A program made the position numbers and the translations under genes. This document shows, piece by piece, positions 1 through 42,312 of a DNA stretch of 42,312 bases. This DNA comes from Candidatus Rokubacteria bacterium CSP1-6. GTDB lineage: Bacteria; Methylomirabilota; Methylomirabilia; Rokubacteriales; CSP1-6. Numbering within the stretch: the first letter of the stretch is position 1; each line of letters opens with the position of its first letter. Under the pieces are notes generated by a model. The model ran no database searches. It was not told where the DNA came from and was given only the letters and a program-made list of their open reading frames with translations. Location of the stretch: assembly GCA_001443385.1 (NCBI GenBank), contig LDXP01000015.1, forward strand, positions 1-42,312. The letters are read 5' to 3'.

Positions 1-771
1 GCGGAGCACCGGGAAGGTCGCGTAGTGGAAGGGGATCGCGTACTTGGGCTTGAGCATCTCCTTGGTCGCGTAGGCGGCGTCCTTCGGGTCCATGCCGAAG
101 TGGCCGCCGATGGGGATCATGACCAGGTCGGGCTTGTAATAGTCGCCGATGAGCTTCATGTCGCCGAAGAGCCCGGTGTCCCCCATGTGGTAGAGCTTGA
201 AGCCGTTCTCCAGCTCCACGATGTACCCGACCGGCTCACCCGCGGTGTAGGTGGTGCTCTTCTTCGTCGCCGGGTCGATGAGCGTGAGGTCCGAAAAGTG
301 CTCGGCCCGGACCTGGGTGACGGTGATCTGGGGGCCGGCCGGCTGAACCTTGCCGCTCTTGGCGAAGCCCACCCCCTGCGCCGCCGGAACCCAGCCGATC
401 TCCACCAGCATCCGGATGAGCGTCGTGGACCCGAGGACCTTCGCGCCGGTGCGCTTGGCGAGGTCCGCCACGTCGCTCGACCCGTCGGTGCGACCGACGG
501 TGCCGAGATGATCGCCGTGAGCGTGCGTCACCAGGATCATGTCCACGTTGCCCAGCGCGTCCAGGTTCTTGTGCTGGGGAGGCGTCTTGGGGTTCGTGGT
601 GAGCCACGGGTCGATGACGATCACCTTGCCGGTGAGGGTGGTGATCTTGGTCGCCGACTGCCCCAGCCACTGGACCTCCACCTTGGCGCTCTGGGCCCAC
701 GCGGGGCCGGCGGCCAGCGTGAAGGTCATGGCCCCTGCGAACTTCAGAAAGTCTCGCCGCTGCATCTCCAT
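1..771 (-). CDS. Tat-exported metallo-beta-lactamase-fold hydrolase, copy 1 (partial)
   Basis: The start codon is at 771 and the reading frame runs left off the window edge, so about 28 C-terminal residues are missing. The 257 visible codons match the complete copy at 912-1769 except for substitutions at 16 (silent) and 30 (Phe here, Val in the other copy). It has a twin-arginine leader (RRDFLK) and the zinc motif THAHGDH. The family is the UPF0173-like metal-dependent hydrolases; the substrate is not known. An AGGAGG ribosome binding site precedes the start. The gene is the left arm of a long inverted repeat and diverges from its twin across about 140 bp. Confidence 0.9.
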   Translation of the reverse strand, partial: MEMQRRDFLKFAGAMTFTLAAGPAWAQSAKVEVQWLGQSATKITTLTGKVIVIDPWLTTNPKTPPQHKNLDALGNVDMILVTHAHGDHLGTVGRTDGSSDVADLAKRTGAKVLGSTTLIRMLVEIGWVPAAQGVGFAKSGKVQPAGPQITVTQVRAEHFSDLTLIDPATKKSTTYTAGEPVGYIVELENGFKLYHMGDTGLFGDMKLIGDYYKPDLVMIPIGGHFGMDPKDAAYATKEMLKPKYAIPFHYATFPVLR

Positions 772-800
772 GTGTGCCTCCTTGTATGGGTTACCACCTT

Positions 801-880
801 CATCCTCTCCCCCCCGAGGGGGAGAGGGCAGGGTGAGGGGGGAGAGGAGAAGAGGTGAGGGGCATTCAAGTGGGAGAGGA
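801..880 (-). repeat. GC-rich dispersed intergenic repeat, copy A
   Basis: This is the centre of the inverted repeat. It contains CCCTCTCCCC-type and GGGGAGAGGG-type half sites joined by a GGTGAGGGG segment, so it can fold into hairpins. Read on the minus strand it is almost identical to copy B at 1796-1882, over roughly 70 bp with about one substitution and one small indel. Related copies lie near 12853, 20001 and 26677. The family resembles REP-type palindromes; no protein is encoded. Confidence 0.8.
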
Positions 881-911
881 TGAAGGTGGTAACCCATACA
901 AGGAGGCACAC

Positions 912-1769
912 ATGGAGATGCAGCGGCGAGACTTTCTGAAGTTCGCAGGGGCCATGACCTTCACGCTGGCCGCCGGCCCCGCGTGGGCCCAGAGCGCCAA
1001 GGTGGAGGTCCAGTGGCTGGGGCAGTCGGCGACCAAGATCACCACCCTCACCGGCAAGGTGATCGTCATCGACCCGTGGCTCACCACGAACCCCAAGACG
1101 CCTCCCCAGCACAAGAACCTGGACGCGCTGGGCAACGTGGACATGATCCTGGTGACGCACGCTCACGGCGATCATCTCGGCACCGTCGGTCGCACCGACG
1201 GGTCGAGCGACGTGGCGGACCTCGCCAAGCGCACCGGCGCGAAGGTCCTCGGGTCCACGACGCTCATCCGGATGCTGGTGGAGATCGGCTGGGTTCCGGC
1301 GGCGCAGGGGGTGGGCTTCGCCAAGAGCGGCAAGGTTCAGCCGGCCGGCCCCCAGATCACCGTCACCCAGGTCCGGGCCGAGCACTTTTCGGACCTCACG
1401 CTCATCGACCCGGCGACGAAGAAGAGCACCACCTACACCGCGGGTGAGCCGGTCGGGTACATCGTGGAGCTGGAGAACGGCTTCAAGCTCTACCACATGG
1501 GGGACACCGGGCTCTTCGGCGACATGAAGCTCATCGGCGACTATTACAAGCCCGACCTGATCATGATCCCCATCGGCGGCCACTTCGGCATGGACCCGAA
1601 GGACGCCGCCTACGCGACCAAGGAGATGCTCAAGCCCAAGTACGCGATCCCCGTCCACTACGCGACGTTCCCGGTGCTCCGCGGGACACCCCAGGAGTAC
1701 CAGGCTGCGCTCGGGCAGACGGCGACCCAGGTCTTCCCGATCGGCCCCGGCGACAAGGTCACATTCTAG
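912..1769 (+). CDS. Tat-exported metallo-beta-lactamase-fold hydrolase, copy 2 (complete)
   Basis: A 285-residue protein. Residues 1-28 form a Tat-type leader (RRDFLKF, hydrophobic core, AWA cleavage region), so export to the periplasm is expected. The body is a UPF0173-like metallo-beta-lactamase fold: zinc motif THAHGDH near residue 80, a further GDTG motif, and a C-terminal VHY segment. Typical UPF0173 proteins are about 230 residues; the extra length is the leader plus loops. ATG at 912 is chosen because AGGAGG lies five bases upstream. It lies between two oppositely oriented copies of the GC-rich repeat. A hydrolase of unknown substrate is the safest call. Confidence 0.93.
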   Translation: MEMQRRDFLKFAGAMTFTLAAGPAWAQSAKVEVQWLGQSATKITTLTGKVIVIDPWLTTNPKTPPQHKNLDALGNVDMILVTHAHGDHLGTVGRTDGSSDVADLAKRTGAKVLGSTTLIRMLVEIGWVPAAQGVGFAKSGKVQPAGPQITVTQVRAEHFSDLTLIDPATKKSTTYTAGEPVGYIVELENGFKLYHMGDTGLFGDMKLIGDYYKPDLIMIPIGGHFGMDPKDAAYATKEMLKPKYAIPVHYATFPVLRGTPQEYQAALGQTATQVFPIGPGDKVTF

Positions 1770-1795
1770 CCGGCACGATGATGCCGCTCCGAGCC

Positions 1796-1888
1796 CCCTC
1801 CCACTCGATGCCCCTCACCTCTTCTCCTCTCCCCCCTCACCCTGCCCTCTCCCCCTCGGGGGGGAGAGGATGAAGGTGAGGGGATTAT
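1796..1888 (+). repeat. GC-rich dispersed intergenic repeat, copy B
   Basis: Located just after the stop of the complete hydrolase gene and inverted relative to copy A. It contains a CCCTCTCCCC...GGGGGAGAGG hairpin followed by GGTGAGGGG. Copies A and B therefore flank the 912-1769 gene as an inverted pair, an arrangement that could mediate inversion or duplication by recombination. It could also act as a transcription terminator hairpin, though there is no T-run. Confidence 0.8.
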
Positions 1889-1935
1889 GAGTGGGGTGAG
1901 GGGAGGGTGGGGTGAGGGGCAGGAGGAGTGGGCGC

Positions 1936-2249
1936 ATGAGCGCGACGGTCGAGGTCCACTGGCTGGGGCACGCCGCGACCAAGCTCACCTCGCTGACCGG
2001 CAAGGTGATCGTCATCGATCCGTTCCTCACCCCGAATCCGAAAACGCCCCCGCAGTACAAGAACCTGGACGCGCTGGGGCACGTGGACGTGACGCGACCC
2101 GGGAGATGCTCAAGCCCCGCTACGCGATCCCCTTCCACTACGGGACGTTCCCCCTGCTGAAGGGGACGCCCGAGGAGTACCAGAGCTTCCTCGGCCAGAC
2201 GACGACCCAGGTCTTTCCGATCAGCCCGGGCGACACGCTGACGTTCTAG
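1936..2249 (+). pseudogene. Internally deleted third copy of the hydrolase gene
   Basis: The start at 1936 follows an AGGAGG site and encodes about 52 residues matching the mature N-terminus of the hydrolase up to VDV. There is no Tat leader. At about 2089-2095 the reading frame jumps: downstream sequence in another frame (stop 2247-2249) encodes the C-terminal 52 or so residues, from ATREMLKP to the stop. Relative to the intact copy, about 470 bp are missing, including the THAHGDH zinc motif, and the junction shifts the frame. The product cannot be an active hydrolase. Sequence divergence from the intact copy shows this is an older paralogue, not part of the recent inverted duplication. Confidence 0.9.
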
Positions 2250-2269
2250 TCTGTATCGCTTATTGGGCA

Positions 2270-2298
2270 TTGACACGCCCGCATCCCGCCGGTAGCAT
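2270..2298 (+). promoter_or_regulatory. Sigma-70-type promoter of the secreted-protein operon
   Basis: TTGACA (2270-2275), a 17-bp spacer, then TAGCAT (2293-2298). The predicted start of transcription is near 2305, leaving a leader of about 26 bases with AAGG ten bases before the ATG at 2331. It serves the operon 2331-8520. Confidence 0.65.
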
Positions 2299-2330
2299 CC
2301 CGCCCACGTTCGTTCCAAGGTTTCTCTGTC

Positions 2331-4643
2331 ATGGTTCGACGACAGCGAGTCTCCATCGGAATCGCCGCGCTTCTGTCGTTGGCCGCCCTGCTCCTGCCCG
2401 CGTCGGCGCGTCAATCGAAGGCGGTCGTGTCTGCCCTGGCACCGGTAGAGATTGTCGCGGAAGGCCTTGGTCATCTTCGGGGTGTCGCGGTGAACGAAAG
2501 CGGCGCGGTGTTTGTCACGGACGCGAAAGCGGGAACGCTCCTTCGGGTTGCGCCCGATGGCGCGCGGGCGCTCGTCATGGAACGGCTCAGGCATCCAGTG
2601 GGTGTGGCGGTGGATCGGGAAGGCCGGCTGGTCGTCGTCGAAGAGGGACGACGACAAGTTCTTCGACTGGAGACCGGAGGCGGCGCAACATCGCTGATCT
2701 CCTGGATCAGGCACCCACGGTGGGTCGCCGTCGCTCCTGACGGGCACCTCTACGTCACGGCGAAAAGCCTCGCCTCCGGGGACGAGGAGGGCGAGGGCGA
2801 CGAGGTGGAGCCCGAGCTGGTGGCGAGGGTCTCGCCTGATGGCATCGCGACGGTGTTCGCCGACCGGTTCCGCGGGCTTCAGGGCGTGGCGGTGGCAGAG
2901 GACGCGCTCCGGTTGGTGGCGCGGGGACGGAGGGGCGAGCGCCACCCGGCCGGAACCCTCTATGAGATTTCAATCCAGCCCGACGGCCGGGCTGGTCCCG
3001 TGCAACCCGTCAGGACGGGCGAGCTTGCGGGGCCCGTCGGACTTGCCGCTGATCGGTTGGGAGCGTATTTTGTCAGCGCTAAATCCCTCGCCGCGGAGCC
3101 ATGGCGCCGCGGCGTCGTCCTGAAAATTGCGGAGGACGGCGCCGCGACCCTCTTTGCCGCGGGCTTGGATGATCCGCGAGGCCTGGCGTTTGCCCCGGAT
3201 GGGTCGCTCCACCTGGCCGACGGCAACGCCGGCCGGATTCTTCGCTTCGCCGCTCCGCGCGCGCCCGTCGTCGATGAATTCCCTCCGGCCGTCACTGGTG
3301 AACGCCAGGTTGCCCTTCGGCTAAGGGCGGAAGCAGGCGCTCGGCTGACGGTTCTGGGCGGCCAATTCCCCCTCGTCGTGGCGGTTGATGACGTGGGATC
3401 TGCGAGGGTTTGGGTGCCGCTCCGGCGGAACGCGGAAAACCACCTGCTGGTGTTCGCCACCGGGAGCGCCGGCCTGGGGCTGACCTCCGCGCCGCTCCCA
3501 CTGAGCATCACGCAGGACGAAGAGCCACCCGCACTCGAGCTTCTGGCCCCGCGGGCGGGAGCGCTCCTTCGTGGTACGATCGCCGCGGAGGCCCGCGCAA
3601 CGGACTTGAACGGGATTGCCGATGTCCAATTTCGCCTCGATGAGTTGACGGTCGGGTTCGACGCGGCGCCGCCATTCAGGGTGAGCGTGGACACCGCGGT
3701 GGTGCCGGACGGTCTGCGGGTCGTGTCGGCGCTCGCCCGGGATCGGGCGGGCAACCTCAGAAGCGCGAGCGTTCCGGTGACGGTTGACAACACGCGGCCC
3801 GAGGTGAGGATCGTCGCGCCGGCTCCAGGGGCCGTCGTCGTCGGCCCCATCGAAGTTCTCGTCGAGGCGGCGGACGCGACCTCGGGCGTCGCTCAGGTCG
3901 AGCTGGCGGTCAACGGGACATCCCGATCTGTGGCTGAAACACCGCCCTACCGGTTCATGTTGGACCCGCGGGAGTTGGGGTCGGGGCCACAGGTCCTGGA
4001 GGCCGCCGCGGTGGATCGAGCGGGTAACCGTGGTGAATCGCCTCCAGTGTCGGTCGTTCTTTCCGGCACGCCGGGGGAGATCCAAGTGGGCGACCTGGTG
4101 GCTGCGCCGTCGAGCGGAGTGGCGCCCCTGACGGTGGTCTTCTCGTTGCTGAGGGCCACTGGGGGCACCATCGCGCTGGATGCCGACGGGAACGGCATCG
4201 TGGACTTTATCGGACCGAGCCGGGACGGCCAAACCTTCACGTACGCTCGGCCCGGTCTCTACTTCCCCACGGCGACAATCACCGATGCCGGGGGGACGCA
4301 ATCCACGGTGACCACCGTCGTGAACGTCGAGGATCCGCAAACCGTGACGACCCGTTTCCAGGGTCTGTGGACGAACCTGAAGGCCCGTCTCGGAGCCGGA
4401 GATGTCCCCGGGGCTCTCGCGCACCTCGCCCCGAACCTCCAGCCACGATTCCAGACGGTCTTCCAGCAACTCCGAACGGATCTGCCGGCGGTTGCGGCGA
4501 GTCTCGGAGACCTCGAGGTCCTGGAGCAGGTCGGCGATCTGGCCGAAACGGCGATCGTCCAGCAGGAGAATGGCGCTCCATTCCTCTACTTCATTTACTT
4601 CCGTCGAGATAGCCTCGGCCGCTGGCTGATCGAGGAGATGTAG
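2331..4643 (+). CDS. Secreted beta-propeller/Ig-like/PKD protein
   Basis: A 770-residue exported protein. Residues 1-28 are a signal peptide. Residues about 45-320 contain repeated motifs of the type GVAVxxxGxxFVTD and GLAFAPDGSLHLAD, typical of NHL or SMP-30-like six-bladed propellers. Two Ig-like domains follow (about 390-580, each with a conserved DRAGN motif), then a PKD-like domain (about 585-665, with DADGNGIVDF). The last 100 residues are helical and end in RWLIEEM, reminiscent of an NTF2-like fold (weak). No enzyme residues are evident; a surface or periplasmic binding role is inferred. First gene of a three-gene operon, two bases before the next start. Confidence 0.88.
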   Translation: MVRRQRVSIGIAALLSLAALLLPASARQSKAVVSALAPVEIVAEGLGHLRGVAVNESGAVFVTDAKAGTLLRVAPDGARALVMERLRHPVGVAVDREGRLVVVEEGRRQVLRLETGGGATSLISWIRHPRWVAVAPDGHLYVTAKSLASGDEEGEGDEVEPELVARVSPDGIATVFADRFRGLQGVAVAEDALRLVARGRRGERHPAGTLYEISIQPDGRAGPVQPVRTGELAGPVGLAADRLGAYFVSAKSLAAEPWRRGVVLKIAEDGAATLFAAGLDDPRGLAFAPDGSLHLADGNAGRILRFAAPRAPVVDEFPPAVTGERQVALRLRAEAGARLTVLGGQFPLVVAVDDVGSARVWVPLRRNAENHLLVFATGSAGLGLTSAPLPLSITQDEEPPALELLAPRAGALLRGTIAAEARATDLNGIADVQFRLDELTVGFDAAPPFRVSVDTAVVPDGLRVVSALARDRAGNLRSASVPVTVDNTRPEVRIVAPAPGAVVVGPIEVLVEAADATSGVAQVELAVNGTSRSVAETPPYRFMLDPRELGSGPQVLEAAAVDRAGNRGESPPVSVVLSGTPGEIQVGDLVAAPSSGVAPLTVVFSLLRATGGTIALDADGNGIVDFIGPSRDGQTFTYARPGLYFPTATITDAGGTQSTVTTVVNVEDPQTVTTRFQGLWTNLKARLGAGDVPGALAHLAPNLQPRFQTVFQQLRTDLPAVAASLGDLEVLEQVGDLAETAIVQQENGAPFLYFIYFRRDSLGRWLIEEM

Positions 4644-4645
4644 GG

Positions 4646-5317
4646 TTGCGGCGGGCCATCGGAATCGTGCTGCTTCTCCTAGCGGGCCTTCTTGTCCCGC
4701 GTTTGGCCGAGGCCAACATCCTCTGCAGGTGGTTCGGGTACTGTGTCTATGAGAGTCCCGGCTTCCGAATCGCCGTCGCAGACCGGGAGACAGGCCAGCC
4801 ACTGGCCGACGTGCACGCGTTGGCCGAATGGCAGATGTACGGCTCTCATGGACGTAACGGGCCGCTGATGGTCCAGGATGCGGTGACCGGTTCCGACGGG
4901 GTCATCGCCTTCCCGCCCTGGGGGCCGATCCGTGACTCGACCGCCGGTCTCGTCCTCAACCACGATCCGGTCATCAGCCTCTTCAAGCCGGGGTACAAGG
5001 TCTTGACAATCTTCAACGTCCCGGGCACGGACGAGACCGCCCGCGTCCGTGGACTCCGCCAGGACGGCCAGACGTACTTCCTGGAGCCGTTTCGAGGGAC
5101 GCCCGAGGAGTGGGTGGAGGAACTGGAGAAAGTGTGGGTCGGTCGCGCAACCCCCCGAAGCGACGAGCAAACTCTCAAGTTTCGCGGCCCTTACGCGAAT
5201 CGAGTGCGCTACGTGCGGGCCGAGCGCGAGAAGGTCCCTGCGCGATTTCGATCTCCTGGCCAGTTCTTCTCATCGGTGGAAGCGGTGCTGAGATTCTTCG
5301 AGGAGGGGCACCGATGA
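4646..5317 (+). CDS. Exported protein with possible carboxypeptidase-regulatory-like domain
   Basis: A 223-residue protein starting at TTG, two bases after the upstream stop codon, so translational coupling is likely. Residues 1-23 are a signal peptide (hydrophobic core, AEA before the mature N-terminus). The segment after residue 40 (FRIAVADRETGQPLADVHA) looks like the opening strands of a transthyretin/carboxypeptidase-regulatory-like beta sandwich; this is a weak resemblance. The C-terminal 80 residues are charged and unrecognised. Its stop overlaps the next gene by four bases. Function unknown, but its position between two secreted proteins suggests a shared extracellular process. Confidence 0.8.
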   Translation: MRRAIGIVLLLLAGLLVPRLAEANILCRWFGYCVYESPGFRIAVADRETGQPLADVHALAEWQMYGSHGRNGPLMVQDAVTGSDGVIAFPPWGPIRDSTAGLVLNHDPVISLFKPGYKVLTIFNVPGTDETARVRGLRQDGQTYFLEPFRGTPEEWVEELEKVWVGRATPRSDEQTLKFRGPYANRVRYVRAEREKVPARFRSPGQFFSSVEAVLRFFEEGHR

Positions 5318-8300
5318 AGCTCATTAGAGTCGTCGCCGGTTTACTCCTTGTGTTGCTGCTCTGGCCCCAGAGCGAGTCCGTCAGCGCCTACGAGCTGATG
5401 ACTCATGCCAAGGTGTCGGGACGCGCCTTCGATACGTCAGAGCGGGTACGCATGTACTTGGAGGACGTGGGAATCAAGGTGAGCGACCTCTTCGATCAAG
5501 AGAGCGCCGAAGGGAGGGAATCGACGGTATTCGCCGGGTTCAGAAACACCGGTACCCTGCGCGGCTGGATGACCGCCGGCGCCATTCGGGAGGACGACTT
5601 TCAACCGCACCCGGGGTGCCGGCAGCCGCTGAACCCTCCGTCGGCGATGGACCGACCTCTCAATCATTTCCTCGACGTGCAGCGAGGCGGCCGGGGGCTC
5701 ACAGTCCTTGGCCTTGAGCGCGGCTTCCCCGCGCCCGACTGGGCCCTGGGACTGCAGGGCCGGGGCCCGGACGACACCCAGAATCAATTCTCCGTCCTTG
5801 ACGCCAGAGTCTATCAACTCAGGTCGCTGACGGCTCCAACGCGCGACGAGCGGGACCGGAACACGGCCCTTCTCTTCCGGACGCTGGGGCACGTTATTCA
5901 TGCGCTGGAGGACACGGGTCAACCCCAGCACACCCGTAATGATCCACATGCCGGATGCTTCCAGTTCATCGCCGGGGAGCATAGCTGGTTCGAGGACTAC
6001 ATGGAAACGCGGGCGCGGGGGATTGCCTTCCGCGCTCGGAGCCTGCCGAGTCCCCCGCTGCTCCTGGACGGCTATTCGCCAGTGGGCTTTCAGGCCTACC
6101 GCGACTACTGGACGAATCCCACTCTCTCGGGCCTGGCAGATTTCTCCAGCCGGAACTTCCTCTCGGCCGGGACCAACCTGGGCCGCAACTGCGACGGACT
6201 CCCCGAGCCGCCGTGCAGCCCCGACGCCTATGGCCAGCGCGAGGTGACCATCTCGGCCCTAACCATCAGCGGCACGCCGCTAACGGGGACAGTGAGGCTG
6301 TTCAATCGCCGGATGCGGGATCCCGTGACTGGAGGCATGGTGACGACGCGTGACCCAGTGACTGGGGAGATTACCGAAGATGTGCCCGTGACGAGCCGCT
6401 CCGTGTGGGATCAGCACCTGGAGACACGCGGATTGTTCCCGCTCTTCTCCCTGAACACGCTCAACTACGATTCCATCAGCGACGTCCTGCTCCCCCGTGC
6501 GGTGGGCTACGCGGCGGGTCTGCTCGACCACTTTTTCCGCGGAAAGCTCGACGTGGACCTGGTGCCGGCGGACCCCAATGATCCATCGGTGGTTCGAGTG
6601 ACCGGCGCCAACGCATCCACGGATGTGCTGCAGGGCGGGACTCTCACCCTGTATGCCGATGACCCGACCGACCCCACCGGCAAGCGCGACCCGGCCGCGG
6701 CGCTGGATCAGGATCTCACGGTGACGGCGGAGAGCGGCGCACCGGTTGAGTCCGCGCGGTTTCGGGTTCCCGCGGATACCGAACGATTCATGGTTGTTTA
6801 CAAGGGAACGCTGGGGCAGGAGGCTGAAACCGGTACCTTCCCCGGCGGGGTGGTCGGCAAGGTCCTCGGAGGTGTGCGGGTGGAGGAAGTTTTCTCCGAC
6901 GGCACCCGCTGGAAACTTCGGACGCCCAGGGGGGTGTTCGTCCTCCAGGGATTGACCCCAGCCGAATTCGAGAAGGTTCGATGGGGGGACGGCGACAGCC
7001 TCCTGGTGGCTCTCACGCCCTTCGGGCCGGGTCAGCCGAATCGCGTGGCGGCGTACGAGGTCGGGCGCCAGCCGGGATCCATGGAGCTGGTGACGGTGAA
7101 CACCCCCGGCGGGCCGGAGGTACCGGTCGTCAAGAAGAACGAGGCGGCCTTTCCCTTCGGGATGTCGCTCGACACCACTGTGGAGTTCTCCCAGACCATC
7201 CACTACCGGCAGCTCGTCCCGACTTTCCAGGTGACGGGGATATATGAGTACGTGCCGATTCCAGGTCAGCCCGGGGCCATCAATTACATCGGCCCCACCT
7301 TGGAATTCACCCCCCTCCAGATCGGGACGCCCGTCAGTCAGACCGTGAGGTTTGCGGAGAGTTTCCCCATCCGGCTGGATCTGGCGCGCCAGGCCGACTC
7401 TTGGACGATGTGGCGCCCGTATGTCTGGTACCTGCAAGATGTGGCGGCGAGCGCGTCCGGTCGCCTCCTGGGGCTGGTCCTCGTATGGCTGACGGAGCCC
7501 GACGTCCCACGCGTGAGCCTACCGTTCTACGGCCTGAATCCCTCCACCGGGCCCGAAGTCACCGGGCAAGTGGATTTCACCCCGTCCTTTCCCGCGGAGG
7601 TAAATCCCCTTTTGTGGGCGGTCGTGGATCTCAAGGAGGGTCGCGTCGTGGCCTCCACGGCTGAGGCCGTCATCACGATCTCCAGCGAGGAGGGGCGCGA
7701 GACATTCCTGGAGGCCCCGCGTCTGGGAGCCATCGTCGCGGACCATGGGCTCGAGGCCTATAACGGAGGGCCGCTGGCGGGCGTCTACGACCGGGGGTGG
7801 TTCGCGCTCCCCCTGGTCTCGCCGGACGGGTTGCCGCCAATCGGGGAGTTGACGGAATTGCCGCCGTCGCAAGGGGGAATCCTGACGATCTCCGCGGACG
7901 GATGGCTGCGGGGGGATCTGAAGGATGAGTTGGGGCGGTTAGGGCTCTCCACGTTTCAGATGAATGCCCGTCAGGTCTCTGGGGACGCCGTTTATCTCTG
8001 CCTCCCCACCTCTTGCAAGGCCATCCGACACATGACCACAGTGAGTGAGGTCGTGCGGTCGCCTGCCACACTCGACGACGCGCGTCGTTCGCGTCCGGTG
8101 CCCGGAGGTGAGCGCGTGGTCTTCTTGACAGGGAGTGGGACCGCAGGGCCGACCCTCCTGGTCTGGGATCCGGAAACCCCGAAGGCGAAGGTCGTCCATC
8201 AGTTCCCCGCGTCCGAGGGCCCTATCCTGGGACCGGCGACCCGCACCACCGCCATGATCTTCTCTTTTGTCCTACAGGGCGAAATGCTCCTCCCATCGAC

Positions 8301-8520
8301 CATGCTGATTCCGCTCGATGGGAGCCGACCGCCAACGGCTTTTCCGGGAGAGGATTTGAGTCTCTCGTTTGCCCTCTTGGATCAGAACTACCTCTATCAT
8401 GTCGGCGAGCAGAAGTTCTATCGCCCCAAGCCCTCGCTTCAGCCGACGGCCCTGCCCGCCAGGCTGGCGGATGTCCCCGGCAACCCGGTCGGGGATTATC
8501 ACGCGATCCGGCTGCCGTAA
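5314..8520 (+). CDS. Large secreted protein with zinc phospholipase C/P1-nuclease-like domain
   Basis: A 1068-residue protein; ATG at 5314 has AGGAGGGG upstream and overlaps the previous stop (ATGA). Residues 1-25 are a signal peptide. The N-terminal 250 residues carry the zinc-ligand layout of bacterial phospholipase C and S1/P1 nuclease: His31, His118, then H196-x3-D200-x5-H206 (within HALEDTGQPQH) and H223-x3-E227 (HSWFE). That spacing equals the H118/D122/H128 and H142/E146 pattern known for Bacillus cereus phospholipase C. The remaining 800 residues are beta-rich and unrecognised, far longer than the 250-350 residues usual for these enzymes. Lipid or nucleic-acid phosphoester hydrolysis outside the cell is inferred. 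Confidence 0.85.
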   Translation: MKLIRVVAGLLLVLLLWPQSESVSAYELMTHAKVSGRAFDTSERVRMYLEDVGIKVSDLFDQESAEGRESTVFAGFRNTGTLRGWMTAGAIREDDFQPHPGCRQPLNPPSAMDRPLNHFLDVQRGGRGLTVLGLERGFPAPDWALGLQGRGPDDTQNQFSVLDARVYQLRSLTAPTRDERDRNTALLFRTLGHVIHALEDTGQPQHTRNDPHAGCFQFIAGEHSWFEDYMETRARGIAFRARSLPSPPLLLDGYSPVGFQAYRDYWTNPTLSGLADFSSRNFLSAGTNLGRNCDGLPEPPCSPDAYGQREVTISALTISGTPLTGTVRLFNRRMRDPVTGGMVTTRDPVTGEITEDVPVTSRSVWDQHLETRGLFPLFSLNTLNYDSISDVLLPRAVGYAAGLLDHFFRGKLDVDLVPADPNDPSVVRVTGANASTDVLQGGTLTLYADDPTDPTGKRDPAAALDQDLTVTAESGAPVESARFRVPADTERFMVVYKGTLGQEAETGTFPGGVVGKVLGGVRVEEVFSDGTRWKLRTPRGVFVLQGLTPAEFEKVRWGDGDSLLVALTPFGPGQPNRVAAYEVGRQPGSMELVTVNTPGGPEVPVVKKNEAAFPFGMSLDTTVEFSQTIHYRQLVPTFQVTGIYEYVPIPGQPGAINYIGPTLEFTPLQIGTPVSQTVRFAESFPIRLDLARQADSWTMWRPYVWYLQDVAASASGRLLGLVLVWLTEPDVPRVSLPFYGLNPSTGPEVTGQVDFTPSFPAEVNPLLWAVVDLKEGRVVASTAEAVITISSEEGRETFLEAPRLGAIVADHGLEAYNGGPLAGVYDRGWFALPLVSPDGLPPIGELTELPPSQGGILTISADGWLRGDLKDELGRLGLSTFQMNARQVSGDAVYLCLPTSCKAIRHMTTVSEVVRSPATLDDARRSRPVPGGERVVFLTGSGTAGPTLLVWDPETPKAKVVHQFPASEGPILGPATRTTAMIFSFVLQGEMLLPSTMLIPLDGSRPPTAFPGEDLSLSFALLDQNYLYHVGEQKFYRPKPSLQPTALPARLADVPGNPVGDYHAIRLP

Positions 8521-8528
8521 AAATCAAA

Positions 8529-8559
8529 GGGCGCGGGTCTCGACCGAGCACCCGCGCCC
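8529..8559 (-). terminator. Intrinsic terminator between convergent genes
   Basis: A perfect 10-bp stem, GGGCGCGGGT (8529-8538) and ACCCGCGCCC (8550-8559), with a loop that can itself pair. On the minus strand the stem is followed by a T-rich tract (complement of 8521-8528 and the preceding bases), so it terminates mlaA. On the plus strand there is no T-run, but the hairpin may still protect the operon transcript. Confidence 0.8.
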
Positions 8560-8588
8560 CGAGAAGGCGGCGACAGCGGCGGGAGGGG

Positions 8589-9560
8589 CTACTCCTTGAT
8601 CAGCTTCAGGCGCCGCTGGAGATAGGCGTTCCGGAGAGCGCTGTAGAACTCGACGGTCGTCTCCTCGAAGCCCTGGTAGAGGTCGAGGTTGACCGAGCGA
8701 TCGTTGACGGTGTCCCCGGCCTTCATCCCCAGCCGGGTCCAGATGAAGGGCAGGAAATAGACCAGGGGATCCATCGCCCCGTCGGCCACGTAGCCGATGG
8801 CGTCGCGCACCGTCAGCGGCGGCAGGAACGGCAGCATGAGGTACGGGCCGGGCCCGAACCCCCACACGCCGAGCGTCTGGCCGGTGTCCTCGTTGCACTT
8901 CTGGATACCGAACTCTTGCTTGGCGGGGTCGAACATGCCCGCGATGCCTAAGGTGCTGTTGATGACCAGGCGCCCGAGCTCGCTGCCGGCGCCGACGAGT
9001 TTGCCCTGGAGCAGGCAGTTGATGAAGCGCGGGACGACGCGGATGTTGTCGAAGCCGTTGCCGATCATCATCTGGAACAGATCGGGCATGACCGTGTTAT
9101 AGCCCTTGGCCACGGGCTTGAGGATCCAGCGATCCAGCCAGCGGTTGAACTCGAACATCCCTTCGTTGAAGGGCTCCCAGGGATCGTACTCTTCGATCAC
9201 GACGTCCGGGGGCGGGCCGGCGCGCCGCTGGGCGACGTCCGTGGCGTCGGCCTCGGCCGCCATGGCGAACTGGGGCGCGTCCAGGGAGTAGGGCGAGTCC
9301 CCGTCTGCCGGCCAGGCGAACTCGATGCGCGTCTCGTCGGCGTCCAGGCTGAGGGCGACCACGCTCAGATCGGGGCCCGTGCGCTCGGCGGCGAGGGCGT
9401 GGGCGTCCGCGGCGACGCTGCGGTCCGGCGGGGGCGATTCGGGGAGTGCGGCGGTGGGGGTATCCCGGAGGATGCCGGTCAGTCCGGCGCAGCCTCCGAG
9501 CCCGAGAGCGAGGACGACGAACAGCACCCACTGGGCCAGTCCGCTTGAACGTGAACGCAC
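8589..9560 (-). CDS. mlaA: MlaA/VacJ family lipoprotein
   Basis: A 323-residue outer-membrane lipoprotein of the retrograde phospholipid-transport (Mla) system. Residues 1-24 form a lipoprotein signal ending in LGGC, with Cys24 the lipidated residue. The family core starts at about residue 115 with YDPWEPFNEGMFEFN and contains the usual NGFDN, RFxN, INSTLG and FGxWGFGPGPYLMLP-type segments. GTG at 9560 is chosen for the GGAGAGAG site just upstream. The segment between residues 25 and 110 is a low-complexity linker longer than in the Escherichia coli protein. mlaC lies separately at 40804-41400; no mlaBDEF genes are present in the window. Confidence 0.95.
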   Translation of the reverse strand: MRSRSSGLAQWVLFVVLALGLGGCAGLTGILRDTPTAALPESPPPDRSVAADAHALAAERTGPDLSVVALSLDADETRIEFAWPADGDSPYSLDAPQFAMAAEADATDVAQRRAGPPPDVVIEEYDPWEPFNEGMFEFNRWLDRWILKPVAKGYNTVMPDLFQMMIGNGFDNIRVVPRFINCLLQGKLVGAGSELGRLVINSTLGIAGMFDPAKQEFGIQKCNEDTGQTLGVWGFGPGPYLMLPFLPPLTVRDAIGYVADGAMDPLVYFLPFIWTRLGMKAGDTVNDRSVNLDLYQGFEETTVEFYSALRNAYLQRRLKLIKE

Positions 9561-9668
9561 GGCTCTCTCCCTAGAAATGCAGCTGCTGGGTTCACATCGC
9601 GAACGGTAACTGTCCGCGGACGCTTCCCCAACCTAGCCCAACTGGGGAGGCTCGGCAAGTGAAAAATT

Positions 9669-10616
9669 TCAGAGCTCTCGGGCCGCGGGGAGGCCGGGGA
9701 GGGAGGCGGCGGCCCGGACGGCCCGGGCGATGGCGCGGGCCACGGCCTCGGCCGCAACCAGCCCCAGGGGGGTGAGGTCGGCGGGGGCGTCCCCCACGGA
9801 GAGGCAGAAGAGGGTGTCCCCGTCCACCGCCGTATGGGGCGGGGAGAGGGCCCGGGCGAAGCCGAGCATCCCGAGCTGCGCCACCTTGGTCGCCTCGGGC
9901 TTGCTGAGGCGGGCGTTGGTTGCCACCACCCCGATCGTCGTGCGCTGGGGGGTGAAACTCGGGGGGGCCGCCCCCCGGGCGAGGGCCTCGGCCGTGTCCA
10001 CCAGGGTCCGGCCGTCCGGCCGGTCGCGGGCGCCGGCCAGAAGCAGACCGGTTTCAGGATCGCGGACATCCCCCAGGGCGTTGACGGCGACCAGAGCGCC
10101 CACGACCACCTCGCCGAGCTTCCCGCTGGCGCTTCCGATCCCGCCCTTCATCGCCCGGGGCAGCCCGAAGAGCTTGCCCACGGTGGCGCCCGTGCCCGCC
10201 CCCACATTGCCCTCCTCCACGGGACCGGGCCGCGCCGCCGCCGCGGCCTGATAGCCCATGGCGCGGGTGGGGCGGGCCCGGGGATCGCCGACGGCGAGGT
10301 CGAAGAGGACCGCGCCCGCCACGTGCGGGACCACCGTGGGCCCGGCGCTGAAACCCACGCCCCGCTCCTCCAGGTACTGCATGACGCCGAAGATCGCCTC
10401 GAGGCCGAAGGCGCTGCCGCCGGTGAGGAGGACGCCATCCAGGGTGGGGACCAGGTGGCGGGGGTCGAGGAAGTCCAGGCCGTGGACGGCCGTGGCCCAG
10501 CCGCGGAGCTCCACGCCTCCCACCGCCGGCCGGTCGGTGAGCACGACGGTGCAGCCGGTCAGGCCCACCGGGTCCGTCACGTGCCCGACCCGGATGCCGG
10601 GAACGTCGGTGATCAT
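9669..10616 (-). CDS. P1 family peptidase (DmpA/NylC type)
   Basis: A 315-residue enzyme of the Ntn-hydrolase family that includes the aminopeptidase DmpA and the nylon oligomer hydrolase NylC. Typical features: N-terminal DVPGIRVGH, LLTGGSAFGLEA, the glycine-rich NVGAGTGATVGK, and the C-terminal GDTLFCLSVGD segment, where Thr268 is the expected autocleavage site and nucleophile. Length is normal for the family. The start is ATG 10616 with a GAGGA next to it. A 7-bp GC hairpin (10625-10641) lies directly upstream of the start and could occlude the ribosome binding site. No signal peptide, so it is cytoplasmic. Confidence 0.93.
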   Translation of the reverse strand: MITDVPGIRVGHVTDPVGLTGCTVVLTDRPAVGGVELRGWATAVHGLDFLDPRHLVPTLDGVLLTGGSAFGLEAIFGVMQYLEERGVGFSAGPTVVPHVAGAVLFDLAVGDPRARPTRAMGYQAAAAARPGPVEEGNVGAGTGATVGKLFGLPRAMKGGIGSASGKLGEVVVGALVAVNALGDVRDPETGLLLAGARDRPDGRTLVDTAEALARGAAPPSFTPQRTTIGVVATNARLSKPEATKVAQLGMLGFARALSPPHTAVDGDTLFCLSVGDAPADLTPLGLVAAEAVARAIARAVRAAASLPGLPAAREL

Positions 10617-10665
10617 TCCTCGGAGGGGGGCTCCGCCCCCCTTCCGACACCTCCCCCCAGGGGTT

Positions 10666-10684
10666 GCGCCGGCAAAGCCGGCGC
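10666..10684 (-). terminator. GC hairpin after an unknown gene
   Basis: Perfect 8-bp stem GCGCCGGC / GCCGGCGC with an AAA loop, between the stop of the 10711-11829 gene and the start of the P1 peptidase. No T-run follows on the minus strand, so it may attenuate or stabilise rather than terminate. Confidence 0.4.
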
Positions 10685-10710
10685 TGGAACGACGGTCCAT
10701 GCGCGGTATC

Positions 10711-11829
10711 TCACGGTCTCTGGGGAGTGCGGCTGACCTGGGCGGCGCTGACGCGCCCCAGCGTGACCTCCGAGGCAAAGGCCAGGCCGCGCTCGGCCAG
10801 CCCCCTCGCGAAGGGCAGGTGGCGCGGCGCGCGCGCGCCGTCCAGGAGCGCGCCGGCGGTGGCCCGGGCCAGGCGGCCGTCGCGTTCCCGGCCGGTGGCG
10901 TCGAAGATCCACGCCATCTCCATGAGCCGCCGCGCCCAGAGCCGCCGCGCCTCGGGGGTGAACGCCGCGTCCACGACGCGCTCGACGATGGCGGCCTCGC
11001 GTTCGCCCTTCTGCTGGTCGGAGAGCACGAGGCGGCTCTCCTGGGCCTGGAGCAGCTCGAGGGCGGCGCTCTGGAGGTCGCCGGGATCCAGGAACCAGCT
11101 CGCCAGCTCGGGCAGATCGAGCAGCTCCCGCGAGTGATCAAGCAGCGCGGGGTCGTCGATCTGCGGCGGCTCGGGCTCCCCGGGCGGTTGAACATCGGCG
11201 AAGAACGGCCGCCAGCGGGAAAACTCGGTGGGCGGCTCGGTGCCGAGCCGGGCGTGGAGCGCCAGCGCCTCGGCGACGAGCGCCGTGGCGCGCGCCGGGG
11301 GAATCTCGACCCAAGGCAGCTTCTGGCTCTCGCGGAGCGAGCGGAGCTCGCCCTCGAGCCGCTTCTTGGAGATGGCGCCACCCGCGGCCTCCAGGATGCC
11401 GGCCTGGTCGTTCACGATCAGGGCGCAGAGCGCCCAGCCGCCGAATGCGCCCTCGAAGAGGATCCAGACCGCGCGGGAGCCGCTCCCGTCCACGGCTGAA
11501 ACCCACGCGCTGAGCGCTTTCTCCGACCCGCGCTGGACCACCGGCTTCGGCGCGGCACGGGGGAGCGTCACGCCTGCCTGCTCGAGGCGGTAGAGGACGC
11601 GGCGCGCGGCCTTCCGCGCGTCCTTCGTCCGGCCGCGCTCCGCCACGGCCGACACGAGAGGCAGCGCCTCGGCGGCGCGCCGCTTGGCCAGGGCCTCGAG
11701 CGCGGCCTCGAGCGTCCGGGGAGGGACGTCAGCGAGCGAATCGGGGAGCGCGCCGGCTCCGGCGAGAGCCGCCTCGAGAGCCGCCAGACACGCGAGGACG
11801 GCCTCGTCCTCGGCGGGCGGGGCTACCAT
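10711..11829 (-). CDS. Unknown protein, alpha-helical, 372 residues
   Basis: No family recognised. It is largely helical and rich in Ala, Leu, Arg and Glu, with no signal peptide or membrane segment, so probably cytoplasmic. The first 90 residues look like short helical repeats (EALEALAKRRAAEALPLV). A more ordered central part contains ILFEGAFGGWALCALIVNDQAG. The start overlaps the upstream gene's stop by seven bases (ATGGTAG), so the two are almost certainly co-translated. The strong reading frame, operon overlap and codon use support a real gene. Confidence 0.75.
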   Translation of the reverse strand: MVAPPAEDEAVLACLAALEAALAGAGALPDSLADVPPRTLEAALEALAKRRAAEALPLVSAVAERGRTKDARKAARRVLYRLEQAGVTLPRAAPKPVVQRGSEKALSAWVSAVDGSGSRAVWILFEGAFGGWALCALIVNDQAGILEAAGGAISKKRLEGELRSLRESQKLPWVEIPPARATALVAEALALHARLGTEPPTEFSRWRPFFADVQPPGEPEPPQIDDPALLDHSRELLDLPELASWFLDPGDLQSAALELLQAQESRLVLSDQQKGEREAAIVERVVDAAFTPEARRLWARRLMEMAWIFDATGRERDGRLARATAGALLDGARAPRHLPFARGLAERGLAFASEVTLGRVSAAQVSRTPQRP

Positions 11830-12392
11830 TCGGTGACGAGCTGGCGGAAGAACGGCAGGTCGGGCGTGCCGTGCTCCGGCCGGAAGTACACCTTCCGCAT
11901 GTAGGTGAGGGCGGAGGCGTATCCCTCGAAGCGGTCCGCGAGGGCCCGGAAGAGCCGCGCCTCGGGCCGGGCGTCCGCCCGGTCGTGCTCGGAGACGAAG
12001 CGGTACGAGCGCTGCCCCTCGCGGATGTAGTAGCCGGTGGCGGAGAGGTGCTCGACGCGCTCCCGGAAGAGCCCGATCATGAAGAGCGTGTAGTCGCCGA
12101 TGTGACGGCGCAGCTCGCGCTCGCGGACGGGGTTGAAGTGCGGAGAGTCGGCGTCCCAGGCCCGCTGGATCTCCAGCAGCAGGTCGACCACGGACTCGAG
12201 CCGCTGGCCGGGCAGAGCGCCGGCGGGGTAGAGGGTTTCGGTGCGGGCGAAGCGCGTCAGGAGGTCCGACACGTAGTCGGCGGCGGGGTCGTCGCGGAGG
12301 GCGAGGTCACCGAAGCTCCGGTGGACCACCCGATCGAAGAAGCGCCGGAGTGAATTCGGAGCGCTCGGTTGCGGCATCCTTGACGTCATCAT
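11823..12392 (-). CDS. Unknown protein, 189 residues or shorter
   Basis: No family recognised. Soluble and helical, with an ordered centre (RRHIGDYTLFMIGLFRERVE) and a tyrosine- and arginine-rich stretch (TGYYIREGQRSYRFVSEHD). Three ATG codons are in frame at 12392, 12389 and 12377. The last lies ten bases after a TATGAT that could serve as a -10 element, so 12377 is a real alternative. Its stop overlaps the start of the 10711-11829 gene. The divergent neighbour at 12445 begins only about 50 bp away, so the three genes may share a regulatory region. Confidence 0.75.
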   Translation of the reverse strand: MMTSRMPQPSAPNSLRRFFDRVVHRSFGDLALRDDPAADYVSDLLTRFARTETLYPAGALPGQRLESVVDLLLEIQRAWDADSPHFNPVRERELRRHIGDYTLFMIGLFRERVEHLSATGYYIREGQRSYRFVSEHDRADARPEARLFRALADRFEGYASALTYMRKVYFRPEHGTPDLPFFRQLVTEW

Positions 12393-12404
12393 ACCTCAAT
12401 TTCT

Positions 12405-12434
12405 TTGACTCTGCGACCGGGGCTCCGGTAGACT
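12405..12434 (+). promoter_or_regulatory. Candidate promoter, near-leaderless
   Basis: TTGACT (12405-12410), an 18-bp spacer, TAGACT (12429-12434). The ATG at 12445 begins ten bases after the -10, which would leave a leader of only a few bases; no Shine-Dalgarno is needed if so. Confidence 0.45.
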
Positions 12435-12444
12435 CGAAAGCAAC

Positions 12445-12849
12445 ATGGACGCCGGCGAGCGCGAGAGCACGAAGGAGCCGGGCAAGCGGCCGCGGGAAGC
12501 GATGGACGACGAGCGGCCCCGCCGCCCGTGGCTCCTCATCATCGCGAGCCTCCTCCTGGCGGTGATCGCCGCGTGGACCGGGGTCCAGTGGAAGCAGGCC
12601 CGAGACCAGGAAGTCAAGCTCCGGGCCGAGATGAAGCAGGTCTACCTCGAGGCCGAGCAGCTCCGGGCCCAGGCCGCGCAGTCCCAGCAGCGCGTCTCGC
12701 TGCTGGAAAAGCAGGTCATGGCCCTCTCCGCCGAGCGCGAAGCCACGACCAAGCGCCTGGAGGAACTGGAGGCCGAGCTCTCCGCCGCCAAGGCCCGCCT
12801 GGGCGGCAAGAAACCGCCCGCCCCCGCCAAGCCCGCTCCTAAGCGCTGA
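12445..12849 (+). CDS. Small membrane-anchored coiled-coil protein
   Basis: A 134-residue protein. Residues 1-27 are charged and probably cytoplasmic; residues 28-47 (WLLIIASLLLAVIAAW) form one membrane helix; residues 50-118 are a long heptad-rich coiled coil; the tail is Pro/Lys/Ala-rich. The topology recalls small envelope or division-associated proteins such as FtsB-like factors, but the coiled coil is longer and no family signature is visible. An alternative start at 12502 would shorten the cytoplasmic tail. It ends just before a hairpin-forming repeat shared with hisC. Confidence 0.8.
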   Translation: MDAGERESTKEPGKRPREAMDDERPRRPWLLIIASLLLAVIAAWTGVQWKQARDQEVKLRAEMKQVYLEAEQLRAQAAQSQQRVSLLEKQVMALSAEREATTKRLEELEAELSAAKARLGGKKPPAPAKPAPKR

Positions 12850-12852
12850 GTC

Positions 12853-12941
12853 TTCCCCTCACCCTCCCCTCTCCCCAGTGGGGAGAGGGGAAAGTCACAT
12901 CATTCCTCTCCCCCATCGGGGGAGAGGATTAAGGTGAGGGG
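12853..12941. repeat. GC-rich dispersed intergenic repeat, copy C (double hairpin)
   Basis: Two successive hairpins: CCCCTCTCCCC/GGGGAGAGGGG around 12865-12890, then CCTCTCCCCC/GGGGGAGAGG around 12905-12927, followed by GGTGAGGGGG. The element lies between the convergent 12445 and hisC genes and runs into hisC, providing its last codons and TAA stop. It probably acts as a bidirectional terminator. Confidence 0.75.
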
Positions 12942-14026
12942 GCCGTTCTCTCCACTACCTTCACCAGACGCGCGTTCGTCTCCCGGGTCCCGACCGTGAT
13001 GCGGAGGTGACCGGGAAACCCGACCGCCCCGCCGTCGCGCACCAGGATTCCCTCTTTCAGGAGGGCGTCTCTCAGCGCCGCCGCCGCCGCGCCCGCATGA
13101 ACGAGGACAAAGTTGGCCTCGGACGGAACCACGGCGAGCCCCAGGCGGCGGAGCTCTCCGCTCAGGAACCGGCGCTCCTCGATGACGAGCCGCCGCGTCC
13201 GCTCGCGGTGCTCCCGATCCTCCAGCGCCGCTACGGCCGCGACCTGAGCGAGCCGGTTCACGTTGTAGGGGGCGCGCACCCGGTTCAGCATGGCGACCGT
13301 CTCCGGCCGCGCCACCGCGTAGCCGACGCGGAGCCCGGCGAGCCCGGAGATCTTGGAGAACGTGCGGAGGACGATCAGCGTACGGTGCTCGGCCAGCAGC
13401 GTGATTCCGTCCGCGGACTCCGGGTCGTCAACGAAGTCGCGGTAGGCCTCGTCCAGGACGAGGAGCGGCGGATCGCTTCCGAGGCGTTCGGCGAAGCGCC
13501 GGAACGCCCCCGCGTGGATGATCGTGCCGGTAGGGTTGTGGGGAGAGCAGAGGATCACGACTTTCGTCCGCGGGGTCACGCGGCGCGCCATGTCCTCGAG
13601 GTCGGTCCGGTAGTCCACGAGCGGGCTCGCCACGGGCGTGGCGCCCGCCAGGGTGACGACGGTCCAGTAGGGCTCGAACGCCGGGTGAGGGATCACCGCC
13701 TCGTCCCCCGCCTCGAGGGCGGCCCAGGCGATGAGCCCGAGGAGCTCGTCGGCGCCGTTCCCGAGGATCACCGCGTCGGCGGTCACCCCGAGGGACGTGG
13801 CGAGGGCTAGGCGAAGCGCCGTCCCCCCGCCGTCGGGGTAGAGGTGGGCGCGGGCGGCCTCGGCCCGGACGGCCTCCACCGCGCGCGGGGACGGGCCGAG
13901 GGGGTTCTCGTTGGCGGAGAGGCGCGTGACCTCGGCCAGCCCCAGCTGGGCCCGGAGGGCTTCCAGGGAGGGGCCCGCCTCGTAGGGGGTCAACCGGTCC
14001 AGGGCCGGGCGCCAGAGTCGCCGCAT
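12929..14026 (-). CDS. hisC: Histidinol-phosphate aminotransferase
   Basis: A 365-residue fold-type-I PLP aminotransferase, the step from imidazole acetol phosphate to histidinol phosphate in histidine synthesis. Visible motifs: SANENPLGPS, LGNGADELL, SPHNPTGT, LDEAYRDF (Asp192, Tyr195) and TFSKISGLAGLRVGY, with Lys225 as the PLP lysine and Arg233 as phosphate ligand. Length is normal. No other his genes are in the window, so an aromatic aminotransferase role is possible. The last codons and stop are supplied by the GC-rich repeat. A TACAAT -10 element ends eight bases before the ATG, suggesting leaderless expression. Confidence 0.93.
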   Translation of the reverse strand: MRRLWRPALDRLTPYEAGPSLEALRAQLGLAEVTRLSANENPLGPSPRAVEAVRAEAARAHLYPDGGGTALRLALATSLGVTADAVILGNGADELLGLIAWAALEAGDEAVIPHPAFEPYWTVVTLAGATPVASPLVDYRTDLEDMARRVTPRTKVVILCSPHNPTGTIIHAGAFRRFAERLGSDPPLLVLDEAYRDFVDDPESADGITLLAEHRTLIVLRTFSKISGLAGLRVGYAVARPETVAMLNRVRAPYNVNRLAQVAAVAALEDREHRERTRRLVIEERRFLSGELRRLGLAVVPSEANFVLVHAGAAAAALRDALLKEGILVRDGGAVGFPGHLRITVGTRETNARLVKVVERTAPSP

Positions 14027-14034
14027 GGGGCTCT

Positions 14035-14040
14035 ATTGTA
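14035..14040 (-). promoter_or_regulatory. -10 element of hisC
   Basis: On the minus strand TACAAT ends eight bases before the hisC ATG (14026). No good -35 hexamer sits 16-18 bp upstream. The spacing implies an mRNA that starts at or within a base or two of the start codon. Confidence 0.4.
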
Positions 14041-14061
14041 TCGCCCAAGTCGGCGTCGTGT

Positions 14062-14090
14062 TTGACAATCCTGACCCCCCCGTGTAGGGT
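14062..14090 (+). promoter_or_regulatory. Promoter of glnD, leaderless type
   Basis: TTGACA (14062-14067), a 17-bp spacer, TAGGGT (14085-14090), and nine bases to the ATG at 14100. Transcription should start about 14097, giving a leader of at most three bases. There is no Shine-Dalgarno. Confidence 0.65.
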
Positions 14091-14099
14091 ATCCCCGTC

Positions 14100-16805
14100 A
14101 TGGCGCTCGAGGTTTTCCGCCAGCTCAAGCGAGCCGAGGCCGAACTCCAGCGCACCTGGGAGGGGCCGCCGGCGGAGCTGGCCGACCAGCGGCGCCGGCT
14201 TCGTCTCAACCTCCTCCGCCAGCACCTGGACTCGGGCCTCGGCTCCCTCAGGGCGCGCCACCTCAAGGGCGCCTCCGGTCAGGAGTCCGTCCAGGCCCAC
14301 GCGGGCTTCATGGACCGCTTCCTGAGCCAGCTCTTCGCCCTGACCTCCGAGGACGTGCGTCGCGAAGGGCTCGTGCCGCAGTCCACGGTCCTGGTCGCGC
14401 TCGGTGGCTACGGGCGCGGGGAGCTCCACCCGTCCTCCGACATCGACGTGATGGTGATCTACGACGGCGAGCTGTCGCCCCACGTCCAGCGGATCACCCA
14501 GGAGCTGCTCTACACGCTGTGGGACCTCGGGCTCCAGGTCGGGCATTCGTGCCGGAGCCTGCCCGACTGCCTGGCGATGGCGCGCACCGACTTCCCCAGC
14601 CGCACCTCGATGCAGGAGGCGCGCTACGTGGCGGGCGACCGGCTCCTCTTCCGGCGGTTTCAGAAGGTCCTGCGCGAGAACCTCTACCGGAAGGACTTCG
14701 CCGGCTTCCTTGAGACGGCGCTGGGCGAGCGCGACCAGCGCTACCGGAAGTTCGGGGCCTCGCCCTACATCGGCGAGCCCAACGTCAAGGAGTCGGCGGG
14801 CGGCCTGCGCGACATCCACACCGCGATGTGGCTCGCCTCCGCGAAGTTCGGCGCCCGCACGCTCCGGGAGCTGGCGGACAAGGGGCTCATCACCGGCCGG
14901 GAGCAGCGCTCGGCGGACGAAGCCCTCACGTTTCTCTGGCGCGTCAGGAACGAGCTGCACTTCCTCTCGGGCCACAAGAACGACGTGCTCTCGCATGTCC
15001 TCCAGCCCCAGATCGCCCGGAACCTCGGCTACGCAGACACAGACGGTGTGCTCGGCGTCGAGCGGTTCATGCGCGAGTACTACCTGCACGCCCGGGTCAT
15101 CCACCGGGTGGCGCGGCGGCTCATCGCGCGCTGCCAGGAGACGCTCTCGCGGCGCGGCTCGGCGCAGCGCGGGCTCCGCCAGCAGGCGCTGGCCGACGGG
15201 CTCCTTTTCTTCGACGGGCGCCTCCACGCGGTGGAGCCCGGCGACCGCATCTTCCGGGAGGATCCCGCGCGCCTCATGAAGGTGTTCTGGCACGTGCACC
15301 GGCTGGGCTGCGAGCTCTCCATCGACCTGGAGCGGGTCATCGAAGAGTCCCTGGACCTGATCGACGAGCGCTTCCAGCGCTCCGCCGAGGTGCGCGACCT
15401 CCTGCGGGGGATTTGCCGGAACTGGGGGCGGGTTGCCACGACGCTCAGGGAGATGCACGAGCTGGGATTGCTGGGGCGGTACCTGCCCGAGTGGGGCGCC
15501 CTGACGTGCCTGGTGCAGTACGACGCCTACCACAAGTTCTCGGCCGACCAGCACTCGCTGCTCGCGGTCGAGACGCTGGAGTCGCTGGCGCCCGGCCAGT
15601 CGGCGGAGTCTGAGGGCATCGCGCGGGTGCTCACCGAAGTGGAGAAGCCCGAGCTGCTCATCCTGGGGATGCTGCTCCACGACATCGGCAAGGCCAAGGG
15701 GCACGGCCACGCGGAAAAGGGCATTCCGCTCATCAAGGCGCTGGTGGCCCGGCTGGGGCTAGCGCCCGACGATGCTGCCGCCCTCGTGTTTCTCGTCGAG
15801 CACCACCTCCTGATGTCGCACGTGGCCCAGCGCCGCGACATCGACGACCCGAAGACCGTCGAGCAGCTGGCGGCGGCGGCGCGCGACCCGCAGTGGCTCA
15901 GGATGCTCTACCTCCTCACCTACGCCGACATGAAGGCGGTGGGTCCCGGCGTCCTGACCTCGTGGCGGGCGGCGATTCTCTGGGAGCTCTACAGCCGGAC
16001 GCTGGTGCGCCTGACGGGCGGCCGGCTCGAGCCCCCCAGCCGCGAGGCGGTGGCGAGCCGCGTGTGGGCGGAGCTCCGGGGCGAGGGGACGCGCGAGGAG
16101 GTCGAGACGCACCTGGCCTGGATGTCCGAGCGCTACCTGGTCACCACCGGCGCCCAGCGGATGGCCGCTCACCTCCGCCTCATCCGTCGCCTGGAGACGG
16201 AGCCCGTCGCCACAGAGCTGTTCCACCACCGGGACCTGGGCTTCTCCGATCTCGTCGTCGTCACCCGCGACCTACCCGGGCTCTTCTCCCTCATCGCCGG
16301 GACGCTGGCCGCCAACGGGGTCAACATTCTCTCGGCCCAGATCCACACGCGCACCGACGGCGTCGCGCTGGACACCTTCCAGGTCAACGATCCCATCGGA
16401 GAAGCCATCACCGAAGAGCCGCGCTGGACCCGGACCCTCCAGGACCTCCGCGGCGTGATCGGGGGCGAGCAGACGGTCGAGGGGCTGCTGGCGCGCCGCC
16501 CGGCCGCCGGCCGGGAGGCTGCGGCGGCGCCCGGGCCGGCGAAGGTGGCGCTCGACAACCAGCTCTCCGACACCCACAGCGTGGTCGAGGTCAAGTGCCC
16601 GGACCGGGTGGGCCTCCTCTACCTCATCACGCGGACGCTGTCGCGGAAAGGACTCGACATCGGGAGCGCGCGGATCGCCACGGAGATCGATCAGGCCTTC
16701 GACGCCTTCTACGTCACCGACCGCCAGGGGCGCAAGATCGAGGACCCCGAGGCCATGGACGGGATCCGCGAGGCGCTCGAAGAGGCGCTGGCCTCTCCGC
16801 TCTGA
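14100..16805 (+). CDS. glnD: [Protein-PII] uridylyltransferase/uridylyl-removing enzyme
   Basis: A 901-residue bifunctional nitrogen sensor that uridylylates PII proteins when glutamine is low and removes UMP when it is high. The nucleotidyltransferase motif GGYGRGELHPSSDIDV is at about 102-117 (Asp114 and Asp116 bind metal). The HD-domain motif LLHDIGKAKGHGH has His527 and Asp528. Two ACT domains lie at about 714-785 and 824-897, the second beginning VEVKCPDRVGLLYLITRTL. All four domains are intact, so both activities are expected. It diverges from hisC, and the phosphatidyltransferase follows after 18 bases. No glnB or glnK is in the window. Confidence 0.96.
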   Translation: MALEVFRQLKRAEAELQRTWEGPPAELADQRRRLRLNLLRQHLDSGLGSLRARHLKGASGQESVQAHAGFMDRFLSQLFALTSEDVRREGLVPQSTVLVALGGYGRGELHPSSDIDVMVIYDGELSPHVQRITQELLYTLWDLGLQVGHSCRSLPDCLAMARTDFPSRTSMQEARYVAGDRLLFRRFQKVLRENLYRKDFAGFLETALGERDQRYRKFGASPYIGEPNVKESAGGLRDIHTAMWLASAKFGARTLRELADKGLITGREQRSADEALTFLWRVRNELHFLSGHKNDVLSHVLQPQIARNLGYADTDGVLGVERFMREYYLHARVIHRVARRLIARCQETLSRRGSAQRGLRQQALADGLLFFDGRLHAVEPGDRIFREDPARLMKVFWHVHRLGCELSIDLERVIEESLDLIDERFQRSAEVRDLLRGICRNWGRVATTLREMHELGLLGRYLPEWGALTCLVQYDAYHKFSADQHSLLAVETLESLAPGQSAESEGIARVLTEVEKPELLILGMLLHDIGKAKGHGHAEKGIPLIKALVARLGLAPDDAAALVFLVEHHLLMSHVAQRRDIDDPKTVEQLAAAARDPQWLRMLYLLTYADMKAVGPGVLTSWRAAILWELYSRTLVRLTGGRLEPPSREAVASRVWAELRGEGTREEVETHLAWMSERYLVTTGAQRMAAHLRLIRRLETEPVATELFHHRDLGFSDLVVVTRDLPGLFSLIAGTLAANGVNILSAQIHTRTDGVALDTFQVNDPIGEAITEEPRWTRTLQDLRGVIGGEQTVEGLLARRPAAGREAAAAPGPAKVALDNQLSDTHSVVEVKCPDRVGLLYLITRTLSRKGLDIGSARIATEIDQAFDAFYVTDRQGRKIEDPEAMDGIREALEEALASPL

Positions 16806-16823
16806 GGCCTCGCCGGCCGCCCG

Positions 16824-17429
16824 ATGCTCAGCCACTACAAGGAGCGGTTCACCTACTGGGCCGATCCCGTGGCCCGCGCGCTCCTGGCGCTCCGCCTCCG
16901 CCCCAATCACCTCACCGTGCTCGGGCTCGGCGTGAGCGTGCTGGCCGCGCTGTCCTTCGCGCGGGGGCGGGAGCGGTGGGGCGCCGTGCTGCTGATCCTG
17001 GCCGGCCTCTTCGATTTCTTCGACGGCTCGCTCGCGCGGCTCTCGGGGCAGGTGACGCCCTTCGGGGCGTTCCTGGACTCGGTCATCGACCGCTACTCGG
17101 ACCTGGTGGTGCTGGCCGGTATCCTCGTGCTCTTCGCCGGCTCGGGCCGGCCCACGCAGGTCGTCCTCGCCCTCCTCGCCCTGATCGGGACGGTGATGGT
17201 GAGCTACACGAAGGCCCGCGCCCAGGCCATCGGCGTGGCGTGCGAGATCGGCCTGATGGAGCGCCCGGAGCGCCTCATCGTCCTGATCGCCGGCGGGCTC
17301 TTCAACCTCATGACCCCCGCGCTCTGGGTCCTGGCGGTCCTGGTCAACGTGACCGCGATCCAGCGCATCCTCTACACGTGGCGCGTCGCGCGCCGCCAGC
17401 CCGTGGCGCGCCGCCAGCCCGTCGCCTGA
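16824..17429 (+). CDS. CDP-alcohol phosphatidyltransferase family protein
   Basis: A 201-residue inner-membrane enzyme of phospholipid synthesis. It carries the full family signature DGx2ARx8Gx3Dx3D in DGSLARLSGQVTPFGAFLD and the following SVID (about residues 65-87), and about five membrane helices. The polar alcohol acceptor (glycerol phosphate, inositol phosphate or other) cannot be told from the sequence. The C-terminus ends in a repeated VARRQP unit encoded by two 18-bp direct repeats. It follows glnD after 18 bases and may be co-transcribed with it. Confidence 0.88.
   Translation: MLSHYKERFTYWADPVARALLALRLRPNHLTVLGLGVSVLAALSFARGRERWGAVLLILAGLFDFFDGSLARLSGQVTPFGAFLDSVIDRYSDLVVLAGILVLFAGSGRPTQVVLALLALIGTVMVSYTKARAQAIGVACEIGLMERPERLIVLIAGGLFNLMTPALWVLAVLVNVTAIQRILYTWRVARRQPVARRQPVA
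17385..17420 (+). repeat. Two 18-bp direct repeats at a gene's 3' end
   Basis: Units at 17385-17402 and 17403-17420 differ at one base and each encodes VARRQP. They extend the basic C-terminal tail of the phosphatidyltransferase. The unit number may vary between strains through slippage. Confidence 0.85.
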
Positions 17430-17436
17430 TATCTGC

Positions 17437-17442
17437 TACACT
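17437..17442 (+). promoter_or_regulatory. -10 element of slt
   Basis: TACACT ends six bases before the GTG start at 17449, the exact spacing for transcription beginning at the start codon. No convincing -35 is present, because the upstream bases are the end of the previous gene and its 18-bp repeats. Confidence 0.4.
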
Positions 17443-17448
17443 TGAGCC

Positions 17449-19521
17449 GTGCGGAGCTTTGCGTCCGCGCTCGTCATCGGACTTCTCCTGACGCTCTCGG
17501 GCCCGGCCGCCGTCGCGGGGCCGGCGGACGGAGAGCGGGCGCGCTTCGGCGCGGCCGTCGAGGCGCTGCGCGGCGGCGACTGGCGGGAGGCTGCGCGCGG
17601 GTTCGGCGCCGCAGCCAAGCGCGGCGGCCTCCTCGCGGATTACGCCCAGTTTTTCCTCGCCGAGGTGCTGGCGCGCCAGGGTGACCTGACCGCCGCGCGC
17701 CGGATCGCCGAGCGCCTTCCCACCCGTCATCCCGAGAGCTCGCTCGCGCCGCTGGCGCTTCTCCAGGCGGCCGTCTGGGCCTCGCGGCAGAGCGACGAGC
17801 CGGGCGCGGAGTCGCTCCTCCGACGCTTCCTCTCCCAGTTCGCCGTCCACACCGACGCCCCCGGGGCGCGGTATCTGCTCGCGCTCTCCCTCGAAGCCCG
17901 GGGGCGCGGCCTCGACGCGGCGCGGACCTTGCGTGAGCTCTGGCTGACGGCGCCCGCGTCGGCCTACGGCGAGGCGGCGGGCGATCGGGTCCAGGCCCTG
18001 GCCGCGGCCGGCGTGAGGCTGCCACCGCCGACTCAGCCGGAGCTGATGGATCGTGCCGAGCGGCTCCTGGCCGGCGGGCTCCTCCCGGTGGCCCGGCAGG
18101 AGGCCGAGGCGCTCCTGGTGGAGCTGCCCGATCCGGAGCTGACGCTTCGCGGCCTGCGCGTGATGACGGGCGGGTGGCGGCGGGGCGGCCAGTACGACGT
18201 CGCCCAGCGGGCGGCCGATCGAGCCCTGGCCGACGCGCCGGTCGACCGCCGGCCTCCGCTGCTCCTCGATCTCGCGCGTCTCCAGCAGCGGGCGGGCGCG
18301 CGCGAGGGGGCGCTCGCCACGCTGGCGCGCCTGACGCGCGAGCACCCCGCGGCGCTGGAGGTCCCCGACGCCCTCCTCCAGAGCGGCCGTCTCCTCGAGG
18401 ACGCCGGGCGCCCCGCTGAGGCGGAAGCCCTCTACCGGCGCCTCGCCGCCGACTTCGCCGTTCGCGACGCCGCGGGCGCGGCGCTCTGGCGGCTGGCGTG
18501 GCTCGCCTATCTGCGCGCCGATCTTCCCGCCGCGGCGGCGGAGTTCGGTCGCCTGGCGGCGCTCCCCACCGGCGTCCTCTACCGCCCCCCGGCGACCTAC
18601 TGGGCGGGCCGCGTGCGGGAGGCGCTCGGCGAGGAGGCCGAGGCCCGGCGGCTCTACGGCACGGTGGTCGCCGAGGCGCCGCGCGGCTATTACGGGATCC
18701 TCGCGGCCCAGCGAACGCGCGAACGGCCGGCTGCCCGTGGCCGCGCGCTGACGGCCGCTCTGCCGGCGGACCCCTTCAAGCCCCTCGCCAACGACCGACG
18801 GTTCCAGAAGGCGGCGGCGCTGAGCGCCCTCGGGTTGATCGAGTTCGCCCTGAACGAGCTCGAAGAGATCCAGTCCCGCTCGCTGGCCGAGCCGCTCAAG
18901 CTCTACGCCCTGGGCGCCGCGTTCGTCCGCGAGGAACGCTACCACCTGGCGCTCCGGATCCTCCGGCGGCATTTCGGCGATCTGGCCTCCAGCGGGGATC
19001 CCGCCCTGCCGCGCGCCTTCTGGGAGATGTTCTACCCCCTCGCCTGGCCACGCGAGGTGGGGGAGGCCGCGGTGCGGGCCGGCGTGGACCGGTTCCTCGT
19101 TGCAGCCGTTGCCCGGGAGGAATCGAATTTCTTCCCGGGGGCGCGCTCGCGGGCCGGGGCGCGCGGGCTGATGCAGCTCATGCCCGACACCGCCCGCGGC
19201 CTGGCGCTGCGGCGCGGCCTCACGTTCGGCGACGGCGACCTCCTCGACGAGCCGGCGCCGAACCTCCAGCTGGGCGCCGCCTATCTCGCCGCGCTCCTCG
19301 CCGAGTTCCCCGATCCGCGCCTGGCCGCGGCGGCCTACAACGCCGGTCCGCTCCGCGTGCGGGAATGGTGGGCGGCGCGCCGGAGCGACGATGTGGAGCT
19401 GTTCGTCGAGCAGATCCCGTTCGACGAGACGCGGCACTTCGTCAAGCGGGTGACGGTGTCCTGGGAAGAGTACCGGCGGCTGTACGGCGACGGGACGACC
19501 GCGCTGGGAGGGGGGCGGTGA
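17449..19521 (+). CDS. slt: Soluble lytic murein transglycosylase
   Basis: A 690-residue periplasmic enzyme that cleaves peptidoglycan glycan strands to give 1,6-anhydro ends. Residues 1-23 are a signal peptide. Residues 30-520 are a long helical, TPR-like superhelix with repeated ALLA and AEALYRRL units, as in Slt70. The catalytic SLT domain follows: VAREESNFFPGARSRAGARG with Glu558 as the likely acid, LMQLMPDTA, then NLQLGAAYL and AAYNAGPLRV. Length agrees with the Slt70 class. GTG at 17449 is the only start that keeps the complete signal peptide. The RDD gene overlaps its stop by four bases. Confidence 0.94.
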   Translation: MRSFASALVIGLLLTLSGPAAVAGPADGERARFGAAVEALRGGDWREAARGFGAAAKRGGLLADYAQFFLAEVLARQGDLTAARRIAERLPTRHPESSLAPLALLQAAVWASRQSDEPGAESLLRRFLSQFAVHTDAPGARYLLALSLEARGRGLDAARTLRELWLTAPASAYGEAAGDRVQALAAAGVRLPPPTQPELMDRAERLLAGGLLPVARQEAEALLVELPDPELTLRGLRVMTGGWRRGGQYDVAQRAADRALADAPVDRRPPLLLDLARLQQRAGAREGALATLARLTREHPAALEVPDALLQSGRLLEDAGRPAEAEALYRRLAADFAVRDAAGAALWRLAWLAYLRADLPAAAAEFGRLAALPTGVLYRPPATYWAGRVREALGEEAEARRLYGTVVAEAPRGYYGILAAQRTRERPAARGRALTAALPADPFKPLANDRRFQKAAALSALGLIEFALNELEEIQSRSLAEPLKLYALGAAFVREERYHLALRILRRHFGDLASSGDPALPRAFWEMFYPLAWPREVGEAAVRAGVDRFLVAAVAREESNFFPGARSRAGARGLMQLMPDTARGLALRRGLTFGDGDLLDEPAPNLQLGAAYLAALLAEFPDPRLAAAAYNAGPLRVREWWAARRSDDVELFVEQIPFDETRHFVKRVTVSWEEYRRLYGDGTTALGGGR

Positions 19522-20036
19522 CGGAGCTCGAGCCGGCGGGGATGGGCACGCGCCTGGTCGCCTGGGTCGTTGACCGGCTCATTGTCGCCGGCCTCTGGAC
19601 CCTCGTCGCCTGCTGGGGGTTCGTCGCTTATCTGCATGTGATCCGGTGGCCGCCCGATCTGCTGAACCTGGCTGCGCTCATCGGCCTGCTGCTGCTGTGG
19701 TGGATCGGGCTCCACGCCGCGTACTTCGTCGTCTTTGTCGGCGGGTGCGGGCAGACGCCCGGCAAGATGCTGCTCGGGATCACCGTGGTGCGGTGGGACG
19801 GCGCCCCGGCCGGCTACGGGCGGGCCCTGCTCCGGTGGATCGGCTACTGGGTCGCCGCGCTCCCCCTGGGGCTCGGCTTCGTCCCGGCGTTCTTCACCGC
19901 CGACCGGCGCGGGCTCCACGACTGGATTTCGGCGACGCGGGTCGTGCATCGGCAGTCCGCGCCGGTCCTGGCGGCCCCCTCACCCGCGCCTACTCAGATG
20001 CTCTTCACCTCTTCTCCTCTCCCGGGGGAGAGGTAG
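19518..20036 (+). CDS. RDD family membrane protein
   Basis: A 172-residue inner-membrane protein. The GTG start overlaps the slt stop (GTGA). Domain marks are LVAWVVDRLIV near the N-terminus, TPGKMLLGITVV in the middle and RRGLHDWISATRVV after the last helix. There are three or four hydrophobic segments. The role of RDD proteins is mostly unknown; some act in ion transport. The C-terminal dozen residues, ending SSPLPGER, are encoded by the GC-rich dispersed repeat, which also gives the TAG stop, so the original C-terminus was probably different. Confidence 0.88.
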   Translation: MTELEPAGMGTRLVAWVVDRLIVAGLWTLVACWGFVAYLHVIRWPPDLLNLAALIGLLLLWWIGLHAAYFVVFVGGCGQTPGKMLLGITVVRWDGAPAGYGRALLRWIGYWVAALPLGLGFVPAFFTADRRGLHDWISATRVVHRQSAPVLAAPSPAPTQMLFTSSPLPGER

Positions 20037-20046
20037 GGTGAGGGGG
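20001..20046 (+). repeat. GC-rich dispersed intergenic repeat, copy D
   Basis: A short copy: TCACCTCTTCTCCTCTCCC, a GGGGGAGAGG arm and GGTGAGGGGG. It overlaps the end of the RDD gene, and its last purine run lies directly before the ATG at 20047, acting as that gene's ribosome binding site. Confidence 0.75.
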
Positions 20047-21036
20047 ATGAACCGACGGAAATTTCTCGAGCTGAGCGCGGCGGGCTCGGCGCTCGCATTG
20101 GGGCACGGCGTGGCCGCCCCGGCGCGAGCCCAGGGCCGGACGCGCGTGGTTCTCGTGAAGACGGAGGACCACCGGGACGGCGTCACGCGGGCGCTCGGGC
20201 TGCTCGGGGCTGGTGGCCTGAGGCGCCAGCACGTGGTGGTGAAGCCCAACTTCAACTCGGCCGATCCCTTCCCCGGGTCCACGCATCCCGACACGCTCGG
20301 CGCCCTCGTCGAGTGGCTCGGCGCTGCGGGGGCTGGCCGCGTGACGGTGGGGGACCGGAGCGGCATGGGCGTGACGCGCGAGGTGATGGAGGCCAAGGGC
20401 GTCCCGGCCCAGGGCAGGAAGCTCGGCTTCGCGGCGGTCGTGCTCGACGACCTCCCGGCGCGGGACTGGGTCGCCCGCCCGCTCTCGGGCGGACACTGGA
20501 GCCGCGGCGTGCTCTTCCCTCGCCTGCTCGAGGAGGCGGACGCCATCGTCTCGACCTGCGCGCTGAAGACGCACCGCTTCGGCGGCCACTTCACCCTGTC
20601 GCTCAAGAACAGCGTGGGCGCCGTGGCCAAGTACGGCCCCGACGGCTACAACTACATGAGCGAGCTCCACACCTCGGCGGATCAGCGGAAGATGATCGCC
20701 GAGATTAACACGCTCTACCGGCCGGCGCTGGTCCTCCTGGACGGCCTCGAGGCCTTCGTGGATGGCGGGCCCGAGGCGGGACGGAAGGTCCGCCCGGGGG
20801 TGATGATCGCGGGGACGGATCGCGTGGCCGTGGACGCGGTGGGCGTGGCGATTCTCAGGCTCTACGGCACGACGCGCGCGGTCTCGACGGGGAAGATCTG
20901 GAGTCTGGAGCAGATTGCCCGGGCCGCAGAGCTGGGGGTGGGCGTTGCGGGCCCCGCCGGGATCGAGCTGGTCACCGACGACGCGGCGGGGGAGGCGTTT
21001 CTCTCCCGCCTGAAACCCGTCCTCCTTCAGGGCTGA
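20047..21036 (+). CDS. Tat-exported DUF362 family protein
   Basis: A 329-residue protein. MNRRKFLELSAAGSALALG is a twin-arginine leader, cut after about residue 28 (ARA). The body matches DUF362: VVVKPNFNSADP, GRVTVGDRSG, ADAIVSTCALKTHRFGGHFTLSLKN and a C-terminal VAVDAVGVAIL segment. No ferredoxin cysteine clusters are present, unlike some larger DUF362 proteins. Function is unknown. The start at 20047 is fixed by the leader and the purine-rich repeat before it. Confidence 0.87.
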   Translation: MNRRKFLELSAAGSALALGHGVAAPARAQGRTRVVLVKTEDHRDGVTRALGLLGAGGLRRQHVVVKPNFNSADPFPGSTHPDTLGALVEWLGAAGAGRVTVGDRSGMGVTREVMEAKGVPAQGRKLGFAAVVLDDLPARDWVARPLSGGHWSRGVLFPRLLEEADAIVSTCALKTHRFGGHFTLSLKNSVGAVAKYGPDGYNYMSELHTSADQRKMIAEINTLYRPALVLLDGLEAFVDGGPEAGRKVRPGVMIAGTDRVAVDAVGVAILRLYGTTRAVSTGKIWSLEQIARAAELGVGVAGPAGIELVTDDAAGEAFLSRLKPVLLQG

Positions 21037-21042
21037 GCGGAG

Positions 21043-21732
21043 TTACTTGAGGACGAGGGCCTCGGCCACCGGCGAGAGCGGGGGCTCGAGCGGCTGGAGC
21101 GCCGCGAGGCGCTCGGTCATCTTCGGGTGGGTGGCCAGCACGCCGCCTTCTTCCTTGGTCTTCCCGTTCCGGGCGTCGGCCGCCTGGAGGGCCAGATAGA
21201 GGGCCCGGCGGGGCGCCTGGTAGCCCATCGCCTGCAGGATCTCCAGGGCCCGCGCGTCCGCCTGGAGCTCGTGCTCGCGGGAGTAGGCGCGCACGACCAG
21301 CGGGTTCACCACGAAGTCGGCGAGGCTCGCCCCGGGGATCAGCACGCCGATGATCGCGAAGCCCGCGGTGATCGAGAGCGACAGGGCCTGCTTCTGTCCC
21401 AGGTGGCCGAGCAGTTCGTGGGCGACCTCGTGCGCGATGAGCGGCTCGATGATGTGGACGGGCATCCGCGCCAGGCCGTCCGTCACGTAGAAGGTGGCGT
21501 CCTCGGCGGTCCAGGCCTGGGCCTGCGGGGATTTCACGAGGGCGAAGCTGTAGCGGGATGCATCGTCGCCCGCGGCCTGCGCGGCCTTGTAGAGCGCATG
21601 GCTGACCTTCAGCGCGTCGGGATCCGTGAGCGACGGCAGGTAGGTTCCGGACGGCACGGAGGCGCAGCCGGCCAGGAGCAGGATCGCTCCGGCGATCGCG
21701 AGGCCTCTTCGTCCGCGCCCGAATGCTCGCAT
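21043..21732 (-). CDS. M48 family metalloprotease, lipoprotein
   Basis: A 229-residue lipoprotein with signal and lipobox LLAGC (Cys23). The zinc motif HEVAH is at 101-105 in IAHEVAHELLGH, and the third ligand is in SREHELQAD (Glu155, Asp159), as in M48 peptidases of the BepA/LoiP kind. It is short, with no TPR extension. An envelope quality-control role is inferred from the family. The start at 21732 is chosen because it gives the best lipoprotein signal; there is no clear ribosome binding site. It converges with the DUF362 gene, with only six bases between the stops. Confidence 0.92.
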   Translation of the reverse strand: MRAFGRGRRGLAIAGAILLLAGCASVPSGTYLPSLTDPDALKVSHALYKAAQAAGDDASRYSFALVKSPQAQAWTAEDATFYVTDGLARMPVHIIEPLIAHEVAHELLGHLGQKQALSLSITAGFAIIGVLIPGASLADFVVNPLVVRAYSREHELQADARALEILQAMGYQAPRRALYLALQAADARNGKTKEEGGVLATHPKMTERLAALQPLEPPLSPVAEALVLK

Positions 21733-21851
21733 TGGAAAGTGAATCTCATGGTAGGAGGCCGGCCTAGAAATCCCGCCAAGAAAAAGGTGACGGCGCGGCC
21801 TCCCACGGGTTGGGGGGCGCCTGCTGCGATCCACTAACGGTGGCGCTTCCG

Positions 21852-22001
21852 CTATCGCGTCTCGCTGAAGAAATTCCAGAACGCGCCGAGGAGCCCGAGC
21901 CAGAGGCCGAGCGCGCCGAGGAGCCGGACCACGCGGCGCAGCACCCACTGGACCACGAGAGCGCCAAGGCAGTAGAGCACGATCCCGAGGAGCAGACTCA
22001 C
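21852..22001 (-). CDS. Very small membrane protein (49 residues)
   Basis: GTG at 22001 overlaps the stop of the upstream lipoprotein gene (GTGA), and the frame ends with TAG at 21852-21854. The product has a hydrophobic N-terminal segment (SLLLGIVLYCLGALVV), a basic turn (LRRVVR) and a second hydrophobic segment (LGALGLWLGLLGAFW), so it looks like a two-pass hairpin membrane protein. The stop-start overlap and clean hydrophobic pattern support translation. No family recognised. Confidence 0.6.
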   Translation of the reverse strand: MSLLLGIVLYCLGALVVQWVLRRVVRLLGALGLWLGLLGAFWNFFSETR

Positions 22002-22297
22002 CTGGGTTGGGCCCTCGCCTGCTTCGCCGCGATCAGCTCCTCCAGCTCTCCTCGGCAGGTTACCTTCAGTCGGATGATGTTGGCGCCCTCGGTGGTCAGG
22101 GGTTGGCCGCGCTGCTCAGGCACGTCAAGGATCGTGGTATCCGGGGTCGGCGTCCCCTGAAGTCCGGCCTGGCGCTTGCACTCCTCCATGGCGGCCTCCG
22201 CTTGGCGAAGCCGCGTGGCCGCCTTCTCTTCGGGCGATTCTGTGGCGCACCCGGCGAGGAGGAAAAGCGGGAAAATCAGCGCGGAGAGGATTTTCAC
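21998..22297 (-). CDS. Small lipoprotein of unknown function
   Basis: A 99-residue protein starting at GTG 22297. A short hydrophobic signal ends in the lipobox LLAGC (Cys17). The mature part has a helical segment (EEKAATRLRQAEAAMEECKRQ) and two more cysteines, in EECKRQ and VTCRGE, which could form a disulfide. No known family. It diverges from the MFS gene by 46 bp and its stop overlaps the 49-residue membrane protein. A TAGAAT lies eight bases upstream of the start on its strand. Confidence 0.75.
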   Translation of the reverse strand: MKILSALIFPLFLLAGCATESPEEKAATRLRQAEAAMEECKRQAGLQGTPTPDTTILDVPEQRGQPLTTEGANIIRLKVTCRGELEELIAAKQARAQPR

Positions 22298-22305
22298 GAC
22301 GGCAA

Positions 22306-22311
22306 ATTCTA
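22306..22311 (-). promoter_or_regulatory. -10 element of the small lipoprotein gene
   Basis: TAGAAT on the minus strand, with eight bases to the GTG at 22297, the same short spacing seen at other genes here. No convincing -35. Confidence 0.4.
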
Positions 22312-22343
22312 CCACGCCGCTAAGTCGTGCCATCATACAGGCC

Positions 22344-23531
22344 ATGACCCGCTGGATCGCGGCGGCTGGGGTGTTCGTGGTGTCCCTGGACTCCATGGTG
22401 AACATCGCGTTTCCATCCATGGCCGCGGCGTTCCGCCTCCCGCCGGAGCAGATGCGGTGGGTCATCATCTGCTACGTCGGGACGTACGCCTTCATGTCGT
22501 TCGGCGGCGGGGCGCTCGCCGACCGGGTGGGGCACGGGCGTGTGTTCAGCGTGGGTCTGGCCCTGAGCGCCGTCGGGTTCGTCCTGTCGGGGACGGCGCC
22601 GACGTTCGGCGGGCTCCTCGGGGGGCGCGTCGTGCAGGGGGTCGCCGCCGGCCTGGTGTATGGCACCGCGCCCGGTCTCGTGACGCTGGCGGCGCCCCCG
22701 GAGCAGCGTGGCCGGGCGCTCGGGTTCGTGAGCGCGGGAATCGGCCTCGCCTTCACGACCGGGCCGCTGATCGCGGGGCTGCTCGTGGCCGCCTTCGGCT
22801 GGCGGGCCGTGTTTCACATCCGGGTGGTGCCGGCGCTGGGGGCGCTCGCGTGGGCCCTCGTCGCGCTGCCGGCAGGGCGGGCGGCGGTCGATCACCGCCT
22901 CGTGAGCCTACGCCAAATCGTTCGGGTCCCGGTGCTCCACGCCGGTCTCCTCTCCTTCATCGCCAACGCCGGCATTTTTGCCATCTGGCTCCTCGCCCCG
23001 TTCTACCTCGTCGAGCGGCGCGGTCTCGATGCCCGGGTTGGCGGCGCGCTCTTCATGCTGACCCCGCTCGGCTGGACGCTGGGGGCGCCGCTCGGCGGCC
23101 GCCTGGCCGATCGCGTGGGGGCGCGGGGGCCCGTCATCGCCGGTCTCGCGCTCGAAGCCGCGGGGCTCGGGCTCCTGAGCCGGGCCGGCGCGGCAACGCC
23201 GATGCCGGCGCTGGCCGCGGCGCTCTTCGGCGCCGGCCTCGGGCTCGGCCTCTTTCAGGTTCCCAACATGGCGAGCGTGATGGCGGCCTTCGGACGGGAG
23301 CAGCAGGGAGCCGCGGGCGGGCTCGCCTTCCTGTCGCGGACGCTGGGTGTGGTGGCCGGCGTGCTGGTCTTTGCTCAGGTGTTCGCCGCCCGCCGGGGGC
23401 CGGCGGGCTTCGAGGCGGCGTTCGCCGAGGCGTTCGTCGTTGCGGCGGCCGCGGTGGCCGCCGCCGCGCTCCTGGCCCTGGCTCCTACCGGTGGCCAGCC
23501 TCGATCAGGAACGACTCGGCGGCCTCCATGA
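22344..23531 (+). CDS. MFS transporter
   Basis: A 395-residue inner-membrane protein with about 12 hydrophobic segments. MFS marks: VVSLDSMVNIAFPSMAAAF in helix 1, the loop motif GGGALADRVGHGRVF (GxLaDrxGrkxxl type) between helices 2 and 3, and a related GGRLADRVGARGPVI after helix 8. It resembles drug-efflux members of the DHA2 group, though with 12 rather than 14 helices. The substrate is unknown. ATG at 22344 leaves almost no leader. Its last 47 bases overlap the end of lpd on the other strand. Confidence 0.88.
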   Translation: MTRWIAAAGVFVVSLDSMVNIAFPSMAAAFRLPPEQMRWVIICYVGTYAFMSFGGGALADRVGHGRVFSVGLALSAVGFVLSGTAPTFGGLLGGRVVQGVAAGLVYGTAPGLVTLAAPPEQRGRALGFVSAGIGLAFTTGPLIAGLLVAAFGWRAVFHIRVVPALGALAWALVALPAGRAAVDHRLVSLRQIVRVPVLHAGLLSFIANAGIFAIWLLAPFYLVERRGLDARVGGALFMLTPLGWTLGAPLGGRLADRVGARGPVIAGLALEAAGLGLLSRAGAATPMPALAAALFGAGLGLGLFQVPNMASVMAAFGREQQGAAGGLAFLSRTLGVVAGVLVFAQVFAARRGPAGFEAAFAEAFVVAAAAVAAAALLALAPTGGQPRSGTTRRPP

Positions 23532-24882
23532 GCGTCTCCGAGAGGGTCGGGTGGGTGTGGATCGTCAGGGCCACGTCCTCCGCTGTCAGCGCGGCTTCCA
23601 CGGCGAGAGCGCCCTCGGCGATCAGCTCGCCCGCGCCCGGCCCGACGATGCCGACGCCGAGCACCCGTCCGGAGGCGGGGTCCACCACGAGCTTGGTGAG
23701 CCCGTCGGAGCGCCCTAGGGTTGCCGCCCGGCCCGACGCCGCCCACTGAAACTTCGCGATCTTCACCGCGCGCCCCGCGCGCTGGGCCTCCTCCTCGGTC
23801 AGGCCGCACCAGGCCACCTCGGGGTCGGTGAAGACGACGGCCGGCACGACGACGTTGTCGAAGGCCGCCGGCCGCCCCGCGATGACCTCCGCGGCGACCT
23901 TGCCCTGACGCATGGCGCGGTGGGCGAGCATCGGCTCCCCGGTCACGTCGCCCACGGCGTAGATGTGCGGGTCGTCGGTGCGGCAGCGGTCGTCCACTGC
24001 GATGATGCCGCGGGGATCAGATCTGACGCGCGTCGTTTCCAGCCCCAGCCCTGCGCTCTGGGCCTTCCTGCCGACGGCGACCAGCACGCGATCGAAAGTC
24101 CGGGTCTCTGAGCCGAGGGTCGCCTCGATGGCGGAACCGGTGTCGCGAAGGTCGGTGACCTCCGTGCTCAGGTGGATCTTCTCGAAGAGGTCCTCCGAGC
24201 GGCGGGCGAGGGGCTGGAGGAGATCGCGGTCCACGCCGGGGAGGAGGCCATCCAGCATCTCGACGAGCGTGACCTGGCTGCCGAGGGCGGCGTACACCTG
24301 GCCCAACTCGAGACCGATGTAGCCGCCCCCGATCACGAGGAGCCGCTCCGGCACGTCCGCCAGCGCCAGGGCGGCGGTCGAGTCCATCACCCTCTCGCTC
24401 CGGGCGGTGACTCCAGGGAGCGGGCTTGGAAGGGACCCCGTGGCGATCACCGCGTGCTTGAAGCGGATCTTCTGGGGCTCGTCCCCCTCCACGCGAAGGC
24501 TCCGCGAGTCCTCGAAGACGGCGCGGCCGCCGACGATATCGACGCCCTTCTTCTTCGCGACGAAGGCGACCCCTTTCGACAACTTTCCGACCACGCGCTC
24601 CGCGATCCACTTGCGCAGGGGGTCGAGAGAGACGCGCGGGTCGCCGAAGTCCACGCCGAATTCCTTCGCGCTCTGGGCCAGGGCGATCACCTCGGCGACG
24701 TGAAGCAAGGCTTTCGACGGGATGCACCCCTCGTAGAGGCACGCGCCGCCGAGACGCTTGCCGGCGTCCACCACGACGGCCTCGAGCCCGAGGTCGGCGC
24801 AGCGGAACGCCGCCGAGTAGCCGCCCGGCCCGCCGCCCACGACGGCCACGTCCACCTCGCGCACCAGATCCCCCATGACCAT
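23485..24882 (-). CDS. lpdA: Dihydrolipoyl dehydrogenase (E3)
   Basis: A 465-residue FAD enzyme that re-oxidises dihydrolipoamide with NAD+. The FAD motif VVGGGPGGYSAAF is at about 14-26, the redox disulfide GGACLYEGC has Cys48 and Cys53, the NAD motif VIGGGYIGLELG is central, and AVGDVTGEPMLAHRA binds FAD. The C-terminal HTHPTLSE carries the catalytic His-Glu. It belongs with E2, E1beta and E1alpha downstream in coordinates on the same strand, but is cut off from E2 by the brnTA remnant at 24892-25368. It therefore needs its own promoter or read-through. Its 3' end overlaps the MFS gene. Confidence 0.95.
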   Translation of the reverse strand: MVMGDLVREVDVAVVGGGPGGYSAAFRCADLGLEAVVVDAGKRLGGACLYEGCIPSKALLHVAEVIALAQSAKEFGVDFGDPRVSLDPLRKWIAERVVGKLSKGVAFVAKKKGVDIVGGRAVFEDSRSLRVEGDEPQKIRFKHAVIATGSLPSPLPGVTARSERVMDSTAALALADVPERLLVIGGGYIGLELGQVYAALGSQVTLVEMLDGLLPGVDRDLLQPLARRSEDLFEKIHLSTEVTDLRDTGSAIEATLGSETRTFDRVLVAVGRKAQSAGLGLETTRVRSDPRGIIAVDDRCRTDDPHIYAVGDVTGEPMLAHRAMRQGKVAAEVIAGRPAAFDNVVVPAVVFTDPEVAWCGLTEEEAQRAGRAVKIAKFQWAASGRAATLGRSDGLTKLVVDPASGRVLGVGIVGPGAGELIAEGALAVEAALTAEDVALTIHTHPTLSETLMEAAESFLIEAGHR

Positions 24883-24891
24883 CGGCTACCC

Positions 24892-24920
24892 TTGACTTAT
24901 ATGCATAGTATGCATATCAT
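24892..24920 (+). promoter_or_regulatory. Promoter of the brnTA remnant, leaderless type
   Basis: TTGACT (24892-24897), a 17-bp spacer and TATCAT (24915-24920), then six bases to the GTG at 24927. The spacer holds a perfect palindrome. It is one of the best sigma-70-type promoters in the window. Confidence 0.65.
24899..24917. promoter_or_regulatory. Palindromic operator inside the brnTA promoter
   Basis: A 19-bp odd palindrome, ATATGCATA-G-TATGCATAT, between the -35 and -10 hexamers and overlapping the latter. BrnA antitoxins are known to bind DNA and repress their own promoter, so this is the expected site for BrnA autoregulation. It is also strikingly AT-rich for this chromosome. Confidence 0.7.
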
Positions 24921-24926
24921 CTCGAT

Positions 24927-25046
24927 GTGGAGTTTGGGTGGGATGACGCCAAGGCGGCGCTCGCGGAACGGGCCGAAAGGATCCGCATTATTTCTTCACG
25001 GCGCGCGACGAGGCGGGAGGTTAGGGGCCATGAAAAAGGAATTTGA
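24927..25046 (+). pseudogene. brnT: BrnT toxin gene with internal deletion
   Basis: A 39-codon frame from GTG 24927 to TGA 25044-25046. It starts VEFGWDDAKA, the usual N-terminus of BrnT (EFEWDxxKA), then passes directly to ERIRIISSRRATRRE, the usual BrnT C-terminus. Complete BrnT proteins are about 90 residues, so some 50 central residues are missing and the RelE-like fold cannot form. The frame is intact on both sides, and the end still overlaps brnA by 17 bases as in complete brnTA operons. The toxin is expected to be inactive. Confidence 0.8.
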
Positions 25047-25368
25047 TTTTTCAAAAGCGAAACGCTCGGAGTATTGGAAGAGGATGCCCCCCCTCGAGGA
25101 GTTGGACCGGCACACCAAGATCCGGATCACCATCATGCTGTATCAAGACATCCTGGATTTCTTCAAAGCCCGGGCGGCGAAACCAGGGACGGAGCCGTAC
25201 CAGACGCAGATCAACAGGGTGCTGCGTGAATACATCGAGGGGCAGAAGGGTGCGGAAGGGAAGAAGGGCCCGGAGGATGAGCGGTTCATCTCGCGGCTGG
25301 CCGAGCGGGTAGCGGAGTACGTGGTGAAGAAGCAGGCGAGAAGGAAGGGGGGAGGCCGGGGGCGCTGA
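25030..25368 (+). CDS. brnA: BrnA-type antitoxin and autorepressor
   Basis: A 112-residue protein. The N-terminal MKKEFDFSKAKR is the BrnA toxin-binding signature. The segment from about 30 to 70 (IRITIMLYQDILDFFKARA, YQTQINRVLREYIEG) is a ribbon-helix-helix DNA-binding domain. The C-terminal 40 residues are charged and longer than usual. It neutralises BrnT and represses its own promoter in known systems. Here its partner is deleted, so it survives either as an orphan regulator or as an antidote to a BrnT elsewhere. It lies on the opposite strand between lpd and E2, two bases from the E2 stop. Confidence 0.88.
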   Translation: MKKEFDFSKAKRSEYWKRMPPLEELDRHTKIRITIMLYQDILDFFKARAAKPGTEPYQTQINRVLREYIEGQKGAEGKKGPEDERFISRLAERVAEYVVKKQARRKGGGRGR

Positions 25369-25370
25369 GC

Positions 25371-26672
25371 TCATAGGTCCAGCAACAGCTGGTCGGGGTG
25401 CTCGAGGCGGCTGACGAGGTCGGAGGCGAAGCGGGCGCCGTCGGCGCCGTCGGCGACGCGGTGGTCGAAGGTCAGGGTGAGGGGGAGCATGAGCCGCGCG
25501 CGGATCTGGCCGTCGTGGACCACGGCCTCTTCGCGCGCGCGGGCGACGCCCAGGATGGCGACTTCCGGGTAATTGATGATCGGAATCGCCCCCGTGCCGC
25601 CGAGGGCGCCGATGTTGGTGATCGTGAACGTCCCGCCGCGGAGGTCGTCGAGCGTGGCCTTGCCGTCCCGCATGCGCTGGGCGAGGGCGGCCAGCTCCCG
25701 GGCCAGGTCGAGCAGCGGCTTCTTGTCCACGTCGCGGATGACGGGGACGATGAGGCCGCGGTCCGTCGCCACGGCGATCCCCAGGTGGTAGTAGCGCTTG
25801 AGGATCAGCTCGCCGGCCGATGGGTCGAGGCTCGCGTTGAACCGGGGGTGCTCCTGGAGCGCGAGGGCCGCCGCCTTGAGGAGGAAGGAGGTCAGCGTGA
25901 GCGTGACGCCTCGCTCGCGCGCCGCGTCCAGGTTCCGGCGAATGACGGCGTCCAGCTCCGTGATGTCGGCCTTGTCGAAGTGGGTGACGTGGGGGATGAG
26001 CGCGGCGGAGAGCGTCATCCGCTCGGCGATGGTCCGGCGCAGGTGGGAAAGCGGCTGGCGCTCGATGGGGCCATACTGCTCGAACTTCGGTAGCGGGGGC
26101 GCCTCGACGCCGGGCCGGGCGAGGGGTCTGACCTCCGCCGCACGCCCGGCCGCCTCGCGGCGCGCCGTGGGAGCCGGGGCGGGAGCGCGGCCGGCGGCGG
26201 CGCGGACGTCCTCGTCGGTGACGCGACCTGCGGGTCCGCTGCCGGCCACCGTCGTGAGATCGACGCCGAGCTCCCGCGCCAGCCGCCGGGTCGCCGGCGT
26301 CGCCGGCACCGGCCCCCCGTGCGCTGTCGTCGGGGCTGGGCCAATGACGCTCGGCGGTGGAGACGGGGGCCCCTCGCGGCGAAGTGGGGTTTCTGAGCGA
26401 GCGAGGGGTCCCCGTCCCACCGCTGAGGCTGGCTCGCCGTCGGCGAAGGTGACGAGCACTTCGCCGACCTTGACGGTCTGGCCGGGACGCACGTGGACCT
26501 TCTCCACGCGGCCGCTCATGGGGGAGGGGATCTCGACCTGGGCCTTGTCGGTCTCGACCTCGAGGAAGGGCGCGTCCTCCTGGATGACGTCGCCCTCGCG
26601 AACGTGGACCGTGACGATCTCTGCCTCGGTCAGGCCCTCGCCCAGGTCGGGCAGGACGAACGCGCGCGCCAT
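25371..26672 (-). CDS. pdhC: Dihydrolipoamide acyltransferase (E2), pyruvate dehydrogenase type
   Basis: A 433-residue core enzyme of a 2-oxoacid dehydrogenase complex. There is one lipoyl domain (residues 1-80) with Lys43 in VETDKAQ as the lipoyl site, then a Pro-rich linker and the E1/E3-binding domain (about 118-158, TPATRRLARELGVDLTTV). The acyltransferase domain runs to the end, with the catalytic HRVADG (in TFDHRVADGADG). ATG at 26672 gives the canonical start MARAFVLPDLGEG; a GTG three codons upstream is an alternative. It follows E1beta with a copy of the GC-rich repeat between them. Pyruvate is the likeliest substrate; branched-chain oxoacids are possible. Confidence 0.93.
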   Translation of the reverse strand: MARAFVLPDLGEGLTEAEIVTVHVREGDVIQEDAPFLEVETDKAQVEIPSPMSGRVEKVHVRPGQTVKVGEVLVTFADGEPASAVGRGPLARSETPLRREGPPSPPPSVIGPAPTTAHGGPVPATPATRRLARELGVDLTTVAGSGPAGRVTDEDVRAAAGRAPAPAPTARREAAGRAAEVRPLARPGVEAPPLPKFEQYGPIERQPLSHLRRTIAERMTLSAALIPHVTHFDKADITELDAVIRRNLDAARERGVTLTLTSFLLKAAALALQEHPRFNASLDPSAGELILKRYYHLGIAVATDRGLIVPVIRDVDKKPLLDLARELAALAQRMRDGKATLDDLRGGTFTITNIGALGGTGAIPIINYPEVAILGVARAREEAVVHDGQIRARLMLPLTLTFDHRVADGADGARFASDLVSRLEHPDQLLLDL

Positions 26673-26676
26673 CCCG

Positions 26677-26747
26677 CTCACCCTTGCCCTCTCCCCCCCT
26701 CACCCCAACCCTCTCCCCCGGTGGGGGAGAGGAAAAAGGTGAGGGGG
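26677..26747. repeat. GC-rich dispersed intergenic repeat, copy E
   Basis: CTCACCCTTGCCCTCTCCCC, a second CTCACCCCAACCCTCTCCCCC arm split by a short loop, GGGGGAGAGG, then AAGGTGAGGGGG. It lies inside the E1beta-E2 gap and could uncouple expression of the two genes by forming a hairpin. There is no T-run. Confidence 0.75.
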
Positions 26748-26780
26748 ACGGGGATCACTCGCCGGAACGCGCGGGGCATT

Positions 26781-27761
26781 CTAAAAAGCGAGCGTCTGGC
26801 GGCAGGCGGCGACGACGCGCGCGACGTCGGGGACGGTGGCCCTCTCGCGGGCGAAGCCGACGAACGACACGTCGTAGGCCGCGACGCGCCGGATCGGCGC
26901 CTCGAGCGAGAGGAAGGCTCCCTCCATGATGCTGGCCGCGATCTCCGCGCCGGCGCCGAAGCTCTTGGGCGCCTCGTGGACGACGACCGCCCGCCCGGTT
27001 TTCTGGACCGACGCCACGAGCGTCTCGCGGTCGAGGGGCGAGATCGTCAGGAGGTCGATCACCTCGGCCTCCGCGCCGTCCTCGTCGTGGAGGACCTGAG
27101 CGGCCTCCCGGGCGACGCGGAGCATGGCGCCGTAGGCGATGAGCGTCAGGTCCTTGCCTTCCTGGACCACCTGGGCGCGGCCGATGGGAAGGGTCTCGGT
27201 CTCGTCGGGGACGTCTTCGCGCGCGGCGTGGTAGAGCCCCTTGGCCTCGAAGAAGATCACGGGGTCCGGATCGCGGATGGCGCTGACGAGGAGGCCGCGC
27301 GCGGTGCGGGGCCCGGAGGGGATCACCATCTTGAGCCCCGGGATCTGGGCGTAGAACTGCTCCTCCGACTCGGTGTGGTGCTCCAGCGCGCGCACGCCGC
27401 CGCCGTAGGGCATGCGGATGACCATCTGGCAGTGGAAGCGCCCCTGGGAGCGCATGCGGTAGCGCGCGGCGTGGTTCTCGATCTGGTGGAAGCACTGGAA
27501 GGCGAAGCCCGAGAACTGGATCTCGCAGATGGGCTTGAGGCCGTAGAGCGCCATGCCGACCGACGTGCCGATGATGGCGGCCTCCGCCAGCGGGCTGTCG
27601 ATCACGCGCCTCCCGCCGAACTTCCGGTGGAGGTCCTCCGTCACGCGGAAGACGCCGCCGTCCACCCCCACGTCCTCGCCGATGATGAGGACGTCGGGGT
27701 CGCGCTCCATCTCCTCGTGGAGCGCCAGGTTCAGCGCCTTCACCATGTTCAGTTTTGCCAT
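26781..27761 (-). CDS. pdhB: Pyruvate dehydrogenase E1 component, beta subunit
   Basis: A 326-residue subunit pairing with E1alpha to decarboxylate a 2-oxoacid and acylate the E2 lipoyl group. Typical segments: IGEDVGVDGGVFRVTEDL, DSPLAEAAIIGTSVGMALYG, EIQFSGFAF and YGGGVRALEHHTESEEQFYAQIPGLKMVIPS in pieces, and a C-terminal VVVHEAPKSFGAGAEIAA. Length is normal. Its first 13 bases overlap the end of E1alpha, so the two are translated together. Confidence 0.95.
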   Translation of the reverse strand: MAKLNMVKALNLALHEEMERDPDVLIIGEDVGVDGGVFRVTEDLHRKFGGRRVIDSPLAEAAIIGTSVGMALYGLKPICEIQFSGFAFQCFHQIENHAARYRMRSQGRFHCQMVIRMPYGGGVRALEHHTESEEQFYAQIPGLKMVIPSGPRTARGLLVSAIRDPDPVIFFEAKGLYHAAREDVPDETETLPIGRAQVVQEGKDLTLIAYGAMLRVAREAAQVLHDEDGAEAEVIDLLTISPLDRETLVASVQKTGRAVVVHEAPKSFGAGAEIAASIMEGAFLSLEAPIRRVAAYDVSFVGFARERATVPDVARVVAACRQTLAF

Positions 27762-28894
27762 CGGCTCGTCTTTCGCTGGCCGCGCATCGGCAGGGGCGGC
27801 GGGACCTCCTCGTCGCTCCGGCGCGGGGCGCTCTTCTCGAGCCGCTCGCGAAGCTCCTCGCGCTCGGCCTGGAGATCCGGGGGCAGCTCCGCGTAGACGT
27901 GGTCGAACATCGTCAGCGGGTCGGCCGCCCCCGTCGCCTCGAAGCGCTGCACCGCGGCGGCGATCTCGGCGTCAATCTGCTCCTCGAGGCGCTCCTCCAA
28001 GAGGTTCTTCTTCTGGAGGTACTGGCTGAAGCGCGTGAGGGGATCCTTCTGCTCCCAGGCCTTGACCTCCTCCTCGGAGCGGTACTTGGTCGGGTCGTCG
28101 GCGGTCGTGTGGACTCCCAGGCGATACGTCACGCACTCGATGAGGGTCGGCCCGCCCCCGCCGCGCGCGCGCTCGACCGCCTCGCGGCTGGCCGCATAGA
28201 CCGCCAGGACGTCGTTGCCGTCCACCTGGATCCCCGGGAAGCCGTACGCCAGCGCCTTCTGGGCGAGCGTCCGCGAGTGGGTCTGCTTCTTGAGCGGCAC
28301 CGAGATGGCCCACTGGTTGTTCTGGCAGACGAAGACGATCGGCACGTGCCAGACGCCGGCAACGTTCAAGGCCTCGTGGAAGTCGCCCTCGGACGTGGCG
28401 CCGTCGCCGAAGAAGACCATGACGACGGCGTCGTCGCCCCGGTACTGGGCGGCGTAGGCGAGGCCGACGGCGTGGGGGACCTGGGTCGCCACGGGGATGG
28501 TGATCGGCAGGTCGTGCTGGTCGGGGGCGGGCCGGCCGCCCTCCAGGTAGCCGGCGAAGAAGAGCAGCATCTTCTCGATCGGCCACCCGCGCCAGAGCAT
28601 GGCCGCCGTTTCGCGGAAGGACGGCACCATCCAGTCGGTGGGGCGGAGGGCGAAGACGCTGCCCATCTGGGAGGCTTCCTGGCCCTTGATCGGTGCGAAG
28701 GTGCCGATCCGCCCCTGGCGCTGGAGCCGCACCATCCGCTCGTCCAGGCGCCGCCCCAGGAGCATGGCGCGGTAGAGCCGCTTCAGGCCGTCGGGGGGGA
28801 TTTCCGGTTCGAGCGAGGTGTCGAGGTTGCCGTCACTGTCCAGGATGGACAGGTGCTCGATGGCGAACTGGGGCTCGAGGACCCTTCTCGGCAT
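27749..28894 (-). CDS. pdhA: Pyruvate dehydrogenase E1 component, alpha subunit
   Basis: A 381-residue thiamine-diphosphate subunit. The TPP/Mg motif starts at GDG 163-165 (GDGATSEGDFHEALN) and ends at NN 192-193 (VCQNNQW). The phosphorylation-loop region HTTADDPTKYR is typical. The first 35 residues are a variable extension. The C-terminal 30 residues are Arg/Pro-rich and overlap E1beta. Substrate preference (pyruvate over branched-chain acids) is inferred from motifs such as DWMVPSFRETAAML. Confidence 0.94.
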   Translation of the reverse strand: MPRRVLEPQFAIEHLSILDSDGNLDTSLEPEIPPDGLKRLYRAMLLGRRLDERMVRLQRQGRIGTFAPIKGQEASQMGSVFALRPTDWMVPSFRETAAMLWRGWPIEKMLLFFAGYLEGGRPAPDQHDLPITIPVATQVPHAVGLAYAAQYRGDDAVVMVFFGDGATSEGDFHEALNVAGVWHVPIVFVCQNNQWAISVPLKKQTHSRTLAQKALAYGFPGIQVDGNDVLAVYAASREAVERARGGGGPTLIECVTYRLGVHTTADDPTKYRSEEEVKAWEQKDPLTRFSQYLQKKNLLEERLEEQIDAEIAAAVQRFEATGAADPLTMFDHVYAELPPDLQAEREELRERLEKSAPRRSDEEVPPPLPMRGQRKTSRWQN

Positions 28895-28919
28895 GGCGGC
28901 GCCTTGCGACGCCCTTATC

Positions 28920-29660
28920 TTACCACCGAATCGCCCGCCGGGTCCTCACCATCCTGAGAATCCAGTACATCGCCACGGCCGAAGCCAGGTGCTTCAGCGT
29001 GTGGCCGCTCACGACTCCCCCCACCGCGAAGATCTGCGCGTCCAGCGCCTCGAAGAGCTTCGCCAGCGCGTACCACGCCAGCGCTCCGAGCAGGTCGGCG
29101 CCCCGCGTGTAGCGGGGCGGGAAGAGGAGGAGGATCAGCGGGATGGCCACGAGCGGGAAGAACTGGACGAGGGCGTACGGCCGGAGATCGCCCGCGCCGG
29201 ACAGCTCTCCGACGAGCCAGTACGCCACGCTCCCCGCGCCGGCGAGCAGGAGAATCGGAAGGAGCCGCCGCCCGGCGGTGAGGCTGATCCGCTCCGCGAT
29301 GATCACGGCGAACAGCGACATGATGACGATCGTCATCGGCAGCCGGTCCCAGAAGAGCGTCACGTTGCCGGGCGCCAGGTGGTAGTAGGCGGAGCCGAAT
29401 CCGGTCAGTCCGACCCCGGCGAAGAGGATCAGGAGCCCCGTCCGCTCCTCGAGCGCCGCTCGCCGCCGTACGAACGCCAGGCCGAGAGCACCCACGAGAA
29501 CGAACGGCGCGTTGGAGAGGACGTTGAGAGCGTTGGGGATGCCGAGGAAGGGGCGCCGGTCGGCGAAGTCGTGATAGGCGGGATCCTGAGGGATGGGCGG
29601 CAGGAAGAGCACAGTCACGATCGCCGCGAGCCCGATGCCGACGATGATCCACACCCGCAT
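28920..29660 (-). CDS. Ceramidase-like (CREST superfamily) membrane protein
   Basis: A 246-residue protein with about seven hydrophobic helices. The signatures of alkaline-ceramidase-like CREST proteins are present: YHDFADRRPFLGIPN after helix 1, GSAYYHLAPGNVTLFWDRLPM in the middle and SGHTLKHLASAVA in the last helix. In the family these His and Asp residues bind zinc for amide hydrolysis in the membrane. The bacterial substrate is unknown. It lies 25 bases beyond the E1alpha start, on the same strand, and begins seven bases after the diguanylate cyclase stop, so it is probably co-transcribed with the cyclase. Confidence 0.82.
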   Translation of the reverse strand: MRVWIIVGIGLAAIVTVLFLPPIPQDPAYHDFADRRPFLGIPNALNVLSNAPFVLVGALGLAFVRRRAALEERTGLLILFAGVGLTGFGSAYYHLAPGNVTLFWDRLPMTIVIMSLFAVIIAERISLTAGRRLLPILLLAGAGSVAYWLVGELSGAGDLRPYALVQFFPLVAIPLILLLFPPRYTRGADLLGALAWYALAKLFEALDAQIFAVGGVVSGHTLKHLASAVAMYWILRMVRTRRAIRW

Positions 29661-29666
29661 CTCAGC

Positions 29667-30848
29667 TCACGTGCAGAGGCGGTTGCGGCCGGCCTTCTTG
29701 GCGCGGTAGAGAGCGGCGTCGGCGGCCTCGATCACCCGCTCCGGCGTCGGGTGCTGGCGGCTCGCCTCGGCGACGCCGATCGAGACCGTGACGGACACTT
29801 TTTTCCGGCCGGCGCCCGCCCGCGGCCTGTCCGGTTTCTCCCGGGGCCGTCGCCGCCCCCGCACGGTGAACGCCGAGACCGAGATGCCGACCCTGAGGGC
29901 TTCGAGGTAGGGGATGATGTCCTCCACCGACTTGCTCGGGAAGAGCACGGCGAACTCCTCGCCCCCGTAGCGGTAGGCCTTGCCGCCGCCTCCGATGGCC
30001 GCCAGTCTCCCCCCAACCATCCGCAGCAGCTCGTCTCCCACATCGTGGCCGTGCTCGTCGTTGAAGCGCTTGAAGTGGTCGATGTCCACCATCGCGATCG
30101 CGTAGCGGCCGCCGAGCTTCAGGAGCGCCTCGTTGAGGGCCCGCCGGCCGGGGAGCCCCGTGAGCTCGTCGCCGTAGGCCATGCCGTGGGAGGTCTCCAC
30201 GAGGGACACCACGAGGATGAGGGCCGCGGTGGTGAAGTAGATCGTGGGCGCGGGTCCCGCCTGCCCCGCGAGCATGGCGAGGAAGGCCGCGACGAGCGCC
30301 CAGACGGAGCCGCTCTCGAGCACGGTCGGGTGGCGGGTGAAGCGCGCCGCGACCAAGCCGAACGCAAGGACGAAGGCCAGGAGGGCGGGCTGGGGGAGAC
30401 CGAGCGCGCGAAGCCAGGCCGACTCGACAAAGGCGTAGTCGAGCCAGGTGGTCGCGGGCGCCAGCTCGGGGCGCGAGATGAGGATGACGGCGGCAGCCTG
30501 GAGGAGGAGGACCATCAGCTTCACCCGACCCCGCGGTGTCAGGAGGCCGCGTTCCGAGAGCCAGGAGAGGGCGGCGAGATCGAGCGGCAGCAGGAGGGCG
30601 ACGGTGTGGGACACGCTCGGGCCCCCATAGAGGAGCCCGCGGTCGGCCAGGGCCAGGACCAGGAGCGCCAGGACCAGGCGGCTCCGGTCGAAGCGCCAGG
30701 CGAGCAGGATGCCGACGCCGAAGACCCCGTAGAAATAGACGGGGAGGAGCGCCGGGAGGGAGTCCCGAAGGGCGGCGAGGGAAGGCACGATGGTGGCGGC
30801 CAGGAGCAGGACGCCGCCCGGCAGGAGGTACCTGAGGGCCCGTTTCAA
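29667..30848 (-). CDS. Membrane-bound diguanylate cyclase (GGDEF)
   Basis: A 393-residue protein if TTG at 30848 is used. The N-terminal 220 residues contain about seven hydrophobic segments of no named sensor type. The GGDEF domain follows: DELTGLPGRRALNE, then the catalytic GGEEF at 295-299 with DIDHFKRFNDEHGHDVGDELL upstream. The usual RxxD inhibitory site before GGEEF is replaced by a glycine run (AIGGGGKAYRYGG). A basic insert (RGRRRPREKPDRPRAGAGRKK) breaks the domain about 35 residues later. c-di-GMP synthesis is expected. The start is uncertain; an upstream ATG at 30917 would invade the divergent gene. Confidence 0.88.
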   Translation of the reverse strand: MKRALRYLLPGGVLLLAATIVPSLAALRDSLPALLPVYFYGVFGVGILLAWRFDRSRLVLALLVLALADRGLLYGGPSVSHTVALLLPLDLAALSWLSERGLLTPRGRVKLMVLLLQAAAVILISRPELAPATTWLDYAFVESAWLRALGLPQPALLAFVLAFGLVAARFTRHPTVLESGSVWALVAAFLAMLAGQAGPAPTIYFTTAALILVVSLVETSHGMAYGDELTGLPGRRALNEALLKLGGRYAIAMVDIDHFKRFNDEHGHDVGDELLRMVGGRLAAIGGGGKAYRYGGEEFAVLFPSKSVEDIIPYLEALRVGISVSAFTVRGRRRPREKPDRPRAGAGRKKVSVTVSIGVAEASRQHPTPERVIEAADAALYRAKKAGRNRLCT

Positions 30849-30853
30849 GATAT

Positions 30854-30870
30854 TTTTTATGCTATCATCG
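30854..30870. promoter_or_regulatory. Overlapping divergent -10 candidates
   Basis: The AT-rich patch ATTTTTTATGCTATCAT lies between the diguanylate cyclase and the reductase genes. TATGCT or TATCAT could serve as -10 rightward, and TAGCAT, ten bases before the TTG at 30848, could serve leftward. No clear -35 hexamers, so this is tentative. Confidence 0.3.
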
Positions 30871-30886
30871 CCCGGCCGGGGCTGAC

Positions 30887-31927
30887 ATGAGAATCGGGAT
30901 CGTCGGCGCGGGCGCAATCGGGTCCATCGTGGGCGGGCTCCTCACGAAGGCCGGCCACGACGTGACGCTCATCGACCAGTGGCCCGAGCACGTGGAGACG
31001 CTGAAGGCCAAGGGCCTCCGGCTGAGCGGCACGTGCGGCGACCACACCATCCCGGTCCAGGCGCTCCACATCCACGAGGCCCAGTCCATCCGCGAGCCCT
31101 TCGAGGCCGTCTTCATCGCGGTCAAGTCCTACGACACCGAGTGGGCCACCGCCCTCGGCCTGGCGTACCTGAAGCAGCCCGACGGGGTCGTGGTGGTCTT
31201 CCAGAACGGGATCAACGACGAGCGGGTGGCGGCCATCGCCGGCAGGGAGCGGACGCTCGGCTGCGTGATCACGATCGGCGCCGCGATGTACGAGCCCGGC
31301 CACGCGATGCGCACCGACTCGGGCAAGCTCGGCTTCAAGATCGGCGAGCTGGACGGCCGGGACACCGAGCGGGGGCGCGAGCTGGTCCGGATCATGAACG
31401 ACGTGGCGCCCGCCAAGCTCACGACGAACCTCTGGGGCGAGCGCTGGTCGAAGCTCGCCATCAACTGCATGGCGAACCCCCTGGCCGGCCTCTCCGGCCT
31501 GGGCTCCGCCGAGGTCCGCTCCCAGCCCGTCCCGCGCCGGATCGCGATCCAGATCGCCGCCGAGGTTGTCAAGGTCGGCCGCGCCTACGGCCACGAGGTG
31601 GAGCCGATCTTCGGCATCGAGGCCCAGCGCTTTGTGGACGCCGCGGAGGGCCGTGGGCTCGCGGAGGTCGAGGCCGACATGGCGGCCGGCACCAAGTTCC
31701 TGGCCGGCGGGCGGCCATCCCTCCTCCAGGACGTCCTGAAGGGCCGCCGCACCGAGGTGGACTACCTGAACGGGTACGTCGCCGCGCAGGGACGGAAGGC
31801 CGGCGTCAAGACGCCCTTCAACGACGCCATCGTCGAGCTCTTCAGGCGCTACGGCGTCGGGACGCTCAAGCCGGACCCGAAGAACCTCGAGCCGCTCGTC
31901 AGGATGCTGCCCCCCCAGGGGGCTTGA
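30887..31927 (+). CDS. Ketopantoate reductase (PanE/ApbA) family protein
   Basis: A 346-residue NADPH-dependent reductase. The N-terminal Rossmann motif GIVGAGAIGSIVG is at about 4-16, followed by VFIAVKSYDT and VVVFQNGIND. The catalytic-domain segment LWGERWSKLAINCMANPLAGL contains the family Lys and Asn. The C-terminal KFLAGGRPSLLQDVLKGRRTEVDYLNGYV segment (quoted in parts) matches the conserved PSMxQDxxxGRxTEIDxxNG pattern. It probably reduces 2-dehydropantoate for coenzyme A synthesis, but many paralogues act on other 2-oxoacids. It is slightly longer than the 300-residue Escherichia coli enzyme. Confidence 0.88.
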   Translation: MRIGIVGAGAIGSIVGGLLTKAGHDVTLIDQWPEHVETLKAKGLRLSGTCGDHTIPVQALHIHEAQSIREPFEAVFIAVKSYDTEWATALGLAYLKQPDGVVVVFQNGINDERVAAIAGRERTLGCVITIGAAMYEPGHAMRTDSGKLGFKIGELDGRDTERGRELVRIMNDVAPAKLTTNLWGERWSKLAINCMANPLAGLSGLGSAEVRSQPVPRRIAIQIAAEVVKVGRAYGHEVEPIFGIEAQRFVDAAEGRGLAEVEADMAAGTKFLAGGRPSLLQDVLKGRRTEVDYLNGYVAAQGRKAGVKTPFNDAIVELFRRYGVGTLKPDPKNLEPLVRMLPPQGA

Positions 31928-31929
31928 CG

Positions 31930-31944
31930 AGGGGCGGCGCCCCT
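31930..31944. terminator. Short GC hairpin between convergent genes
   Basis: AGGGGC-GGC-GCCCCT, a 6-bp stem with a 3-base loop, filling the gap between the reductase stop and the stop of the small leftward gene. No T-run; a weak bidirectional terminator at best. Confidence 0.4.
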
Positions 31945-32240
31945 TATCGCGCTTCGGTGCCGTGCACCGGCGCGAATATGGGATCCGTTCGCCAGCGCCG
32001 GACCGCTGCCGACTGCTCCGGGAACACCGACGCCAGACGCGCGAACTCCTCACCGCTCGCCTGGAAGAACGCCTCGTAGAGCGCCTTCTGGAACGGGCTC
32101 GGCGTCACCGAATGGCGGCATCGGGCCCCGAGGCGCAGATAGAGGACGTGCCGTTCGGCCTCGGTGAGGGGATGCGCCGGCGCAACAACGACCTTCGGGT
32201 GGTCCGGCTTGTGGAAGAGGGACCTCACGTCGTCAGGCAT
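31944..32240 (-). CDS. Small unknown protein, 98 residues
   Basis: ATG at 32240 is preceded by GGGAGGTG, a strong ribosome binding site. The product is soluble, with MPDDVRSLFHKPDHPKVVVAPAHPLTEAERHVLYLRLGA in successive parts, then a helical half rich in Phe and Ala (KALYEAFFQASGEEFARLA). No family recognised. It converges with the reductase gene and diverges from the luciferase-like gene at 32434. Confidence 0.75.
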   Translation of the reverse strand: MPDDVRSLFHKPDHPKVVVAPAHPLTEAERHVLYLRLGARCRHSVTPSPFQKALYEAFFQASGEEFARLASVFPEQSAAVRRWRTDPIFAPVHGTEAR

Positions 32241-32365
32241 ACCAATCACCTCCCAACGAGAGTCTCCACCCCTTGAAGGCAGCATAGAGGATGCCACCCC
32301 CCCTCCGGCCCCATCTGTTCGAGAAGATGGCCTTTCCGCCTGACGGCGAGCAATCTGGATGCCGC

Positions 32366-32388
32366 GGTGACACGCAGCCCGTGTCACC
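32366..32388. promoter_or_regulatory. Perfect inverted repeat upstream of a promoter
   Basis: GGTGACACG (32366-32374) and CGTGTCACC (32380-32388), spacer CAGCC. It ends eight bases before the -35 hexamer of the luciferase-like gene promoter, a usual place for an activator or repressor site. A 9-bp stem could also act as a terminator, but no T-run is present on either side. Confidence 0.55.
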
Positions 32389-32396
32389 CAGGATTC

Positions 32397-32425
32397 TTGA
32401 CAGCCGCCGCCACCGCACCTAGACT
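32397..32425 (+). promoter_or_regulatory. Promoter of the 32434 oxidoreductase gene, leaderless type
   Basis: TTGACA (32397-32402), a 17-bp spacer, TAGACT (32420-32425), then eight bases to the ATG at 32434. No Shine-Dalgarno. Transcription is predicted at about 32432. Confidence 0.7.
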
Positions 32426-32433
32426 GCGCCCAC

Positions 32434-33507
32434 ATGCGTCTCGGATACTTCGCCATGCCGCTGCACCCGCCCGGGGCCGATCCCGCCCGGACGATGGAGG
32501 AGGACCTCGAGCAGCTTGTCACGCTCGAGCGCCTCGGGTTCGAGGAGGCCTGGATCGGGGAGCACTTCACGGCCGAGTGGGAGAACATCCCCTGCCCGGA
32601 CCTCTTCATCGCCAGGGCCCTCGGCGCCACGCGGACGATGAAGCTCGGCACCGGCGTCTCGTGCTTGCCGAACCACAACCCGCTGATGCTCGCCCAGCGG
32701 ATCGCCCAGCTCGACCAGCTGGCGCGGGGTCGTTTCTACTGGGGGGTCGGCTCCGGGGGCTTTCCGGGCGACTTCGAGCTCTTCGGCATCAACCCGCAGA
32801 CCGGCGAGCAGCGAGAGATCACGCGGGCCGCGCTGGACCTAATCTTGGATATCTGGAACAACCCGAAGCCGGGCCTCTACGAATCCAAATACTGGCGCTT
32901 CCGCATCCCCGAGCCCCAGAAGGAAATCGGGCTCCGGCTCCACCTGCGGCCGTACCAGCGCCCCCACCCGCCGATCGCCGTCGCGGGGGTGACCCCGAAG
33001 TCGGAGACGCTGGCGCTCGCGGGCGAGCGCGGCTACATCCCGATGAGCATCAACTTCGTGCCCGCGCGGATCCTTGCGACCCACTGGGACGCGGTTGAGG
33101 CGGGAGCCCGGCGGACGGGACGGCGGGCCGACCGGGCCGTCTGGCGGATCGCGCGCGACGTGTACGTGGCGGAGACGACGGAGCAGGCGCGGCGCGACGT
33201 GCTGGCGGGGACCCTGGCAAGGGACTGGAGGGAATATTTCCTCCCGCTCCTCCGGAAGATCAAGATGCTCGACCTCGTGAAGGTGGACTCCGCGATGCCC
33301 GACTCGGCAGTCTCGCTCGAGTACCTGCTCGACCACGTCTGGATCGTGGGCGATCCCGATACCGTGGCGGAGAAGCTCGACAGGCTCGGGCGCGACGTGG
33401 GAGGCTTCGGCATGCTCCTCGTCATCGCCCACGAGTGGGAACCCCGGGAGGCGTGGGTGCGCTCGATGACGCTCCTCACGGAACGGGTCCTGCCGCGAAC
33501 CCCGTGA
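32434..33507 (+). CDS. LLM-class flavin-dependent oxidoreductase, long form
   Basis: A 357-residue TIM-barrel flavin enzyme of the bacterial luciferase-like monooxygenase family. Segments: LVTLERLGFEEAWIGEHF, GTGVSCLPNHNPLMLAQRIAQLDQLARGRFYWGVGSGGFP (in parts), then a C-terminal VGDPDTVAEKLDRL. It is similar to monooxygenases that use reduced FMN; the substrate (alkanal, alkanesulfonate or other) is not evident. Its last 32 bases overlap the end of the coiled-coil gene on the opposite strand. A palindrome upstream of the promoter suggests specific regulation. Confidence 0.92.
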   Translation: MRLGYFAMPLHPPGADPARTMEEDLEQLVTLERLGFEEAWIGEHFTAEWENIPCPDLFIARALGATRTMKLGTGVSCLPNHNPLMLAQRIAQLDQLARGRFYWGVGSGGFPGDFELFGINPQTGEQREITRAALDLILDIWNNPKPGLYESKYWRFRIPEPQKEIGLRLHLRPYQRPHPPIAVAGVTPKSETLALAGERGYIPMSINFVPARILATHWDAVEAGARRTGRRADRAVWRIARDVYVAETTEQARRDVLAGTLARDWREYFLPLLRKIKMLDLVKVDSAMPDSAVSLEYLLDHVWIVGDPDTVAEKLDRLGRDVGGFGMLLVIAHEWEPREAWVRSMTLLTERVLPRTP

Positions 33508-33943
33508 GCCGCCCGAGCTCCCGCTGGGCCTGCTCGAGGCGGGACTGCGCTTCAGCCAGGAGCCGCTGCCAGCGGGCGAGCTGCTCCTCCGTGTTCTTGA
33601 CCTGCCGCTGCCACTGCGCTACCGCCCGCTCTTCCCGCCGGATTGCGTATTGTAGTTCGACGGCGTGGCGCTGCAGCTCTTCGTAACTCCGCCGGGCCGC
33701 GTGGAGGCGCTCCCGGACCTCCCGAACCACCCGCCACTGCTCGGCCTTCTGCCGCGCCATCTCCTCGCGCTTGGCCGCTTTCTCGACGCCGCGCCTGACC
33801 GCCGCGCACAGCTGCTCCTCCTGCCAATCGAGGAGGGCCAGCCCGTGCCGAGCTTCCGCTTCCTCCCGCTCGACGGCCGCCACGGCCTGGCGGGCTTGCT
33901 CGAAGGGGCTTGCCGCGGGCTCAGCCTGGATCGTCGCTTCCAC
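33476..33943 (-). CDS. Coiled-coil protein, 155 residues
   Basis: Starts at GTG 33943. Nearly the whole length is predicted helix rich in Glu, Arg, Gln and Ala, with heptad spacing (EQARQAVAAVEREEAEARHG, then RERLHAARRSYEELQRHAVE). No signal peptide, no membrane segment. It follows the 33961-34314 gene by 17 bases and is probably co-transcribed. No family can be named with confidence. It overlaps the oxidoreductase gene at its 3' end by 32 bases. A structural or scaffold role is inferred from composition only. Confidence 0.75.
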   Translation of the reverse strand: MEATIQAEPAASPFEQARQAVAAVEREEAEARHGLALLDWQEEQLCAAVRRGVEKAAKREEMARQKAEQWRVVREVRERLHAARRSYEELQRHAVELQYAIRREERAVAQWQRQVKNTEEQLARWQRLLAEAQSRLEQAQRELGRLTGFAAGPVP

Positions 33944-33960
33944 CGCGGGCGGCCCGCCCG

Positions 33961-34314
33961 TCAGGCCGCCTGGGTACGGAGCCGCGTGATCGCCTCGTTC
34001 ATGACCCGCGTCAGCGCGTCGGCGATCTCTTCCCGTTCCCGCAGGTGCCGCTCGGTTCCGGCCCGGAGCTGCTTCACCTCTTCCCGGAGCTGCTCGCTCT
34101 CGTGCTCGCTCCCCTCCAGCCGATTGCGGAGCTTCTCGTTTTCATAGACCAGCCCGCGGAGCTGCTCGTTCTCGCGCTCCGCAGACTCCACCGCCCCCTG
34201 GAGCCGGTCGTAGTCCTGGAGGACTCTCGACACGGCTCCGAGGTAGTGGTTCTGCCCGTCCTCGATCCACCGGCTGACCTGCTCGCGGACCCCCTGAGAC
34301 TCTCCGACGATCAT
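33961..34314 (-). CDS. Coiled-coil protein, 117 residues
   Basis: ATG at 34314 has GGGAGGG upstream. The first 40 residues form a less charged helical part (QVSRWIEDGQNHYLGAVSRV), followed by a coiled coil from about 45 to 105 with strong Glu/Leu/Arg heptads. No signal peptide or membrane segment. It is the first gene of a two-gene operon with the 155-residue coiled-coil protein; the pair may form a heteromer. Confidence 0.78.
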   Translation of the reverse strand: MIVGESQGVREQVSRWIEDGQNHYLGAVSRVLQDYDRLQGAVESAERENEQLRGLVYENEKLRNRLEGSEHESEQLREEVKQLRAGTERHLREREEIADALTRVMNEAITRLRTQAA

Positions 34315-34435
34315 TACGGCCCTCCCTTTGCCAGACGCGGTTCACTCCACGATGTGGTGGCCCGCCTTTCATCTACCGCAAGATCTTGGGCCTCGTCAAG
34401 AGAGAAATATTAGGGGTACGCTACCGGCGAGCATC

Positions 34436-35395
34436 ATGGACCGGCTCGGCGCCTATCTGATTCCGGGAGCGGACCTCCGCCTGGCGGTGGAGCTGGCCCG
34501 CGAGGCCGAGGCGCGGGGCTACGAGAGTCTCTGGGTGACCCACGGCGCCGGGCGCGATTCCTTCCTCGTCCTCTCCGCCTATGCCCACGCCACGCGGACG
34601 ATCGGGCTCGGCACCGGCGTCGTCCCCATCTACCCGCGGCATCCGGTGGCGCTCGCCCAGGAGGCGTTGACCCTGGCCGAGCTCTCCGGCGGCCGCTTCC
34701 GCCTGGGCATCGGGGTGAGCCACCGCCCGTCGATGACGGACGGGCTGGGGATGGAGATGGGTAACGCGATCTCGGCCATGAGCGAATACGTGGCGGTCCT
34801 CCGGAGGGCCCTCTCGGGGCAGGTGGAGCACGCCGGGGCCCGCTACCGGGTCCAGTGGAAGAGCGCGCTGCCGAGGCTCCCGAAGCCGCCGCCCGTCCTC
34901 CTGGCCGGCCTCTCGGCGAAGATGCTCGAGCTGGCCGGAGAGATCGCCGACGGCGTGGTCCTCTGGCTCTGCGCGCCGGCCTACATCCAGAAGATCGCGC
35001 TCCCCGCCATCGCGCGCGGCCGCGCCAGGGCGGGGAAGTCCCTCGACGGGTTCGAAGTGGTGGCGGCCGTCCCTCTCGCGCTCACCGACGATCCGAAGGC
35101 GGCGACCGCCCTGTTCAAGGAGGAGCTGGTGCGCTACCTGATGCTCCCCTTCTACCGCGCCATGCTCGCCGCCAGCGGCTTCGGCGAGGAGCTGGCGGCC
35201 TTCGACCGCGACCGGAGCGGCCGTTCAGTTCCGGACCGGCTGGCCCAGGCCCTTGGCGGGATCGGCGGCCGAGCTGCGCTCCGCGATTATGTCGCCTCCT
35301 ACCGCCGTGCCGGCGTCACGCTCCCCGCGGTGCGCCCCATCGCCTTCCCCGACGCGCCCCACTACCGTCCCACCCTCGAAGCCCTGGCCTCCTGA
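34436..35395 (+). CDS. LLM-class flavin-dependent oxidoreductase, short form
   Basis: A 319-residue luciferase-like enzyme. Segments: ELAREAEARGYESLWVTHG, RTIGLGTGVVPIYPRHPVALAQEALTLAELSGGRFRLGIGVSH (in parts), PVLLAGLSAKMLELAGEIADG. It resembles F420- or FMN-dependent members of the family rather than the longer paralogue at 32434. The start ATG 34436 is chosen because family similarity begins at once; there is no clear ribosome binding site. The two coiled-coil genes separate it from the first oxidoreductase. Confidence 0.9.
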   Translation: MDRLGAYLIPGADLRLAVELAREAEARGYESLWVTHGAGRDSFLVLSAYAHATRTIGLGTGVVPIYPRHPVALAQEALTLAELSGGRFRLGIGVSHRPSMTDGLGMEMGNAISAMSEYVAVLRRALSGQVEHAGARYRVQWKSALPRLPKPPPVLLAGLSAKMLELAGEIADGVVLWLCAPAYIQKIALPAIARGRARAGKSLDGFEVVAAVPLALTDDPKAATALFKEELVRYLMLPFYRAMLAASGFGEELAAFDRDRSGRSVPDRLAQALGGIGGRAALRDYVASYRRAGVTLPAVRPIAFPDAPHYRPTLEALAS

Positions 35396-35416
35396 TCTCC
35401 CCGCGCGCCGATTTAG

Positions 35417-36220
35417 TCAAGTAGAAGCGCGGGGGCGCCGGGCGACGATCGAGGCCAGATCCTCCGCCTCCCGCCCCCGGAGGATCTCGAAGCCGTCGAA
35501 GGCGGCCTTCAACTCCCCGGGATGGAGCCGGTTGGCCGGGCGCTTTGGGCCTTCAGCCCCTTGCGGCTTGCCGACGAAGGTCTCGAAGACAATGAGCCCG
35601 CTCGGCGAGACGGCCGCGCGGATCCACGGAAAGAGATCGCGGTTCAGGTAGCGGAAGACGCAGACGAGATCCCAGGAGCCGTCCGGCCGCTCCCGAGGGC
35701 GCCTCAGATCCGCTACGCGTGTCGCCAGGACCGCTCCCACACGCCGGGCGAGACGCTCGGCGCGCTCGAGGGCGTCGGGCAGCCGATCCACGGCCGTCAC
35801 TTCGAAACCCCGGAGGGCGAGCCACACGGCGTTCCGCCCCGTCCCTGCCGCGAGATCCAGCGCCCGTCCCGACCGCGGGAGAAGGTCCTCCACTTCGGCG
35901 AGCCAGGGGGAAGGCCACACGGTCGGCCGCTCGGGCCCCGACTCCGCCGGCACGGGCCACGCCGCGGGGTCCGAGGACAGGAGCCTGACCGCCTTTCGCC
36001 CCTGAGCGCGAAGCGCCACTCCCGCCGCGAGCGCGCGCGCGGGATCGTCGGCCAGGAGGAAGACGGGCTGGTCCCGGGGCGGGAGGGCGAAGGGCCAGTC
36101 GGCGATCTCCCCCGGCTCGAACCGCCAGGCGCCCGCCGGGTGGAGGCGCTCGAAGGCCTCACGCGAGCGCAGGTCGATGATGCAAGGGAAGCCGCGGAAC
36201 AATTTGTCCCGGGATGCCAT
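35417..36220 (-). CDS. Rhodanese-like/SAM-dependent methyltransferase fusion
   Basis: A 267-residue protein. Residues 10-95 look like a rhodanese domain (CIIDLRSREAFERLHPAGA, QPVFLLADDP), but the loop that normally holds the catalytic Cys reads ADDPARA, so sulfurtransferase activity is unlikely. Residues 110-265 are a class I methyltransferase with motif I LDLAAGTGRNAVWLA (121-135) and Asp145 at the end of strand 2, similar to the TehB type. ATG 36220 is preferred over an upstream TTG at 36280. It diverges from the PilZ gene. The substrate is unknown. Confidence 0.85.
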   Translation of the reverse strand: MASRDKLFRGFPCIIDLRSREAFERLHPAGAWRFEPGEIADWPFALPPRDQPVFLLADDPARALAAGVALRAQGRKAVRLLSSDPAAWPVPAESGPERPTVWPSPWLAEVEDLLPRSGRALDLAAGTGRNAVWLALRGFEVTAVDRLPDALERAERLARRVGAVLATRVADLRRPRERPDGSWDLVCVFRYLNRDLFPWIRAAVSPSGLIVFETFVGKPQGAEGPKRPANRLHPGELKAAFDGFEILRGREAEDLASIVARRPRAST

Positions 36221-36302
36221 CTTGACGTCAGCGGTCCCTTTACCGGCGCCCCGTTGCCATCCTAAGTGATTGAATTTCAAGGGGTCTCAAATGACGGGGG
36301 CT

Positions 36303-36318
36303 CGGCATTTTCTTTGCT
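36303..36318 (+). promoter_or_regulatory. Sigma-54 (-24/-12) promoter of the PilZ gene
   Basis: CGGCAT-N5-TTGCT, with GG at 36304-36305 and GC at 36316-36317, exactly 12 bases apart as in the sigma-54 consensus TGGCAC-N5-TTGC. Predicted transcription start is near 36329, followed by GGGAGGAG before the ATG at 36346. Confidence 0.6.
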
Positions 36319-36345
36319 CTATCTCTCGCACGGGAGGAGATCAGC

Positions 36346-36897
36346 ATGGTGAAGGAAAGGCGACGCTACCCTCGGGCCGGTATCGAATTCAACATAACCG
36401 TGGAGACCCCCGGCGGTCCGTGGCAAGGCAGGACACTGAACCTCAGCCCGGTCGGGATCAAGATCGCGCCGCTGAGGCATCCGTTGCTCATCCCGGTCGG
36501 GACCGGCGTTCAGGTCCGGTTTCCCACGCATGACCGGGACCATCCGTTTTCCCTTCAAGCCACCGTTCACCGCACCGATCCCGACGGCATCGCCTTCAGT
36601 TTCGACAACGTGGGGGCGCAAGAATTCAAGCGTCTCAAGAACCTCGTCGATTCTAACCTGCAGCAGGAGTGGCAGGAGCTGCTTCAGCAGATAGAAGCAC
36701 AATCGCCGGCCGCCACCGTTCGCAGTCTAGGCGACGACCGCTCCGAGCTGGACCGCTGGCAGGCCCTGCTGGATCGGCTCGGTTTCGACAGCCTCCAGCT
36801 GCCGAGCGACGGCGTCCTGTCGGGTCAGTGGCGAGACTTTCTCAAACGGCTCGAGGCGCAAGCAGGCGAGAAAGCGACGAAGCAGCCGCCGCGCTGA
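36346..36897 (+). CDS. PilZ domain c-di-GMP-binding protein
   Basis: A 183-residue cytoplasmic protein. The N-terminal RRRYPR (5-10) and NLSPVGIKI (32-40) are the two halves of the PilZ c-di-GMP site (RxxxR and D/NxSxxG). The PilZ barrel ends around residue 100; the remainder is helical and unrecognised (QQEWQELLQQIEAQ, then a second helix pair). It may relay c-di-GMP made by the cyclase at 29667-30848 or others to a partner. Strong GGGAGGAG ribosome binding site. A sigma-54 promoter lies upstream. Confidence 0.9.
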   Translation: MVKERRRYPRAGIEFNITVETPGGPWQGRTLNLSPVGIKIAPLRHPLLIPVGTGVQVRFPTHDRDHPFSLQATVHRTDPDGIAFSFDNVGAQEFKRLKNLVDSNLQQEWQELLQQIEAQSPAATVRSLGDDRSELDRWQALLDRLGFDSLQLPSDGVLSGQWRDFLKRLEAQAGEKATKQPPR

Positions 36898-36902
36898 AGC
36901 GA

Positions 36903-37268
36903 TCAGGAAGTAGCGGGGAGCCCGGAGCGGCGGATCGGGCGGCGGTCAGGCCCGGTTCCCCAGGAAGTGAGGGCTTCCTGGCGCGTGGCGTACACGGCAA
37001 GGACCTTGTCCAACCCAGTCATCTCGAAGATTCGGAGCACGTACCCGTAGAGCCCGCAGAGCCTGAGATCGCCCCCGGCCTCGCGGGCTCGTTTCAGGGC
37101 CTTCAGCATTTCGCCCAGCCCCGAGCTGTCCACGTACGTGAGGCCTCCGAGGTCCAGGACGAGTCGGGTTTCCCCCGCATCGAGGTGCTCCTGGAGCACC
37201 CGACTCATGCGGACGGCGGAGGCCAGGTCGAGCTCCTTGTCGGGGATCACCACCCTGATCGGACTCAT
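36903..37268 (-). CDS. STAS domain anti-sigma factor antagonist
   Basis: A 121-residue protein of the SpoIIAA/RsbV type. The conserved motif LTYVDSSGLGEML includes Ser48/Ser49, the site phosphorylated by partner kinases in known systems, followed by the LRLCGLYGYVLRIFEMTGLD segment (in parts) typical of the fold. No anti-sigma kinase or sigma factor gene is in the window. ATG 37268 is preferred; ATG 37304 would add a poorly conserved extension. It converges with the PilZ gene, with five bases between the stops. Confidence 0.88.
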   Translation of the reverse strand: MSPIRVVIPDKELDLASAVRMSRVLQEHLDAGETRLVLDLGGLTYVDSSGLGEMLKALKRAREAGGDLRLCGLYGYVLRIFEMTGLDKVLAVYATRQEALTSWGTGPDRRPIRRSGLPATS

Positions 37269-37421
37269 CGGCCTGGGAAACTTGCAGGGTTCGTGCCGAT
37301 ACATCGCGGAGCGGCGGCGATCCAGAACATGGTGAATCTACTATGGGTCACGCGATCCCTGGCGGATCATGTCCGCCCCTGGCGGGCTGGATCGGCCCGG
37401 CCCGGTGACGAAAATTGGATG

Positions 37422-37427
37422 TAGAAT
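37422..37427 (+). promoter_or_regulatory. -10 element of yqeY
   Basis: TAGAAT, with seven bases to the ATG at 37435. No convincing -35. The spacing matches the other leaderless-type starts here. Confidence 0.35.
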
Positions 37428-37434
37428 GAGGGAT

Positions 37435-37893
37435 ATGACACTCGAGCAGGAGCTCGACGAGCGGCTGAAGCAGGCCCTCAAAGCGAAGGACACCCGGACC
37501 GCCGACGTCCTGCGCATGCTCAAGACCAGACTCTCAGAGCGGCGCACCGCGAAAGGCTTCTCGGGTCAGGTGGATGACGCGCTCGTCCTCGACGTCATCG
37601 GCGCCTACCGGAAGCAGCTGCAGAAAGCCGTGGTCGAATTCGAAAAGGTGGGGGAACGCGGGGCCGCGCAGGTCGCTCAGCTGCGCTTCGAGATCGAGTT
37701 CTGCGACCGCTACCTCCCGAAGGGCCTCGACGAGACCGCCTTGCGCGCGCTGGTCCGGGAGCGTCTCGGCGCCCTTGGGATCACCGACGCGAAACAGGTG
37801 GGGCGCCTCGTGGGCGACGTCATGAAGACGCACAAGGGGCAGGTCGAGCCCGCCGACGTCAAGCGCATCGCCGAGGAGCTTCTCAAGGGTTAA
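37435..37893 (+). CDS. GatB/YqeY domain protein
   Basis: A 152-residue cytoplasmic protein of the YqeY family, related to the tail domain of the GatB amidotransferase subunit. Typical: LDERLKQALKAKDTRTADVLRMLK near the N-terminus, a central LRFEIEFCDRYLPKGLDE, and a C-terminal VMKTHKGQVEPADVKRIAEELL. Its own function is not settled; tRNA binding or editing has been suggested for the family. ATG 37435 gives the usual length; ATG 37426 is possible. Its stop overlaps the end of the convergent gene by four bases. Confidence 0.92.
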   Translation: MTLEQELDERLKQALKAKDTRTADVLRMLKTRLSERRTAKGFSGQVDDALVLDVIGAYRKQLQKAVVEFEKVGERGAAQVAQLRFEIEFCDRYLPKGLDETALRALVRERLGALGITDAKQVGRLVGDVMKTHKGQVEPADVKRIAEELLKG

Positions 37894-38915
37894 AGAATGG
37901 CCGCGTGGACCACCTGGCCCTCGGCCACGAGTGCCGACCCGCGGAGTGCTTCCACCCTGAAGTCGAAGAGCTGGCCCACGCCGGCGTTCCGCCGGAGCGA
38001 CCCATCCACCTTGGCGGCTCGGCCCAGGAGATCCGTCACCCGCGATCGCAGCCGCGGCTCGTTCGCCTTGCCCGGCGACGGCAGGCCGTACGTGTCGATC
38101 GCGTGGGCGCGCAGGAGCTTCGGCCACTCGCGCGCGAAGAGGCCGGGGTCCTGGAAGAGATCGAGGCCCGAGAGCTTTTCCCCGACGAACACGGCCGCCC
38201 CGACCGCCGCAGGCGCCGGGGCCGGGATCGAGTGCTCGACCTCCTGCTGGTGCGCTCTCACCTCGGGCTTGTCGTAGATCGCCTGGTAATTGTCGGTGGG
38301 CGACGCGGCGCCCGCGCGGCCCGCGTACTTCTTCACCTCCGCCCAGACCTGCCGCTGGTCGGCCTTCTCCATCACCTTCTCCCGGAGGCCCCGCGCGGCC
38401 ATCACATCCTGGCCCGAGAAGGATGAGCTCGCCCCCGACCAGCGCCCCTGCTCCACGCAATAGACCCCGAGGCTCCGCGGCCCGCTGAGCGGCGGCAGCA
38501 GGATGTCCTCGGTGACGATCCGGTTTTGCTTGCCGCCGACGAGGATCTCGCCGGCCAGGAGCAGGACGTGCGTCTTCCCGCGATTGTCCACGATCAGGTC
38601 GGGCACCGCTGCCCGCTCGCGCTCGGTGATCACGAGATCGCCGCGGGAGCGCGCCTCCTCCAGGGTCGAGATCGGCAGGGAAGGGGCCGGTATCCCTCCG
38701 TGGAGCCAGAAGACCAGCAAGGCCCCGTGGGCCCGCGCGTCCCCAACGCGGACGCCCCCCAGGAACTTCCTGAACTCAGGGCTCGCGCCCGCGCCCGCAG
38801 AATCCGTGGGGTCGCTCCTGAGGATCCGGCCCCGCTGGGCTGCGGCCTTTATCGGATGGACGATCGCCACCCCCAGGCCCACTCCAAGCACCTTCATAAA
38901 CTCGCGCTTGTCCAT
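37890..38915 (-). CDS. Exported protein with DUF6569 (ARPP-1) type domain
   Basis: A 341-residue protein with GGGAGG upstream of ATG 38915. Residues 1-27 form a signal peptide (AAA before the mature part). The domain has LLLAGEILVGGKQNRIVTED and YCVEQGRW in order, which fit my memory of the DUF6569/ARPP-1 family, whose members are associated with ADP-ribosylglycohydrolase and phosphatase genes. No catalytic role is established. Neighbours do not include the associated enzymes. Convergent with yqeY. Confidence 0.8.
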   Translation of the reverse strand: MDKREFMKVLGVGLGVAIVHPIKAAAQRGRILRSDPTDSAGAGASPEFRKFLGGVRVGDARAHGALLVFWLHGGIPAPSLPISTLEEARSRGDLVITERERAAVPDLIVDNRGKTHVLLLAGEILVGGKQNRIVTEDILLPPLSGPRSLGVYCVEQGRWSGASSSFSGQDVMAARGLREKVMEKADQRQVWAEVKKYAGRAGAASPTDNYQAIYDKPEVRAHQQEVEHSIPAPAPAAVGAAVFVGEKLSGLDLFQDPGLFAREWPKLLRAHAIDTYGLPSPGKANEPRLRSRVTDLLGRAAKVDGSLRRNAGVGQLFDFRVEALRGSALVAEGQVVHAAIL

Positions 38916-38979
38916 GACCCTTTCCTCCCGGCGATGGGTTCGAATCACCCGGTTAGACGGGCCACCCGGCGGAAAGTTC

Positions 38980-38996
38980 CTGACAACCTGTGTCAG
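38980..38996. promoter_or_regulatory. Inverted repeat, possible enhancer site of the sigma-54 promoter
   Basis: CTGACA (38980-38985) and TGTCAG (38991-38996), spacer ACCTG. It lies about 110 bp before the predicted transcription start of the glycine-zipper gene, the usual distance for a site bound by a sigma-54 activator. It could equally serve the divergent exported-protein gene. Confidence 0.45.
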
Positions 38997-39070
38997 TTCG
39001 AGTCCCCAATTACGTTCGGAAGGCCCGGGCCTGATGGCGTAGTTCCCTGATAAATCGAGAGGTTCCGCCC

Positions 39071-39086
39071 TGGCATTTCCCTTGCT
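39071..39086 (+). promoter_or_regulatory. Sigma-54 (-24/-12) promoter of the glycine-zipper gene
   Basis: TGGCAT-N5-TTGCT, with GG at 39072-39073 and GC at 39084-39085, a near-perfect match to TGGCAC-N5-TTGC. Predicted transcription start near 39097, leader about 50 bases, with GGGGGGA before the ATG at 39149. Confidence 0.75.
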
Positions 39087-39148
39087 GCCCATCGTATCTG
39101 GGCCTATGGACCGGCGCGCCTGAGTGCGCCTATGAGGGGGGAATCAAC

Positions 39149-39529
39149 ATGAAGAAATTGGTTGCCTTGGTAGTGGTGATCGGCTTCGCGCTGGCGGTCA
39201 CGGGCTGCGCGACGCCCCAGCCCAGCACCTACGCCTATCCGGCGCAGGGGCAGAGCGCCGAGCGGGTCGCTCGCGACCAGAACGAGTGCCAGGCGTGGGC
39301 CAAGCAGCAGACCGGGTTCGACCCCGGCACCGACACGGCAAAGGGGGCGGGCGTGGGCCTCCTCGTCGGCGCGCTCGGGGGCGCCGCTGCGGGCGCGGCC
39401 ATCGGCGCGGCGGCCGGCGGGATCGGCGGCGCGGGCATCGGCGGCGGTTACGCGTACACGAAGAGCAAGGACGGCTACGACCGGGCCTACGCCGCGTGCA
39501 TGTCCTCGCGCGGGTACACCGTGAAATGA
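39149..39529 (+). CDS. Glycine-zipper lipoprotein
   Basis: A 126-residue lipoprotein, with lipobox VTGC at about residue 20. The mature part has a Cys- and Trp-containing segment (RDQNECQAWAKQQTGFDP), then a long glycine zipper (GVGLLVGALGGAAAGAAIG and onward) that would span a membrane, and ends in YAACMSSRGY. Such proteins are usually envelope-associated, sometimes stress-induced. The next gene overlaps its stop by four bases (ATGA). A sigma-54 promoter lies upstream. A related gene begins at 42148. Confidence 0.88.
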   Translation: MKKLVALVVVIGFALAVTGCATPQPSTYAYPAQGQSAERVARDQNECQAWAKQQTGFDPGTDTAKGAGVGLLVGALGGAAAGAAIGAAAGGIGGAGIGGGYAYTKSKDGYDRAYAACMSSRGYTVK

Positions 39530-39795
39530 GAGAGAAACCTCTGGGCAGGCGGGACGCCCTTTGGCTGCTCTTCAGTGGTTTGCTGGGGGCCTCCCCACTC
39601 CCGGCATGGGGCGCCGAGCCGGCCGCGCCCCTCGACGATCACGCGAAGGCGATCGCCCAGCGGCTCTCGCAGAAAACGGGGGTGTCGGTGGACCAGCTCA
39701 TTGCCGCACACAAGAGCGGCAAGGGGTGGGAAGCGATCGCCAAGGAGAACAACGTCAGGCTGGACCCCATGGGGAGCGAGGCAGGCAGGCCCTAG
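39526..39795 (+). CDS. Small exported protein, 89 residues
   Basis: ATG overlaps the stop of the glycine-zipper gene. Residues 1-29 are a signal peptide with RRDALWLLFSG and an AWG cleavage site. The mature part is helical (DDHAKAIAQRLSQKTGVSVD, then AAHKSGKGWEAIAKENNV), resembling short periplasmic domains with a repeated helix-turn; no family named. It forms a two-gene operon that ends at the intrinsic terminator at 39825. Confidence 0.82.
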   Translation: MREKPLGRRDALWLLFSGLLGASPLPAWGAEPAAPLDDHAKAIAQRLSQKTGVSVDQLIAAHKSGKGWEAIAKENNVRLDPMGSEAGRP

Positions 39796-39824
39796 GGCTC
39801 CGGCCGAGTCACCAAGGGCGCGAG

Positions 39825-39853
39825 ACCCCTCTCTTCCGAGGGGTTTTTCGTTT
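39825..39853 (+). terminator. Rho-independent terminator
   Basis: A 7-bp stem, ACCCCTC (39825-39831) and GAGGGGT (39838-39844), with a 6-base loop, followed by TTTTCGTTT. It closes the glycine-zipper operon. Confidence 0.85.
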
Positions 39854-39897
39854 CTCCCCACCGGGCCGTCAGGTTTATGGTGGAGGAGGGGAGCGCC

Positions 39898-40755
39898 GTG
39901 AGTCCAGCCCAGTGCCGGCAATGTGGGAAGGAGATTTCGACGGAGGACGTCTCGTGTCCCCATTGCGGAGCAACACAGCTGCTCAGTGCTCTTCCGTCCG
40001 AGCCCGCTCCGGGAGTGTCGTCGCCGCCGTCCTCTTTTCGCAAGCCACTCGCCCCGCTCCGACCTCCGGGACCCGAGACTCCGCGGCCAGAGAATCTGGA
40101 CCTGGAGGCGCCGCCTTCCACCCTGACGCCCATGCACGGTCTGCTGGCGATCAGTGCTCTCCTGGTCATTGCGATTGTCTGGTACGGATTCATCGGGCGA
40201 GGGAGTAGCGAGAAACCCCCCACTTCTGCTACGCCTGCTCCGGCCTCAGCGCCGGCTCCATCTCAAGAGGCTCCAGCGGCAGCGCCTGCCGTCCCCCAGC
40301 TGAGCGCGGCCGAGCGCCAGGCGGCGAATGAAGTGCTCGAGGTCCTCCAGGCCGTCCAGGCGATGACCACGGGCAACGCGACCCCTCAGGAATATACGAG
40401 TCGCGTGGCGAATGCGAAGGTTCAAGTCGAGAAATATCTGCACACGGGAGAGGGAGACCGGGTGATCAAGGCCCGCGTGTATGAGGCGATGATCGTCCAT
40501 CTCCTGGCGGCGACTGCCTGGAAGGCCAAGATTGTGAATCGTCAATCGGACTACGAAGAGGTCGGGACCCACCCGGGACTTGGATTCTGTCCCGATCTGC
40601 GGCCACTGCTGGATCTGCCGCCGCCAACGGGCGTCGACAGACCCCCCGCGATGAACCGCGGGGCCAATGCCGCCGAGAATCTCGAGCGAGTCTGGCTGTG
40701 CGCCGCCGGCAAGATTGACGCCGTGGAGCAGGCCATCAAGGCCCGGTCCGGCTAG
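39898..40755 (+). CDS. Zinc-ribbon, single-pass membrane protein
   Basis: A 285-residue protein. GTG 39898 is chosen for the GGAGGAGG site upstream; ATG 39877 would add seven residues. Cys6, Cys9, Cys20 and Cys23 (CRQC and CPHC) form a cytoplasmic zinc ribbon. A Pro/Ser-rich linker precedes one membrane helix (about 78-98, LLAISALLVIAIVWYGFIG). The outer part has a Pro/Ala-rich stretch and an unknown helical domain ending with an LCAAGKIDAVEQAI helix. No family recognised for that domain. It stands alone between the terminator and the convergent mlaC. Confidence 0.82.
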   Translation: MSPAQCRQCGKEISTEDVSCPHCGATQLLSALPSEPAPGVSSPPSSFRKPLAPLRPPGPETPRPENLDLEAPPSTLTPMHGLLAISALLVIAIVWYGFIGRGSSEKPPTSATPAPASAPAPSQEAPAAAPAVPQLSAAERQAANEVLEVLQAVQAMTTGNATPQEYTSRVANAKVQVEKYLHTGEGDRVIKARVYEAMIVHLLAATAWKAKIVNRQSDYEEVGTHPGLGFCPDLRPLLDLPPPTGVDRPPAMNRGANAAENLERVWLCAAGKIDAVEQAIKARSG

Positions 40756-40803
40756 ACGGGCAACGTCCCGGCCTCGACGCCAGGCGGCGGACCGCGCCGT
40801 CGG

Positions 40804-41400
40804 CTACCGGTCGTTCAGGGAGACCTCCCGGGTGGCGCGGAGCCGCTGGACGAGCTGCTCGTAGGAGGACTTCTGGATGATCGTGTTGAATTGCGAGCGG
40901 TAGTTGTTCACCATGCTGATCCCTTCGATGCTTATATCATAGATGTACCAGCGATCGCCGCGACGAAGCAGCCGAGCGTCGACCGGGATCTCGGTGCCCC
41001 CTTTTCTCAGAATCCTGGCGCCCACGATGGCATAATCGCCGTCGATCGACTCACTGACATAGTTCACCCGCTCACCACTGTAGAGGCTGACCTTCGAGAG
41101 GTACGAGTTCTCGAGGAAGTCCGCGAAGAGCCGGGTAAATTCCTCGCGCTCCGCCGCGGTCCGCGCTTGCCAGTGGCGGCCGAGGGCGCGCTTGGCCGTC
41201 TCGGAGAGGTCGAATACCTCCCCGGCGACCTTCCGGACCGCGGTGCGGCGCTCCGCCTCATTCAGCGCCGGATCCCGGAGCACCTTGAGGACCTGGTCGG
41301 TATATTGGCGCGCCTGGTCGGTTGGTGCCCCAGCCCACACCTGGGCGGCCAGGCAGAGCCCCAAAGTCGTCGCGAGAATGGCTAGCCCGATGCGCTTCAT
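40804..41400 (-). CDS. mlaC: MlaC family phospholipid-binding periplasmic protein
   Basis: A 198-residue protein. Residues 1-23 are a signal peptide (VWA before the mature part). The MlaC/Ttg2D fold is shown by a helical start, ALGRHWQARTAAEREEFTRLFADFLENSYL (in parts), then VNYVSESIDGDYAIV and DRWYIYDISIEGISMVNNYRSQF (in parts). It shuttles phospholipids between the outer-membrane MlaA complex and the inner-membrane MlaFEDB transporter. mlaA is at 8589-9560; other mla genes are not in the window. A GGAG site lies upstream. It overlaps the small upstream gene by four bases. Confidence 0.94.
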   Translation of the reverse strand: MKRIGLAILATTLGLCLAAQVWAGAPTDQARQYTDQVLKVLRDPALNEAERRTAVRKVAGEVFDLSETAKRALGRHWQARTAAEREEFTRLFADFLENSYLSKVSLYSGERVNYVSESIDGDYAIVGARILRKGGTEIPVDARLLRRGDRWYIYDISIEGISMVNNYRSQFNTIIQKSSYEQLVQRLRATREVSLNDR

Positions 41401-41579
41401 AGTTGCCAGCTCCTTTCGATAAGTGCACTTGCCCAGCTAATTGCGCTCCAGTAGAAGGCCGCGGCCAATTCCTCAAGCTCCCCCCCGCTGTCAGCGGGCA
41501 GGCTGACTCCGTGGCTGACCAGGTAGAGAACCAAACCGTACTTGGCGATGGTGTTGAGCAACGAGAGCCAGTTCACCAC
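41397..41579 (-). CDS. Small unknown protein coupled to mlaC, 60 residues
   Basis: The stop overlaps the mlaC start (ATGA), so translation is coupled. GTG codons at 41579 and 41576 are both possible; the AGGAGG spacing favours 41576. The product has a hydrophobic N-terminal helix (WLSLLNTIAKYGLVLYLVS) and a second moderately hydrophobic helix (ELAAAFYWSAISWASALIE), so it is probably membrane-associated. No family recognised. Confidence 0.6.
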   Translation of the reverse strand: MVNWLSLLNTIAKYGLVLYLVSHGVSLPADSGGELEELAAAFYWSAISWASALIERSWQL

Positions 41580-41794
41580 ATCCTCCTCATCAGGAACGCA
41601 CGCGACCCCCTTTAGAGCAAAGCGGGTGCCATGCGGGAAGAAAGTCTAAGGTCCTTTCAAATAAGAGGAAATTCACCTGGAGCCGGCGACGGCGAAGGGA
41701 GGCGCTGGTCAGATTGTCACCACTTGGCCAAATTGCTCCGGCGCGCTCCGGAATTTTGTTGATGTCGCGCCCGTCAAAAGGTAGGAAGGGAAGA

Positions 41795-42151
41795 GTGAGA
41801 AAGTCAGCGTTGGTTTCGCTTCTGGCGGTCGCGCTGCTTCTCGTTGCTACGGTGCCGAGCGATGCATGGCAGAGGCATCGCGGCGTCCGGGGCCATGTCT
41901 TCATCGGCGTCGGGCACCCGTTCTGGTGGGGCCCGCCGCATCCGTACTGGTGGTATTATCCGGCGCCGTACTACGTCTATCCGCCTCCGGCGGTCATCGT
42001 TGAACAGCCGCCGGTGTACATCCAGCAGCCGCCGCCGCTTCCGGCGCCGCCCGAGATGTACTGGTATTACTGTTCCAGCGCGCAGGCGTATTACCCGAGC
42101 GTTCCGACGTGTCCCGAGGCATGGGTGAAGGTGCCGCCGAGGCCTCGGTGA
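41795..42151 (+). CDS. Exported Pro/Tyr/Trp-rich protein
   Basis: A 118-residue protein from GTG 41795, chosen because AGGAAGGGA lies just upstream and it gives a clean signal peptide (residues 1-25, SDAWQ at the cut). Upstream ATGs at 41762 and 41714 are less likely. The mature part is rich in aromatic residues and proline (HPFWWGPPHPYWWYYP, then YYVYPPP) and ends with MYWYYCSSAQAYYPSV and CPEAWVKVPP. This C-terminal pattern occurs in many small proteobacterial envelope proteins of unknown function, often next to glycine-zipper genes, as here. Confidence 0.82.
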   Translation: MRKSALVSLLAVALLLVATVPSDAWQRHRGVRGHVFIGVGHPFWWGPPHPYWWYYPAPYYVYPPPAVIVEQPPVYIQQPPPLPAPPEMYWYYCSSAQAYYPSVPTCPEAWVKVPPRPR

Positions 42152-42312
42152 AATCCTCCATCCTCTCCATCGCGGCGGGAATGTTCCTGACGGCATGCGC
42201 GACCGTGCCGACGGGTCCGAGCGTGATGGTGCTGCCCGGCAGCGGGAAGAACTTCGAGCAATTCCAAGCCGATGATGCGGTCTGCCGTCAGTGGGCGGCG
42301 CAACAGACCGGG
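42148..42312 (+). CDS. Lipoprotein related to the glycine-zipper gene (partial)
   Basis: GTG 42148 overlaps the preceding stop (GTGA); the frame runs off the window with 55 codons visible. The signal ends with lipobox LTAC, and the mature part reaches a DDAVCRQWAAQQTG segment. This matches RDQNECQAWAKQQTG of the 39149 gene, so a glycine zipper is expected just beyond the window. Confidence 0.8.
   Translation, partial: MKSSILSIAAGMFLTACATVPTGPSVMVLPGSGKNFEQFQADDAVCRQWAAQQTG

Follow-up and report, generated by a model that had tools for sequence, protein, structure and literature searches.

A long palindrome at the very start of a contig raises the question of whether a gene was duplicated in inverted orientation in the cell, or whether the contig was wrongly extended into a mirror image of its own sequence. 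The window, that is the whole stretch of DNA analysed here (42,312 bases), is the entire contig C15 of a draft genome related to Rokubacteria and made of 158 contigs (2,876,791 bases, completeness 90.87). Base 1 of the window is thus one end of C15, and the palindrome extends all the way to it. The inverted repeat has arms at 1-811 and 872-1682 around a 60-nt centre, with 808 of 811 positions identical in a position-by-position count. The sequence-only reading was correct on the length of the arms and on the centre, but it had reported two mismatches where we counted three. These pair positions 16/1667, 30/1653 and 123/1560, all within the outer 123 bases. The 811-nt arm match at 99.6% identity is beyond chance.

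As that first reading had recognised, the duplicated sequence is a hydrolase gene: the right arm contains most of an open gene on the forward strand (912-1769). Its product was identified as a PRK00685-type metal-dependent hydrolase, with a match to NF001911 that passes the curated cut-off (200.9 bits against 144) and spans profile positions 2-227 of 228, and a match to Lactamase_B_2 (84.4 against 27). Unlike the PRK00685-type domain described by NF001911, the window hydrolase has an N-terminal TAT-like signal before the matched domain. This signal was detected by TIGR01409 (20.8 bits, cut-off 16.7), and the Pfam TAT model gave 20.3 bits, under its cut-off of 22.7. Named records yielded two relatives of the gene, both in drafts labelled Candidatus Rokuibacteriota. 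Downstream of the gene lies a broken second hydrolase copy in direct orientation (1928-2249). Positions 1928-2092 are 84% identical to 983-1146 and positions 2092-2249 are 83% identical to 1612-1769; the middle of the gene (about 466 nt) is gone, which leads to a frame shift. At the position of this broken copy, genome G002 carries a different reading frame.

In G002 (locus L008), another reading frame follows the hydrolase gene, and then comes the NHL-repeat protein that is also present in the window. Since this gene order is common to both, we judge the right side of the window, including the inner arm (872-1682, forward strand), to be genuine. In the searched loci of relatives, the hydrolase gene has the NHL-protein gene beside it only in L008 and L031, which represent the same place; this result says little, because most of the other loci have only about 1.5 kb of flank. 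On the left, C15 begins inside the mirror copy and has no unique sequence beyond it. A search of the same genome found the arm on no other contig. We sought the left neighbour of C15 through G002, where the upstream gene has only a 65% match in this draft, on C96; the left neighbour was therefore not placed.

In agreement with the initial description, the palindrome centres on a copy of a dispersed GC-rich repeat: all 53 match rows that the genome search gave outside C15 fall on query positions 795-889. The copy at the centre (795-865, forward strand) is 71 nt long and is a 100% inverted match to a second copy downstream of the gene (1808-1878, reverse strand), which displays the ordinary repeat edge. 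In the stretches read we counted 24 occurrences of the repeat core CATCCTCTCCC: 17 are preceded by CCCTCACCTT, one by CCCTCTCCTT and four by other sequence, and two belong to the palindrome itself. The palindrome's repeat copy does not continue outward as CCCTCACCTT; its left edge is retained only through CACCTTCATCCTCTCCC (795-811, forward strand), and outside these 17 nt lie the mirrored leader and gene. This 17-nt segment is the exact complement of 872-888, which belongs to the leader of the hydrolase gene on the forward strand. The junction thus has the geometry of a strand fold-back on a short complementarity. Identical inverted copies of the GC-rich repeat flank the hydrolase gene, and the repeat is present at many further sites in this genome and in two congeners. 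A second dispersed element of about 75-100 bases was seen in genome G001 (L208, about 555-655) and, as part of a query, gave about 40 matches in this genome, spread over many contigs.

Similar palindromes were found at other contig ends of the same draft. We sampled 151 of the draft's 316 contig ends, taking one or both from each of 80 of the 158 contigs and reading 99 stretches with a total of 805,240 bases including the window. The sample was non-random and was made of C1-C20, 20 repeat-carrying contigs and 40 others. In it, inverted repeats of at least 90 nt comprised the window palindrome, the match between it and the paralogue fragment, the ends of C20 and C77, and two short pairs, one of 103 nt in C86 and one of 97 nt in C79. 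The final 1,711 bases of C20 (37,188 bases; L096 1790-3500) and the final 1,980 bases of C77 (12,136 bases; L104 10157-12136) are palindromic, and both palindromes reach the last base. Each has a short inverted stem and a loop of about 50-75 nt. Outer arms are similar in length, measuring 811 nt in C15 (three mismatches), and 831 nt (one mismatch) and 953 nt (none) in the two sister cases. All three palindromes of 1.6-2.0 kb therefore sit at contig ends among the 151 of 316 ends sampled, and no large internal palindrome was found in the 805,240 bases sampled of this draft. In two congeneric drafts, 73 ends (40 contigs, 461,474 bases) contained no inverted repeat of at least 90 nt.

The hydrolase was detected at E<=1e-60 in 26 of 57 family genomes. 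The draft analysed here gave two matches, the gene plus its mirror, and each of the other 25 gave a single one; no second copy was found in them at this threshold. The arm of C77 is present once each in G001 and G002. In both, the sequence past the fold point leaves a gap of about 0.55-0.6 kb and then matches C100 (8,539 bases) as far as base 8538 or 8539. Given the single arm in these relatives and the continuation into C100, the simplest reading is a false mirror end on C77, whose true course would run towards C100. For C20, an inverted copy of at least 150 nt is absent from the matching G002 locus (4.2 kb); the neighbour of C20 was not placed, with only a 72% match, on C40.

Collectively, these data point to 1-794, the part of the outer arm outside the junction stem (reverse strand, mirror of 889-1682), being very probably a technical fold-back at a contig end rather than a real duplicated gene. 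Of the two readings offered from sequence alone, the evidence favours the assembly palindrome over the recent inverted gene duplication: the structure reaches base 1, two sister contig ends are alike, relatives are single-copy and the neighbour of C77 can be proposed by synteny. We infer an origin of the join outside the cell, in vitro or in silico. At the repeat's left edge, the end of a strand would have paired over 17 nt with the hydrolase leader on its own strand and would then have been extended back along that strand. This could have taken place in a library or amplification molecule, or the join could come from a chimeric read derived from one. On accepting the join, the assembler would have lengthened the contig by about 0.8 kb of mirrored sequence before ending it. 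The step that made the join could have been whole-genome amplification, end repair or the choice of a path in the assembly graph.

We stop short of certainty because of the allele-like differences between the arms, and because genuine long palindromes would likewise interrupt an assembly and hence appear at contig ends. Each of the three differing bases matches the base found in one of the relatives' loci L008 or L009, and two of the differences alter the protein. Since these bases recur in relatives, they resemble natural alleles rather than sequencing errors. They may be alleles of a co-existing strain. Mixed strains in the metagenome would explain the differences, with different alleles assembled into the right and left sides, and so would a real copy that had diverged slightly.

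The latter would be a real and very recent inverted duplication, produced when replication switched template in the cell at the 17-nt inverted complementarity, with copies that have since diverged at three sites. Template switching would leave a junction of the same form, and the three arm differences, with bases found in relatives and two changes to the protein, fit such a history. We nevertheless consider this duplication very improbable. Palindromes of the same kind terminate two unrelated sequences in this draft, whereas the 73 ends of the two congeners gave none, and the 25 other family genomes with the gene have no second copy. In all three cases nothing lies beyond the mirror copy, and the C15 arm is on no other contig. 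Long near-perfect palindromes are moreover unstable in bacteria.

A related proposal is that the dispersed GC-rich repeat itself drives template switching in the cell, its edge pairing with a matching leader and making inverted gene duplications in this lineage. The fold of C77 also lies in repeat-like sequence, and C77 would be a second case if the proposal were true; we regard it as very unlikely. Lastly, part of the population might carry the gene segment flipped between its two flanking inverted repeats, and the assembler might have joined this form wrongly. The gene does sit between 100% identical inverted 71-nt copies (795-865 and 1808-1878), but this reading is scarcely credible and was rejected on the junction geometry: such an inversion keeps the gene start at the right edge of the repeat, and here the mirrored gene start joins the left edge, within the repeat.

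If the terminal mirror copy is a fold-back artefact, as we favour, it matters solely to annotation. Counts should then leave out the partial second hydrolase copy together with all other reading frames in 1-794, and the start of C15 is best placed inside the repeat at 795 or close to it. The mirrored terminal parts of C20 and C77 should be excluded likewise. Screening contig ends for mirror-image extensions would be a cheap control for draft genomes.

In the literature searched, we found no title or abstract on palindromic contig ends in bacterial draft genomes. PMC7111523 makes no mention of palindrom-, inverted or hairpin, and the available portions of PMC8116208 and PMC7674155 contain nothing on palindromic contig ends. 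Closer parallels come from work on chimeric molecules. In PMC1855051, the main chimera product of multiple displacement amplification is described as inverted, with an intervening deletion and a short complementarity; 85% of 475 inspected chimera junctions were inverted, with complementarity of up to 21 bp. Inverted-repeat chimeric reads are described from sonication or enzymatic libraries (PMC10908179), and fold-back reads from long-read libraries (PMC12870357, PMC13141652). These three reports share with the mechanism proposed for C15 the pairing of strands at a short inverted or palindromic sequence, which in them leads to mirror-image reads. The level of observation differs: the join in PMC1855051 was seen in reads and the other three reports likewise concern reads, whereas the C15 case is known from an assembled contig.

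What the first reader, a model, noticed from the sequence alone, without database searches (positions are those of the whole stretch)
2331..8520. Three-gene secretion operon with a complete phospholipase C/P1-nuclease zinc site in a 1068-residue protein
One promoter, gaps of 2 bp and -4 bp, and three signal peptides. The last protein keeps the H-x3-D-x5-H and H-x3-E ligands but has some 800 extra residues of unknown beta-rich sequence. The first is a propeller/Ig/PKD binding protein. Together they look like an extracellular lipid- or nucleic-acid-degrading or cell-surface module that I cannot match to a named system. The operon also looks less GC-rich than its neighbours, suggesting transfer.
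Basis: partly seen in the sequence, partly recalled or inferred. Interest (0 to 1): 0.7.

Follow-up and report, generated by a model that had tools for sequence, protein, structure and literature searches.

The report
Swappable enzyme cassette spanning three genes
A widely conserved but undescribed three-gene set for secreted proteins carries, at its centre, a phospholipase-like enzyme domain, a small envelope protein and a small companion domain that bacteria of at least three phyla exchange as one block, as is known from bacterial toxin/antidote genes, which suggests a hidden weapon or variable surface system in soil and groundwater microbes.

Summary
The operon is real, and its order is conserved from Rokubacteria (this genome) to Beta- and Gammaproteobacteria and Nitrospirae. 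Of 52 loci with enough upstream sequence, 51 carry gene 1 upstream of gene 3. No other gene family is conserved nearby. The N-terminal domain of gene 3 (residues 26-418) is a remote member of the phospholipase C/P1-nuclease superfamily: profile E=7e-7 to Bacillus phospholipase C, also the best PDB fold match. The C-terminal ~650 residues look propeller-like. The main discovery: the variable unit is not a gene but a block of about 2.2 kb (4328-6484) holding the last domain of gene 1 (NTF2-like, inferred), gene 2, and the enzyme domain of gene 3. It is replaced between close relatives or paralogues in three phyla, each time at nearly the same domain boundaries, while flanking DNA is 70-93% identical. 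Orphan [gene 2 + gene 3 fragment] units lie upstream of intact copies. I read it as an exchangeable enzyme/partner cassette, probably conflict-driven. Toxicity and enzyme activity are untested.

The parts
2270..2298 (+). sigma-70-like promoter site TTGACA-17-TAGCAT
   Evidence: Consensus scan, 1 found against 0.7 expected by chance; weak
2331..4643 (+). Gene 1 (G1), 770 aa, exported scaffold with NHL propeller repeats, Big_7 Ig-like domains and a PKD-like segment
   Evidence: ORF; Pfam NHL, Big_7, SGL
2331..4327 (+). G1N, constant part of gene 1
   Evidence: 87% DNA identity to same-genus G002 up to 4327
4308..4640 (+). G1CT, last domain of gene 1 (~105 aa, NTF2-like inferred); first part of the exchanged block
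   Evidence: Domain at the extreme C-terminus of all G1 relatives; weak hits to DUF4864, DUF4440, SnoaL_2, DUF4878
4646..5317 (+). Gene 2 (G2), 223 aa, envelope protein with transthyretin-like (carboxypeptidase-regulatory-like) domain; middle part of the block
   Evidence: 19 of 26 relatives match PF13620; between G1 and G3 in at least 47 of 58 loci
5314..8520 (+). Gene 3 (G3), 1068 aa
   Evidence: ORF; homologues in 28 of 60 relatives
5314..5388 (+). Predicted signal peptide of gene 3, cleavage VSA|Y26
   Evidence: Sequence; Ala before Tyr/Phe in 19 of 19 sequences checked
5389..6567 (+). G3N, phospholipase C-like zinc domain (H31, E93/D94, H118, H196, D200, H206, H212, E227); last part of the block
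   Evidence: Conservation; PDB profile E=6.9e-7 to PC-PLC; model pLDDT 92; best fold match PC-PLC
6568..8520 (+). G3C, constant beta-rich, propeller-like C-terminal part
   Evidence: Model pLDDT mostly above 90; DPP4-type matches
4328..6484 (+). Exchangeable block: G1CT + G2 + G3N
   Evidence: No DNA match to same-genus G002 between alignable flanks; rho 0.87-0.90 within the block against about 0 across its borders; same borders in two other phyla

Best explanation
The locus is an exported surface module with constant outer parts and an exchangeable core. SHOWN: the core is one block made of the last domain of gene 1, all of gene 2 and the phospholipase C-like domain of gene 3; the three co-vary and are replaced together. 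INFERRED: G3N is a zinc phosphodiesterase of the phospholipase C superfamily that becomes active only after export, because signal-peptide removal exposes the mature N-terminus (Y26, with H31 at mature position 6), and in the S1-type relatives the mature N-terminus coordinates zinc. G2, an envelope-located transthyretin-like protein that is sometimes replaced by a small membrane protein, is its cognate partner and most likely shields the producer's own membranes (immunity-like) or acts as adaptor. G1CT is a cognate docking domain that ties the enzyme to the gene 1 scaffold. Whole cassettes are exchanged by recombination in conserved sequence on either side, and displaced [G2 + broken G3N] units pile up upstream of the intact gene. 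The most likely purpose is antagonism towards other cells with changing specificities.
For: Order and linkage conserved across phyla. Genome co-occurrence p=4e-9. Superfamily: ligand-type residues, PDB profile match, fold match. Block: DNA breakpoints in three independent comparisons; segment correlations with same-protein controls. Partner swapped for a membrane protein several times. Duplicated G2 and orphan [G2 + G3N fragment] units. Type II secretion genes divergent next to the module in L089 and L117. Precedents: displaced effector/immunity arrays (PMC5361080), lipase effectors with lipoprotein immunity (PMC9860674), N-terminal zinc ligand in S1 nuclease (PMC5201275).
Against: No activity, toxicity or interaction was tested. 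No dedicated delivery machine is conserved with the module. Zinc geometry was not measured, and the role of H212 is a guess. The fold match to PC-PLC has a low TM-score (0.26/0.40). G2 could be a chaperone or adaptor rather than an immunity protein. The middle of G002's operon is missing from its assembly.
Confidence: 0.5

Rival explanations
1. Nutrient-scavenging exoenzyme: a secreted phospholipase C-like enzyme releases phosphate or lipid from soil debris. G2 is a dedicated foldase or secretion chaperone, G1 an anchor. Core exchange reflects substrate adaptation.
For: Export signals; soil and groundwater carriers; type II secretion genes beside two loci; propeller and BNR-type outer domains.
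Against: Does not readily explain repeated unlike replacement of the middle gene, tandem G2 copies, or orphan [G2 + G3N fragment] units.
Confidence: 0.27
2. Variable surface complex without toxicity (phage, grazer or partner recognition): the core diversifies to change surface identity, and the enzyme fold serves as a binding or processing domain.
For: Large repeat scaffolds; fixed locus with variable core.
Against: Ligand-type residues are nearly invariant in 79 relatives, which points to catalysis.
Confidence: 0.12
3. Secreted S1/P1-type nuclease degrading extracellular nucleic acids.
For: Same superfamily; H at mature position 6 as in P1 (position from general knowledge); a weak fold match to SmNuc1.
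Against: Sequence profile finds only phospholipase C in the PDB; S1-P1_nuclease model hits 1 of 79 at E=0.069.
Confidence: 0.08
4. Assembly artefact: chimeric metagenome contigs mimic block exchange.
For: Nearly all sources are MAGs; contigs of G001 and G002 break inside the operon; the window starts with a suspicious palindrome.
Against: Near-identical borders in three phyla, two of the cases inside long contigs (275 and 82 kb; 61 and 63 kb); block-wide correlation over 42 operons.
Confidence: 0.03

Closest known systems
Zinc-dependent phospholipase C (Bacillus cereus PC-PLC; clostridial alpha-toxin; PF00882)
   Same: HF motif, upstream Asp, H-x3-D-x5-H and final Glu align; best fold match; exported
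   Different: Below the Pfam cut-off; the His of H-x3-E is not conserved and H212 is; long propeller-like C-terminal part; obligate partner genes
S1/P1 nucleases (PF02265)
   Same: Same superfamily; His at mature position 6 (P1 position from general knowledge); N-terminus probably a zinc ligand
   Different: No significant sequence match; HF-D-P-type motif is closer to phospholipase C
Polymorphic toxin systems (CDI, Rhs; PMC3482391)
   Same: Constant part plus exchangeable part with linked small gene; orphan units
   Different: The enzyme domain is N-terminal, its partner lies upstream, and the block spans two partial genes and one whole gene; no demonstrated toxicity
Het-C (Tox-HET-C) domain (PMC3482391)
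   Same: Proposed relative of phospholipase C and S1-P1 in toxin loci
   Different: Motif HxxxDxxxH there, HxxxDxxxxxH here
T6SS lipase effectors with immunity lipoproteins (Tle/Tli; PMC9860674) and displaced effector arrays (PMC5361080)
   Same: Phospholipase paired with an envelope lipoprotein; successive displacement leaves arrays of partner genes
   Different: Different enzyme class (Tle1-4 have GxSxG, Tle5 are phospholipase D); no T6SS genes among conserved neighbours; Sec-type signal peptide; remnants lie upstream rather than downstream

Membership tests
Phospholipase C/P1 nuclease superfamily | All-alpha catalytic fold | tested here: met
   Model pLDDT 92, largely helical core with a beta insert; best PDB match PC-PLC, prob 0.99, but TM-score only 0.26/0.40
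Phospholipase C/P1 nuclease superfamily | Core ligands: early His, Asp, His of HF, H-x3-D-x5-H | tested here: met
   H31, D94, H118, D200, H206 in 79/79, H196 in 78/79; motif pairing with PC-PLC
Phospholipase C/P1 nuclease superfamily | Last ligand pair H-x3-[DE] | tested here: not met
   Glu in 78/79, but His four before it in only 4 of 79 (the window protein has it); H212 conserved instead
Phospholipase C/P1 nuclease superfamily | Three-zinc geometry | not testable with these tools
PF00882 zinc-dependent phospholipase C | Curated score cut-off | tested here: not met
   Window protein no hit; 18 of 79 relatives weak, best E=0.0017
PF02265 S1-P1 nuclease | Match to the family model | tested here: not met
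   1 of 79 at E=0.069
Polymorphic toxin systems | Constant region joined to an exchangeable domain | tested here: met
   Three exchanges and block-wise correlations
Polymorphic toxin systems | Linked immunity gene that moves with the toxin domain | tested here: inconclusive
   G2 moves with G3N (rho 0.88) but immunity was not tested
Polymorphic toxin systems | Orphan or displaced modules | tested here: met
   [G2 + G3N fragment] units in L085, L093, L098, L105, L119, L129, L147
Polymorphic toxin systems | Dedicated delivery system | tested here: inconclusive
   Signal peptides; type II secretion genes near L089 and L117 only
Polymorphic toxin systems | Toxic activity | not testable with these tools
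   Needs the bench
Het-C domain | HxxxDxxxH motif | tested here: not met
   Spacing is HxxxDxxxxxH (definition in PMC3482391)
T6SS Tle lipase effectors | VgrG/Hcp/PAAR linkage | tested here: not met
   No gene family other than G1-G3 in more than 6 of 80 loci
Known anti-phage defence systems | Match to a PADLOC model | tested here: not met
   No hit for any of the three proteins

The most novel reading that the evidence does not exclude
A new class of polymorphic conflict system, the mirror image of CDI/Rhs toxins: an N-terminal, exported phospholipase C-superfamily toxin domain, its upstream envelope immunity protein and a docking domain at the end of the preceding scaffold gene move as a single cassette between constant regions of two different genes, in at least three phyla.
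Probability: 0.35. Interest if true: 0.88.

Novelty: new variant of a known kind. Interest (0 to 1): 0.74.

Why it matters
It joins two unnamed protein families, an unnamed domain and a divergent branch of a classic enzyme superfamily into one testable system. A swap block that starts inside one gene and ends inside another is direct evolutionary evidence that three separate chains work together. It also gives a concrete candidate weapon or variable surface complex in Rokubacteria and other mostly uncultured soil and groundwater bacteria. Cognate and non-cognate sets already exist in nature (for example L117 against L089), so the central prediction can be tested directly.

Tried and rejected
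Whole-operon transfer judged by GC: rejected, because flanking genes and outer operon parts are syntenic in the same genus. Direct Pfam/NCBIfam naming of proteins 2 and 3: nothing. PF00882 search of the own genome: no match. Single-sequence PDB search: only chance-level V-ATPase hits. First full-length model: N-terminal half poor with 22 sequences, so the domain was re-modelled with 79. Search for relatives on plasmids and phages: none. Search for other conserved neighbours: none beyond 6 loci. G1CT by PDB profile: nothing convincing; the NTF2-like label rests on weak Pfam hits. G2 by PDB profile: nothing. Literature searches found no description of this module within the open-access papers held. 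Pfam on the membrane proteins that replace G2: nothing above cut-off.

Full report
WHERE IT LIES. The window is contig C15 of a 2.9-Mb draft genome. Its relatives are Candidatus Rokubacteria. Below, G1 is 2331-4643, G2 is 4646-5317 and G3 is 5314-8520. G1N/G1CT and G3N/G3C are their N- and C-terminal parts.

THE OBSERVATION. Coordinates, spacing (+2, -4) and export segments are as described. The promoter-like site is unremarkable statistically. G1 carries NHL and Big_7 hits; proteins 2 and 3 hit nothing in Pfam or NCBIfam.

LINKAGE. Homologues of G3 occur in 28 of 60 sampled relatives and in at least 196 places in a one-genome-per-species collection, of which 80 were kept. Record titles name Rokubacteria, Nitrospirae, Beta-, Gamma- and Deltaproteobacteria, plus single Verrucomicrobia- and Thermomicrobia-labelled MAGs. 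Among 80 loci, clustering of all neighbouring genes gives G3 (80 loci), G1 (59) and G2 (41), then nothing above 6. G1 relatives end in the same ~105-residue domain, nearly always 2-3 residues from the C-terminus. Of 52 loci with at least 2.5 kb upstream of G3, 51 have this domain upstream on the same strand. Across 57 family genomes the two co-occur (27 both, 5 and 2 alone, 23 neither; p=4e-9). Several of the G3-only genomes have contigs that end at the locus.

THE ENZYME DOMAIN. An alignment of 79 G3N domains has H31, E93, D94, H118, D200 and H206 invariant, and H196, H212 and E227 in 78 (numbering of the full protein). The profile finds Bacillus phospholipase C in the PDB at E=6.9e-7, pairing the HF motif, H-x3-D-x5-H and the last glutamate. 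PF00882 matches 18 of 79 members weakly. AlphaFold2 gives pLDDT 92, and the best PDB fold match is phospholipase C, with a low TM-score. That H212 takes over the missing ligand is inference; geometry was not measured. An alanine precedes Y/F26 in all 19 sequences checked, so H31 would be mature residue 6. In S1 nuclease the mature N-terminus binds zinc (PMC5201275), so activity may depend on export (inference). G3C is well modelled and beta-rich; its best matches are DPP4-type entries, with poor superposition over the whole length. In some Betaproteobacteria the C-terminal part has BNR repeats instead.

THE OTHER TWO PARTS. G2 relatives match carboxypeptidase-regulatory-like domains (19 of 26), a transthyretin-like fold (established knowledge of that family). 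All those listed have an N-terminal hydrophobic segment; 27 of 64 have a lipobox-like motif by a simple pattern that misses some. G2 sits between G1 and G3 in at least 47 of 58 loci. In five loci a small protein with several hydrophobic segments (read by eye) takes its place; on the G3N tree this needs five changes, at least four forced by well-supported branches (quick tree). G1CT has weak hits to several NTF2-type Pfam families.

THE EXCHANGED BLOCK. Against same-genus genome G002, the window matches at 87% over 2253-4327, has no detectable DNA match over 4328-6484, is 73% from 6485, and about 90% from 8320 through mlaA and beyond (fine profile; neighbour proteins 87-94%). The breaks coincide with the start of G1CT (4320) and the last helix of G3N (ends near 6561). 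The same picture holds in Betaproteobacteria (L117 vs L089: flanks 83-91%, core almost wholly lost over L117:6723-8773; G1CT starts 6615, G3N ends 8843) and for two paralogous loci in one Nitrospirae MAG (L141 vs L140: flanks about 70%, lost from 7074 to 9085; G1CT starts 7013, G3N ends 9158). Over 17 Rokubacterial-group operons, similarity of G1CT, G2 and G3N correlates at rho 0.87-0.90, whereas parts of the same protein do not correlate (G1N-G1CT -0.05; G3N-G3C 0.01). The contrast survives removal of the window's cassette group and holds, less sharply, in 25 other operons (G1CT-G3N 0.72 against G3N-G3C 0.24). The window's cassette is closest to cassettes in G026, L066, L048 and L153, whose gene 1 scaffolds differ.

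CAVEATS. G1N is built of common repeat domains, so its similarities are noisy. Mantel tests do not fully remove relatedness; the same-protein contrast is the better control. The middle of G002's operon is absent from its assembly, so its two halves are joined only by synteny with the window.

ORPHAN UNITS. Several loci carry extra G2 genes or [G2 + truncated G3N] units upstream of the intact G3: L085, L093, L098, L105, L119 and L129, with a nearly complete extra domain in L104. L147 is an array of four such fragments at about 1-kb spacing. Most copies within a locus are 30-90% identical, so most are not recent duplicates; L129 (100%) is an exception. In Vibrio cholerae T6SS clusters, displaced effector-immunity pairs leave comparable arrays (PMC5361080).

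INTERPRETATION. The block is a co-adapted unit: an enzyme domain, an envelope partner and a domain on the scaffold (strongly supported). That it is an enzyme/immunity cassette used against other cells is the reading that best covers co-exchange, partner duplication, partner replacement and orphan units, but it is untested. Lipase effectors with lipoprotein immunity exist (Tle/Tli, PMC9860674). The same paper notes a transthyretin-like domain of VgrG that binds a lipase effector, so G2 could be an adaptor instead. A scavenging enzyme and a variable surface complex remain open.

NOVELTY. No database family searched and no held paper found describes the module. It works like a polymorphic cassette system but differs in anatomy: enzyme domain first, partner upstream, and block boundaries inside two genes. 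I rate it a new variant of a known kind.

Noticed in passing
window 1-811 and 872-1682: Near-perfect palindrome: the first 811 bases are the reverse complement (99.6%) of 872-1682, with a 60-base centre, at the very start of the contig. Looks like an assembly artefact or a recent inverted duplication of a metallo-beta-lactamase-fold gene.
   Followed up: partly
window 1928-2250: Internally deleted copy of the same metallo-beta-lactamase-fold gene: two parts that match separate parts of the intact gene in G002 are fused at 2092.
   Followed up: partly
window 8589-9560: MlaA lipoprotein gene (phospholipid trafficking; PF04333), convergent with the operon and syntenic in G001 and G002. A lipid-linked neighbour, possibly by chance.
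   Followed up: no
L147 (G078 contig C99) about 480-4105: Tandem array of four [G2 + truncated G3N] units at about 1-kb spacing in a Rokubacterial genome.
   Followed up: partly
L112, L130, L135, L138, L144: The middle gene is replaced by small, apparently unrelated membrane proteins of 100-150 aa without convincing Pfam matches.
   Followed up: partly
L092, L095, L097, L100, L113, L131: G1 is enlarged to about 1280-1917 aa, in part by extra Ig-like repeats, yet keeps the same C-terminal domain.
   Followed up: no
L089 and L117: Type II secretion-like genes (GspE, GspF, GspG by eye) diverge directly upstream of the module.
   Followed up: partly
L048/L071 (G005) and L072/L156 (G001): G3 is interrupted by a stop or frameshift in two Rokubacterial genomes, so the gene may be decaying there, or the assembly has errors.
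   Followed up: no
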